Shown here: positions 1-64,000 of the stretch, piece by piece | How the letters are laid out: each line of letters starts with the position of its first letter | Numbering within the stretch: the stretch's first letter is position 1 | From: Rhypophila decipiens | Lineage: Eukaryota; Ascomycota; Sordariomycetes; Sordariales; Naviculisporaceae | Direction: 5' to 3' | Length of the DNA: 64,000 nt | Assembly (NCBI GenBank): GCA_033297075.1 | Contig: MU858050.1 | Location: 248,001 to 312,000, forward strand | The notes under the pieces: model-generated | The model's input: only the letters and a program-made list of their open reading frames with translations | Told to the model about the DNA's origin: nothing | The model's database searches: none | Program-made: the position numbers and the translations under genes

Positions 1-249
1 CTTGCTGATATTACTGTCATCGGTCCACGGATAGCCATGCCCTCTATATAAGGCGCCACAGATATATGCAAATTCTGTTTGCCTAAGTCCTTTCTCCTTA
101 TTCGTTGCAAGAGCGAGACACACATTCCAATACAGACCTAATCGCTTGGGTGTATCCTTACGAGGACGACACGTACCGCTATGTACAAGGTGATTGAGAA
201 GAGTTCGCGATACATGCCTCCTAGGATTGCTCTTCAGGAACCACCAGAT
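1..249. other. Intergenic, window edge
   Basis: No gene is supported. A TATA-like stretch (tatataag) lies at about 44-51 and could belong to a short plus-strand transcription unit, but no convincing plus-strand coding frame follows it. Confidence 0.3.
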
Positions 250-293
250 AAGGCATTTATTCTACCCAGTCAAGGCATTTATTCCAGCCAGTC
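250..293. repeat. 22-bp tandem duplication, two copies
   Basis: Positions 250-271 and 272-293 are the same 22-mer (beginning aaggcatttattc) with only a few mismatches near the end. It overlaps the 3' end of the small minus-strand ORF. Confidence 0.7.
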
Positions 294-508
294 AAGGACG
301 GATTATCGTACAACTGCATAAAAGCCTCGAGTTCCAGATCATCGTGGCTCACCACGATATAACTTCGTCTGTGTACATGAACAATGTCGCGCGATTTCGC
401 CAAGGGACCGCAGGCGCGGATGACCTCCTCGGTGGTCTCGGCCTCCAAAGCGGTCTCGAGACAGAGCGCAACACTGAGGCTCATGCTCCTCTTGGACGTC
501 CTACACAT
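257..508 (-). CDS. Orphan small ORF, 83 aa, coding-like
   Basis: I do not recognise this ORF. It starts at an ATG at 508 and ends at TAA. Codons show a marked RNY pattern and C/G third positions (for example the acidic run ETTEEVIRACG), unlike the neighbouring non-coding DNA. It has no signal peptide or membrane segment. Its last codons lie in a 22-bp tandem duplication (250-293), so the C terminus WNKCLDWVE is a partial repeat of upstream sequence. It could be an exon of a larger gene or a relic. There is no conserved motif to assign a function. Confidence 0.35.
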   Translation of the reverse strand: MCRTSKRSMSLSVALCLETALEAETTEEVIRACGPLAKSRDIVHVHRRSYIVVSHDDLELEAFMQLYDNPSLTGWNKCLDWVE

Positions 509-2785
509 ACCAGACTAGCTTGACACCGTGGAGTCTGATTTCGATACTTGTGTTTGGTTCATAGAAACACACCCTCCTCTTCATTCCATGTGTACTTATA
601 TTCCTTAGGCTGTAGCACTGATCAATCATGTCCCCGTCTCTAGATCGACACTCCCACTCCATAGTGGCATAGTCGCCTCCTATACCTCCATGTTATAGTG
701 ACATCGAAGACGACCAACAAGCCTGGCCCCATGTACCCTATGTACTGTACCCCAACCACGTACTATTGCTACGTACTATGCCATGCCGTACATTACCTCC
801 CGAACATCCCCCCTCTCTCATGTTGTGTCTCCTGTTATGTCTCATTCTTCTCCAGCTTTTTTGCCTCGCCGTCACCCACGCCCTCGCTTTACATTGCATA
901 GCTTGCCTCGCTCGCTTAGCAGCTTGGGTCTGGAGGAAAATGACACCCACCCATCTAACTCACTGACCTGACCTCTGTCATACTCTCCAGTCATCATTGG
1001 CGTGCTTTATACCGCTCCATACATACATACCGTGAGACGATGTATGTGGGCTGAAAAGATGTGAGTAGCATCACAACATCCATCCATACCTTTCTTTGCC
1101 TTGCCACTTGTTGTTACATACTCGCATGAGAAAGAAGTTGGGGAAAGGGGGTGGGGGACGGGAGAGGAGCACACACACACTACATGGAGGATGTATGCAA
1201 TAGTGCTGCGAGGACAGGTCACTTGACCTGACGGCTGACATATCACGCCGACTTTTTTACTTGCAAGTGCAGTACTGTAAATATGCTGACCATACAGCAT
1301 TCACTGAAATGATCATCTAAAGCAAGTTCCCTACAGGAAATGAAAGAGAACTGGTAGGTGTGTATTGCGGCCTGTGTTGCCGTAATATTGTTTAATGTTT
1401 TTACACTGGGAAAGCACGCCAAAATCTGACATACATACATCGTGTATCATGTATTATTCCGTGCAGTTATTCACTAGTACCGCTCGGTATCAGTCGTTAA
1501 CTACCTAGGTTTCTACCTTCGATCCTACCAAAACCTAGGTAGACGGTCGAAGAGAAACACGGGCATATACATGTCCATGTATCGAGGTAATATGAAATGG
1601 TATAGAGTAGTAGTCAGCTATGGTAATATAACGACCCATGGCTTCATGGACCACCAAAAAAGGGTTCAACTTTACATTCCGTAACGACAAATCGTGGTGA
1701 TCCTCACCCTCCAGCTCTGACATACCACTCCAGCTGTGACTGTCACTGAACTCACTGTATCATTCCCGTCGTGGTACAGTACGTGTCACTTTTGGCCGCT
1801 ATATTTCAGTGGTTTAACTTCATATAATAGCTACCTGTAGGTATATCGAATTTAAGGTCTGGAACCGTCAACTCGTTGTCTGTCGTCTGTCTGTTTATAC
1901 CTTCCTTGCTATACCTATGAGATGTAGCCAAGAGGCACACTGTCGCCCGCAGGCAAAGCTGCATCGCTGAAATAGGGGTAATAGGTCAGATTAAGCATTG
2001 AAAGTCAAGTATTGAAGTTGTAAGAGAACGGTATTAGAGGGTAATCCTATCTAGGACGAAAAAATCTTGCTACACATGGCAATACGTGACAGAGAGTGGT
2101 TACAGTATCCAGGTAAGCAGGCTCGACGGGACCGACGGACAGCGAAACATAGGTACACACAAGCGACACGGCGGCTGCGGCGGCGGCGAGTCAGGAAAGA
2201 GCACCCGAGCGGTTGTTTGCTGTTATTGTTTCCCAGCTGAAAGTTGCAAGGTTCTTTTCTGTTTTGTGTATCGCATCACCCTCCGCCTTCAGGTTTGCAT
2301 GTTCTGTCCGGTATTACCGTTCGGGTTACCACATTAGGCATATGATATTCTCCTGCTGTTGGTTGACGCTGTTGGTTCTTTTGTTTGATGCTCGCCGCAG
2401 CTGTGCAGACCCCAGATTTAGTTTCCGGGTTAAGAAACATACTTACTCGCTAGAATATATCGTTGGCAAGATTGCTTTGGAATCATCAAGCAAGACGATA
2501 ATAATCCTGGGGGCATGGGGCATGTTCGAACACGTTCCTTGCCAACAAATGCAGTGTAAGAGTGGGGAAGGGGGCGGGCAGGCGGTTGGAAAGAATATCG
2601 AGGAAGGTGGGTAGGGTACGTACGGGACGACACATGCAGCCATCATGCAGGTGCAGGTACCTTGCCTTAGACTTGCATGAGTTGCATTCGATCTGACGAT
2701 GGACAGAGATATACACATATCGAGTGGGACTGTCATTGCCTGTTCTCTACGAAGAGGTTAGATGTTGGGAGGAAAGGGGTAAATA
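509..2785. other. Intergenic, no gene seen
   Basis: All frames are stop-rich. The DNA is pyrimidine-rich around 740-890, with scattered TACATAC and TACCTAGG-type short repeats. I see no RNA gene or conserved coding frame. Confidence 0.5.
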
Positions 2786-3484
2786 TTGAAACAAATGGTA
2801 AGTGGGAAGTTGTATATCCGAGTTCTAAACACCGAGTATAAAGTAATATGGGGAAGCACAACATATACTCATCGTCACGAGCAGAGAAGAGATTCCAGAC
2901 CTCCCTCTGATACTTCAGCACCTATTGTAAGTTGCTGGATATTGCTTGCAGCAGTCATGCCGCCTGTTTGGTCAAAGTTACATTCTTCTCCAGAAAAAGC
3001 AACCACAAAAGCCGACGGCAACACGTGGACGTGCTTTATCTTGTCTCTTTCTTGGAGTTGCTTCCCTCCTTCTCCAGCTTTTCCCCCAACTACTACGCTG
3101 CAAAGAAACGCCGTTGGTATGTCGATTCGAGGCTCTGATACCACCGTCTCACCGCTTCTCTGGTATCTTGGTCCTATGGAATCGAATGCTCAAAGAGGGC
3201 TTGAATCGTCATCGATCATATCTGGCCAGAACGTGAGCAATACATTCCGAACACCTGCCTATTGGGCCATCGTTCCTCACTGCAGGTATGAGGCGTCCTC
3301 AGGAGATACCCATCTGGACATCCACTCAAAAGGCCAATACCTCAGAGGGTCGGAAGAAACAAAAACAGCCTCAGGTGTATTCAGCGCCCGCTCCATATCT
3401 CCATTGCCGAAGGATGTTTTCACGGATGACAGAACCGAGATATCGGATCTGTGCATCCCAGGTGATGCTGTGCCAGCTCGGTAA
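2786..3484 (+). CDS. Orphan ORF, 232 aa, possibly one exon
   Basis: This 699-nt frame is unusually long for this stop-rich stretch. Its 3' half (from about 3115) has coding-like codon use. It ends in CGG TAA, and the same bases form a plausible intron donor (GTAAGG at 3481), so it could be an exon rather than a complete gene. The N-terminal third looks non-coding. No domain is recognised. It may simply be a chance ORF. Confidence 0.28.
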   Translation: MKQMVSGKLYIRVLNTEYKVIWGSTTYTHRHEQRRDSRPPSDTSAPIVSCWILLAAVMPPVWSKLHSSPEKATTKADGNTWTCFILSLSWSCFPPSPAFPPTTTLQRNAVGMSIRGSDTTVSPLLWYLGPMESNAQRGLESSSIISGQNVSNTFRTPAYWAIVPHCRYEASSGDTHLDIHSKGQYLRGSEETKTASGVFSARSISPLPKDVFTDDRTEISDLCIPGDAVPAR

Positions 3485-5203
3485 GGTATCTCGAAGGCTG
3501 GCCTGCAGCCTGACGCTGGGGCATCACCAAATGATTGGAAGTGGTGGGTGAGCTAAGCTGAGATGCGGCACCTCAGGCATGTATGATGTTGGCAATGACC
3601 ACTGCAGAACACATCACACACATATGTCTTGCCGTATGCCACCCGCCCCAACCAGCCAGCCTCATGGATCCCAAGACTGGGCGTCGAGGGCGGCAACGAC
3701 GTACCTGGCGGCCATGTGGTTCTCCCAACGCCCCCCATATATCAAACGCAGAGTTCTTTTCGCTCATATCTGTGCATTTGTGGAGTAGGGGCGGGAATGG
3801 TAGACCTCCGGTGTCTTGAGCGGTAAACATGCAATAGCACGGCACCATGTGTATCAGCAGACCACAAGTTTTCCACTGATTATATCATCTTCTTGAATCA
3901 AGGTCCCGGGGTCGTCAAGTAAGATGGATCGAAAAGGCGTAAGAAGTATCCCTTTGCCGTCACTATCCCCTTATAAATTCTGACCCATATTCTCGGAGCC
4001 GGGTCTCAACTGACACATCTCGAACCTTGCATATAACCGAACGGCATTCCTGTTCCAGAGCAACAAAGTTGAGATAACTGAGCTGTCGTATCACCCCAGT
4101 TCCCAATATTGTCGTGTGCGTGTACAGTACCCAGCCAATGGTGATGGCGTCCTTCTCCCTCCACCGTGGGCGGGCATCAGGATTCGAAAGAAGGTGTACA
4201 CAGTGTCTGAATCACGGCCAAGGATGCTTAACTTTATGATCTCTTGGATTTTTCTTGTCCTACCCTTTTTGTTTCCGAATCAAGCCAACGGCGGGCCAAG
4301 TCGTGGGGTATCTCATGCTCCCCGTGTACGGTGCCTGGCTGGGACATGTTGGAGGTTGACTTGGTATGCATACTGCACAAAACCTTACATACGTCCAGTG
4401 TGTAAGAGGAATAAGCAATATCACACGATCCTGCTCAGGGAAAGTCATTCGTTGGTAGGTTGGATCGGCTCGGATCGGCTCGGATACCTGAATCGGACTT
4501 CCGGACATTTGATAAGCTGTTAATTCTCCGATCCGGCGTTCCTTCCGCTCCGGTATCCACCCTTTGGTTCCGATCCGGACCGCACCCGGCCGGGCCGTCC
4601 TTGGTTCCTTCTGCACGTCATTCGGGTGATAGTGATAGTGTCGGCGATAATGACAGTACCATTGGCAGTAGTTGTGATACCCGGTTGTAGGCCGTAAGCA
4701 CTTAATGGGAATTGGTGAAGTGACAAATGACTTCAACAACTGGACAGCCAGACTCCTCATCCACACAGACAGACAAAAAGCCCGGCATCATCAATCATTT
4801 GGCGTACTCTGTCCATAACATATGGAGATACTAAGGAATGAGGCACTGATGAGTTAGTAAAAATCCTCGAGGTCAGCACCGGGCTTTATGAATGTCCATG
4901 ACTCAACAATACGCCCGGCCTTCCCGTATATCGCAAATCTCTGGCTCACTAACGTCGATAGCTCTCTCGTCTCAGCCACCTCAAGGCATTGTATTTTGCC
5001 ATTTCAGTTATCTGTTCCACTATGACCCGTTACTCGTCCAGCTCAGTGGGTTATGACTTCGATACACATCGGCGTCGATGCTGAGATCCACACAGGACGA
5101 CTCCTCCAGACAATCATCTTTCGACATACCCACACACAAAGAACCTTGAACACAACAAAACGGGTGTATAGATCGATCCACACAGCGTTTGAGATTAGCG
5201 AGT
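3485..5203. other. Intergenic, with GC-rich direct-repeat patch
   Basis: No gene is supported. Around 4465-4625 there is a local GC-rich patch containing two tandem copies of a ten-base unit (gatcggctcg) followed by gatcc/ccggat-rich sequence. Both strands carry only short frames here. Confidence 0.4.
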
Positions 5204-5273
5204 TTTCCAGCAAAGTCTACTCAGCGAAATATCAGTGCATCCGAGGTCAGCGGTTCGAATCCCCTCGGGGACA
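5204..5273 (+). other. tRNA-like relic or Pol III element
   Basis: A perfect Pol III B-box (ggttcgaatcc, 5252-5262) is followed by an acceptor-like cggggac and a T-run at 5274-5282, as at a Pol III terminator. The matching 5' acceptor strand is weak: gttttcc pairs only through several G-T pairs, and box A is degenerate. A clean cloverleaf with an identifiable anticodon cannot be drawn. I read it as a decayed tRNA or a tRNA-derived element. Confidence 0.35.
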
Positions 5274-5282
5274 TTTCTTTTT

Positions 5283-6670
5283 GCTTGTTTTCCTGAATGA
5301 AAACATATCAGCAATATTTTTGTATGAAATGAACGAACGAAGGATCTATGTACATACCTCGTGACTAGAAACATACCCATATAGTTGACAGATATCCTCG
5401 CAACACCTCATCGCCCGTCTGTCTAGCACGGTCGGCATCCCGGTTGAGGGGTCTTTTGCCCGATATCCATATCCACGGGTCTTTCGATTGGACGGCAATT
5501 TTCCCAGGGCTACAGTGAAAGATCTAGCAAGCGATGCCGCAGGTAGTAGACATGCACGAATTTATCTGTACACGCTCTATCAATGTCAAAAGGCTCGAGT
5601 AAAGCATCCGGAAGGGAGAAACGGTGGCCTGTTCATGGCGTTCGTCTCGTTCGATCTTCTCACATTGAAATCTAGCCTGCCTGGGAGGCGTCTGTATAAA
5701 GAGGTAGATTACATACAATACAGAAACAAAATGAGGAAAGCAAAACGTAAAAGATAATAGAAAGGGTTCCAAAGGATAATTCGAAGAAAAGAAGACGGTT
5801 GAAGTGCATTCGTATCAAATTTTGATGGCCTCTATCTTGAAAATGTCAGCAACAAAGGTATAGAGGCAGAAGAGAGAAAAGGGTAAACGCAAAACAGTTA
5901 GAGAGATTCTAGACTTTTTTTGGTCTGCAGGAAGAAAAGAAAAAGGCCGACCTGCATCTCAGGATCATCATGGGAATAGGAATTAAAGAACCGTTTGGTT
6001 GAAAAGAAAGAAAATGGACAAAACTCCAATCTTCCCCGTTGTACAATCACTTCCCCATAACCAGCGCGCAAATGAATGCCCCTCGTCTCCCGGGTATAAT
6101 GCCTGGGCAAGCAAGTTTCAGCCCACCAACGAGAACCTTGTAGCACCGAGTCTTCTCCTTGGCACGTCCATCAGAACGGATCTAGTGACGACTAACCATC
6201 ACGGCATGCCCCAATTCTTCGTCATCCCGCCAGAGAACGGTTTGTGAGAGTTAGACGCCATCCATAACAGTACCACGTCCCACAACTGTCATTCCGGACC
6301 AGACCGTCCACACTCATCCGTAGTCGTATGTGCAGATACCCGGAATCGAATGAATAAATATATGTACAGAAAACAAACGGAAATGCCCACGCGAGGGCCA
6401 GGTGGAGAATCGAGAGGTCAGGAAGGGGAGGTTAAGCCAAGCTCGTATCGAATTGCAGCAAAAAAGACAAAAAAGGCGTAAAAGAAGTTGGTGCATGTCG
6501 TAAAGCCATATGGGTTTGGCATTGAGCAATCAAAAGAGTTCGGGGGCGCATTTTCAGGTCGAGCAGACCGGACAATCCTCCAGCTTCGTCGGTGCATCTA
6601 TTGGCTCCGGTTTATGAACGGTCGACAGTATTGCCGATATTCTTCGTCGAATTCCACGCACGCGATCTGC
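5283..6670. other. Intergenic, includes rho3 3' flank
   Basis: No coding frame is supported. The right part is presumably the 3' UTR and downstream flank of the minus-strand Rho3 gene. Confidence 0.5.
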
Positions 6671-7593
6671 CTACATCACGCTGCATTTGGAATCCTCGCG
6701 CTCTTTCCTGACGGATAGAGCAACGCGTGCGGCCTCGGTAAAGGCCTCGTTAACACCCCTGTTGCGCATGGCGGAGCATTCGAGATACCGCAGCGCATTG
6801 ATCCGACGGGCGACTTCCAGCCCTTGATCATAATTGATCATGGGCTTCTTCTCTCGTGGATTCCCGTTTTCGTTTGCACCATCCTCGTCTTCGTCCGATG
6901 CCTCGCGGAGATCGCACTTCAACGCCACGAGCACGAGCTTGACCCCAGGGCAGTTGTCAGCAATCTCACCAACCCATTTGCTTTCGACGTTTTCGAGCGA
7001 GTCTTTGCTGTCGACGGAATAGCAGAGCATGATTAAATCAGTATCATCTGGATCAGTTGTTAGCTTTCTATGCCGCGGGATTCTGAGCTGTGGTGCTACG
7101 TGACTTACCATACGAGAGACTCCGTAACCGATCGAATTCTTCTTGGCCAGCTGTATCCCAGAGTGACAATTCGATGTGGACATTGTCGACAAAAATATCT
7201 GCATATTTGCAAAGTCAGTCCGCGGTTCTATCGCATCACAAGAGAACGCGGAACGCGAAAAATGGCAAAAACGGACCGTGGACATAATTTTCGAAGACGG
7301 TTGGCTCGTAAACGGTCGGGAAGTACCTGGTCCATAATGAGCGAATGAGCAGCACCCCAAGCCTGATTCCAACTCACCCTCTCGTGAAGACGTTCAGGAG
7401 CGAAGTCTTTCCACAGGCACCATCTCCTCTAAAAGTTTGAAACCCCGTGTCAGCGTTGTTCCCTGTGGACAGAGATACCACGGCGCTCGGCCACCAATGA
7501 ATCCCGACTCAAAAGTGTGCTTGGGCGGCAAGTAACTCACAGCAAGACAAGCTTGCGTTGGACAGTTTTCGATCCCCCGAGACCACACGGCAT
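6671..7593 (-). CDS. rho3: Rho-family small GTPase, Rho3 type
   Basis: This is a Ras-superfamily switch that, in its family, directs exocytosis and actin-based polarised growth at the hyphal tip. Five exons: 7593-7541, 7428-7378, 7326-7277, 7198-7109 and 7047-6671. Joined they give 206 aa, the usual Rho3 length. Visible motifs are the P-loop GDGACGKTS (from residue 19), the effector stretch [32 protein letters not shown], and the guanine-binding motifs LKCD and ECSAM. The C terminus CSVM is a CAAX box, and the terminal Met favours farnesylation. An acidic insert ([13 protein letters not shown]) sits after LKCDLRE, where Rho proteins carry the variable insert helix. The introns are short and the exons tiny (50-53 nt). 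The start is the ATG directly before PCG, which gives the normal N terminus. Identity is secure; the Rho3 versus Rho4 choice rests on the effector and C-terminal wording. Confidence 0.93.
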
Positions 7594-9646
7594 TTTGAAG
7601 ACTGGTCGAAGCGCAAACTTCGAGATCTGCTATCGCGCGATTTGCTCGAGTATTCGCTCTGCGATGGATGATTTATCCGTGATTGACGAGATGTATTTTT
7701 TCGCCGTTTAGGGATGCGGTGGAAGATTTGAAGGAATCTCGAAAGTCGAAGAGGTTGTAACGAGGGAGGAGTTTAAGATGTTGTAGGGCGGGCAAAAGGA
7801 GTGACGGAAGATTAAGCGCAGACGGTACCAGACGCCAACTGAATCGGAAGGCGCGACTTGACAGAGAAGGCGGACCACGTCAAGCTAGATTTACTAATAA
7901 AAAGAACCCGACAGCTCAACGCAGCGACCCGGGATATGCGGTACAGTAATAATGTAAAGATCAGGAGTGGTGAGAAGAATAAACCTCGATTTGATATCGA
8001 TGCAAGTGAATGGTGGTCGTTTTGCGCGTATGGACCCCACGGAACTGTGCTGCGCCAACGAGATGGAAGACACAGACAAAAACTTTCAATTGGAGTTGCG
8101 AACTGGATTGGGGGAGGGAGAAGAAGGACGTAAACCGGGATGAGGTTGAAGCCAGCCAGAGCGCAGGAGATGAGGTCTGGAAATTGGAGTGCTCCACGTT
8201 CAACACGAACTGGACAAGGGTAGGCGGGCAAGGAGTTGACGACCGAGCATTTCTGACAGCGGGGACTGGAACATTTTCAGCAACTCTGTCCTGCCAAGAA
8301 GGATGCAGGAGACCCCAAGCAGAGGCCACAGACTGGCCAAGTCACCATTCAAAACAAGCCACGGTGGAGTTCGGGAGCCAGTGGGGCTGATTAAATCCCA
8401 TGATCCCCCACACAGTTCTCGACTCCCGAGCCGAACCAAGCCCCTTTCTTCCCGCTTCCCTGAATCGGATTCGGATACAAAAAAGAGGCTCACACCGTGA
8501 AGATTGGCATTGTTTGTTCAAGTCATGTTGAACTTCTGCATCTCGAGTACTCGACTTTTCGAGAAACATGGGGTAGGGCGCACAACAACAAGCACAAAAC
8601 CGGAACCGTTGGCTCCACGACAGCAAAACAGAGTTTCAAGTTTCGTATTGTACGATATACTACTGGTGTAGGTATGCCGTATATCGTCAACACACCTTTG
8701 AAGTAATGATTCACCGGGGCCGGCGGCTGGGTCAAGGATGCTCACCACATACAGTCGGCTTGCATCACACTTGCATGAAGCCCTATCGATAGTGTGGGCG
8801 CAAACATTGACGAACGGAGCTGTGCCCAGAGTTAGACATTTCAGCCTCGAAGCGCCTCCAACTGAGACCTACAGCAGGATTTGAGCAAAAGAAAACGTCC
8901 TTGTTGTACTCGATATTGATCAATGGGAAAGTAGTTTGGAACTGAAAGACGGCGATATTGCGTTCCACTCGAGGGTTGTGGAAAACAGGTTTCGATGTCC
9001 AGTCCCAACCAGATGAGGAACACAGGCTCGGATATGCACATCATCGATCAGAACAGGCGGATGATGAGGCTGTTCTCCGCCACTCACGGGGGAAGTGGCT
9101 TGTGAATGACGGGAATTACGAAGCTGAATGAGCCACACAGGCCTTGTCATCATCCAGCAGGACTTTGGAACACAACCAAACCGAGACGAGAATTTCATGA
9201 TAGGTATCCCATCTCAAAAGCCGGAACATTTATTTCATGCGTACTTGAGTATGCCCGGTGTTCCTTTCAGGCACTCTGTGGAAACATGCAACGCTACTGC
9301 ACCTTTCACACCAATGGACGCTTCAATCGGCCCGCATCCGCCTCCTCGCCACACCAGAGCAGAAAAGGGGCTTTGACTTGGCGATATCGTTGTTGGACTC
9401 GGCAAAACTAAAAACGTCAAACCCAAATCAGTTTGATATAGCACTAAACTGATTCGTATAATTAAGGGTATCGTAGAAACATTGATGTGCTAACGGAAAC
9501 ATCCTTGAAGCACATATTGAGCTTGACTCAATTCTATATAAAGCCTGGAGGACTGGGCAAGGAGAAGAATCCAGCCCAGACACTCGGTATAACCGCAATA
9601 ACCATGCATGGGCACCAATAACGCCAAACCAAATACCGATAAACGA
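7594..9646. other. Intergenic: rho3 upstream region, cwc25 3' flank
   Basis: About 2 kb between two minus-strand genes. The left part is the rho3 promoter and 5' UTR. I see no conserved frame and no RNA gene in the rest. Confidence 0.5.
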
Positions 9647-11029
9647 TCACCGTGCCCTTCCCATCCGCTCAGAAACCTTCATCTCTACAGCCCTGCTGTG
9701 CAAACTATTTGTAAACCCTGCATTCCCCCCAAACTTCTTGTTACGCTGCCGGGCCCGATCATCTTCCTCCTGTGCCTTGCGTTCCGCCTCTTCTATATCA
9801 GCCAGCCGGCGCCGGCGGTCCGCATCCAGATCGGTAGCCGCTTCTTGCATAGCCGCCAGCTTTCGTGCGCGTTCTTCGTCCTCCTCAACTCTGACCTTGA
9901 CAGGTGCGTCCTTTTGCCTTGACCGGTTGTCGTCCACGTTGTCCCTCCGTGGCCGATATGAGCCGCCGTTCCGGTCACCACTTCTGTTCTCATCTCGACA
10001 GCTATCCCGATAATCTCTGCGGTCTTGCTCGTCCCGCCGGGGAGGCCTTTCTTGCCGGTCTCTGGAATCCCCCCTCTTGATCCGGCGGTCAGAATCCCTG
10101 GACCGGTCCCTTTGAACCCGAGGATTGGAGTCCCTCGACCGTTCCCTTTTAGCCTGACGGTCAGGATCCCTTGAATGCTCGCTTTTTGTCCGGTAATCGG
10201 GGGATCGAGACCTAGAAAGGTCCCTCGGCCGTCTATCATGTTGTCGACTTCTCCTATCATCGTCTCGCCTTGAACGAGAATCCCGCTCATCCACGGAACG
10301 GGACCTAGATCTGTGTCGCCGCCGGTCGGGAGAGTCTCTCCGCCGTCTTCTTCGGTCCTCCTCATCTGAATCATGTCTTCTCGGGGTACATGATCGTTCT
10401 CTCGAGTCGTGGCTGCGACGTCGGGAATTCCTGTCGTCGTCGTCATGTCTGCGCGACCGGTGATGGTGACGGTGTTTGTGCCGTTTCTCCTCCTTGGGCT
10501 TGGACTTCTCGTGAGGATCCTCGATACCCATCGACGCAAGTAGTCGCCGCCGTTTGATGGGGTCATTCATCATGGCTTCGTACGCTTGCTGCTCTTTTCG
10601 TTTAATGGCCAAAAGCGGATCCTCTCTGATCTTGGTGGCGATGTCGCGCGCGTCCGCAATCGTCTTGGCCTGGGGGTCTTGTTCTATGCTCGCCTGCTTG
10701 GACAGCTTCTTCACCTCGTTGTCCTGCAGCAACTTATCGATCCGTCGCTTTCCCAGTAGATAGGCCTCGTTCTCGGCAGAGTCGCCATTCATGTCATTCG
10801 GTCCGCCCGTGTACATCCACTCCACCCGGTCGAGTTTTCGTTTCCCGCCCGCCGCTTCCAGCGCCTTCTGAATTTCCTCTTTTTTCCGTTCTTCTTCGAT
10901 TTCGTGAAGACGCTGCTGCATCTTCTTCCTCTCTGCGATCGCCTCAGCTTCGGCTTTGGCGGTTGCGGCGAGGTTCCCCGAGCGTTGGGGATGCCAGCTC
11001 TTCTTCATATTCAGATCTCCGGAACCCAT
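9647..11029 (-). CDS. cwc25: Pre-mRNA splicing factor Cwc25
   Basis: Cwc25 is a spliceosome factor that acts with Prp16 at the first catalytic step, in the nucleus. The single exon encodes 460 aa. The N terminus MGSGDLNMKKSWHP is the family signature (Cir N-terminal domain). It is followed by a charged helix (AEAEAIAERKKMQQRLHEIE), the conserved WMYTGGP motif near residue 71 and a linker YLLGKRRIDKLL. From about residue 190 the protein becomes an RS/RD-rich low-complexity region, with many RSRD and SRDSDRR repeats. A basic/acidic C-terminal helix (EEDEERARKLAAMQEAATDL) ends in the conserved FGGNAGF-type tail. It is divergently arranged with csn2, sharing an 804-bp intergenic region. Confidence 0.95.
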   Translation of the reverse strand: MGSGDLNMKKSWHPQRSGNLAATAKAEAEAIAERKKMQQRLHEIEEERKKEEIQKALEAAGGKRKLDRVEWMYTGGPNDMNGDSAENEAYLLGKRRIDKLLQDNEVKKLSKQASIEQDPQAKTIADARDIATKIREDPLLAIKRKEQQAYEAMMNDPIKRRRLLASMGIEDPHEKSKPKEEKRHKHRHHHRSRRHDDDDRNSRRRSHDSRERSCTPRRHDSDEEDRRRRRRDSPDRRRHRSRSRSVDERDSRSRRDDDRRSRQHDRRPRDLSRSRSPDYRTKSEHSRDPDRQAKRERSRDSNPRVQRDRSRDSDRRIKRGDSRDRQERPPRRDEQDRRDYRDSCRDENRSGDRNGGSYRPRRDNVDDNRSRQKDAPVKVRVEEDEERARKLAAMQEAATDLDADRRRRLADIEEAERKAQEEDDRARQRNKKFGGNAGFTNSLHSRAVEMKVSERMGRAR

Positions 11030-11833
11030 CTTGGCGCCGGGTGTCCTCGTGAGGACTCGAACTACCTGGAATGGGGGTTTAAAAGGATAGGAGGTATTCC
11101 GCTCCTGATGGCGATCAAATTAACAGTGATTGAGTGTGCTGCGGGTGTTGCTGTCGCTGCCTTTCCGTAAAAATGAACGATGTTTTGTTGATGAAGGTTC
11201 AGGGTGGCAAGGCAGGTGTCGCTGGGGTCTTGGAAATCAATTTTGGGGGGCAGGGAAGTGGACCAACCACCGTTGACATTATTCTCCGATGTGGGGCCGT
11301 GCGACCTTGGTTACCGTCGATTTGCGGTGTATCGACAATGGAAGCACCCTGGACCAGTTGAAGACTCCCAGTACAATGAGCAATCCCCTATGACAGACTA
11401 CTACTGGGATATATGTGCTTATTCCCGAAATCACAGACTCATACCAAGGATGAGCAAGGCTTAACATAGAGGTAGGACTTTAACTGTGACTTCCAGTGTT
11501 TTGACACTTGTTAGGGACCTCCGATACCTTACAGGGACATTCAGTTACCGAATACTGTCCTGCATACACTGTACATTACCAGTATGCCCCTCCTGGCTGC
11601 CTAGCTTTCATGGGCATTACCCCACAACAGCTTCCTCCGCACCACTCCAGGCCCCTCCTCTCAGCCTTACCGCTGGAACTGCACTTGCACTCTTTCACAA
11701 CTTCCCGAATTCAAGCAAACTGTTGCGACAACAAAATTCAATACTTCCTTGCGGCCAATTCACGCCCCCAAATCTAACACATCATACGCAGCCAACATCG
11801 AATAGACAAGGGCTCGGCAGAAGTACATCCACG
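11030..11833. promoter_or_regulatory. Shared divergent promoter, cwc25 / csn2
   Basis: This 804-bp region separates two divergent start codons. Pyrimidine-rich tracts (11580-11700) precede csn2, as is usual upstream of plus-strand fungal transcription starts. No TATA box or named operator is obvious. Confidence 0.5.
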
Positions 11834-13372
11834 ATGTCTGACGACGACGACTTTATGCAGGCCTCTGACGAGGAGTACGATTTCGAGTACGATGAAGATG
11901 AGGACGACGACGAGAGCGGAGATGTCGACATTGAAAACAAGTACTACAGCGCGAAGCAGATGAAGAGAAGCGATCCCGATGAGGCTATTGTGGAGTTTTT
12001 GGGAATACCTCCATTAGAACAGGAAAAAGGAGAATGGGGATTCAAGGGTCTGAAGCAAGCTATCAAATTGGAGTTCAAGCTCCGCCGTTACGACAAGGTA
12101 CTGCTCTTGAGAATCTGCGCCCAGAGACAGGAACCACGCAATATCTGACAGATCTGTTAGGCAATAGAACACTACCAGGAGCTTCTAACATATGTCAAGT
12201 CGGCGGTGACGCGAAACTACTCGGAAAAGTCGATTGACAACATGCTCAACTTCATCGAGAAGGGTTCCGATGATCCCGGGGCGGGGGAATGCATCGAGAA
12301 GTTCTATTCGTCAACCTTGGAATGTTTCCAGAGCACCAATAACGAGCGTCTCTGGCTCAAGACCAACATCAAGCTTGCCAGACTCCTGCTGGACCGCAAG
12401 GACTACTACAACGTAGCTAAGAAACTACGTGAGCTACACCGAGCGTGCCAGAAGGAAGATGGGAGCGACGACCCGAGCAAGGGCACCTACTCTCTCGAGA
12501 TATACGCCCTCGAGATCCAGATGTACTCTGAGACTCGAAACAACAACCAGCTGAAGGTACTCTACCAGAAAGCGCTTAGGGTGCGCTCGGCGGTTCCGCA
12601 TCCGAAGATCCAGGGCATCATCCGCGAGTGCGGCGGCAAGATGCACATGAGCGAAGAGAACTGGAAAGAAGCACAGAGCGACTTTTTCGAGTCGTTCCGG
12701 AACTACGACGAGGCCGGTGACCTGCGGCGCATCCAGGTGCTCAAGTACTTGCTGCTCACCACCATGTTGATGAAATCCGACATCAACCCGTTTGACAGCC
12801 AGGAAACCAAGCCCTACAAGAACGACCCCCGCATCGCCGCCATGACGGAACTCGTCGACGCCTACCAACGGGACGACATTTATCATTACGAAAAGGTGCT
12901 CCAGACGAACAAGGACCTCCTAGCAGACCAGTTCATTGCCGAGAACATTGACGAGGTGACGCGCAATATGCGCACCAAAGCGGTAGTGAAACTGATCGCC
13001 CCTTACACACGGATGCGTCTGAGTTGGATCGCCGAGCATCTCCGGATCAGCCAGCCCGAGGTTCAGGACATAGTGAGTTACCTGATCGTCAGCGGCCGTA
13101 TTCGGGGACACATCGACGAGCACGAGGGGACATTCGAGATTGAGTCCAACCCAGATGCCGCCCGCACAGCGGCAATCGAGGGCCTCTCCAACGCCGTCAA
13201 GGACCTCTACACGGCAGTCTTCAAGGATGACGATGGGTTCCGTGTGCTGTCGCAAGAGCCGGGCGGCGTCTTTACCGAGTCGGGTGATGGACCTGATGGT
13301 ATGCGCTACATTGGGGGGAGAAATGCTAGGGGCCGGAAAGGGAAGAATCTGGCCAGTTTGGGGATGCACTAG
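11834..13372 (+). CDS. csn2: COP9 signalosome subunit 2 (CSN2, PCI protein)
   Basis: CSN2 is a scaffold subunit of the COP9 signalosome, which removes Nedd8 from cullins and so controls SCF ubiquitin ligases. Two exons, 11834-12097 and 12161-13372, give 491 aa. The 63-nt intron starts GTACTG and has a CTGAC branch before TTAG. The N terminus is a long acidic run (residues 2-40) ending DIENKYYSAKQMK, typical of CSN2. Helical repeats follow (FIEKGSD, YNVAKKLRELH). The C-terminal PCI/winged-helix region has KVLQTNKDLLAD, YTRMRLSWIAEHL and SYLIVSGRIRGHID. The tail RKGKNLASLGMH is Gly/basic. Exon 1 starts at the first ATG of this frame after a 5' UTR. Identity is secure; the length matches the fungal family. 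Confidence 0.95.
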
Positions 13373-13946
13373 AAGCACCCATTCAAGTGAAACCTCCCGG
13401 TAGGGCAAGGAGTGTGCGCATGGCCACGGGAGATGGCCAAGTGAAGTAGAGGGTGGTTTTGCTTTTGTACCTAGCTATGTATGGTTAGACAGGACACCCA
13501 TAATGATGGTAACGCATTATTTCGTTTTATGGGAATGGGTCGTTTCTTGTTAGACGGGTTAAGGAGTCGGCTGGGGACGAGGCATAGAGTGACTGGATTC
13601 ACGAGGCTCCAGCATAACCCTTTGAGTGCCTCTAGACTATGCGTTTATTTAACCAATGGTCCGTGAATGAAATTTGGACCTCCTTGATTCAAGTGCATGT
13701 CGATAGTTTCTGGATTTGAACTGATCCAGGCTTGATCCAGAACGTGATAGCATGAGGACCAGACACGAATGATATACAAGAAAACCACCCCATCCCAAAA
13801 CGCCAATGCTTGCGGAACATCCCAATCTTTGCTTCATCGCTGTACTTTGCTTGCTTGTCATGATAAAATGTCAACCGCATAATCTCAAAGAGTGAACTGA
13901 TACTGTGAGTTGTTCAAGCCAAAGCGAGCAACAGCCCTGGCGTATC
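13373..13946. other. Convergent 3' flanks of csn2 and mccA
   Basis: The tails of two converging genes meet here. No third gene is seen. Confidence 0.6.
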
Positions 13947-16337
13947 TTAGGCATCATGGGAAGCTGCCGCATCTTCCTCAAAGAGGACAAGAACAGTACC
14001 CGCTTTGCAAATATCCTATGGTAGAAAATTGCCATGTTAGCCTGATGAGTCCAGCCCTTGGATTTGGGAATGGGAGACTTACACCTTGCTTATGTGCCAA
14101 CTTCTTGATAACGCCCTTTTGGGGGGACCTAATGACCGTCTCCATCTTCATGGATTCGATACTACAGTCGAAGAAGCAACGTTAGCAATCATTTCCTACT
14201 GTCTCTTGATAAACTTGGCATCAACAGGGGAAAAGAAAAAGACTTACACAACCAACGGAGCACCTTTCTCCACCTCCTGCCCTTCTTCGACCTCATTCCT
14301 GAGGATCTTGCAGGGCATAGGCGCAACTACACTCGCAGCCATTTCTTTCAGCCCAAGCGCCTTGTCAAACCACGCAGGCGGCTCAAGCGAAAGCTCCGTC
14401 TTGTGGCCAAGCTGGAAAATGGTTAACTTGTCGTCCCTAGTGGGATCCCGCACCAGCGTCGATTCGACCCGTGTCTTGGGGAAGAATGTAGTCAACGAGG
14501 TCTTGGTATCAGATGGCGAGGTAGAGGTCGATACAATATTCTCGTAGACTTGAGGAGTTTCCGTCTCGCCTCGTGAGACGGCTACCTTGAACAAGTCCCG
14601 GCCCGTCTGGGTTACAGAGACGTTGACCAGTTTGCCTTCCTCGACGCTGGAGTCGTCCTTTACGCGGAACGCAAACTTACGGTTTTGCAGCGTCGGCGTC
14701 TCACCGAAGCCGAGGGTTTGGCCGTGAGGACTGCTTTGCATGGTATTGGCAGACATCGAGTTGGCAATCTGGGAGTTGAGCATGCCCAGAGCAGCCTGGA
14801 CAAAAACCTCATCAGTGACGTGCTTAGGCTTGAAGAGCTCGTCCTTCCACTTGTCGATAAAGCCAGTCTCGAGATCACCCTCGATGAATGCTTGGCTCCG
14901 GCACAGCTTCTTGAGGAATTCAATGTTGGTGCTGAGCCCAACGACCTCGTAGTCGCGCAAAGCGAGCTCCATTTTCCGGATGGCTGTTTCTCGGTCCTTG
15001 CCCCGGACAATGAGCTTCGCGATCATGCCGTCGTAGGCTTCTGAGACGGTGTCTCCTTCGATGAAGCCCGCATCTATCCGAATATCTTCGCTTGTCATGG
15101 GCGTTTTGAGATGTACCAGCTTGCCCGAGTCTGGGAAGAATCCCTTCTCGGGGTTCTCTGCGTATATCCTGGCCTCGATAGCGGCTCCCCTCTCATGTAT
15201 TCTCGCCTCGATCTCGTCTTGTGTCAGAGGCAGCCTCTCGCCTGCCGCGACTCTGAACTGCCACTCGACCAGGTCGGTGCCCGTGACCATTTCGCTGACT
15301 GGGTGTTCAACCTGCAACCGAGTGTTCATCTCCATAAAGTAAAACTCCCCAGTGTCCCGATCTAGGATGAATTCGACGGTGCCGGCACCAACATACCCAA
15401 CTGCAGTCGCTGCTGTTCTCGCTTTATCCCAGAGATCATGTCTCGTCGCATCATCGAGCAATGGGGCGGGGCTCTCTTCCAGAATCTTTTGATGCCTCCT
15501 CTGCACACTGCAGTCTCGCTCGCCGAGCGCAACACAGTTTCCATACCGGTCGGCAAAGACTTGTACCTCGACGTGTCTGGGACGCACAATATACTTCTCG
15601 ACCAGCATAACCTCGCCGCCCTCGCCGAAACTGGCGCGCGCTTCCGCCCGGGCACTCTTGAGCTGCGCCTCAAACTCCTCCTCCGTTCGCACAATGCGCA
15701 TACCCTTTCCACCTCCACCCTTGACACTCTTCAATAAGACTGGGAACTTGATTTCACGAGCCCGAGCCTGGAGCTGTTCCACACTTTGTTCTTCCCCATG
15801 ATAACCAGGTACACATGGCACGCCAGCATTGGTCATGATCTCCTTGCTGCGGGCCTTGTCGCCCATATCAGCCATGGCCTTGGCCGGCGGCCCAACAAAG
15901 ACAATGCCCGCATCTTCGCACGCCTTGGCGAACTTGGGGTTCTCGCTCAGGAACCCGTACCCCGGGTGCAGCGCTTGGATGCCGTGTTGTTTCGCGAGCG
16001 CCACGATGCGGTCGCCGTCAAGATAAGCAGCGGCTGGGCCTAGGGCGAGAGAATGCGGAGCGCATTTGGCGTGTTGCGACGCCGCGTCAATGTCGGTGTA
16101 GAGCGTGGTCGTGCGGATGCCCATGGCCGCGGCGGTGCGCGCTATGCGCAGCGCAATCTCGCCGCGGTTGGCTATCAGTAGCGAGGTGATTGGGTTTACT
16201 GAAGACGCATTTCCCGAACCAGAGGCATGGGTCGTTATGGATGCCGAGGAGGCTGGCGCACCGAGAAGACGAGCTGCTGGCGCAGGGCGCAGGGCCATTG
16301 CCCTGAGACGGTGCTGCGATCGTTTTAAGGTACGCAT
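13947..16337 (-). CDS. mccA: 3-Methylcrotonyl-CoA carboxylase, biotin (alpha) subunit
   Basis: This subunit carboxylates its own biotin with ATP and bicarbonate for the beta subunit to transfer to 3-methylcrotonyl-CoA, in mitochondrial leucine breakdown. Three exons, 16337-14248, 14161-14083 and 14015-13947, give 745 aa. The N terminus is an Arg/Ala-rich, acid-poor mitochondrial targeting peptide (about residues 1-50). The biotin carboxylase domain starts at ITSLLIANRGEIALRI. It contains GYGFLSENPKFA, the ATP-grasp loop KGGGGKGMRIV, and EMNTRLQVEHPVSEMVTGTD. The biotin attachment motif ESMKME (biotinyl Lys702) is carried on a 79-nt exon. The last exon encodes DICKAGTVLVLFEE and ends HDA. A pyruvate carboxylase would be far longer, and a propionyl-CoA carboxylase is less likely from the ESMKMETVIRSP motif. 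The neighbours are not the beta subunit or isovaleryl-CoA dehydrogenase, so the cluster known in Aspergillus is absent here. Confidence 0.94.
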
Positions 16338-17189
16338 CTTGAATTTGATATTGTGGTGAATCTAGTGCTCTTGCAAATATCACCAGAACAAGAGAAATGG
16401 AGGAGATATAGCAAAGATGAGGAGAGGAGAGCGAGAAATGCGTCGAGGAAGCCAGTGTAGATCAACCCGAGGATCAAGAACTCGAGGCCGACAATAGCCG
16501 TTGGCCGCTACAATTGATTTACCCCTGTAGCTCGACCTCGACGGCCAAGTGCCCAATTGACCAGGCACGCTGATAGACCCCGTGACCTACAAAACCCGTG
16601 CTCTAGCTTGGCAGTTACGAATTCATTCCAGTTCAGAGAAAAACTGCGATTTCCCCAATGTCAACCAAAACACCATAGGTATTTAATGCAGATTCACGGG
16701 TATCGTCGCCCAGGACTGCGGCCCGGATCCAGTCAACAAAGCTCCCACGTCATTGGGACAAGGGTGGATCTACCTCCCCCGCATTAGTAATGCCCCTCTT
16801 CTTTCCCCAGATGCAGGGGTGCAGCGTCTTTCGTCCCAATCGAATCACCCCTCCATCGGATGATTGTCGACCATGCCCATTGTCAAACCCATGAGCTCGA
16901 GACATTCCAAAGACGATTCTTCACCTCGTATCGGTGTCCTTCAGTCCCAAACCTCGCTGTTTGTGATACATTGATGGTACATCTCCAGACCACGATCGCC
17001 TTGCTACCGGTACATATCGACTCCATTCGTCGATCCATCATCTATCTCCACTGGCTGGCTGTCACCCAAAACCTTAAAAGATAGTCAAAAACATCTGCTT
17101 CCTTGGCTACTGGTATTCAGTAGGGAATCGAATCCCAAGAAAGTCGGAGAGACAGAGATCACCGTATATTTACAACGCCCACTATTACA
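16338..17189. promoter_or_regulatory. Divergent upstream region, mccA / PNPOx-like gene
   Basis: This 852-bp region lies between two divergent starts. It presumably holds both promoters and 5' UTRs. No distinct box could be fixed by eye. Confidence 0.45.
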
Positions 17190-18042
17190 ATGGCACAGCA
17201 CAACATACCACTATCCTACGAGGCCTCAGAAGGGGTCAGCGACACCATGAAGGTCACCCCAGAGCTCCCAAGTGAAGTGGTGCAATGCCTCAACAATGCG
17301 CGCTTCCTCCATCTGGCCACCTGCAATGACAACATCCCCCATGTCTCGCTGATGAACTACTCTTACCTACCCCACACGCCCTGGGATGACTTACCCGTTG
17401 TTATCATGACTACCAACCCGGCGAGCAAGAAGTATCACAACATAATGGCGAATCCTAACGTCTCCCTGCTGGTACATGACTGTATGTCGATCCAATCCCA
17501 AATCCCCCCAGCCCATTACATGAAGCGCCAACTAACTAGGATATTTTACCGCAATAGGGGTCTCCCACCGTCCATCAACCTCGGCCCAGCGACGCATGTC
17601 AGCCGGCGGCTCGCCAGGCCCCGAGGTCCGAAGCACGCTCGCAGAAATGCTATTCAACCTCAACTCGTCAGCCGTATCTTCCATCAGCGCCACCATAGGA
17701 GGCAAGGCGCGCGTGATCGAGCCCGGCTCCGAGACGGAGAAATACTACCGCGACGTACACATTGAGAACCATCGCTTCGAGACGGAAGCCTCAACCGGCA
17801 CCGTCGGTCTCGGCCCATTCGCAGGATTTAACAATCAAGCCGCACCGCCGGCCCAACAAGGAGACGGCGGGAGGCAATGTTTTGTCGAGGGCGAGGCAGT
17901 CTGCGTCATTGTTGTGCGCATCCACGAGGTGCGCATCGCGGACTGGAAAGGCAACGTGACGGATTGGGGCATTTCGGCCAACGATACTCGCACCGTTGAG
18001 GCTTCTGGTGGCGGCCCTGTCGTCAATGGCAACGCTGATTAA
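17190..18042 (+). CDS. Pyridoxamine 5'-phosphate oxidase-like FMN protein
   Basis: This is a split-barrel flavin-binding family protein (Putative_PNPOx; yeast YLR456W/YPR172W type). Its true reaction is not established, so the PNPOx name is structural only. Two exons, 17190-17481 and 17558-18042, give 258 aa. The 76-nt intron begins GTATGT and has an ACTAAC branch before AATAG. The N-terminal half carries ELPSEVVQCLNNARFLHLATC and PHVSLMNYSY. It continues with VVIMTTNPASKKYHNI and PNVSLLVHDW, the core flavin-site strands. The C-terminal half has LNSSAVSSISATIGGKARVI and the family tail VRIHEVRIADWKGNVTDW. It is divergent from mccA. Family assignment is firm; function is open. Confidence 0.88.
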
Positions 18043-19105
18043 TTTTTTTGTCGTTACTTACTCACCTTTTATTAATTCCGATTTCCCCCGGTGCTGTAGT
18101 GGTCTGGCGTGCGTGGTTTTGAGGAGGGCACCAGGGAACGAACTCTAGGCGTTAAACATGGTTTGATATATATGTATTCCATCGGCAAGGGTAAGTAAGC
18201 TAGGAAATACCAACACCGGCTTCTGAGAGTCGAATTGACCAAGTTAGACAACTGTTATAATACAGACACTTTTAGACGTCTCTGAGGGTTTTCACGGTAC
18301 TGGACACGTTCAAGCACCCGAGCCTTATCAGCTATCAAACTTGATCATCAAACGGTGGGATACATGCCGGTACCACTCGATAATCCACCTCCATGTAAAA
18401 ATAACTGCATGTTCTCTTAAATCCGTCGAAAAGACTAAAGATACATACATCCATTTAGTAAAAAAGGGTTATAATGTCGTCGAATTAGGATACATCGGAA
18501 CTTTAGATGTCATACATATATGGCATCTTTAACCGAGACCATCTTTACCTGGAGAACTAATGTCTTATATCAAGGCTACACTTAGACAGTCGAGGACTTC
18601 CGACACAACGGTTGAGACAAACACACCATCACATCATTGTTCCGGAAGCGAAAACACAAAAAGTTTACTTAAGAATGAGCTAAAAGAGAAACAAGAAACA
18701 CCAAAATCAACAAACTCCCAGCTTTTACTTTTGGTGTCCCGTCCCGTCCAGTCAGCCCTAGTTCCTCGCGAATCTGGATTTGTTGTTGTGTGTGGTTCCA
18801 CCCATCTAGTAAAGGGGGAAAACAAAAAGAAAGAAAATTAGCCTATTGCCCATCTATGCTTGTTGTTGGTTGTCCGTTACAGTTCCTACCCACTTGAAAA
18901 ATACAGACCGGATATGATACCAATGCTCCAGATAAGTTGACCTGTTCCAACAGAAAGAAAATAGAGAGAGGGGGCAAAAGGTGTAGTATACAGGTTGGGA
19001 AATCAATTCAGTCAACTCCGGGGAATGGGATGCTCTCGGCAAACATAGGAAACCAGTAAATAACACAGGCTTCGCGCCCTTGACGAGCGCAGAGGTTGAC
19101 CAAAA
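18043..19105. other. Convergent 3' flanks
   Basis: About 1.06 kb between two convergent genes. It is A/T-rich with only short frames. I see no RNA gene or conserved ORF. Confidence 0.55.
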
Positions 19106-20984
19106 CTACGCCTTGCTGGCTTTCACCCATTCCAGCACTTCGAGCGCAGCCATTACCAGGCCAAGGGTAGAGGGTAGAATCCTGTCTCAATGTTAGCTCA
19201 TCGTAATCACACAGGTTTCACGGCTCGTATAGACCACATACCAAACGACGTAGCTCTGAAAGAGAATACTGCCCATGACCGTCTCGTACACGTTGTTGAT
19301 CTGGCAGATTTGAGCAAGCTGCAGCGCGCTTGGAGCACCCGTAAGGAGGAAGCAGACGATGATGAAGATGGGATCGGCCAGGATGCTGACAGGGACATAT
19401 CTGGCGATGATCGCCAGGATAGGTGTCATGATCAAGGTGGGCAAGAGCATGCGGGAGATGAGGGAAGCCACAAGCAGCTTTGTGCCTATTTCTTTCTCCT
19501 CGGGGTCCGAGTCATCGCGTTTCTGAGTGTTGCGGGCAAGATTCGCTCCAAGGACGACCAGAATCAAGGGCACAGCCACGCCCGCGGAGGACTGGATAGC
19601 ACTTGTCACGCTGCTGCTGATAAATGTTTTCCCGGGTTTCCCGTCTTTGTCTATGGGGAAGAATTCGTTATGCAAGCTGGGAACTAACGCGACAGAAAGG
19701 GCAATGAGCATCGCCCACAAAGGAGGGTTCATGAATTCCCAGACACCATGGGCCAAGCGCGTCGAAACACGGGAGAGGGCACTCAAAAGAGTCTGTATCG
19801 GCGTTGGGAGAGCATCAAAAACGCGCTGGCGAGTCCTGCTGAGCCATGTGGACGTTCGAACCTCGAGCCTCTGGAAGAAGAGCTTGTTCCGCATTCGCAG
19901 TCCCTCGACACCACTTGGAATTTCGGCCTCGTCGGTATTACCGATCCGTGGGAACGACATAATTCCGTCTGGAGTCTCGGTGTGGTCATACTCTTCAACC
20001 TGGCCAACTACGGCGACTGGGGGTTGCTTCGCAGCTTGCTGGTGTTTCTTCAGGTTGTCTTGTTCCTCGTCATCTGACTCGTGCGGCGAAGAAGTCGATG
20101 ACCCAGCGACTGGTGTTCGACCGGCAGGCTCATAATGTTCCAGGTCGTCCGACTGACTGGGTGCCCGGGACCCCTCATCTGCATCGTTGGTGTCGACTCT
20201 CGCGAGAAGCGCGTCGGCTTCGTCTTCGTGCTGTCCCAGGTACCGCCCTTCCTCGGCTGCGTGGTTGTTATATTCCTCATATTTGTCCTTTGGTGCGAGG
20301 AGAACATGGTACCCCCAACTCCATCTGACCAGCTGACCAAGCTGCTGGAAGATCATCAAATATAAGATACCTCGGGCACCAACTGAGTCATCGTTATCAC
20401 CTGGTTTCTGGTCCCAGTGCAGTCCGTCGATTGTCTGAGACAAGGAGAGGACGAGGGAGATGGGCAACGAGTTGGAGTTGCCAAATACACCCATAGCAGT
20501 GACGAAGTTAGACGCGCGTTTCTTGAAGCCAAAACATCTTGTAACGATGATCGAGACGAGGTACGACACTAGAGTCTGGATGACGAAAATGACGGGGATA
20601 ATGCCGAGTTCCGTGAGACCGTCGGCCTTAAGTTGGGAGGCAAGCTTGATAAAGACTGTCCAACACCGTTAGCAGCCAGATCATCGTATGCGTCTCCCAC
20701 AGCATTGAGAACTTACTCAGACAAGGCGTGAACAGCATAACATTCAAGTTGGCCAGAAACTTTTGCTTGTCGGCGTCGAAGTGACCCAACCTGGCGATGA
20801 CGTAACCAGGTAAGGCAACACAGACAACTTCCAGAACTGCCCCGAAAACCAACCACATGATATTGGCCGTAGGAGGATGTGAATGCTCTTGATTTATGAG
20901 AACGAGCTGTCCTGGAGTCTGATTCCAGATATCGCTGTCGGCCAACCGTCCTGATGTTGGCGAGCCGGAGGTGAGAAACGCCAT
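19106..20984 (-). CDS. Auxin efflux carrier (AEC/PIN-like) family membrane transporter
   Basis: This membrane protein belongs to the fungal branch of the auxin-efflux-carrier family (yeast ECM3/YNL095C group). These are thought to sit in the ER or vacuolar system, and the substrate is unknown. Three exons, 20984-20717, 20655-19242 and 19181-19106, give 585 aa. Introns have GTAAGT and GTATGT donors, and the second has a CTAAC branch. The first block of membrane helices runs from WLVFGAVLEVVCVALPGYVIA through LGIIPVIFVIQTLVSYLVS to SLPISLVLSLS. A long hydrophilic loop (about residues 200-350), rich in Asp/Glu/Ser, follows. The second block covers PPLWAMLIALSVALVP, GVAVPLILVVLGANLAR, and TGAPSALQLAQICQINNVYE. 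The last exon supplies the closing helix LPSTLGLVMAALEVLEW. The start is the ATG after an in-frame GTG. Confidence 0.92.
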
Positions 20985-22435
20985 CACGGTTACCTCGGGA
21001 TTCCCGCGTGTTCTGCCTGCAGAGCTACCTCGGATTTCGAATGTTGGGGAGAGATGACGGCAGAGGCGAAGAAAAAGATGGCGAAAGAAAAAAACAACGC
21101 GAAAAACGGCGGCGGCGTGGAGTGGTGAACAATTTTATGCTGTGAGGAAAGTTTAGGCGGCATGAAACAGCAACCGTCGTACCGGTATGGCGTTTTGCGT
21201 GGATCGCTGCTAGAGGTAGTGTACTGCAACGACCGGGAGGAAAGTACGGCACGGTGAGTTGAGGAAACCAACAATTTCGGTCGTCGTGATAAAAATTCCA
21301 ACGCAATGGTCAGATGAAGTTGCAAGCTTCAAATGTCTTCGGCTCTGATGATAAGTCCCGCAAATGGACTGGCAATGGCGTAAAGCCATCTCGACGAACA
21401 AAGCATGATAAGCAACGAGCTTCACCGTGGATTCATTGGCGCCGTTAGGACGGTACCCGTGCGATGACTTCAGCCGGCCAATGGGGTGAAGCAGTTCGGC
21501 CTTGGCAGAGCATTTAAGGTTGTCTAGGCACGGCGGCTGGTTCCTTTTTGGTGGACACAAATGTTACCTTTTATCTGCGCTAACCGGGGGCCTCCAGGAG
21601 AGCGAAGAGAGTTGTTGAATCCCGCGGGATGAGCCAGCCACTGAAAAACGCAAAGTGGGCCGGTGATGACGATAAGCCCAAAATTTTTACAACTCCACTA
21701 AGAGTCCGCTGACAAGCCAAGACGCTGAAGAAGCACAGACATGCTCATCATTGTCACCCAGACAGATCGCGAAAACGTGTCACTCTCTGGCTCTTCGGTT
21801 GGTTGAGTAACCAGAGGTGGTTGATGAGTGAGGTAGTGCAACTCCCATCCAGTCTGGAATCAATTGTCGTTTTCCATCCTTCATCTGCTGCTGAGTCGAT
21901 TTGTTCTTTCGAAACTGGCGAGGAATGTTGTATCCAACGACCTCGCTATCTTGTGTCGCTACGAGTAGGTAGACTGCTGCTCCTGAAGAAACCTAAATTT
22001 GCATTCCTAGAGAGGCGCGCGAAGCTGTGAGGGGTTCACAGACATTAAATCCGTATATGACTCCAGCTCTTCTTGCAATTCCTTTACCTAGTGTACAGAT
22101 ACGGATAGACCCCTTCAAAGAGACAAATTCGACGATGTCATCGATAGCTTAGACTTGGCACACGTCCACATTCTATGTTCCACATGCCCAAGTATATGAG
22201 CTCATATCAGCGCACCGTAATTCTCAGGCTCACCCAAACTCGAAAAGCTATTGGTGTTGAAAGCTACACCAAACAACAACAAACTGCTAAGGTATTAGCG
22301 GGCAGTGCGGACTGTCAAGAGCCACTGAGAGCCAAGGCTGGACGGCAGTTAGTCGTCGTCTCATTGATCCCCAACGTCTTGAAGGGACACCAAAATCGAG
22401 GCTTATACCTTCACATATAGGCAAATAGGGCAATA
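20985..22435. promoter_or_regulatory. Upstream region of AEC transporter gene
   Basis: This is the left part of a 3.6-kb divergent gap. It holds the transporter promoter and 5' UTR. No conserved frame is seen. Confidence 0.45.
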
Positions 22436-22497
22436 TTTGGAGCTACTGGTGTTTGAACCCACAATCGCCTTTGTGCTACTCGCCTAGCTATCTGCAT
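22436..22497 (-). other. tRNA-like relic
   Basis: On the minus strand a box-A-like TAGCTAGGCGAGTAGC (22475-22490) is followed by a B-box-like GGGTTCAAACAC (22449-22460) and then TAGCTCCA, which resembles a tRNA 3' acceptor end. The spacing is too short for a full cloverleaf and the 5' acceptor strand is missing, so this is a fossil at best. Confidence 0.25.
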
Positions 22498-24607
22498 GCA
22501 GGGCGATTTCCAAGTTCTCCTGGACCCCAATGGGACCCTGAACCCGTAATAGAAATTGCTGAATTTGAAGACGACGATCGTTCCTTGATTTTAACCTGCT
22601 GGAGTTCAGCTGGGCAGGGTCTGTAAGGGAATAGCAGGAGGCAACGTCGGCAACGTCGTGATATGCACCTCGACTTCAGCTTAACGATAGGAGGAATAAT
22701 GTGAATTGAATGCGACTTTGACGGCGTTTGGTTATCTGTGAACTTCAGAGCCTGCAATTTGCGGTGAGACCTGGTCCTTTCGTTAAACAGCGAGCCTCTC
22801 TACGATGGGTGCTCTGGCTGATATGAGGTCATCGGCCCATCGGTTCACTTCACACGTAACCTTGATTGAGGTTCCCGCGATAGCCTCCTGGAAAAGACAT
22901 CTTAGTGTAGACGACTAGTAGCTCTAACATCACCTCTGGGCAGGCAAATACTCGAATCTCAGCCACCCAGACGTCCAAGTGTTAATGACAAGCTAGTCTC
23001 CTCATGCGTGGCGTGTGTAATATCTGTGATTTTTGATCATGAGTTCCTTTTGATATTGCTCATACTCTGTTGTCCACTGGTTACGAGATGATCATCGTCA
23101 AAAGCCGACGACGTCCAGCAGATCATATCATGTCTTCCCCAGAAACGGCTGTAGCGTGTTTCAGACGAAGCTTTTGGCCCCTCGAACGCCCAAAGGCGTA
23201 TTTTCGACCTTGATTTCTCTTGATCATCTTCCTTGTCTTGAACGTCTTTTCCTCGGACCCTAGCATGACGAAAAACACGGGAATTGGGGGGCAAATCTGC
23301 ATGCAATTCTTCTCTTTCCCATGTCCCCAGGCCAAGCCACAATGGTCCCCGAATTACGTGTTGTTTTGTGTGAGCACCACAGAGTTCCAGCCCCAAGGGT
23401 AGCAGCCAAGTTGCCTTGGTACTCCGTTAGTGTGCGATCTTGGCAACAAGTGCACTTTCTTGGGCCAAAACGTCATCGTAACTCTTTGGAGTTTAGCGGG
23501 ATCTCGGCCAGTCCCACCTTCGGTTCACTCCTTTTTCGGTTGCATGTGCCATCCTGTCTTCTCTGCTCACCTGTGCAGCAGCTTATCTTGCAGCTTTTTC
23601 TGCACAAACAAGATGAGGAATGATTCAAAATTCGTTGAGGAAGTAAAGGGTCTCGTCTTGTTTTCGAGATGTCTGGAAAACTTTCTCGAAATTCTCAACA
23701 AGCAAAAGGGGTCATAATAACACGACGATTGTGACTCGGCGGCCCGGCTCCCATCGGATCCAGTGTTCAACGCCGGAAGCACCGAGAAACAGCAGAGCTA
23801 TCCGCCGCAGCGCCGCTAGCCCTTGTGCTGGCCCTGAAGCACAGCATAGCGGGGTGCCAACCCCTGTCGAAACGCTGGGCAAAGACAAGGAAGGAACCTG
23901 AAGGAGGGGCAACCAAATCACGGAGCAAAAGCCCCTACTTGCAATCTGCTGTAACCTCAAAAGTGACTTCCAGACCTCCTCTTCTGCATGTAGGCGCACT
24001 GGTGACCTACAATTTGGGCCAAGATACAAACAGCTCACTGCGAGCTCCTTGATTACGGACTGCAGACCAGACACGTCTTGAATTTCACCATCCGAAATCC
24101 CATGCCCTGCATCGCGACTTTGCTCTCAACAGAATTCGCCCCCCCATCTATTTCCCCCTATCTGGGACTCTTACATCCTTGACCATTACGAAGCCCCTTC
24201 ACCCTGGAAGCGCGCTACATTTTGCGTTATATCCTCCCGCTCTCCCCTCCACCCTCACCGAGAGACGTCCGCGCACCGCGACTATCTTTTTCCAGACGCC
24301 TTGGCCATACCAGATATCGTGCCTGCCTCCTTCTCCGGGTTCTCAACCCTCGAACTTCTATAGATATCTGCGAGGGCCCGCATATCACAAATCCGCTCAA
24401 GGCACTCCACGATACTTTGGCTTCCAGACAAAGATCAAGCGCCAGAGCGCCGCCCCGCGCCCGTCTCTGAAATTCCAACTATCCCCAACCACCGCTCAGA
24501 GAAGTTGAGCCCCGACGCCGACGGCGGACTCTTTTGCAACACCTGACACGGAAAGGGTGAAACCAACCCCGATAAGTTCTATTGCCATTGCCTGCCGGCT
24601 CACCACA
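22498..24607. promoter_or_regulatory. Long upstream region of pbs2
   Basis: About 2.1 kb leads into the pbs2 start. Pyrimidine-rich sequence between 24220 and 24350 fits a plus-strand promoter or 5' UTR. Several short frames occur but none looks conserved. Confidence 0.45.
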
Positions 24608-26723
24608 ATGGCGGAGAAAGAATCTTATTCGCCTCCCGAAACTCCCGATGAATCCCACGAGACCGATTCCATATCACCTGGATCCGTTGACGAGTCTTCG
24701 GAAGCAAGCACGCCCTACGATGCGCCGGGTTCCAGTTCCGAGTCCCCCCTCGGCTTCTCGTTAGGGGGCGACAGCCCGCGCCGAGTGCCCTCCTTACGGA
24801 CAGTGTCCGACCCCCAAGGCACCGCCCACATGAGCGCAAGCTCCACCGTCACCGGAACTTTGAACAACGCCCGGAGACCGCCGCCAAGCGCGAACAGTCT
24901 TCCACAAGATCTTATGCAGAAGGCGCGGGCTTTACAACAACAGCGTATGGGCATGGCGCCCAGACCTGGCGGCGGATCAGGCCCAGGTTCTGGCGGCTTG
25001 GGATCTCCGATATCAACACAGAAAATGGGCATGAACATGGGCATGAACATGAACATGAGCATGGGTGGTCCCATGATGGGCGGAGGCGCTGCAAATCTCA
25101 GGTTACCCCCAGGCATCAGCAGGCCGGGACCGCACGGGTTTCCCAAGTCGGCGCCTGCAGTACCCGGTGTCAACAAGCCCAGTTTGAGCGAGAGGAGAGC
25201 AATGAAGCTCGGAGGCATGCCAGGGTCTGGAACTGGAACGCCATCCCCTACACCAAAACTCTCTGATATAGAAGGCAGGAAAGACGACGGTGGGCCTTCC
25301 ATCAACGGCGAAGGGAGGGGCTCCAAACTGAGCGACTTTAAGAATTACATTGATACGGAGAAAGGCTGGATCACGTTCGACGGCGCAGCTACCATTACAA
25401 GAACTGGCGTCAACTTCGCAAACGGCCAGACCTTTTCAATATCGCTTGATGAGATTGACGTTCTCGACGAGTTAGGCAAGGGCAACTATGGCACCGTATA
25501 CAAAGTCAGACATGCCCGACCAAAGGCCCCTCGCTTCGGCCAAGGCCTGAGTAAAGTGAAGCCATTATCTCGGCAGTCTTCATTATCCGAACAGGATGAA
25601 TCACCCACCGAGTCCACGTCTTCGCCTATCAGTCCGGCGACTGACAACTCGGGCCGCACCACGTCAGGCGTGGTGATGGCGATGAAGGAGATAAGGCTTG
25701 AGCTGGATGAGTCCAAATTCGGCACCATTCTAAAAGAGCTAGTCATTCTTCATGAGTGTGTTTCGCCGTACATCATCGACTTTTATGGTGCCTTTTACCA
25801 GGAAGGCGCAGTCTACATGTGCATCGAGTACATGGACGGCGGGAGCATAGATAAAATGTACGCTGGCGGAATGCCCGAAAGCGTGTTGCGCAAGATCACG
25901 TATGCCACGATTATGGGTCTGAAGACTCTCAAGGACGACCACAACATCATTCATCGTGATGTCAAGCCTACCAACATCCTCGTCAATACTGCCGGACAGG
26001 TGAAAATCTGCGATTTCGGTGTTTCGGGCAACCTTGTGGCGAGCATTGCCAAGACGAATATCGGATGCCAGAGCTACATGGCGCCCGAACGCATCAGCGG
26101 AGGCGGCATGTCAGCTGCTGGCGGTGCTGCAAGCGGGACATATAGCGTTCAGAGCGACATCTGGAGCTTGGGCCTGACCATCATAGAGTGTGCCATGGGG
26201 AGGTATCCATACCCACCCGAGGTATCGAGCACGATATTCAGTCAGCTCAGTGTAAGTTTTCTCTGCCTGTCCCTTGCTTCTCATGACATGGAATTTCACT
26301 AACCACGAATTACAGGCTATCGTCGAGGGTGAACCGCCAAGTCTGCCAGCAGAAGGCTACTCTGCCACAGCTCACGACTTTGTCCGGTCCTGTCTCAACA
26401 AGATCCCCGCAAAGCGCCATACCTACCCCATGCTTCTAGCCCATCCGTGGATGAAGCCGCTCGGCCGTCCCGAGACCATAACGGAGGACGCCGAGGCCGA
26501 AGATGCGGCTGCGGACGACGAGCTCGTTGATGCTACGGGTTCGTTGAGTCTTAACAGCCCCATGGGAGCTGTCGGTGGAGACAAGGAGGTTGCCGAGTGG
26601 GTGAATAACGTGCTGGAGCGCAAGCGAAAGGGGCTGTTGCAAGATAGCGCGAATAAGCCTGCTCTGCATGCCGCGCCTCTGGACTCTGTTAGTCCGGTAG
26701 GAAGTCCGTTGATTCCTGCTTGA
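24608..26723 (+). CDS. pbs2: HOG-pathway MAP kinase kinase Pbs2 / OS-5
   Basis: This dual-specificity kinase activates the Hog1/OS-2 MAP kinase in osmotic and fungicide stress signalling. Two exons, 24608-26251 and 26316-26723, give 683 aa. The intron has a GTAAGT donor and a CACTAACC branch. The N terminus (1-270) is Ser/Pro-rich and disordered, with a Met-Gly/Met-Asn repeat around residue 140. Kinase motifs are the Gly loop GKGNYGTVY (from 290), catalytic lysine VMAMKEI (K360), HRDVKPTN (D451) and DFGVSG (D469). The activation loop is SIAKT (S479/T483), followed by GCQSYMAPERI. About 60 residues, including a Ser/Pro-rich stretch, separate the Gly loop from the lysine, a known Pbs2-type expansion. 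The C terminus carries WVNNVLERKRKGLL. The start is the ATG before AEKESYS. Assignment to Pbs2 over other MAPKKs rests on this N-lobe insert and the SIAKTNIG loop. Confidence 0.95.
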
Positions 26724-27924
26724 GAACAAGGAGAGATTGAGAAGGGGTTAAAGGAATGGTGTATGCTAGACTGGGGAAGAAGGTCGTAGACAATGATTAT
26801 GATGGGGATAGCTTGGTTGGCTTGTTGGGAACTGCGGAAATTTCTGGGTTTGTGAGAGGAACGAAAGGTTGGGAAATGACGTTCTTATTTATTGTGTAAA
26901 CGAACCATAAATACACGCATGGAAAGCATAAACCAGAGAGAAGAAAGAGAGCACGCTCTGGTTATCATGAAAGCGAAATGATATCTTCTTGTATTTATCT
27001 ATGTCCCGAATAAGAGCTTGGTCTCTATATTACATACTGGTGTGATGGATCGAAGATAAACAAATTTGAACGACCATCTAACGGGCTGTGTCGTGATTCT
27101 TGCATCCCACTACGCTTGCCCAAGACGAAAGCCCAGGTTCGGAGCTTGATGTTTCACACAATGGACCAAAAACGATCACCAGAAACGAGCACCCTCTCGT
27201 GGGCATAGATCTCCCCGATACATTAAACAAATATCATTAATATGGGTGTGGCTTTAGCAAGCCGTCCTACCTAAGATAGGGCATAGGTGACCAACAACCT
27301 TCTCTCGCGGTGAAGATATGGAATATTTCAACTTGCACCTAACCATATCGAGACAGAACCTCCTTTTCAACCAAATCGTGATACTGCCCGTTAGCTCTAT
27401 CTGTCTCTCGCCCCAGTTCCCACATCATAATAATGCCATTATCTCCCACCATCTCGGGAGCCTCACCTTCTCTTCCATCGATGAATCAAATGATAAATAG
27501 AAATATGTAGGAGGTAGGTACATCAGAAAAACGAAGGTACGTGGGTATGTGAACACGGATCGAGGGTAATAGAAATAGGAAGCGAATGGGGAAAAAAGAA
27601 AACGAGAGGCTTGCGCCGAGTGAGACGAATCCCAAATCAATACTCCCTAGCCAAATATGCAAATGCGCCTGCTTTTGAAACACATCGACATAATCCAACC
27701 AAGAGGAAAGAAAGTTCCTGACAATCATCATGCTGGCCTGCATCTGAACGCCTTATGCAGCTCCAGTAATTCCATAGTCGTATTGCCGCTCCATCCTTCA
27801 GCACATTGCTTTGTCGTTGCTTTCGGGGCCATTCACTTCAACATACGTGGTCGATAATCGGCCCCCCTCGAAAGCATTGGCTGATTCAACAATGTCAACC
27901 ATATGCCTTTTGCCAATCCGCTCT
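26724..27924. other. Convergent 3' flanks, pbs2 and SUR7-like gene
   Basis: About 1.2 kb, A/T-rich. No gene is supported; it presumably contains both 3' UTRs. Confidence 0.55.
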
Positions 27925-28812
27925 TCATGAGTACTCATCCTTGACGCGGCGACCATCGTAGGACCTGGTGCTCCGGACGCTCTTCCTACGGCGCCACCGG
28001 GGAGCGGAGGCTGATGTGCCCTGTTGCTTCCGGGCATGTCTCGATATGCAGAACAAAATAGAGCTGATGAAGAGCGCGGCCCATCCGCCCCAGGCAAAGC
28101 CAAACGCGTAGGTACCGAGTTCAGCAGGACGTCCTGCGCTGACGAACGCATTTCGGGTCTTGACGAATGTCGCACTGCGGAGGAAATTGTCAGCATCGGG
28201 CCTCGTCAAACAGCAATGCGGGACACGAGAAGACCTCAGAAGGAGCTGTATACGTACGTCATCAAGCTTACAGCAACGCTGTAGAAGAGCAAAGCAGTCA
28301 GGGCGATCAAGCCGCTGATAGCGCTGCCCAACCGGCTGCAGCATGCGAGGAAACCAGCAAAGAAAGTGACGACCTCGAAAAAGAGAGCAAGGAGGAAAAA
28401 CACCCAGCCGAAGCGCCACATGTACCAGTAAGTAAAGCTCGTGGTATTGTCGCCGTAGTTGCCGACCAGTTCCTCTGGCGCATTTCGAGGATTAGACTCC
28501 CAAGCCGAGCCCAGGGGAAGAGCAGGATGCGCGGGTCCGCAGTCGGTGTTGTCGGGTCCGCAGATGTAGAAGTATGTCCATTGCGAAACTGGCTTCGCAC
28601 CTGTGATTCCGTTCGTGTCTGCGCGGAGGAAAAACGTCTGCCGGAGTGGTGGTGTGGATGTGACGCCGGACAGGATGATAAACCATAGCATGACCAGGGA
28701 GCCGCTCAGGAAGATCATGGAGATCAGGCTGAGGTTGGAGTCTACGCATTGGAGATTAGTGACTGGCGCTCCATGTGATTTAGAGACGACACTTACGGCT
28801 CAGACCGGCCAT
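27925..28812 (-). CDS. SUR7/PalI-family eisosome membrane protein
   Basis: This four-helix plasma-membrane protein is of the SUR7 family, whose members mark eisosomes and affect cell-wall and sphingolipid homeostasis. Three exons, 28812-28797 (only 16 nt), 28741-28258 and 28174-27925, give 249 aa. Donors are GTAAGT and GTACGT. Helix 1 is SLISMIFLSGSLVMLWFIILS. The first extracellular loop carries the family's WTYFYICGPDNTDC Trp/Cys motif. Helices 2 and 3 are WVFFLLALFFEVVTFFAGFLA and ISGLIALTALLFYSVAVSLM. Helix 4 is FGFAWGGWAALFISSILFCI. Before it comes FVKTRNAF, typical of SUR7. The cytosolic tail is Arg/Ser-rich and ends RRVKDEYS. The first intron splits codon 6, so the true N terminus MAGLS is invisible in a simple ORF search. 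Confidence 0.9.
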
Positions 28813-30880
28813 CTTGGAGAAGATGTAGGATCAAGAGGATATTTCGTCGGATACTTTCAAAGTTCAATCCGTGTTTGACATGCGCAAATTCGTCAGAATT
28901 TAGATCGCATGCGCTCCAAAGTCGGAGCAAACTTGAGTATTCTCGTAGGTGCGTTTCTAAGAGCAGAGAAGAATAGAGAGTCAAGGACGAAGAGGGGTGA
29001 AGAATCGCCTGGTGCTAGGATCTGCTGGCGACAAAGAATCGAGTCAGAAATGCTGTCGTCACTTCTCGCAAGGCAAAAAATTCTAAACAACGGGAGCGGA
29101 TAGGGAACGGTGACGAACCAGCTATCCGTCAAGCCTTTGTCTAGAAGCTTTGTTATACGTACCAGACAACCGCCGCCTAATCGCAGAGTTATGCGAGAAA
29201 GAATCGCACTTCCAAAAGGTAGGAAGACGTTTATGAAGAAACGGTATTCGAAATGCAAATCGCTATGCACAGGGGATAGGATCGTTTGTAGGAAGGACAC
29301 AAAAACAGATGTTGTATATACAGGAAGCGGCCAAGGAATTGTGGAAAGAAATATCGAGGTCCGTATCACGAGAGACGCAGAAAAGACTTTAACCGAACGC
29401 CTGAAGGGGACTGGGAAGCTATCACCAGATTCACCTTAGCGCAAGTCGCGGCGATGAGGTCGTCTTTATGTTTGATCATGAAAATCCCGTGGATTCAGTA
29501 GTGTACTATAGGTGCATACCTAGGTCGATAATGTCATGTCAGAACATGCGGTGGCAGGGTTCAGCGCATCGCATTCCACCGGTCAAAGATGTCGTGGACG
29601 TCTGTGGAAGCAGCGAAGAGCGTTGGGCCGCACCAGCGCATCTCGGTGGGTTCAGATGACGCAACTGCCGAGAATTTTGCTTGCGGTCAGCTGGCAGTTG
29701 CTCCGAGCTATGGGAGCTTTAACCAATCAGATGATGAACAAGCTCCTTCGTCCGAAGCACCCCACCTTAAGATTCGAGATCCTCTGCACGTGTCGACTGG
29801 ACGTCATCCCATTTTCAGGCTCAAAAGACCACTTTCTCCTCGATCTCAAGCACGATTTCATCTCAACGTTGAAGAGCTTGGAGATAAAAGCTGAGTTGAC
29901 AATTACTTATATATTTATCTCAACCTACACGTCTAGGCATTTGTTTTCACGCAGGTTAAGACCTCGGGAAGAGCTGGCGGTGAATATTTTATTCACGTCC
30001 TCACCACGACCCAGTCAGCTAGCTGCCAGTCAGCCGATGGGAAAATTCCGGTAAACGGATATCGTTACAATCATATGGCCTTTCCAGTACCAATGTACTG
30101 GCTGCGCAATTATGCTCACGTTCACCAGGCAAATGAGAATATTTCCTTTGCCTCAAATACTAACCACAGTCATTTTATTGAAAACAGAGTGGATCCCTCT
30201 GGTTTTCGAAGTTACACATATACCGGTAGGTTGGGAACATTGCAGTGAAAGGCAAGTGGGAGTTGCAGTTTTATACCTCAACTTAAGAAATTTGAATCAT
30301 CATTGAAACAATTAAGGCGGTCCGAAAGCACGGTATTTCATCCGCGGCGAACCTCAAGCGGGCGTTTCCGTCAACGGTCTCCGTACCACACGGATACTGT
30401 AACCCGAATACCGGGCCCGACCCAGGGGGCTGGGATGCCGGATGAAGTTACGGATCAGAACGGAACTCGGCTGAGCCACCGCTTTACACAACGGTGGTTT
30501 ATTTTTTCATAACTAATACATTTCATAAGAAGGACAACCCGGCGCTTTCTCATAATGACATTTCACCCGTGTTGAACCATGAATGATGTGTTTGATCGAG
30601 TCTTCGCAGAACCCCCATGAGGTTGCTTCGTCCGGTCCCAACTCTTCTGTGATCCACACTTTTCAGGAGGGCAGGGGTCTGACAGGGGTGGGATCGGCCA
30701 ATCAAGATCGGACCGCTACCTGTCTCACCCCGGCTCAGAAAACGGGGAAAACAGTGGACCGCCGCATCGCATTTCTAGAGTCGAATTGCTGTCGCGCATC
30801 ACAGCCGTGAATCGCCATCATCAACAATCCCATCTTCCCCGTCCGTCTTGGTCGAAACCGAGCCGCGACCTCAAGCCGCC
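28813..30880. other. Divergent upstream region, SUR7-like / thioesterase-like gene
   Basis: About 2.07 kb between two divergent starts. It contains both promoters. One short coding-like plus-strand frame (29589-29894) is listed separately. Confidence 0.45.
29589..29894 (+). CDS. Orphan small ORF, 101 aa, coding-like
   Basis: I do not recognise this ORF. It starts at ATG 29589 and ends at TGA. It is hydrophilic, with good RNY codon periodicity (for example GSDDATAENF and FNQSDDEQAPSSEAP). There is no signal peptide or helix long enough to cross a membrane. It sits inside a divergent upstream region and could be a small gene, an upstream exon or chance. Confidence 0.28.
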   Translation: MSWTSVEAAKSVGPHQRISVGSDDATAENFACGQLAVAPSYGSFNQSDDEQAPSSEAPHLKIRDPLHVSTGRHPIFRLKRPLSPRSQARFHLNVEELGDKS

Positions 30881-31855
30881 ATGACTTCCAGAATACAGTA
30901 CCAGCAACTCCTTCGGCTCGGCCAGCGCCAAATATCAAGACAACAAAATGGCTTCCTCATACCGGCAGAACGCCTTCAACAACCAGCCCGTATCAGACTG
31001 CCACTTATAGCACCGCAATGTCGACAGCAGGCGGCACGCTTCTCAACCACCCGGTTACGGCCTCAAGATTCGACAGCCGAGCTATCCGAACCTGTAGCCC
31101 CAAAACCCAAGAAGAAATCCGTAGTGCGCCGGTTCCTCTTCGCAGGCACGTTCCTTCTCCTCGGCGCCATAACCGGCTCCTCCCTAAAGCTACTCGTCGA
31201 GCCACCCGAACCACCCACTCCAAACTCGCCCGAAGACGAATACACGATCGAAGTTTTACACGACCAGGCCGCCAAGCTGCCCATCGTCAAACAACTCACC
31301 TCGGACCCGGCCTTCGTCGAGTCTTGGGACGCCTACGAGACCCTCTCCCCGAAACACAAATCCCAGCACCTCATGGCGGGCGTCATGACCGGCTCCCGGG
31401 GCGTAGGCGGGTACCAGCGCATATGGTATAACCCATCGACAGGGGAACTCGTCTCGGTGGTATTTCTTGGTGGCGCGACCACAGGCTGGCCTGGTGTTGT
31501 ACATGGCGGGCTACTAGCTACGATCCTGGATGAGTCTTGCGGACGGGCGGCGTTTAAACAGTGGGCTGGTAAGACGGGTGTGACGGCCAGGTTGGAGCTA
31601 AATTACAAGAAGGCGACGCTGGCGAACGGCTTCTATGTTATAAGGGCGCGGCCGAGGGAGGAAGAGCAACTGCCCGAGGGAGAGAGGGGCAAGAGGCATT
31701 ACAAGATCTTTGTGGATGCTGTTGTGGAGGATGCGAATACCGGGGCTCTCCAGGTTGTCTCGGAGGCGATATTTGTGGGCGGTTCTGGTAAGGATCAGAC
31801 GAAGGAGGAGGGGCGGGTTTGGGGGAAGGCTATGGATGAGCATACGAGGTTTTGA
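30881..31855 (+). CDS. Mitochondrial hotdog thioesterase-like protein (Fmp10 type)
   Basis: A single exon encodes 324 aa. The first 70 residues are rich in Arg, Gln and Leu with almost no acid, as in a mitochondrial presequence. A membrane segment follows (FLFAGTFLLLGAITGSSLKLLV, about residues 88-109). The C-terminal half is a PaaI/COG2050 hotdog domain. It has MTGSRGVGGYQRIWYNP, VVFLGGATTGWPGVVHGGLLATILDES with the HGG(A/L) loop and acidic catalytic position, and RLELNYKKATLANGFY. This arrangement resembles yeast Fmp10, a mitochondrial protein of unknown function. Acyl-thioester hydrolysis is inferred from the fold only. The start is the ATG before TSRIQ. Confidence 0.88.
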   Translation: MTSRIQYQQLLRLGQRQISRQQNGFLIPAERLQQPARIRLPLIAPQCRQQAARFSTTRLRPQDSTAELSEPVAPKPKKKSVVRRFLFAGTFLLLGAITGSSLKLLVEPPEPPTPNSPEDEYTIEVLHDQAAKLPIVKQLTSDPAFVESWDAYETLSPKHKSQHLMAGVMTGSRGVGGYQRIWYNPSTGELVSVVFLGGATTGWPGVVHGGLLATILDESCGRAAFKQWAGKTGVTARLELNYKKATLANGFYVIRARPREEEQLPEGERGKRHYKIFVDAVVEDANTGALQVVSEAIFVGGSGKDQTKEEGRVWGKAMDEHTRF

Positions 31856-34800
31856 GGGAAGTAAGGATTGCATGGGATAGAGGCACTAAGTTGGGCATGG
31901 CGATGTGGTTTTGATCTAGAAGAATAGTGGAGAGGGCCCGAGAGGATTGGAATATTTCTATAGATGGAGGAGGTCGCCTGGTCCGGACGGATGGGCGGAC
32001 ATGAGGTTTAGATTCTGCATTATATAGTAGACAGGGTAGAGGGCATTTATTTTCTGCCGGAACATGACCCTGAACATACCTAATAGCATAGCATCGGGGC
32101 GTAGAAATACCCCTATATTTTCTTTTTCGTTGTAAATATACAAATGTTACCCTTTCTGACCATGCCGTAATCTCTTCATGAGAGCAAGGCAAGATGCTGA
32201 TACCAGAAAAACGAGCGAGTACCTCGTACAAGACTTAATAGACACTATTACACTTCCCTGCTATAAATGGAGGCTAGGCTACCTCCACAGGTTCTCTCTA
32301 GACGTAGACGTTCACCTTAACCACCTCGTACCAGGCGGCCAAATACCACAGAAGATAAGAAGATGCCTCAGTATACTTCCTTCTTAGTTGTAGCTGTACA
32401 TTTTGAAGAGCCTCCCATTCAAGAGATCATACTTCTTTCTCATAATCTTCAAGACCACGCGTCACTAAGGGAGCTAATTAGTGCTGTTCCTTGCTATAGA
32501 TGCCAATAACATTTGAGATCTTACGAATAACATGGTCAGTCAAGTACACTCATAGCAAGGAGATCACGATCAAATAGTGAATGACAGTCTTGCCAGAAGA
32601 AGCTTCGGGACGGACCCGTTGCGTATATTAACAAGCTAGGCAATAAATTTACTACTCTCCATGAGGACTTTTAGACTAGAGTAGTCACGAAACATCTCTA
32701 GGCCTCTAGAGACTTACTGACGATGACTCTGTACATGTCTTAACTAGATGATTGCAAATATTCGCTTTATCGGGGTATCGAAAAGTTTACAGGGAGAAGT
32801 TGAGCAGATTTTTGAGGCTTCCAAGGTCCAGAAGTGACAAGACACGAGCAGAAATCCGAAGAGAAAGATATCAAGACATTATCTAATTCAATCCCAACAT
32901 GAATAGTAGCAATAGACTAAGGAAGGTCTAACAGATACACTAGAACTCAGACTTAGAACTGCTTCTCTTTCAAGTCATCATCACTAACTTGGCTAACTTG
33001 GCCTGTCCCGACAAGTCTGTCCTGTCCAGTAAGTATGCCCGGTCTATCCCATCCCGAGACTAGGCGTAAAGCTAACCTTCCTCTTCCCCATTCTTCCCCC
33101 CCGGAGCACCATCTCAAAATCCTGTCTGCCCGAGACATGTAAACATCTTCCTGGCGTACATCTGCAATCCAAAACCCACGTGTGCATATTCGTGACCATC
33201 TGTCGTGTTCATTACATCCCCATGACGGAGAATCACCACCGGCGCCGGCGCCAATCGGGAGGATTCCTTGTCCGAAAGGTTCAACAAACAGCCATGCTTC
33301 ATGTCCACGTTCCTTCCACGTGCTTGTCATGTGGTTGTGTTTGTGTCTCGCTCTATGCCGTAGTTATACCACCCCGGGGATTGAAAGCTGGGGACTTCCT
33401 TTCCCAGGTATATAAAGAACCGGATAGTAAAAGGATGATGATGGATATTGTGAAAGCTGTACGTCCGTAGTTGGTCTCACGACATGACTATTATCTCCTA
33501 CTCTATAAGCACATAGGGTACTATTCACACGTCGTAGCTCCTAAGCCAAAGTCCAGGACTTCCATGTATGTACACACCCGTGGGCAAGTATTTCCAAGGA
33601 ACTAGAATCGCGTTCTGAAATGTCCATCTTTCTCTGATCTGTGCATGTCCATGCTAATTAACGCACGTCTCGGCAACGCCTCGTGGAGTCAGCTGTTGTG
33701 GAATTGAAAAAGGTAAAGGTGTGAATATGTGAGCAAGAATTAGCAGACAGGCAACTCCCGAGCACCGCCGGAGTCCCGTCGGAGAACCAGCTACACGCCG
33801 GGCCGAGCTTGCCTACCCCCCGTCCGTCGGGTCCTTCCTTCCACTCAGCCAGGTGCTTTCCCAACGGAAGGTGGGATTGCCGTTTAGCTTTTCGGGCAGC
33901 GACATGAACCACAGCGAGGTTCCTCCTCTATACGGATAGACTTTCCTTACCTAATCATCCACAAAAGCAGCCTCTTATTGTAACTCTGCATGTGTACCGA
34001 GATCAGAGCCTCCCGATCGTCAAAGAAACCACTCATGATGCATATCGCGGTTGATACATCCCTTCCGTCCCTTTTTACGCCAAGTTCCCCATTTTGACAC
34101 AATCCAAACTTGTAGTTTATTCGGCTCGGGCTGTTGGAGAAGGAACTTTTGGCTGGGCAAAGAAAGGGCATAATAATAACGAGAAAGTTTACGGAGAAGC
34201 TCCTCCGGGATACATCGCGGTGTCGTGGTGAGACTCCGCCCAGGTCGAGGTTAGAAGTAACTACCCCGTATCCGAACACTATCCCGGCCACGAAGCGTGG
34301 TATGTACTACTTGACGGGCTCCTGTACTTGGAACTTATTCAACTACGGATAGACCCCTATCCTTCAGAACAATGGAAACAAGGACGAACAGTCAAGTTGT
34401 GGATTTAATCATGGGTAGCAGTAGCTCTTTCCCTGAAGCTTGAAAGAGATGGGATATCAGTCATCACGCGGACCGAGACTCCACGTGCTACTGCTGCTGA
34501 AATGTTGCTCAACCGTACGTAGTGATCATGTCCAATGTAGCGGATGGTCATATCCCGTACGACACTGTGAATCGGGTGGAAATGCGCAAAGGGTCTGAAT
34601 CAAAAATCCAAAAAGACACAAATGATGACATTTTGTTCCGCAGCTACATCACCCTGCCGCCTTCCAAGAAAGTTTTCTGATCGATGGTTGAACAGACAGT
34701 CGAACATGCGGATCAGACCCCCCCAAAAAACAAAAAGACATGGGAAAGTCCACTTTGCAACCCTGCCAACCAAGGAGGACCAAGAAGGGCAAATGGGGCT

Positions 34801-35461
34801 TTTTTCCTTTTGTTCCTTGAAGTAGGATATGAAGCTCGTAGCACTGCAATGGTTAACTCCTCTTGTCTCGGAGCAACGCAACACGCGGCTGACAAGGATA
34901 CGACGGCATCTTTGTCGAACTATTGCAACGCGTATTCCTAATCTTGCTGTTGATGTTCTTGTTGTTGCTGGTGCCGGTGTTGCTGTAGAACGGTGTCATG
35001 ACATCCCTGAACAACCGAGTCGGGAAGATTGCCCATACTGGAAGCAAGAAGCACATGGCATCCAAGCATGTGGAATGGAACGAACGCCTGATCCTGTTGA
35101 ACCGTTGCTGTGTTTCCCTCGGAGGTTTCTTTTGGGTCGCCTCGGATTCTCTCGTCGACATCGCGAACCGATCATTCGGGCGGATGTTGAGTCTGTCCCT
35201 GACTTCAGATGCGCCTCCCTATTTCGAGATATTCCGATGCTAGACTACGACTACACCGACATTTGGTTGCTTGGTTGGGCCGACTAGGCTCTCCCATGCG
35301 TCCGTTGCGCGCCGTTGGACGCCCGAGCCTGTCAACGGGGCTTTTTGGGTACACGATCCCGAGAGTATATCGCGTGCACGCGAATCAGTGGGTCGTCCAG
35401 AAAAGTGAATGTCCGTCCAAAAGCCCTTTGTTGAAGCAATCCGGAGGAGATTCCTACGAGG
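31856..35461. other. Gene-poor A/T-rich stretch
   Basis: No gene is supported between 31.9 and 34.8 kb. 32.2-33.0 kb is stop-rich in every frame and looks like decayed sequence, but I could not match it to a transposon family. A minus-strand frame at 34853-35161 (about 102 aa, with one hydrophobic stretch CFLLPVWAIF) has some coding character but no recognised domain. Confidence 0.4.
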
Positions 35462-35840
35462 TCAATCCGATGTGACAAACAGCCACTCCGACGACAGGAC
35501 GCCACCTCTGAACTCAGCAATTTTGAGTAGATTGTGGCTGGATCCTCCAGTCGAACGTGGCCAATGACGCTTGACGTTGATGCCAAGGGTCACCTGCCAC
35601 TTACGACATTCGGCCACGATCTGGTGAACCTGAGAAGCAGACATCGTCCGATGCCGCCACATGGCCGTTTTTGAGAAGAGCCAAGACAGAATCGAGCATG
35701 TCTCCCAAATCCTGGAGACAAAGAGGCAACTGGCCTGGGTTAGATTGAATGCCTTCCTTGATTTCTAACCGGACAAGAAGAATATTGCGTGAAATTAGTA
35801 AAGTTATCCATGGAACAGTTCCTGGCCGTCTCTTGTCCTT
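35462..35840 (-). CDS. Orphan gene 3' part, two exons, start not found
   Basis: An open frame without its own start runs 35840-35605 and ends at a canonical donor (GTAAGT). An acceptor at TTCAG lets it join in frame to 35507-35462, ending at TGA. The joined piece contains a Leu-rich amphipathic helix (LQDLGDMLDSVLALLKNG) and ends EWLFVTSD. Codon use is coding-like. The upstream exon could include 36373-36140 (starting MCNISYLDVKQ, also coding-like), but I cannot fix the junction. No family is recognised. A decayed gene is equally possible. Confidence 0.3.
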
Positions 35841-36373
35841 TCAGGCGTCCCTTGCATGGCGGCCATCAGCCCAAGAAAGTTCTCATCGTGGAGTACTGGG
35901 CTCGTGACATTGACGTCAGTGGTGAACTGCCGTGTCGGGAACCAATGTAACCGAAGACCCCCAGAGGTTTTGGTTGATGACGAGAATGTGAGAGATTGGA
36001 AGAGTTATAGCATGCGAATTGACCATCATGAGTGACCAGAAATGAACGAAGCGAGGCAAATACTAATATTGAAGACTTGTGCTGTCTTAAACGTACAGAG
36101 TTCATATGGTGAGATCGGCCAACATTTTCAGATCGTTTATCATTGGTTTTCGTGGAATCTGTGTCTCCCCGTCCTGCGAAGATCGACAAGCTCCGTCAGT
36201 ATCGGTGGCTGGCGGCAAATCCCTGTGCTGAGCATTGAAGAACATTCGGCAAGCCTTCCGTACCGTGGATGTGTGTAAGCCTCCTCTGGAGCTGTGTAAC
36301 CCTTCCGGGCCCAGATGGGATGGACCAGGAAGATGATGCTTTGCTTGACATCGAGATATGAAATGTTGCACAT

Positions 36374-37142
36374 GATATGTCGGCGCACAGAGGAGAAATT
36401 TCCCTGGAGTAGACCCCTCGCTGGGGTTATCATTTTGCGAATCACAACTGAGTTTGGTGTACCTTACCGTAGTCAGTAATGAAGGGCCTGGAACTGATAA
36501 CCGGGAAAATCAGGGGATGGCCAACGATCAGTGAGCCTCACTCCACCGGCAACGGTGCAAAGGTTCCCCGAGATGGATCAGCATCTCCGGTTACCCTATA
36601 TAGAGATATCGGGAATATGATGCGACAGGGTCTGGTATCGTGAGAAGGGAGCCCGCGTTTTGGCCACCGTGGGTGAATTCAGCAGCGCTCGGTACACTGA
36701 GATGAATTCTGATCACGAGCAATCAATGAGCTGCCAAGGTTAAAGGAAAAGCAACCCGAAGTGAACTGTTGCGTCATCGACAGGGATTTGGCTCTTTGAA
36801 GTCGAGACCCCCAATCGAGTTTGGGGTCTCCTGGGCCGATGAATGCAATAAGGGTCGCTCCGGTGCTGGGCTCGGTTAGGTGGCACGGTGGCTGGCCAGG
36901 ACGGAGAGTGTGCTGCAGCGTTCAGCCCGGATGTGCCTGCATTACGGATTCTTGAGCCTCTACGAGGTGCCCCAGGCGAGCTGAATAGTGGCATTCAGGG
37001 CATGTTCATCCTTTGACTCCCTCAAGGTTCGCGAATCCAATATCTCCTTTGAGGAAGACAGCGGAAACGTCGATAAAACTTCGCCGCAGGAGCAGTGATG
37101 GTTGATCAGTTCAGATCCAGCAGGTCGTCGCGCGGGAAGGGC
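36374..37142. other. Intergenic, no gene seen
   Basis: No frame stands out and no RNA gene is seen. Confidence 0.4.
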
Positions 37143-37661
37143 CTATCGTCCAGCCCCTGCAAGGCAAGCCCCATCAGAAAAGACCATCGGGTCGACCGGG
37201 GTGGGATGAACAGTTGCAGGTGGGTCCACTTCTGGAGCTGGAATGGACCGAATGGTCGACATTGCAGCATCTTTGTCCATACGAAATACACTAGCGTGTA
37301 CGGTAATTGCAAGCTAGTGCCAAAATAGGGCAGAAAGAGGAGAACATCCAGTCTTTGGAAATTCTGAATGGTTCGATCGCCCGTCGAAGTGAAAGAGCTT
37401 ACCATCGAAACCCAAAATTTCCGATCGGCTCGGTACGTACCGGTGGGCCTGGCGAATCGGCCCTCTGATTGGCTCTGGCTTCCCCAATTCAACATCATCT
37501 CCTTCGACCTCTTCCCACGAACAAGGCAGATCAACGTCAACTTGCTTCACTTCGAGATCGAGTTCAACCAAACAGTTCTCAAAGCAAGGCGTCAGGACGA
37601 GCTTCTTTCCAGTGGAACAAAGCAGCTCACGAGCAGCAGTAGGCGTTTCCCAAATTGCCAA
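37143..37661 (-). CDS. Orphan gene 3' part, two exons, start not found
   Basis: Two stretches with strong RNY codon bias lie in the same frame: 37661-37441 (acidic, for example ELDLEVKQVDVDLP and WEEVEGDDVELGKPEP) and 37290-37143 (MDKDAAMSTIRSIPAPEVDPP). A 150-nt intron (37440-37291) with donor GTACGT and acceptor GCTAG joins them and removes an in-frame TAG at 37314-37316. The result is about 122 aa, Pro/acid-rich, with no membrane segment. The left boundary given is only where the frame opens; the true start must lie in an upstream exon. No family is recognised. Confidence 0.4.
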
Positions 37662-37812
37662 TTCTCACCACATGCTGAGTTTGTATTTAGTCAAGCTACG
37701 AGTGTAGTCGACTGCTGCTTTCCTTTGTCCCAGCTCCAGCATCTGAAGATCCTAGCCCACCGGATTCCCTCGTCGCCTTCTTTCCCCATGGCGACAGGGA
37801 CTAGCTATCCAA

Positions 37813-38067
37813 TCAACAAAGCCCCGGACATATCTCCGTTACTCTCCTTTTCCACCGCCCTTGGACATATCGGTTGGCGTTCTTGCCCCCTGCCCGTCCT
37901 GGTCCACACATGCCGCAGCACACTGGTCCGTCTGCACGATGGATGCCACCCAAGTACGGAGCCATGGGATGCTTCTTGTCAACGGTATACCCCAAACCGG
38001 GCGGCTGGAATTGGGTATACCCATTTTGGACCTTGGCGGCATTGTTGCCGTGATGGTGGCCAGACAT
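37813..38067 (-). CDS. Small Gly/Cys protein, orphan, 84 aa
   Basis: This complete ORF starts with ATG 38067 and has coding-like codon use, strongest over its first 70 codons. The N terminus is His/Asn-rich (MSGHHHGNN). It is followed by GYTQFQPPGLGYTVDKKHP, then a compact Cys cluster GPVCCGMCGPG and a basic tail. There is no signal peptide or membrane segment, so a secreted effector is unlikely. The tail after KNANRYVQ is less coding-like, so the real gene may splice there. It could also be the first exon of the next minus-strand model. Function is unknown. Confidence 0.42.
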   Translation of the reverse strand: MSGHHHGNNAAKVQNGYTQFQPPGLGYTVDKKHPMAPYLGGIHRADGPVCCGMCGPGRAGGKNANRYVQGRWKRRVTEICPGLC

Positions 38068-38867
38068 GGTTGCCGTTGAATCAGAGACCTACATGATGTC
38101 CCTGGATATTCTTCTTGACCTCTTCCCCCCTCCCCCCTCCCCTTCCCGCTTCCTCGAATCCCTTATCACTTCTCACAAGAACCTTCCCAGGACTACCAGG
38201 TCCAACGTCTCGCACCTCCCCAAGGGTACCTTACTCTTGCTTCCCCGTTCACCTCCTCGTCTTGCGAGTGCTAGCTCAATACCGAACGAGGCTGGTTGTT
38301 CAGGGGCAGGCACGCAGACAAAACAAAAGTTCGCGCCGCCTTGTGCTTCGATTCCTTGACAAGTCACAAGCATCATCATTATCTCGACAGCCCCGAGCAT
38401 CTCTATTTGAAGGTATGATGATCCCGCCTCACTGCAAGCTCAACACTTTCCACATTGCCTCATCTTACTCATTGTCAAGTACAAGGCTGCAGGCATTGCT
38501 GGCACCGCGTTCTTTGTGGATCAAGCTTTAGAAAGCATTCTTCATCAATCCTCATCTGCTCCGCAGTCCGGCACCAATCCAACGCCACTCAGCACTGCCG
38601 TTATATGGCATCTCCGCCTCGGATAGGACGACCAATCCAGTTCACTTTGCTACAAGGCAAAAGTTTACGGCTTATTTGACCGGACCACTCTGACAGTCAT
38701 AAGAGTTCCGGCCTCTCCGACCACTGCTCCTCCCCTTATCCAGGAATCGACACTGTTCCAAGACGAGCTTATCCTCTGCCTTTTGTCATTGCGTTGGTAG
38801 TGTGCTACCTCGAGAGATAGAGCCTGTCGTCGATATTCTAGAATCACGGTTCAACACCAGCGACAAC
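38068..38867. promoter_or_regulatory. Upstream region of CRY-DASH gene
   Basis: The CT-rich tract at 38115-38165 (mostly C and T on the plus strand) and a CCAAT motif near 38631 fit a plus-strand fungal promoter for the cryptochrome gene. A clear white-collar light-response element could not be established by eye. Confidence 0.45.
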
Positions 38868-41241
38868 ATGACCAACATTCTCTTGCTGATTCTCCGCAGG
38901 GACTTGCGGGTCTCGGACAATCCTGCCCTCCACCGATTGTCCTCATCCTCCAGTCATGGATTCACAAATCTTCTCCCGGTGTACCCTTTCTCGCCCAACC
39001 AGATCGAGGTGTCGGGCTTCATCAAAGATGGCACTAAAAGCCCATATCCTGAGGCTCGAAGCCAGACTGGAAACTACTGGCGGTGCGGTCCTCACCGAGC
39101 AAAGTTTCTAGCCGAATCGGTCTGGAATGTGAAAGAGACCCTAGAGACTCTGGAGAGCGGGCTTGTTATTCGTGTCGGAAAGCCGCACGAAGTCATCGAA
39201 ACCTTGGTCGACGGACTGAAGGCTCAGAATCACAAAGTTGGTGCAGTGTGGATGGTGAGCCATGAGGGCACGGAAGAGAAGCGAGACGAGAAGGATGTAG
39301 CCATATTCTGCAAAGCCCAAGGAGTGGAGTTCGAATTGCTGACTGATGAGAAGTATTTCATTGATGAGTAAGTCCCTTTCAGCTGGTACAGAGTTCCCTT
39401 CACATGTTCTAACTTGTATGGTGCAATGCAGCCGCGATATCAGTCCTGAGAACCAGAAGGATCTTCCAGACATCTACACCACGTACCGTAAGTCGGTCGA
39501 GCCTCTCCGGGAGAAGCCTAGAGCTGTCCTTCCAATTCCCGCCAAAGGAACCCTGCCGGCCTTCCTTGAGAATATCCCGCCCCAGAAAGCGCCGTTCGAG
39601 ATACCCGATCGTCTCGAGGAATTGGTTGGTGCACTGGTCAGCCCTGTTCGACACTTTCTACCAAGCATGCCTGCCTTTCCAGAAGGCGCTGATTCTGCCC
39701 ACCCGTTCAAGGGAGGAGAGACTTCAGCTCAAGAGAGGCTTGTGCATCTGATCCAGTCGGAGGGTATGAAGAACTACAAGACCACGCGCAACGGCTTGAT
39801 CGGAACCGAGTTTAGCACCAAACTTTCAGCTTACCTCGCTCAGGGCTGCGTGACGGCGCGGCAGATACATCATGCCTTGCTCGAGTACGAAAACGGAACT
39901 GATGACCGTTTCAAGGATGTCGATGGATATGGCGAAGGCCAGAACGATGGCACAGCTGCTATTCGATTCGAGCTGCTTTGGCGGGACTATATGCGACTCT
40001 GCCATCAAAAGTTCAAGCACAGGCTCTTCCGTCTGGCAGGGTTCAAGGGCGAAGAGGACGGTGGCTACAAGGACGACGAGAAGAAGCCCAAGTGGAAGAC
40101 TCCTGTCAAGAAAGATGCGCCCGAAGACCAAGATCCCACTCCTGAGCGGGTCCGTGAGATTATAGACCGGTTCAACGCTGGCACTACTGGCATGGGACTG
40201 ATTGACGCGTCGCAGAGGGAACTCCTGCATACTGGCTACACAAGTAATCGTGCCAGACAGAACGTCGCCAGCTTTTTGGCCAAGCATCTAGGCATCGACT
40301 GGCGATACGGAGCCGAGTGGTACGAGATGCTGCTCGTTGACTATGATGTATCGTCCAACTGGGCCAACTGGCAGTACGTCGCTGGCGTGGGCAATGATCC
40401 TCGTGGGGAGGCTCGCATCTTCAACCCCATCAAGCAAGCGTTTGACTATGACAAGGAGGGCAAGTATGTGCGCTCGTGGGTCCCCGAGGTCAGCAAGGTG
40501 GAAAAACTGGAAAATGTGTTTCAGGCCTGCACACTCTCGGAGGACGACGCCAAGGCGGCCGGCCTGGAAGGAAACATTATGATCACTGACCCGGTCAAGC
40601 GTATCGAGTTTTCGGTCGAGGGCAAGCCAGCGCGCCCCAATAGCCGCGCATTCTATCGTCGCAGGCATCGAGACCCGAAATCCAGTCAGGAGGATGGTGG
40701 CGCCAGTGTCGATGGAAAGCCGAAGCCGGCCCCCGCCGCAATCGTTTCTAGTACTGCTAGCAGCATCATCAATACTGGCTCCGAAAGCAGCGAGAAGCAA
40801 ACCGGCCACAGACGCGGCGGATCTGAAGGTTATGGAGGAAGAGGCAGAGGTCGAGGTGTTGGTGGTGGAACCCGTGGCTACCAACGCGGTAGCGGTAGCG
40901 CACGCGGCAGTACTCGAGGAAGGGGAATGGGAGGACCCGGAATCACCGTGCACACTCCTGTCCACGTCCATGCTCCGCAAGAGGGCGGGACAGTAGCCTT
41001 CTCGCACCGAGGTACACACAGTGTTCGAGGGAGAGGGAGAGGAGACTACGGATCCTTGCCACACCAAACCCCTGGCCATGGCCACGGTCGCCTTTCCCAA
41101 GGCTCCAGGGGAGGATATGGTGGTCGAGGCAGAGGGGGATATGGCGGATACACTCCGGCTGATCAAGGTGCAGCCTATGTCCACAATGTGGTTGCGCAAA
41201 GGGAACAGGCAGTAATCCCTCCACCTCAGACTGGCGCTTAG
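38868..41241 (+). CDS. cry: Cryptochrome DASH (CRY-DASH) with RGG tail
   Basis: This photolyase/cryptochrome flavoprotein is of the DASH class, which binds FAD and an antenna folate and senses or repairs under blue light. Two exons, 38868-39367 and 39432-41241, give 769 aa up to the first stop. The N-terminal photolyase domain begins ILLLILRRDLRVSDNPAL. The FAD-binding region has TTRNGLIGTEFSTKLSAYLAQGC and RFELLWRDYMRLC. It continues with GLIDASQRELLHTGYTSNRARQN, LGIDWRYGAEWYEMLLVDYD and NWANWQYVAGVGNDPR. The last 150 residues are an RGG/GGYGGRGRG-rich RNA-binding-like extension, as in Neurospora CRY. The frame stays open for 95 more codons after the TAG (see separate entry). The start is the ATG before TNILLL. 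Confidence 0.95.
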
Positions 41242-41529
41242 GATCCGTCGGCTGCGACGTCTGGAGGGGTGAGTCCAGTTCCTATTGCATTAACCCATCA
41301 GGCTCAAGGTCACCATGCTCCTCCACAGAATCCAGTTCAGAGTTTCTATGCCCCTCCGCAGAACCTGGTTCCGGCTTTCTATGCTCCTCTGTACTCTCCT
41401 TCGCCTCCCTATGCACATGCTCTCTCTCTCTATCCCACCACTCACCACCATCATCCCCACCTCCTTGCTCAGTCAGCTGGGCATTTGCACCATCATTTGC
41501 CCATTATGCACCCGCATCATCGCCCCTGA
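41242..41529 (+). other. In-frame open extension beyond CRY-DASH stop
   Basis: Directly after the TAG at 41239-41241, the same frame runs 95 sense codons to TGA. Its content is not random: a proline/tyrosine repeat (QNPVQSFYAPPQ, then QNLVPAFYAPLY, then SPSPPY), followed by a His/Pro-rich end. This fits continuation of the low-complexity tail. It may be translated by UAG recoding or readthrough, or it may be the dead end of a formerly longer protein. Confidence 0.55.
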
Positions 41530-42979
41530 TACCATGGGCCCGCCCGCTAGTTCCGCCTTGTTTCATTCTGATTGTCACTAACGATGACGGTCTCTCTAGA
41601 GCAGGGACTCATCGGACTGACTGAAGTGAGGAACGTGGAGGAATAGAGATTGGGATAGAGAAGGAAACCGACAGCGCAATAACAAAGTAAATGTGGTTTC
41701 ATTTTTGTTGTTTGTTTTGGAATATTCAGCTCGCCAAGCAGTACACGAAAGCGTCAGGAAATAAATAATATTTGTGCACTTTTAAAGCTATTCTCTCATT
41801 CGATATATCACTGTTAGGTTTTATTGTTGAGGAAACCTACTGGTTGGTTTTTTGTGATTGACTTTTGTGTGGGTATAGTGGCGTAAGGAAACAGGAAAGA
41901 CGGGAGAGTAGAAAGGATAGACAAAACCTTTGAGATTAAGATCTGGTAATGGTAATAGATACTGGTCAAATATGAATTACTTATCCGTTGCTTGCTAAAG
42001 GACATAGCGAGGCCTCAATTGATTCCTGTTGTAATAGAACTTATTGAAATCGAGGTAGAGACAAGGAAAATCATGGCAGAGCAAAGAACTTGACGTGATG
42101 AATTATTCATGTCGCTCGTGGAGCTTTTACCAAATTACCTTCCCGGGTATAGTGAAATGGACTTGCTTCATAAAAAGGTATAAAATAACAGTAAAGAAGG
42201 GCAAAAGCTCTGGACACCCCTAGGGGTGCCCAGCCGAAAAGCAACCAACTGCTTTTACGAAGAAGAATATTTTTTATATATAGGCGGGAACGGGGTTCGA
42301 CATTAGATTCGAACCCACAAGCTCTCGAGAGCTCCTCGGACGGGGGACGGCAGCGAGGGGCAGATTAACCACCTGGCAAACGGGCCATTTGGTCTTTCTG
42401 TTGTGCCCCTCGCTGTTGAAAGTAGTCTGGATTTTGGGGTTTATATGTGGGAGAATTAGTGTGATCTTTCTGGTTTGTATAGCTCGTTTGTACAGCTGGT
42501 TAATATGGCCCATGGGATTATGTAACGATCTTGATTTACGTGCATTGTAGCTACAAACACTCGAGTTGGGCTCTCCTCGCCTCGTAGTAAGTGTTTCAAG
42601 CAGGCATTGTTAAAGCGAGGCAAACAAAGGCGCACCGAGCTTGAGCTCAATGTCGGGTGGGTGACTTTTGCATATAGTATTGCCGTACTCTACCTGTCTA
42701 CCATCCAAAGACAAACAAAGAGCCCTCCCACGTAAAATAAACAAGAACAAAGAAAACATGTCCGGACATAAGTACTCGTCTGTGACTCGATTAGTCCTGG
42801 GATAATTATATCAAGGAAAGTTCCGTTCCGTTTCCGCCTCATAAGACGCCTCATCATATACACACAGATAGCACATCGACACCCCCGTTAACGTTGTTTA
42901 CAAGGAAATCCAAGACGTCCAGCCATAATCTCATCACGTCAATCCAACCAGTTTGTCATTATGCATCTCGTCCACAGGC
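41530..42979. other. Convergent 3' flanks, CRY-DASH and PPTase
   Basis: About 1.45 kb. It contains one tRNA-like relic, listed separately. No coding frame is supported. Confidence 0.5.
42295..42385 (-). other. tRNA-like relic with long variable arm spacing
   Basis: The minus strand carries TGCCAGGTGGTTAA (42365-42378), close to the box A of Ser/Leu tRNAs, and a perfect B-box GGTTCGAATC (42306-42315) 72 nt away, a spacing typical of type II tRNAs. Acceptor strands do not pair and the T-stem has mismatches. I read it as a decayed tRNA or tRNA-derived SINE head. Confidence 0.35.
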
Positions 42980-44173
42980 CTAATGAGTCTCGGCAAAATC
43001 AATAACATCCTCCAACTTCAAGACGTCAAATCCACCCAGGCGCCAGCCAAACCCGTCTTCTTTCCTCTCCGGCGTCCGGACAGCCGTGCAAATCATGTAA
43101 TCCGGCCCCATGGACTTTAAGCAGATATTCACGTCGTCGACTTGTCTCCCGCGGAACTTGATTTCGATCTTGCGGATCACCTGCTCGCCTTCATCTTCCA
43201 GGAAGCTACTTTCACTGTCTGCTTCGCTGTCGGATGATGACGAGCTTAGGCTCCCGTCAATTGCCCCTTCTGGGGCGGGCAGAGGCGGACGGAAACGGAT
43301 GAATTCCAGCTCGCGAAGCCATTCTGCCAGTAAGGCCTCGCCTGTCAACTTGACGTAGGCCTCGCGGAGGGCCCAGAGGGCGTAGAAGGCTCGGAGTTTT
43401 CCGTCATTGATTTGGGACAAGGTCAGGCCGGAATTGCTGGACTGAGGAAACAGCGACGGGATGGCCGAGAGGATCTGGTATTTCAGGTAGTATGCTTCTG
43501 ACGGAGCAAAGACGTCGGCGTGCATGTCTACAAAGGCCGGCCAGCCTTCTGTCTCGAGGATTCGGTGGTCGCGGTCTCGTCGCTCCGAGGTGCAGACTAG
43601 GTCTATGCCTGTCTCTACGCTTGCAGGGAGCATGTCCTCGGGTGGTGGGGAAGGTGTGGCGGTTTCGGAAGAAGATGGGAGGGAGGCCGGGGATGGTGGA
43701 GACGGAGAAGAGGAGGGCGAGGACTCGGGCGTCGGAGGCTGGTAGTGCGCGACTGCTACCAGGGCGACGAGGCCGGCTTGGTGGGTGACGTTGAAGGACA
43801 CGGGCTGGGCGCCGGTGGTGGGGTCCCGGAAGATGGGCTTGGTACGACCGTCCCGGGTGATGGTGGAGGATTGCCACGGTACGGGGGCTAACTTGCTCAC
43901 GGCCAGATGTTTCAGGAGGGCCGAGGCCAGTGACATCTTGGCGTCCCGGACATGGTAGTACTTGAGCACGCCAGCGCGCTCTGATTCTGGCAGCAGGGAC
44001 AGAGCACGGGATGCCTGGGTCGATGATGTTAGAGTCGAGTGAGAATGAGGGGTAAGGGTTAAGCTTACATGAATCGCCAATTGTTTAGTTTGAGTCGCCT
44101 CGGGGTACCATGATCGAGTGTCGAGAATCCATTGGACCAGGACTGGTCGGGGAGGTTCTGTGGCGGATGGCAT
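42980..44173 (-). CDS. npgA: 4'-Phosphopantetheinyl transferase, Sfp/NpgA type
   Basis: The enzyme moves phosphopantetheine from CoA to carrier domains of polyketide synthases, peptide synthetases and alpha-aminoadipate reductase. It is therefore needed for secondary metabolites and lysine. Two exons, 44173-44069 and 44014-42980, give 379 aa. The 54-nt intron has a GTAAGC donor and a CTCTAACA branch. It contains no stop and is a multiple of three, so an unspliced reading gives 397 aa. Motifs are SLLPESERAGVLKYYHVRDAKMSLAS, VSFNVTHQAGLVAL, ETGIDLVCTSERRDRD (Mg-binding Asp) and FYALWALREAYVKLTGEALL. A Ser/Pro-rich insert (about residues 145-175) and a Ser/Asp-rich insert near 305 are typical fungal expansions. 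It is convergent with CRY-DASH. Confidence 0.93.
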   Translation of the reverse strand: MPSATEPPRPVLVQWILDTRSWYPEATQTKQLAIHVSLTLTPHSHSTLTSSTQASRALSLLPESERAGVLKYYHVRDAKMSLASALLKHLAVSKLAPVPWQSSTITRDGRTKPIFRDPTTGAQPVSFNVTHQAGLVALVAVAHYQPPTPESSPSSSPSPPSPASLPSSSETATPSPPPEDMLPASVETGIDLVCTSERRDRDHRILETEGWPAFVDMHADVFAPSEAYYLKYQILSAIPSLFPQSSNSGLTLSQINDGKLRAFYALWALREAYVKLTGEALLAEWLRELEFIRFRPPLPAPEGAIDGSLSSSSSDSEADSESSFLEDEGEQVIRKIEIKFRGRQVDDVNICLKSMGPDYMICTAVRTPERKEDGFGWRLGGFDVLKLEDVIDFAETH

Positions 44174-45189
44174 TTTGATTCTCGTGGTTTGATCGGGGAG
44201 TTGAACTGCTGGGTGGTGGAACGATGTGAGAGTGAGCGTCGGGGCGCTTTACAGCCGTTGCATGGCCTTTTGCGAAGAGCGACTGAATTGCCGATCAAGG
44301 AAAGTGAAAATGAGTCGATCTTAGTGCACGGCGTCTCACATATCGTGCGATGAGTGGCAATTCGCTGCTGTGGTTGAAGTTGGTATGTGGTTCTGGGTCA
44401 CTTGGACGAAGATGAGATGAAACAAGTCAGCACTGAAAATGGGCCGATGGACGGACGATTCGGTGTGAGCATCGCCGCAGTCTTGCGCATCCACCGTCAA
44501 GATCGGCGTAGTACCGTAGTAAGGCAAAGTCAAGGCTGCGGCTTCGGTTTAGATTACCGGAATTCTGTAGTACACTGCATTTGCACAAGATGTATTATGA
44601 GATATAAGAGGGTCCCCATCCTCGATCTCGTCTGTTTCTCTTCTCCTGTATTCCTCTCGTTGCGAGTCATCCACCTCTCCCCTCCTCCCCTCCTCTCCGG
44701 ATAGGCGGGTGGCTCGCACCATGCCGCTCCCTCCATCTCATGCGCCATCACGTCGACTCGCATTGCCGTCTCCGATTTGCTTCTGCAAGCCAAAGCCTTA
44801 TGACGACTGATACCCAGCTTATGGCTTGCATCTGTTTTTTTTCAGCGCAATAACGAGCCATGACGACCTAGACATAGACTTGCTACGACGATAGATTTCA
44901 CCGCGTCTTTGTTTTTCATCAGCCGGGCCCAGCCACATCGCATATTAATGATGATAGATTCATCGAGTCCGACGATAAATCGCATCGAGATCGAGGAGCA
45001 GGCACCTTTTTTTCCATGGCAATTTTCTCAGCTCCGTCTTGAGGGTTAGGGTTATACGTTGACTCTTACCCCTGATCCCGACTTACACCAGTAACGACTT
45101 CGACTCGGCCCGTCCCACCCACCAACTTCCTAACCACCTACAAAGAACCGGACGGACGAGCCATCAAGTTCATTTACCAGCATCACCAC
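44174..45189. other. Upstream region of PPTase gene
   Basis: This is the presumed PPTase promoter and 5' UTR. No other frame is supported. Confidence 0.45.
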
Positions 45190-45680
45190 AAGACGTTGAG
45201 CGCAGAAGAACCACGGCGTTCCACTTCGAACCTCGGTGTCATGTCCCGCCAGATATGACACCGTAGTTTCCAGTGTTGAGCACCTTGACCACCGGCGTTC
45301 CGCTTCGAGCCTCTGTGTCATTCATCTAGATGGTACTGCAGGCTTCAGCGTCGAGCGCCTCGAAATCCGGCGTTCCGCTTCGAGCCACGGCTTCATGTCC
45401 ACCCACATTCATTTCCGTCCTCCCACCAATCTACCTCGACACTCCAGCATCGAGATCATGAGGAAAGGACATTTCGCCGTGTGTCAAGCGTCGAGCGCCT
45501 TGACACGCGTTCCTCTTTGAGCAGCACACACACTCAGGATCCGATTACCAGCTCGTTGATCCAAGCCGCTCAGCGTCGAGCGCCGCGCTCCGCTTCGAGC
45601 CACAGTACGATCTGACCCCGCCTCCCATATCAACCAAAACTATTCAGACGTACTGCAGTGTCTCAGCGTAGAGCGCACCC
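45190..45680. repeat. Six-copy degenerate tandem array, about 70-90 bp period
   Basis: The array has two conserved blocks. Block A (agcgtcgagcgcctt and variants) occurs near 45192, 45273, 45346, 45486, 45571 and 45664. Block B (gcgttccgcttcgagcc and variants) follows it near 45216, 45295, 45370, 45505 (weak) and 45585. Most differences between copies are C-to-T or G-to-A (for example ttccacttcgaacc against ttccgcttcgagcc), as expected after repeat-induced point mutation. No long ORF crosses the array. Confidence 0.7.
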
Positions 45681-47082
45681 CTTTTGTGTATTTCAGTCCC
45701 CACAAGGGACCAGGGGTGATCATCCATCATCCTGGACAATCTTAACGACCAGCTCGAACTTCTTTCTTCCACACTACCACACTCGTTATTCATCTGCCAT
45801 GCAACGTCAAAGGAAGAGAGGCCCCTTGTGTCGAGCGACTTACACGAAAGGGATCCCATGGACAACTTCAGATCGAGCAACAAGGCACCTAGCCAAGAAA
45901 CCTGCCCTGTTCTATTCTTTTTCGACATCTCCGGAAGTCGAAAAAGGGGAAACAATAGACTCCCGTCGGAAGATGAACCTTGAGCTTAACATTTAGTTCG
46001 GTCATCTGGAGGCGGTAGTAGTTGAGTTTTCTACAAGTGACGGGGAATCCAAGTGGTCTTGTGCGAGGTACAGGAAATTATCAGATTTTCCTTTTTTACC
46101 CTTTTTACGCTCTCTGTCGTTGTTGCTGCGGCTGCTCTCTTTTTGACTCATCCTGTGTTTTCTTTTTTTTTGTTATTTCCCCTTCGAAAGGAGTGTTGGT
46201 TTGGGTCTGGTCTAAAATCAGTGGTGATCGCAACGCCGATGCAAGGAGCTTCCTGTTCTGCCTTTGGTCTTCGGCTGAGGGCAAGGATCGGAATGGCCTG
46301 GCTGAGGCGGCTTGAATTTCATCAGCATTGGGCAGGCCGGTCTAGCTACACCTATTTTCTTGACGATTTCTGTTCCTAGATAGACATGAGCTTGTAGTTG
46401 ACAAGAAGGAGAGGAGAGGAGAAGGGGGAACAAAAACCAGGATTCGAGACAGAAGATTGAGCAGCTAGCACCACCCACGTCAGCCCTTCATAACGCCGAG
46501 AGTAGGGCAAATCTTTATATAGAAATAAATCCAATCAAACAATACAATAATTCATACATCCTGTCTTTTAGTTTTTACGAGCTCATACAAGGATCACAGT
46601 ATACCAAAAGTGCAACGGTAGAATGACGATGACGATGGATTGTGCTAAAATAATAATGTACAGCAACGGCCTAAAGGATACGATACGTTGAACAAAATAA
46701 TATTCCAGCAATAATTCCCATGCCACAGCCTTTCTCGTTCAACCAAGTATATATTCATACAATATACAAACCACCTCCCAGCAAATAAATGATAATAATA
46801 CAATCTTTGAAGTGAATAAAGAAACCCAAAGGCCAACCAACCGCTGAAAAAAGATGATTATGATAAAACAAGGCCCTTGGCCTGCCGAAGTTCAAGAGAC
46901 AAATATCATGTTGGTGGCGGTAAAAGAAAAAGGTTGCGGGCTGCTGTGGAGGGAAGATGGAGATTGATGAAGAGGAGGAGGAGGGTAGTACTTGAGGCAG
47001 AAAGGCGCAAGGCCTTCTGTTCAAAGACCTGTGGTCTATCATCGTCGTTGTCGTCGTCAGGATCGTCGTCGTCGAGGCTTAC
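45681..47082. other. Intergenic, no gene seen
   Basis: A 112-codon plus-strand frame at 45658-45996 overlaps the end of the repeat array and lacks coding bias. The rest is A/T-rich. The right end is the 3' flank of the acidic orphan gene. Confidence 0.45.
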
Positions 47083-47883
47083 TCAAGCAGAAAACCGGCC
47101 GTGGGATTCGGCGAAGAGGCGGCGTTGCTCCTCTTCGAGGGCTATTCGCTGCAGACGCCGCCGGACCCAGTCCTCCTCGGTCACCTCCTCCACATCCTCC
47201 ATCTCTTCGTCTTGGTCGTCGTCGTCATTATCATCGTCGTCCTCGTCGTCGTCCTCGCTGTCGTCCTCGCCATCGTCCTCGCGCTCCTCGTCCTCCTCAC
47301 CTTCTTCTTCGGCAATCAACTCCAAGAAATTCAGGTCCCTGACAACCTGAGTACGTGTATGGGGATCGGCAAGACCGTCGGCAATGACGCCAACCGCGCC
47401 ACCCCAGAAATCACGATACTCAACCGCACCCGCCCAGAGATTTCGGTACGACCGCTCGCTATTCTAGAACTCGCGGTCGGCCATCTCCGGGTCGACCTCC
47501 TCGTTGTAGTCATACCCGTCCGCGAGGAAGCGGGGCCTAACACGGGTGAGGGTTAGCAGGCCCGAGACAGCCATAGTGCACCACTCACGGTCACCATTGC
47601 TAGCAGCCATGAGTTCGGTCATGAGGAGGTCGGCTAGCTCAGTGGACCCAGGAGCAAAAACATTATGGCCAGGGCCATAGCCGGCAAAGTAGCCCGTGTC
47701 TCTGTTGCTCGGGTCGGGAGCGGAAAAGGTTGTCGGGGCCCAGATTGCGTCGTCGTTCGCCTCGTTATTCTCGTCGTCCTCCTCCTCGTCGTATTCGTCG
47801 TAGTCGTCGGCCTGGACCCAAGGTGGCTCGCCCGGCATCCGATCGTCGGTCTGGTTGACCCAGGTGAATAGAGCCTGCGACAT
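47083..47883 (-). CDS. Acidic orphan protein gene with one in-frame TAG
   Basis: One frame runs from ATG 47883 to TGA at 47083, broken only by TAG at 47466-47464. Both halves have strong codon bias. The first (139 aa) starts MSQALFTWVNQTDDRMPG. It is acidic (DDYDEYDEEEDDEN) and contains GPGHNVFAPGSTELADLLMTELMAASNGDREWCTMAV. The second has RSYRNLWAGAVEYRDFWGGAV and DPHTRTQVVRDLNFLELI. A long Asp/Glu tract follows, then a basic helix WVRRRLQRIALEEEQRRLF. No domain is recognised; acidic tracts suggest nuclear or chaperone-like behaviour but that is a guess. Alternatives are a 57-nt intron (47515-47459, GTATGA...ATAG, poor branch site), which removes the TAG in frame, a nonsense mutation, or mRNA recoding (see findings). 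A 52-nt GTGAGT...TTAG segment just upstream also looks like an intron but would break the frame. Confidence 0.6.
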
Positions 47884-49616
47884 GGCTGGTGACTGTGCGT
47901 GTTAGCGATTGAAATGCCCCACTCCATCCGATACAAGATGCGGCCGTAATCATTCGTTGGATTCCCAGTTGACGAGGCGGCCGATGGTTGATCATTGATC
48001 TAACGCCACGAAGAAAGAGAGAGGAGCGGCATATTCGAAGATGCCAGCTCTCCAGAAGTGATTGGTCTTCTGTTTCCTCGAACCAAAGGCCGAACTCTAA
48101 AGGAGGATGGATCGTTCGGTACGCCGTGGGGGCCTTCAACCATTCGGGGCTACAGGGGTAAACCAAAGGGCAGAAGACGACCTTTGACCGCCATGACTCT
48201 TCTGCTAGCACTCCTACCATGATTTCCAGATTGCGGCAGATGGATTCCGGTGGAGAGCCCATCCAGACAACTTCCCTCCATCGTGGTAGGATATATTTCC
48301 CTTTCGAGCTACAAAGACAATCGGCCTCGTGGGTTTAGAGGTAATGGCTAGCTTGGAAATGGAGAGTCTGTCCATCTAGAATCAGGAACATATGGATCAA
48401 TGTTCAAACTCTGTTCGACACGGTAGACGGCCTTTGAGGGTACGGCATTTGAAGGGAAGTGATGGGGAGAGGTGATGCTTTGTTTCGAGCATAAGCTGGT
48501 AAGGTACTGTTTGTTTCCCATCAGGAGAATACTCACTTGGCTTCGATTTGGTGTTTCTATTTCACACATTTGTTAGCCATTGACCCCATAAATGAACGAG
48601 ATCGATAATGAATATCTCATAATACGGGGCTCAAGGGCAAGGCTAGTCCATGTATGTGTTGATACATCCCGAACATGTATCAGTAGTTGCCGAAGCATGA
48701 GAGGAATGCTATAGACAGAAGTGTAGGTATGAAGCGAAGGTATAACTTACAGTTCGTACGCAGAAATATCGACCAACGGCTTTGGCAGTGTGCTTCAAGT
48801 TGGGTGAGTTGTTAGGACTGGCAGATAAACACAACATGTTTGCTTGTTGACAGAATATGGTCGACATCTATTGTACAGCGAAGAATGGGAAAAGAGTATG
48901 GTCGATATGTTACAAAGTAATGATAGCTTACAGAGCTTGTGGCGGGAGTTTCGGTTGACTTGCGACGACATGTGTGATGTTGTTGGGCTGGGGAAGAAAA
49001 GAAATTCCGAGCTCCCTCCGATAGGTATTTATAGCTCCCAAAACCACCGAATAGCTTCACAGTTAAGTGGGACTGGCAGGCGGTCCAGAACACCGTGCTC
49101 AAAGAAGCCCGCCAGCTGCCGAACAAGCTCACCGACGACGTTGGAAGATCGGATCGATGATCTACTGGGCCGTATGACTCTTCTCTGCTCCAAAAATTCA
49201 CTGGCAATGGCACTGGCCCTGTAGGCATCAGCCCAAGCTCATTTTGGTAAGGGAAGGAACCGGCCCTTAGGTATGTCGTGCCTTCCTTTCTTCTGTAATC
49301 AGTTGTCATCTGTTCCATTTAGTGGAGCAGCAGGCTACTTCGTCAACTTCTGCTAAGAATAGGAAGGGGCAGGTCACAAGACAGCGCTACGAGTCCTTTC
49401 GTGGAATCAAAGGAGATCACAGCTGATAGTCTCCTCCATAGAACATTCCACGGTAATCAGTCCAGCTCGGCCTTCTTGATTTGGGCCTCGGACTGTCACA
49501 CGCATCTTAACCTGCAAGCTCAAGGCAAATGTGCTGCCTAGTGTTAACCAAAAAAAAACCGCCAAGTGTGACTGCAAAAAGGGGTATCTCATTGGTGAAG
49601 GGCATCATCCATCCAC
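47884..49616. other. Upstream region of acidic gene, 3' flank of SPP gene
   Basis: About 1.7 kb. No conserved frame or RNA gene is seen. Confidence 0.5.
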
Positions 49617-51338
49617 TCAGTCCTCTTTGAGAACTGCTTCTTTTGGAGCCGTGATGGCAAACAAAAACACATCATGGTCATCCTCGCCGCCTGCTGCGGG
49701 TTTCTTGACAACCGCCTTCGTTTCCCCGTCCTCCTTCGTTTCCTTCTTGGCAACTACCTCCTTGGTCTCGCCCGTCTTCTCATCCACCTCGACGACGACG
49801 TCTTCTGTGTCAAGGCTGCCGTTCTCCGTATAATTCCACATATCCCTCAGCTCTCCCCTCAGGAGCGCAGTCAGCCACACAGACCCAGTGACACCAGGGA
49901 CCAGATAAAGGAGCGCAGGTTGGCCATGTTGAAACACTAGAAGCATAGCCAGGGTCACTATCATTCCCAGCGCATACCCAGCCACAGTGGCATAGAAATA
50001 AGGCTTGGAGAAAGTTGCGGCCGATATCGAAGTAGCAACTGGAGAGAGGCTTCCGAACTTGCTGGTCCAGAATTTGTTTCCCCATTGCCCTTTAGGATCG
50101 GTAAATGGTGCTTTGATAGTCTTATACTGGGTCTCGGTATTGGTGACAGTGACTGCTTCCGACGAGCCGTCGACAGCCACCTCGGAACTGAGTTCCACAG
50201 GCTCACGCTTTATCTTCTTTTGGTAGTGGCGGTAGAGGTCGAATCGAAGTGCGAGGCCCATGAGAAGACCTGGAATGACAATATCGCCAAGCCCGAGCAT
50301 ACTAGCACCCTTGCCGCTCGAAAAGACGAGTTTGATAGGCGCGTCGACCTTGGTAGCTACCGTAATCATAAAAGGACTAGAAACGTCAGTACGGTGAAAA
50401 TCACAAGGCGAGGGATAACGATATACATACGTGTAAAAGACCATGACAATGTCGTAGACAAAGAGACCGACAAGAACCATTGTGCCAATACCAAAAGACG
50501 TGGGTGACATGAGAGTCAAGGCGGCATAACTAAAGGCCGATCCTAGAAGGTTGGAGAAGATGTTCCAGCCTGTAAGGTAGTAGACCAAGGTGACAAGCAT
50601 CGAGACACAGAAACCAAACAGACTGTTGAGCTTGAGGCTGGTCTCTCCAGAGAAAACACCATGGATCGCTAGGCGGACCTTCCACTCCTCCGTGAACAGA
50701 TGTCGTATCTCCCACAAGAGCTTGTTCACTCTCACTGGGGGTCTCAGTCCAGACAATGGACCTGGGAAGGGTGACACCTTTCCTTCGACTGGTGTTCCTG
50801 TTTCCACATCATCTCCATCGCATAGCAGCTGGCACCGTCGTTGAGAATCAATATGGTATATTATACCACTGCGGTCTGCCCAGACATCGGGGAAGACCAA
50901 GCTTGTGAGGAGGTCGAGAAAATCGCCGGAAAGCTTGCCAAGACTGGCGATGGAAGCGAGGGACAGATAGACACGGAGAAACTTGTTCAAGACATCTGGG
51001 TCCTGAAGCCACTCAATCAGATAGTAAAGGCCCATTAGCACAATACCGGCCATGATGGGCAGCATGATGGCGTCCGACGCCGAGAGACCTTCGGCATACT
51101 GGTCAGGCTTGGGCTTCCGCTTTCCCTTCTTGGTCCTTGGTGGTGCGGCCGAGGGTGGCCGACGTAATGAGGCGTGAGAGCCGAGCCAGATGATCGAGAG
51201 GGCACTGAAAATAACCTGAGCCTCAATGAGAAGAAATTCCGGCCTCAGGAGCATGTCGTAAGAGAAAACTCGGGGAGCGGCGCTTGTCGAGTTTGAGGCA
51301 TCCTGTGTGATGTTCGTCGTGATGTTATCCGCCGACAT
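49617..51338 (-). CDS. Signal peptide peptidase, intramembrane aspartyl protease
   Basis: This presenilin-type protease cuts signal-peptide remnants and type II membrane segments in the ER membrane. Two exons, 51338-50431 and 50376-49617, give 555 aa. The 54-nt intron has a GTATGT donor and a CTGAC branch, without a stop in frame. The catalytic motifs are present: FVYDIVMVF (Asp296), MLGLGDIVIPG (GxGD, Asp334) and QPALLYLVP (PAL, from residue 456). The N terminus has NxS/T sites (NIT, NIT, NST) in a lumenal tail. The membrane helices include FLLIEAQVIFSALSIIWLG and AIMLPIMAGIVLMGLYYL. The C-terminal 80 residues form a charged Lys/Glu tail (EVDEKTGETKEVVAKKE), longer than in animal SPP. It lies divergently to the NAA50-like gene. 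Confidence 0.93.
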   Translation of the reverse strand: MSADNITTNITQDASNSTSAAPRVFSYDMLLRPEFLLIEAQVIFSALSIIWLGSHASLRRPPSAAPPRTKKGKRKPKPDQYAEGLSASDAIMLPIMAGIVLMGLYYLIEWLQDPDVLNKFLRVYLSLASIASLGKLSGDFLDLLTSLVFPDVWADRSGIIYHIDSQRRCQLLCDGDDVETGTPVEGKVSPFPGPLSGLRPPVRVNKLLWEIRHLFTEEWKVRLAIHGVFSGETSLKLNSLFGFCVSMLVTLVYYLTGWNIFSNLLGSAFSYAALTLMSPTSFGIGTMVLVGLFVYDIVMVFYTYVYRYPSPCDFHRTDVSSPFMITVATKVDAPIKLVFSSGKGASMLGLGDIVIPGLLMGLALRFDLYRHYQKKIKREPVELSSEVAVDGSSEAVTVTNTETQYKTIKAPFTDPKGQWGNKFWTSKFGSLSPVATSISAATFSKPYFYATVAGYALGMIVTLAMLLVFQHGQPALLYLVPGVTGSVWLTALLRGELRDMWNYTENGSLDTEDVVVEVDEKTGETKEVVAKKETKEDGETKAVVKKPAAGGEDDHDVFLFAITAPKEAVLKED

Positions 51339-52018
51339 TGTGGAAATCCCTGAAGTCTATGTCTATCAAACGAAAAATAAAAGAATAGAGAAAGAGGCCA
51401 ATGAGGCCTTTCGTGAGTTATCTGGGGCCTCTTCGATTTCACAGCATTGATGAAGGTCGGTAAGCTTTCTGGCGATGTGTCTGTTCGATGTCCGTTCTGG
51501 CCAGGTTTTGATACGTACCCAATGAAAGTTCAAGAGCGCTGCAGGTACAACGTCACCGCTAACATCTCATCTTTTGTGGGGCCCGTACAGTACAGGACAG
51601 TACTGCTTCGTAGTACAAATACAACTTGCACTTGTGAGAATAAGGCGTGAAAAGAGAGGGCATGTATTCTATCGAGGTTTCTGTTCAGATATAGGCTTCC
51701 AGTCGATCAAACAGCTAAAGAAGAACCAAGAGTCTATTATAAGTTAAACCATCCGCATCCATTTTCCAATGGTGTGTATGGGGGATTGGGGGTTACAGTA
51801 CGTGTACGGAACCTGGTACGTAGCCCTGTAGAATCTTGGCGCTTCCCGTCCCTCCCTCCCGATCTGAGTCTGGAACGTACTTTTTAGTGGGCCTAATTTA
51901 AGACGCCTGAGACATTGGGGATCAACATGTTGACCAGACACCCGCTCTTCAGCAAAACAATACATGTTGATATCGAGGGCAACATAAAGTAGAAACACAG
52001 TCGGACAGAGCAAGCATC
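51339..52018. promoter_or_regulatory. Divergent upstream region, SPP / NAA50-like gene
   Basis: This 680-bp region holds both promoters. No further gene is seen. Confidence 0.45.
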
Positions 52019-53356
52019 ATGACACGGCCCCAGCAGCCCTCGATTCTCTCCTTCTTCCAGCCGAAATCGCTGCCTCAACACGCTGCCCCTCCATCCAACG
52101 GCAGTGCCCCGCCAAAGAACACCGGGGCCAAGGAATCATCACAACCACCACCGGCGCCGCCACTCCCTGCTCTTCCAGTCGCGTCCCAACGGCAGCCATC
52201 GCCTTCCGTCCCAGTGTCAACGACGATCACAACCGTAACATTGCCGGCAAGGATACCTGTCCTGCCCTCGCCGCCGTCACTCCCGAGCCAAGCGAGCATA
52301 GTCCCGATCGAGGAACACCACATTTCCGCCCTGCGAAGGATTAACTCGCTCCTCCTCCCGGTCGCCTACCCAGACTCGTTCTATGCGAGGGTCCTCGACC
52401 CCCTCGCGTCGGGGCTCTTCTCGCGCGTCATCCTCTGGAAAGATGACGCCAGCGCAGAGGCCAAGGTAGTCGGCGGCGTGGTCTGCCGAATCGAGCCGAA
52501 CCAGTTCGTCGACCAAGACGGTCGTCCTCGAGCCCTGCCACCACCGCCCCCGCCCAAAAGCGCCAATGCCCCCGACCAGGCCTCCACAACCGGATCGGTC
52601 TCGCCCCCCAACGGCGGCATCACGAATCCATTTTACGCAATCTACATCCAATCCCTAGCCCTCCTCTCCCCCTACCGATCGCAGGGACTAGCCGCAGCAG
52701 CACTCGAGCACATCGTGGCCAGCGCAGCGATCCTCCCAGCCTCAGGATCCAGCATTGACGCAAGGACCCTCTACGCGCACGTATGGACCGAGAACGAGGA
52801 GGGACTGCGATGGTACGCGGGCAGAGGATTCCGACGAGAAGGCAGGCTGCCCATACCAGGGTATTACTTCAAGCTACGGCCCGACACGGCCTGGATTATG
52901 CGCCGTGATATCGGGCCGAGCGTGACACTCGCTGCTACTTTACCCAAGCCCGTCGTCATCTCTCCTTCCCCTTCTCCAGTGGTGGTCAAAAATGGGGTAA
53001 TGGCTTCAGCTATCAACCTGCCTTCCATCTCTTCTTCTTCCTCAGCAGCAGCAGCACTGAAACCTCCCCCTCCAGCAGGCCCACCCCGCCAGCTTTCAGC
53101 AACATCTGCTTCCTCGGCCGCCTCTTCTTCCTTATCGTTCCAGAATGCCCGTCCCGAGACAGAGTGGAACGATCTACCGGAGGAAATGGTTGCGCGCAAA
53201 CCTGTGGCAAGCGCAGATAGTAGTAATACCAACTTGCTATCACCTGCTCCGCCCACTGTTGCTGCCGCGAGTAGTACAGTTAGTTCGAGGAGTAGTTCCA
53301 CAGCCAGGAAGAAGGACAAGAAGAGGGCTTATCCGGCTGCTGCTTTTGGGCAGTGA
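52019..53356 (+). CDS. NAA50-like GNAT acetyltransferase with N-terminal PIP box
   Basis: A single exon encodes 445 aa. The GNAT domain (about residues 95-300) aligns by eye with NAA50/San, the N-terminal acetyltransferase needed for sister-chromatid cohesion. The matches are HISALRRINSLLLPVAYPDSFYARVLD, YIQSLALLSPYRSQGLAAAALEHI (acetyl-CoA motif YRSQGLA), LYAHVWTENEEGLRWYAGRGF and YYFKLRPDTAWIMRRDI. A Pro-rich insert (around 172-200) splits the domain. The first residues, QPSILSFFQPK, form a canonical PCNA-interacting motif: Q6, I9, F12, F13. A Pro/Ser-rich linker separates the motif from the domain, and the C-terminal third is low-complexity Ser/Ala/Pro ending in a basic patch (ARKKDKKRA). 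The enzyme's substrate is inferred; the PIP box is read directly. Confidence 0.88.
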   Translation: MTRPQQPSILSFFQPKSLPQHAAPPSNGSAPPKNTGAKESSQPPPAPPLPALPVASQRQPSPSVPVSTTITTVTLPARIPVLPSPPSLPSQASIVPIEEHHISALRRINSLLLPVAYPDSFYARVLDPLASGLFSRVILWKDDASAEAKVVGGVVCRIEPNQFVDQDGRPRALPPPPPPKSANAPDQASTTGSVSPPNGGITNPFYAIYIQSLALLSPYRSQGLAAAALEHIVASAAILPASGSSIDARTLYAHVWTENEEGLRWYAGRGFRREGRLPIPGYYFKLRPDTAWIMRRDIGPSVTLAATLPKPVVISPSPSPVVVKNGVMASAINLPSISSSSSAAAALKPPPPAGPPRQLSATSASSAASSSLSFQNARPETEWNDLPEEMVARKPVASADSSNTNLLSPAPPTVAAASSTVSSRSSSTARKKDKKRAYPAAAFGQ

Positions 53357-54371
53357 ATTCAACTCAAAGGTATGGTGGTAGTGGTGATTCGTCTGGTTTA
53401 TTATATAAAGAAGCGTTGTATAGAGTAAATTGGGCAAACATAAAGAAGGAATAACAAAGAGACTTGAGAACTCGTTGCTTATTGGTTGTTTAGCGTGCAT
53501 ATGTGGTTTAATTTGGTTTGGCGAACTGGAGGGTGTCTTGATGATGATCTTTGACAGTCATACTGTCGGTGGAAGAATGAACGTCAATCTGGATCATCAA
53601 TGTTTCTATACGTATATACGGATGGCAAAGAAAAAATACGAAAGCGGTCCTGTTGCGCATGAATAGAAAATACAGTATAGATAATGGAGCAGCGCATTAC
53701 CTGACTTTGAGGAGAACCTACCCAGGTACATAGTGAGGAACTAAGCCACTGAACCACGGCCAAAAGATGACATGCACATCACCGAAAGGCGTGCTCGGCT
53801 CAGTAGTATATATATGGATGGATGGCTAGATCCGTCCCACACAAAGAGAGTTTGGTCCGTCACAGCAGATTGGAGATAATAGAAATGTATAGCCAAAGTA
53901 GGTACGTAACTTAGGTAGGTAGACAAGTTCAGGGCGCCCACTCAACCATTGATCCTTCCCTTCCTTCCGTGCCCCAGCCGATCGATACTCATAAAGTCAT
54001 CGTCCCTCATCATCCATGTTCCAACCAAAAGGAAAAGCAAAGGAATAAAGCGAATCATACAAACATAATGCCTAAAACGAAGCAACCAAACCCCAGTCCT
54101 TGTTTTCCCTTTTTCGTCGTTTCAGAACTGAAGGAAAAGACAAATCCCGTGAGGGCATGGAAAACTTTTCAGTTCAATCCTTGTGTAGGAGAGTAGGTAT
54201 GTAGTCAAGCCAAGAATCTCAGCCGAGCCATCGCCGCTTCTTACCACAAACTCCGACTCCATGACTCGACCAATGAGCTTGGTCAGACCTTTTCCACATG
54301 GCCTGCCGGTTACGACTCATCACGCTGCAGCACTTGCAGCGGATTGTCAATCTTCTCACCGATGTTTGCCT
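53357..54371. other. Convergent 3' flanks, NAA50-like and glucokinase
   Basis: About 1 kb. No gene is supported. Confidence 0.55.
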
Positions 54372-56082
54372 CTAGGCGTCATTAGCAGCCACCTCGTCCG
54401 CAGGGGTAGATGGAGAGTTCTTGGCAGTATCACGCAACTCTCCGATATAATCAGCACCCGAGGTCCTCTTTTCCATGTCTGCTGCCACCAAGGCGATCAA
54501 GGCCGCGCCGACACCTGAGCCGTCCTTTGCTATTCCTATCCGGATGCGCTTGGCACCCTCCGCGCCGATGCCTTCGATTTGGCCCAGGGCCTCGTAGATC
54601 ATATCGCGGAAATAGGGGTAGTGTTCCACCAAGCTACCGTCTACTCCGATATCAATCTCCTCTCCATCGTAGGCAGGGTCTGTGAGGGTGCCACTCTGAA
54701 GTACGATCGCAGCGATGGCAACGGCTGAGAGGCGGGCGGCACGACGGCCAACAGCGGCCGCAATGGCTTTGAAGGTCTGAGCATCATCGAGCGAAGGCGA
54801 GTAGATATGCAATTGCTCCTCGAGCGCCTGACGAAGAGCAACGAGTTCGGGTGTCGTATCAGCTGCAGCAACTGACATGACCGAGGTATCCAGGCCCCAT
54901 TGAGTGAAGACGCCAGAGTTAGGGGCAATGCTGGTGGTTGACTTCCAATCATTGGTGCTGGAGTTTTCATCCTTAAATAGCGAGACTTCCGGCTTCTTAA
55001 GCAGATCGACAATGACCAGGCGGACAATCTCGCCCAAAAACATACCAGAGACACGCTTCTCGTACATCTGAATGCCAGGGTTGGGTGTTTCTTTGTCCAA
55101 CTCGATATCCCACTTGGTGTTGGGCAGAACGTTGAGTTGGTTGTCGAAGGAGCCCCATTCAGTGTTTACAACCATCAGTCCAGTCGACTTGTCAAACTCG
55201 CCAGTCACAGGCTTCTTGATATTGGCCAACTTCTCGACGTATGCTCCATTGGTACCCGTGCCGAAAATGGCGCCGAGGACGGTACCTGTCTTGCCGGGAG
55301 ATGTGTAGGAACGGGCCATAAGCGTTCCTACGGTGTCGTTGACCAAAGCAGCCACCTTGACGGGAAGGTGGAGGATGTCAATTTCCTGCTGGAGAAGAGC
55401 GCAGACATCTTTGCCGACAGCATCTGGAATGTCGAAGCCCTTTGTCCATCTAATGAGCTTGCCCTTGTTGATTCCTATCTGCTGAACAGGGAAGCTGAAG
55501 GTGAATCCTAGGCGGAAGACCTCCTCGTCCTTGAAGCCCTCGGGTGAGGTTACGGTCATCCTGCGGCGTACGTGCTTCTCGAATTGGTCTCCGTGGTGTT
55601 CCTTGAGGAACAGTTCGATCTGTTTTGCGAGGAATGCGAACAGTTCCTTGGCACTCTTTGCAACCATCAACTCCCTAGGGATGGCAACTTTGCTGAATGT
55701 GAGGTTGAATGTGGTGTCGCCATTGAGGTTGATTGAGCAAACACGGAAGTTGGTGCCACCAAGGTCAACGGCCATGTAAAGACCCTATCCAGTGTCAGCG
55801 AGGCCATCAAGCATTTTGCGGTGTCCGATGTTTACCTTCTCAGTGCCCTTGGGAACCCCAGTGACGTAAGTCGGGATCTGGCTCAGACTAGTTCCCTCCT
55901 TCTCCAATCCCTCGCCTGCGCATCTTTTGTTAGAACCCCAAATTCCGCCAATTCGTCTTGGTGTGGAGGAGTGGGGTTTACGTACCCATCTGGCGGATGA
56001 ACTCCTTCACTGCCTTGTTGACATCTTCGTTGGTATAGTCGAACTGGGCGACAACCGCCTTTGTCTCGGCTTCGAGCGTCAT
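54372..56082 (-). CDS. glkA: Glucokinase (hexokinase family)
   Basis: This enzyme phosphorylates glucose with ATP to glucose 6-phosphate in the cytosol. Three exons, 56082-55986, 55915-55836 and 55784-54372, give 529 aa. Donors are GTACGT and GTAAAC. Motifs are the phosphate-binding MAVDLGGTNFRVC, LGFTFSFPVQQ, the sugar-binding NDTVGTL, GTGTNGAYVE and NTEWGSF. The C-terminal lobe has GVDGSLVEHYP and KDGSGVGAALIALVA. The short N terminus (VAQFDYTNEDVNKAVKEFIRQMGEGL) and SQIPTYVTGVPKGTEKG mark it as fungal glucokinase rather than hexokinase, which has a longer, differently worded start. The start chosen is the ATG before TLEAETK; an in-frame upstream ATG at 56256 is possible but its peptide looks like UTR. 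Confidence 0.94.
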
Positions 56083-59045
56083 GGCGAGTGGTCTCGAGAT
56101 GGGGGCCGAGGTTGGAAATGGAAGAGGTGGTTCGCAAATCGGCGGGGCTTGAACAGAGGAGGCCCGTGGAGAGTAAGTTGCTCTGAGGATGAATGGATTG
56201 CCGGCTAGTATATCTGGATAATGGAGCTTGGCGTCTCTGAGGATGATTTGAAGCACCTGGGGTCGGAGTTAGTTATGAATGGAGAAATTTAGAGGTTGAG
56301 CGGTCTGTCTTTTGGGATTGGATTGTATGATGACGGTGGGATGGGAGGAAGCTCACGAGGGATAGGTAGAGGGGTGGATCTTGGAGGGGTAAGGTGCAGT
56401 GGATGTGGCGGGGTTGCCTTGTCCCAGACTGTGGGAAAGTGCGGCCTTTAGCTGGATGGCTCCTCCTCCAGATCCGGATCTGGCCTGAGATTGACACGCA
56501 CGTCTCCGGCAGGCTGGGCAAAAAACAGGGGGGGGCTTTCCAAGAATTTCTAGGCTGGAAGGTCACGACCAGGAGGTTGGGAAGGTACTACTCACAAAGA
56601 CGAGGACTAGAAAGGCGACTGAACAAACATGGACGAGGCTAAGAGAAAGCCACCGGCGGGTGACAGCACCCTTTATATCAGATGACAGGCTGCCCTTTCC
56701 TCCCGACAGTTTGCGATTATCGGCTCCCAAGGAGCCCTTAATCGCGCGCCGGGAGGCGCCTGCCTGTGACTTTGAGGGAGACGTTTTGTCGGCTCGCAAG
56801 CGGCGCCCAGGTGCAAGATGACGGAGCTTCCTGCAGCGGGGGATGAGCTCCCTACCACCCGGTTTTGATAGGCCAAGCTCTGCTAGGGCAGGGGCGGGGC
56901 GACCTTCGGGCGTTTCCTTCTCGTTGAGCCCAAATTCAAACGGCCCGGCTCAGCGTCACAATCTCGCCCATCAAGCATGAAAAAGACGCTTGATTGCAAC
57001 TGGCAGTTTCCTCTTCACTACCAGCGGCTGGGCACGAATTCGTGATCAATTTCAGCGCAGCTCCAAGACAGCTGACCAGGGGCACAGAACGCTCAGTCGT
57101 CGAGAATCGAGGGGCTAAGGCCTGAAAATCCAAACCTCACGCCGCAGCACAACAGGTGGTCTCTCGGTGTCTGGTGTTAGTATGCGGGGTCCTGACTGAA
57201 CGATCCAAGTCGTGCGTCTGCGGTGGTCTCGTGGCTCGACAATATCTTGCCCAGGGGGTTGGTGGCGTGTCTTTGCCAAAGTTCGTCGTGCAGTTGAATC
57301 GTAGGTTCTTGTCCTTTCTGCGTCCCGCAACTCTTCTCGGTCCTCAACCAGTGTAACACAGCCCGCAAAATGGACGGTGGAATCTCGCCAGGCATGTACT
57401 CCAAAGCTCCTTCTCGATCGAATAACGGCCCGTTCGGCTGTCGTTCCTTCTAGAGAGCCTCTAGATTCCCGTTTGACGCTGGGACGATGGATATCGCCTA
57501 GGTAGGTTGCTCTTAGGGTCGGTCCGAAAGCGCTGGACCCTTCTCCATGGAACCACAACAGAATCCCCACAAGTTGTTTGGAATGTTATGAAGACGTCGA
57601 GATAGTTGCGGGAAATACATGGGCAGTTTTCGACCTTGTCCTGGCTGGCCTTTTCCTTTTATATCCTTGGAGGAAAGGAAACACCCCCGGGCAAGGTGAC
57701 AGGGGGCCCCAGAGGATGATAGTGTCAAGTTTGGAAGGAGTCTAGGATTGTGGGGATTAACCCATCCCAATGACCCAAGCAAACGTTTCGACTCTAGGGT
57801 CTGGGGGTTTTGCTTGATGGTTTAAAGCGTGATAGGTTCGAGTTGCAGAGTCGCGGTCAAGAAAAGCCTGCGGTGCCTGTGACGAGGGTGGCGGAGAGCC
57901 CCAGATAAAAAGCAGCTAAAAGAATGTAGCCCACGCGCCTATGCAATGCAAGATACGACCAAGATCAGACGGTCTGAAGGAGATATTCGTGAATTGGGAT
58001 AACTTTATCAAGTTGACTTAAAGTCCGACCCAGCACGAATATGGTAAGCCGAGCTGGCTTCAATTCAGGTCTTGGGATTTTCAACAAGTGTCAAGTTCTG
58101 TGACTGGCAACAGAAGTATCGAGAAACAAGGCCAAGGTGACTTGTTATTTCGTTTATATTATCAGCTGCGTGGGGTATACCAGGAAATGCCTGAGAGGCT
58201 TAAAGAATTCGAGATTCCTGTTTTGTAGCTGGGTTACATTTATGTGACCACAAACCCTTGATATCACGCCTAGCCATGGGACTTAATAGTCTATTTATAT
58301 ATGGATAATCGTTGAACAATGCGGAATCGAAAGCAAGAAACCTGGTTGGACTGCCGGCCAGTTCTCGAAATTTCGTTGTCGGTTGAGGAACCCCAGGTTT
58401 TGGTAGTTTATTAACAACTTCCATTCTTGTTTTGGGTGCACTGCTCCCATATATGTACACGTTAGCATTATTTAGACCACTTCTTCAGAATATTGTACCG
58501 ATCATACTGACCTGATTTAAGACTTAGACTTCTTACACCATCATAGGTATCCAGATTTGCTTCACTACCACCGACGGTTTAGAGGACTGAGCTTATCACC
58601 AGTCAACACCTTCCTGCCCGGTGTTTCAGCGGACCAGTGAACGCTCTGACAGCGTCACATCAGCAACGTCAGGGGTCTCATGCGAACCGTTAAATTGGGC
58701 AATGTGATTGGCTTCCAGCGCTGTAATCACACCTGGCCCTACGGTATAAGTATCCTTGAACTTTTCATCTCATTAGCCACGTAGTTTCAAGCTCAACCTA
58801 CAAGGCTGAAGAGAAGACATTGTTAGGTACGGACTACAGTCCCCTAATATTTCCTCCCATCTTCGGTCTTCTTGCTTTGTGAGTAGATGTATTCAGTTCC
58901 GAGTTTATTTGTAGACATATACAATACTATTAACTGCGCGCAGCGCCTACCCATGAGTGTTCTCACAATATGCATCGTTGACACCCTGCCTGGAAAGATC
59001 CAATACCCAAACACCCAAACTCCAACAAAATTTCACCAAAGATCT
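56083..59045. promoter_or_regulatory. Long glucokinase upstream region
   Basis: About 2.96 kb. Two TATA-like boxes face the minus-strand gene: GATATAAAG at about 56671-56679 and GATATAAAAG at about 57656-57665. A 151-codon GTG-initiated frame (57115-57570, minus) has some codon bias but no ATG and no recognised domain. The far part (57.8-59.0 kb) shows nothing. Confidence 0.4.
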
Positions 59046-59904
59046 TCAATCCAGCCGTATCCCGAAATTCCAATCTGGCGGACTATTATGTGACACGTTG
59101 AGATTATTCTTCATCCAGCACGTCGCCCGGGCCGGCTTGTCAGGGAGGGCCGGACCCCATCCGGCCCCGGTGCAGCCTTGCGTCCTGGCACAAGCCTCGA
59201 GACATTCCTTAAACGTGGGAGTCCTCTCACTGGCGATATCCGTCGCCTCTCCGGGGCCAGAGAAGTCGACTCCACAGAGATGGAGGAACTTGACTGCGCT
59301 GGTGGTTTGTACTTGTGCATTTGCTCCTTCGGGGCATTCCAACCAGGCGAGTGTTGAATTTCCGCTGTTTGAAGAGGCCCTGTTTTGTGCTTTCGTGTTA
59401 GCAAGAAGTCCGGTACCTTTTTTTTGTTGTCGATTAGCAACTCGGAGATTTGGAAACGACGTACCCGTCATCATTATTACTGCCTTGATTTCGATCCACG
59501 ACCCCGATTTTGACACCTACACCAACGCCGATCCCCACGATGGCTAGCCATGCCAGTACTAATAGCACTAGAAAGACACTCCGCCCAAGTCCACATATTC
59601 TTTTCTCGGACCGAGCTTGCAGGTCGTCTACGGGCGGGACTGGTAGTGTTGGAGAGCGTCCGCTGTGGTAATAGTGATGCTCGATAGGGACCTGGCGGTG
59701 TAAGGAGGTTGGCTGTTGCTGTTGTTGCCAACTCGATTGGTGCTGCGGTGGTGGTGGACCGTGTGGCTGATAGATCAGCAGAGCTGGTGATCCTATCTTG
59801 TCGCCATCCTGATATTGATCAACAACTTCTGGGGCGTTATTCCCAGCGCTCTTCGCATCTCTTTTGTGTTGTATCGGAGTGGATGGTCGATCGACGACCT
59901 CCAT
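59046..59904 (-). CDS. Type II membrane protein with Apple-like Cys domain
   Basis: Two exons, 59904-59465 and 59379-59046, give 257 aa. The 85-nt intron has donor GTACGT and branch TTGCTAACA. The cytosolic N terminus (1-105) is Pro/Gln-rich (PPPPQHQSSWQQQQQP). One helix follows (SVFLVLLVLAWLAIVGIGVGV, about 109-129), preceded by ARSEKRICGLGR. The extracellular part ends in a Cys-rich module of a widespread filamentous-fungal family: CPEGAN, then VKFLHLCGVDFSGPGEATDI, CLEACARTQGCTGAGWG, CWMKNNL and DWNFGI, an Apple/PAN-like fold. The role is unknown; surface recognition or wall association is inferred. The start is the first ATG of the frame. Confidence 0.85.
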
Positions 59905-62900
59905 AGTCTTCTTGTCAGACTCGCGTGGTAGATGTCCAAGTATGGCGGGACTACCGAGTCTGATGTTTGGTAGCGGGTGGCATGGAGAATTATATCAGTA
60001 TAAACAGGGTGGGATCGACCGAATATCACCTTCTTCAAAAGCTTCCAGAACCTGTACTGACGGGCACGCCGCGGCGTATGCAGTATGGTGGGTAAGCAGC
60101 CCCAAGTATCACAACTTATGTCTCGGAGGCGCCCGTATCCTAGGCACCCGGATTCTTATTCGTCTGTCAAAGCACCCACAAGAAGATGACAACGACATGA
60201 CGAGACGCTGATTCTTTGTAACCAGGTTATTCAGCTGAACAATGTTCCGGATGTCCCATTCACTGCACAACGCAGGCTTGGTAGGAAAGGGGTGACTGGC
60301 TCAAACTGATGCCGAGAACCGCCATCAGACGCTGTGATACAACTTTGTTCAGCTTCGATAGTCGTGAGTTATCTTACTCAGCGTCAAAGAGGTGTCGAGG
60401 ACGTCATTTCCACTCGGCCAGAAACACCGATTGGACTTCCTGAGAGATTCATTTAAGAAGGAAGATTGCTTTCTTTTCTCCTCGCAGGCTTGGACGCTCT
60501 GCTACCTGTATAGAGATTTTTGGGCCTATGCATCCAATGTTGAGCATGGGCTGTCTCATGTGTGATAAGTGCCAGCCAACTCTGACCCTTCATATAAATG
60601 TATGCCCACATCATTGAGATGCCACAAGGATGGCGGCTCTTGAAACAAGACAGCCGAGGTTTTGCTGCTTAGCAAAAAGTCCAAGCTGAACATGAGGCTC
60701 TTCTTGGCCATAAACTGCCGGCACAATCAAAGGGTCTCTCCCACGTGGTGATGTTGGTCCGGGTTGTTTACCCACCATGACAGTGTAACCCACCGTCAAA
60801 GGTTGTGGCATCAACTTGAGATTGCTTGTTACGGATCCGTACAATATCGGCGGACAAAATTTCCGCTTTCCTGGTTGCCGGGACGTCCAGACTGTCGTGA
60901 AAGGACCTAGAGAGCTCGCATGCAACGAAAAAGTGGGAAATATAGAACAAGATTCGACCTTCTAACCAACGTCACATGTGACCAATTGGTGCTTTCAGAG
61001 CTGATAATCATCATGTTGATAGCCACTGACTCTCTGGAGTGAAATAGTGTCTTCTCGCGGGAAGGGAAGCGCGCAACGGTTTCCGGTCGCCTCTATCCGT
61101 ACTCTGTACCACAACGATCCATTGGAGGGGGTCCGCAACGGATCGTGATCGTGATCGCAGACCATCAAATTCCGATCTTGATACATTGCTCTGGCTGGTC
61201 CTGTCGGAAACAGACTCAGGCCAGACATAATTCCGAGACCGGCAAGTTATGAACAAAAGCCCTGCCCAAACTCAGAGACTGTTGCGAGAACTTGGACAGA
61301 GGGCATCAAGAATTGCGGCTGAGCATCCTGCAAGGGGGGCGCTTGTGATGGTGCAGTGCAGAAGTGGGGAAGACCTGAAAGTGGGCCCATCATTAAGAAT
61401 GAGGCACAGCTCAGGACTCAGCCAAAGCCTAATTAAATACGACCTGGACGATTGACGGTCCTGTGGCTCCTAGCACCGGCTGGTTGGCGGCTGGCTGGCA
61501 ATTGGACTCACAGGCCCAAAGTCCTACGAGGTCCTAGGACTGTCCATTTTGGGAATAGATCGGGCAGCTTTTTTGGCCCGACAGTCGACTTCAGGCATCG
61601 AATTTCTTATCAAAGCTCATCAATGGATTACTCTGACAGATCGGAAATCAAACACATGCATCCAGGTGCAGCTCTTACTTGGCAATTACGATCCCGTGGA
61701 AAGATGAAGACACAGGCGTCAAGTATTTGCCATCAGGATGGGAGCCTCAACTTGACTTCACTGGCCTCAGTACCAATACTTTAAGCCAAACACAAAATCT
61801 TGTTTGTCTAAACGCTCCGATTTCTTCGACGAGGAGCCAACGTTTCATCTAGCTTGACAAAGAAGTTGAAGCTGCAGCTAACCGCATGGCACGAACCTCA
61901 CTGGATATATCCAAGGCGAGGAAATTACCAACTTACACCCAGTTACCTAAGTAGCATCTTACAGTGTGATCTTGAGAGGGACCTTGAATGGCGACCAATA
62001 TCCTCATGATAGCCCATGACAAATTGTCAACAGTGGCATTGCTACCGTGACTTCTCGTCATCTTGAACGGCACCTTCAGTCCTTCACACAATACCGGAGT
62101 CCTCGTTCGCGGTTCTTCCCCACTGTGTCGAGGCTCGTCATCGACTCATCGGAACATGTAAGATCCACAACGGCAGGTCCTGAATCCTTCGGGTCGTGCA
62201 GATACTGAAAGTGCTCCTTGGCGTGCTGCTTAGTCGCCGACTCCAACGGTTTCAAGGACTCTCAAGAACCCAAAATGAAGACCGAGATACCTCTTCCTAC
62301 CATACTGCCGCTCCAACAATGTAAACGGATACCGAATATTCAACCCAAGTATTTCGGAAGTGAAATATCTAACACCATATTGCCTGATGAGTTTGTACCA
62401 AGGTGTTTGTTCTCTTGCCCAATATCAGATTGACCCAGTATGCACATGTAGTCGCTACTGCACTGTACTGACGGAGTACAATACAGTACTCATAACCATC
62501 GGTCCATCATATGGGGCTTGTTTCCCCGGGAAGGTATCTAGCCACTGCATAAGCGTGCGTTCGGACCGGCCAGAACTCTGGTGTATCCGTAATTCCATCT
62601 TGTTTGGATTTCCGATTTCGTCTCTAAACTCCATTCTAGGTTACAGCTCCGGTCCGCTGTGCTGCGAGTTTTTTTTGGTGTCATCTGGATTGCCTGTTGT
62701 TTTAGAGCTCCGCCAAATCGAGTGGTCAAAACGGACCAACAGAGAGGTATTTGAGTTCGCGCCGTAAATTCCCAATCCCCGGTAGCTGTCAGCAACCTCG
62801 CAATAGAACTTGTCGTGGCTATATTCTCTCGTAAAGTCAACAATTAAGGTACCGGATAGACAACAACTTGATCGTCGCCCAATTCCTCCCAGAAAACCCT

Positions 62901-63688
62901 TGTGAAGATTCAAGACCAGGCTCTGGAGACTCTGTAACGACGGGACAATCTTGTTCTTGCCCCGCCTCTGCTCCACCTTGAACTGCTCCTCCCCCGCGCA
63001 GCGATTACGACCGCCAACCAAATCACAGGAAGGAAGCTCTGACGGATTTTTGGTGCCTGAGTTCGCTCTGATCAGTCCCCTACCTTGCCCCTCAGCCTTA
63101 TTGCACTTGTGTGGATCCAGGGAGGTACGGGTTACCTTTCGACGGAGACCCAAGCTTCTTAGCGTCTGTCAGCTCGTGTGCTGGCGGGAAATAGGACATC
63201 AGCCACCTTTCGCTCCCCCGGTCACCTTGTCTCCCAGAGTCCTAAAGGAAGCATTGCGAAACCTCGCCCACCCCGACCGGCGACTCGAAAGAAGCACCAA
63301 GAAGCACCACCAGCGAGATTCAAGCACTGCATCAACACACAAGCAAAACAGCAACGACCAGGCCAGGGACCCGAATCGTCCCAGTCACACACATTCAGTC
63401 TCACTCCGCGTTCCCAAGGAGGGAAAAAAGGTTCAGACACTGTGTGTGCCGGGCTGCATCCCCTCAAGTCTATCCAGTCCTGGTGTTACTCCCAGTCCTG
63501 GCCTGCCCGTCGCTTTTGCCCACACCCGCCCACACGCCGCCTCCCACCCGACTCCCACACACACAGTCAGCTCAGGCAGGTCTCTTTCTCCAGCCGCTTT
63601 TCCCCTCTAAAAGCGATCCCACCCTCGTCCCTCCCCTTTGATCCTTCTTCTGGCCTTTCCCCCCTCTTCTTAACGGCGAGTTCCCCAT
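59905..63688. other. Intergenic, upstream of both flanking genes
   Basis: About 3.8 kb between two divergent starts. The right end (63430-63688) is rich in C and T, as expected for the 5' UTR of the plus-strand gene. Short frames at 60611-60925 and 62641-63153 on the minus strand are not convincing. No RNA gene is seen. Confidence 0.45.
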
Positions 63689-64000
63689 ATGAGTTCTATG
63701 AACTCCCGCCTGAAAGGCTTTGGATTCGGGAAGCGAAAATCGACCGCTAGTATCCAAAATCCCGACCTGCCACCAAATCAAACCCCGCCTCCTGGATCTG
63801 GAGGCGCCCCTCAAATATCGCAGCTTTTCCCTCGTCCGGGCGCCGCCCCTTCAATTGCGTCCACGTCCTCGCAACAGAGCCTGCCACAGAGCCTCCAAAT
63901 GAATCACCCAGGCGGCGGTCCACGACCACCAAGCTACTCGGCAAACTATCCCCCAGGCCCTCCCGGTCCTGTCGGTCGTACTTCTCCTTTAACGAACCAA
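63689..64000 (+). CDS. Pro/Ser-rich protein, N-terminal part, runs off window
   Basis: Starting at ATG 63689 the frame stays open for 104 codons to the window end. The N terminus MSSMNSRLKGFGFGKRKSTAS is basic. It is followed by Pro/Gly/Gln-rich disordered sequence (NQTPPPGSGGAPQ, QQSLPQSLQMNHPGGGPRPPSY). This pattern is common at the start of large fungal polarity or signalling proteins, but the defining domain would lie outside the window, so I give no family. The CT-rich leader just upstream supports this start. Confidence 0.75.
   Translation, partial: MSSMNSRLKGFGFGKRKSTASIQNPDLPPNQTPPPGSGGAPQISQLFPRPGAAPSIASTSSQQSLPQSLQMNHPGGGPRPPSYSANYPPGPPGPVGRTSPLTNQ

Follow-up and report, generated by a model that had tools for sequence, protein, structure and literature searches.

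Can a gene whose frame is broken by a single stop codon still give rise to a protein that runs to the end of that frame? This question is raised by a locus in Rhypophila decipiens. The window, i.e., the 64,000-nucleotide stretch of DNA analysed here, comes from a genome of 45.7 Mb and contains on its minus strand a frame of 266 codons (47883-47083) with one internal stop, the TAG at 47466-47464, which is codon 140. An earlier note had described the gene as one open frame except for this TAG, and translation of the frame bears this out. Upstream of the stop lies an ATG-to-TAG stretch of 139 codons (47883-47467), and downstream of it an acidic C-terminal half (47463-47083) that ends with a TGA at 47085-47083. 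We consider the TAG a candidate premature-stop-correction site for A-to-I editing (UAG to UGG), with the A at 47465 as the proposed edited base. This is the best reading of the locus and a reasonably probable one, its main rival being that 57 nt around the stop form a real or facultative intron. The recoding put forward in the earlier note is partly supported, by the frame, by a hairpin around the stop, by the coding character of the 57-nt segment, by the conservation of the downstream half in two relatives, and by a kinase with an in-frame TAG at a conserved Trp and DUF726 (Ame1-type) proteins in the same genome; it is weakened by the rival intron, which appears in both annotated orthologues.

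The protein is an acidic orphan, and judged by sequence its relatives have so far been found only in the genus Rhypophila. About 5.8 billion proteins were searched by a method that requires shared five-residue words and similar length, and only two relatives came up, P0001 (V8F06_003996) and P0002 (V8F33_001105), with 96% and 89% identity to the window protein, respectively. Both are annotated Rhypophila proteins (Sordariales, Naviculisporaceae), so that the genera on which the earlier note had drawn, Fusarium and Neurospora, were slightly off. A repeat with another region of an orthologue gave, among 249 candidates, the query and its fellow orthologue and no others. The genome contains no paralogue of the 139-residue first part, the search for one giving a single weak match (E 0.13). 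Neither half of the protein matches a Pfam family over the cut-off, the acidic part giving weak matches only. The AlphaFold model of the orthologue pair has a mean pLDDT of 49, which is too low for a fold search; helices are predicted with low confidence in its second half, and the junction of the segment missing from the orthologues falls between two low-confidence helices.

The two orthologues follow the first stretch of the window protein up to codon 123. Both then read RFLADG directly followed by ERSYRN, and lack exactly 19 window codons, YDYNEEVDPEMADREF*NS, where the asterisk marks the stop. By spliced alignment the gap lies at 47515-47459 on the minus strand; these 57 nt begin with GTATGA and end with AATAG, have GT-AG ends and leave a phase 2 junction at which GG joined to C gives a Gly codon. 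Beyond the gap the acidic half is conserved, the sequence below 47458 being kept in both P0001 and P0002. The earlier note had asked whether the orthologues have Trp, Gln or nothing at the stop, and the alignment shows that the codon is missing from both as part of the 19-codon gap. It had further held that orthologues ending at this stop would count against editing, and both orthologues continue past it. Since both carry the downstream half, members of this gene family bypass the stop.

The missing codons might be taken to prove an intron or an insertion. However, PUK1 and 69 other genes of Fusarium graminearum were given false introns by automated annotation at UAGs which editing turns into UGG, according to the part of the study available to us (PMC4817773). 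With this documented, and with the segment being coding-like, that argument was dropped; the 57 nt may be either a pseudo-intron or a real or facultative intron. A second stretch of the gene also resembles an intron. The 52 nt at 47588-47537 (minus strand; GTGAGT...GCTAAC...TTAG) have a strong consensus, but their removal would shift the frame and they are protein-coding in both orthologues, and they were rejected as a true intron. Alternative splicing of these 52 nt, with the frameshift it would entail, is possible. The 5' extension of P0001 matches 47893-48536 on the minus strand, upstream of the ATG, only via gaps of 497 nt and 41 nt, and reflects either an intron in the 5'UTR or a poor gene model.

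The composition of the 57-nt segment was judged by a coding score that compares a codon model, built from eight coding regions of the window, with a dinucleotide model of introns. In the gene's own frame the segment scores 10.7 nats in favour of coding, compared to at most 3.0 for 18 window introns in all three frames, the same introns having also trained the intron model. Only about 2% of 231 coding windows exceed the score of the segment. When the intron model was instead built from 14 introns, the segment scored 10.1 and 17 held-out introns at most 3.7. A score based on synonymous codon choice alone, and therefore blind to the acidic amino acids, gives 2.79 for the segment compared to at most 1.35 for 54 intron frames, which is also higher than for 87% of the target gene's own windows. 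Of the 18 sense codons in the segment, 16 end with G or C. The segment is thus coding-like and does not look like the introns of this genome.

The 14 training introns were taken from 22 pattern introns in the window after leaving out the 52-nt intron of the target gene, the intron at 7108-7048, which was placed among the Rho3 introns, and six that were overlapping or doubtful. As they had been selected for CTRAY, they were left out of the count of branch sites. The 17 control introns comprise eight from kinase exon pairs, five kinase introns whose ends were set by eye and four from the Rho3-type GTPase gene at 6674-7593 on the minus strand, where they were placed by orthologues. There were 17 kinase exon pairs, six of which yielded no intron and three of which gave poor fits and were left out (L062, L073, and the second L069), so that eight were kept. 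CTRAY is found in 15 of the 17 control introns and CTNAY in 16, the Rho3 intron at 7377-7327 having CTCAT rather than CTRAY. When it comes to the segment, there is no CTNAY in its last 50 nt, and the earlier note was right that a 57-nt intron here would have a poor branch site. The segment thus shares with introns its GT-AG ends and its exact coincidence with the gap in the orthologues, but lacks their branch site and their non-coding composition. A scan that looked for stops with coding-like sequence on either side yielded 15 (eight TGA, seven TAG, and no TAA), the target TAG not being among them, which counts against editing; some hits were antisense or in overlapping frames, and the scan was judged uninformative.

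The RNA around the stop can form a hairpin in which the 5' arm CGACCGC (47479-47473, minus strand) pairs perfectly with the 3' arm GCGGTCG (47455-47449), and complementarity confirms the earlier claim of a perfect 7-bp stem with the TAG among the 17 nt between its arms. In the predicted fold, three further pairs (47470-47468 with 47460-47458) form an inner helix that closes an apical loop of seven nucleotides, CUAGAAU (47467-47461), in which the U of the stop is at position 2 and the A at position 3. The same loop was obtained with flanks of 15, 30, 50, 75, 100, 150, and 250 nt, and the pair 47476-47452 has a probability of at least 0.99 with flanks of 30, 100, and 200 nt. The A of the UAG is thus in a stable loop, the 61-nt fold having an MFE of -23.0 kcal/mol. 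In the tRNA anticodon loop, which also has seven nucleotides, U33 is at position 2 and A34 at position 3, and the geometry of the target loop fits that of an ADAT substrate. The hairpin also straddles the putative 3' splice site, the 5' arm belonging to the segment, the 3' arm to the next exon and the splice-site AG to the inner stem.

How often such a structure arises was assessed on the TAGs of the window, of which there are 1125 on both strands, and on codon shuffles of the target frame. A perfect stem of at least 7 bp with a loop of at most 20 nt surrounds 13 of the 1125 TAGs, and it was found in 21 of 2000 shuffles. The loop criteria were chosen when the fold was already known, and the following figures from 61-nt folds of the window TAGs are therefore descriptive: 365 of the 1125 are in some hairpin loop, seven are in a 7-nt loop with the A at position 3, five are in a hairpin with an MFE of -23 kcal/mol or lower, and one, the target, combines the anticodon-like loop with this stability. 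Equally descriptive, 1000 codon shuffles gave 374 hairpin loops, four 7-nt loops with the A at position 3, 25 hairpins with an MFE of -23 or lower, and none with both properties.

Editing sites in Fusarium are favoured by hairpin loops and by a U at -1 (PMC4817773), and the preferred neighbours are C or U at -2, U at -1, A or G at +1, G at +2, and A or G at both +3 and +4 (PMC9600606), as far as the accessible text of these papers goes. The earlier note had stated that the target fits all of the preferences, and this proved to be partly so. The C, U, G, and A at -2, -1, +1, and +3 agree, those at -1 and +1 being forced by the UAG itself, while the A at +2 and the U at +4 are disfavoured, giving four of six. 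The anticodon-like loop and the agreeing bases are among the reasons for taking the TAG as a putative premature-stop-correction site.

A real intron, spliced mainly constitutively in spite of weak signals, would make the TAG intronic, the hairpin a product of chance and the protein 247 residues long without the segment. This is unlikely, although it deserves to be taken seriously, as two Rhypophila gene models omit precisely these 57 nt with GT-AG ends and a phase 2 Gly codon, the donor GTATGA and the acceptor AATAG are acceptable by eye, and eight of the 17 control introns fall between 51 and 58 nt. The ends and a length divisible by three are also possible for a real intron and to that extent speak against editing, as does the fact that the annotated orthologues splice the segment out and belong to a family whose JGI genomes had RNA-seq. 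For the JGI-annotated genomes of Naviculisporaceae such data were indeed made, according to the available part of the report (PMC12734299), which also lists dung as the source of several Rhypophila strains. Strain PSN293 is reported to produce perithecia when cultured, and PSN637 is listed as homothallic. Against constitutive splicing stand the coding-like composition, which exceeds that of all 17 independent introns, the codon choice, which exceeds that of all 54 intron frames, the missing CTNAY branch site, and a stable, anticodon-like hairpin that spans the supposed 3' splice site. Moreover, the introns of 41 and 497 nt in the mapped 5' part of the P0001 model are odd and suggest that the model was an ab initio prediction.

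A facultative, exitron-like intron that also contains an editing site would reconcile the gene models with the hairpin. Vegetative RNA would then be spliced or truncated, while sexual RNA would retain and edit the segment, and the hairpin, as it spans the 3' splice site, could set the choice between splicing and editing. FgBUD14 shows UAG editing as well as alternative splicing of the intron that contains the site, according to the available text (PMC11156358), and the arms and the splice AG are distributed here in a way that suits such a choice. The lack of a CTNAY branch site in the segment counts against this combination too, and we regard it as quite improbable. It is more improbable still that the TAG is a nonsense mutation (CAG to TAG, RIP-like), a sequencing error, a readthrough site or simply the end of the gene. 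A single change, CAG to TAG, could have produced the stop, and this is the one thing that speaks for this group of explanations. The orthologues skip the same segment and keep the downstream half, which makes a gene end or a recent nonsense mutation unlikely and suggests that the stop is old and bypassed. The GC content, which is 0.51 in the 2 kb around the target and alike in the rest of the window, also counts against this group. As for readthrough, UAG followed by AAU is to our knowledge not among the known stop-codon readthrough motifs.

If the TAG is a stop-correction site, as we prefer to read it, the unedited and unspliced mRNA would give a protein of 139 residues without the acidic tail. 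In sexual tissue Tad2-Tad3 and the activator Ame1 would take the hairpin as a mimic of an anticodon arm and deaminate the A at 47465, turning UAG into UIG, which would be read as UGG (Trp). The edited mRNA would then give a protein of 266 residues that includes the 19 residues of the segment as well as the acidic C-terminal half. We infer that the mature mRNA would keep the segment as exon, that the A would be edited, that editing would be restricted to the sexual stage and that the longer protein would be of benefit. A more elaborate proposal is that the hairpin acts as a three-way switch by which the 57 nt are spliced out, retained as a stop (139 residues) or retained and edited to Trp (266 residues), yielding stage-specific forms of the acidic protein with Tad2-Tad3-Ame1 as the editor; this seems improbable as it stands.

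The genome has candidates for the enzymes that such a mechanism would need. It has been reported, in the parts of the papers available to us, that Tad2-Tad3 edits A34 after U33 in tRNA and that it edits mRNA together with Ame1 in Sordariomycetes (PMC11169179, PMC11087585), and that the residue pair MV500-501 is essential for Ame1 in editing, the published assay using laboratory yeast and E. coli as hosts (PMC11087585). The DUF726 family, to which Ame1 belongs, is found over the cut-off in three genes (L010:2179 on G000:C158, L011, and L012). In an alignment one of these proteins has MV at the position of RN and LD in its two paralogues, which agrees with the pair reported for Ame1 of Sordariomycetes, and a later E-x-R pair in the same protein fits only if shifted by one residue. 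The deaminase family PF00383 has 11 matches in the genome, assigned at the level of the family, so that Tad2 and Tad3 are not told apart.

Other stops in the genome were also considered. The genome has at least 138 matches to kinase domains, with 122 of 232 candidates scored, and at least 22 of these matches have in-frame stops, at least 12 of them with a TAG. Inspection by eye covered the 12 with TAG and not the other 10, whose stops are TAA or TGA, and the TAG is in an intron-like insert in seven, at the edge of the match in four and inside an uninterrupted domain in one. A CDK-like kinase (L032) has two TAGs in an intron-like insert. The one in an uninterrupted domain is a CBK1/NDR-like kinase (G000:C1:639276-639479, plus strand; L057/L081) that reads ...YDGRCD*WSIGVILYECL..., and its TAG takes the place of the first Trp in DWWS, a motif we take to be kinase subdomain IX. 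At this position Trp is found in the best solved relatives, CBK1, STK38, and ROCK1 (CDWWS), and Leu in ULK1, aligned with a shorter piece. PUK1 is edited in kinase subdomain IX, according to the available part of the report (PMC4817773). We infer that this kinase would be the PUK1 orthologue, and its TAG is likely, judged by sequence, to be a conserved editing site. The TAG of this control kinase is predicted in a 4-nt loop that is not anticodon-like, which speaks against editing at the target. So does the result for SPO22 and RID, edited genes in Fusarium according to the available parts of two reports (PMC4817773, PMC11156358): the SPO22 (PF08631) and DNA-methylase (PF00145) domains, from families with edited Fusarium members, have no stop in their matched parts in this genome.

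If the reading is right, the target adds a stop-correction editing site to Rhypophila, and no paper in the literature searched mentions this genus together with RNA editing; for Naviculisporaceae and editing, no title on RNA editing was among the matches listed. Both public gene models of the orphan may then carry a false intron, which is a known annotation error, and the coding score combined with the branch site offers a sequence-only test for finding further false introns over stops. With its unusually clean loop, and with a hairpin that overlaps the putative 3' splice site, the target is also a good test case for whether mRNA hairpins are recognised by Tad2-Tad3-Ame1 as mimics of anticodon arms.

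Premature-stop-correction sites are already known, and the target is a probable new member of this group. As in PUK1 (FGRRES_01058), the in-frame UAG, which would be changed to UGG, would be hidden by the annotation in a small false intron; PUK1, however, is a pseudokinase with a tandem UAG UAG and proven changes in cDNA, while the target is an acidic orphan with a single UAG, known from DNA alone. CHE1 of Fusarium resembles the target in having a single in-frame UAG in a hairpin loop, and according to the available text it has a short form of 145 and a full form of 310 amino acids, while some of its orthologues have a truncated annotation or a small intron wrongly predicted across the edited site (PMC11169179). 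CHE1 differs from the target in that it has C2H2 zinc fingers and is edited in hyphae, while neither half of the target protein has a domain assignment. FgBUD14 likewise has a UAG in a segment annotated as an intron, and in the text at hand both editing and splicing have been shown for it (PMC11156358), while at the target the combination is a proposal. The tRNA anticodon arm, as the substrate of Tad2-Tad3 (ADAT2/3), shares with the target a loop of seven nucleotides whose second is U and third A; its stem has 5 bp, whereas the target has a stem of 7 bp, a 2x2 internal loop and a further 3 bp, set in an mRNA.
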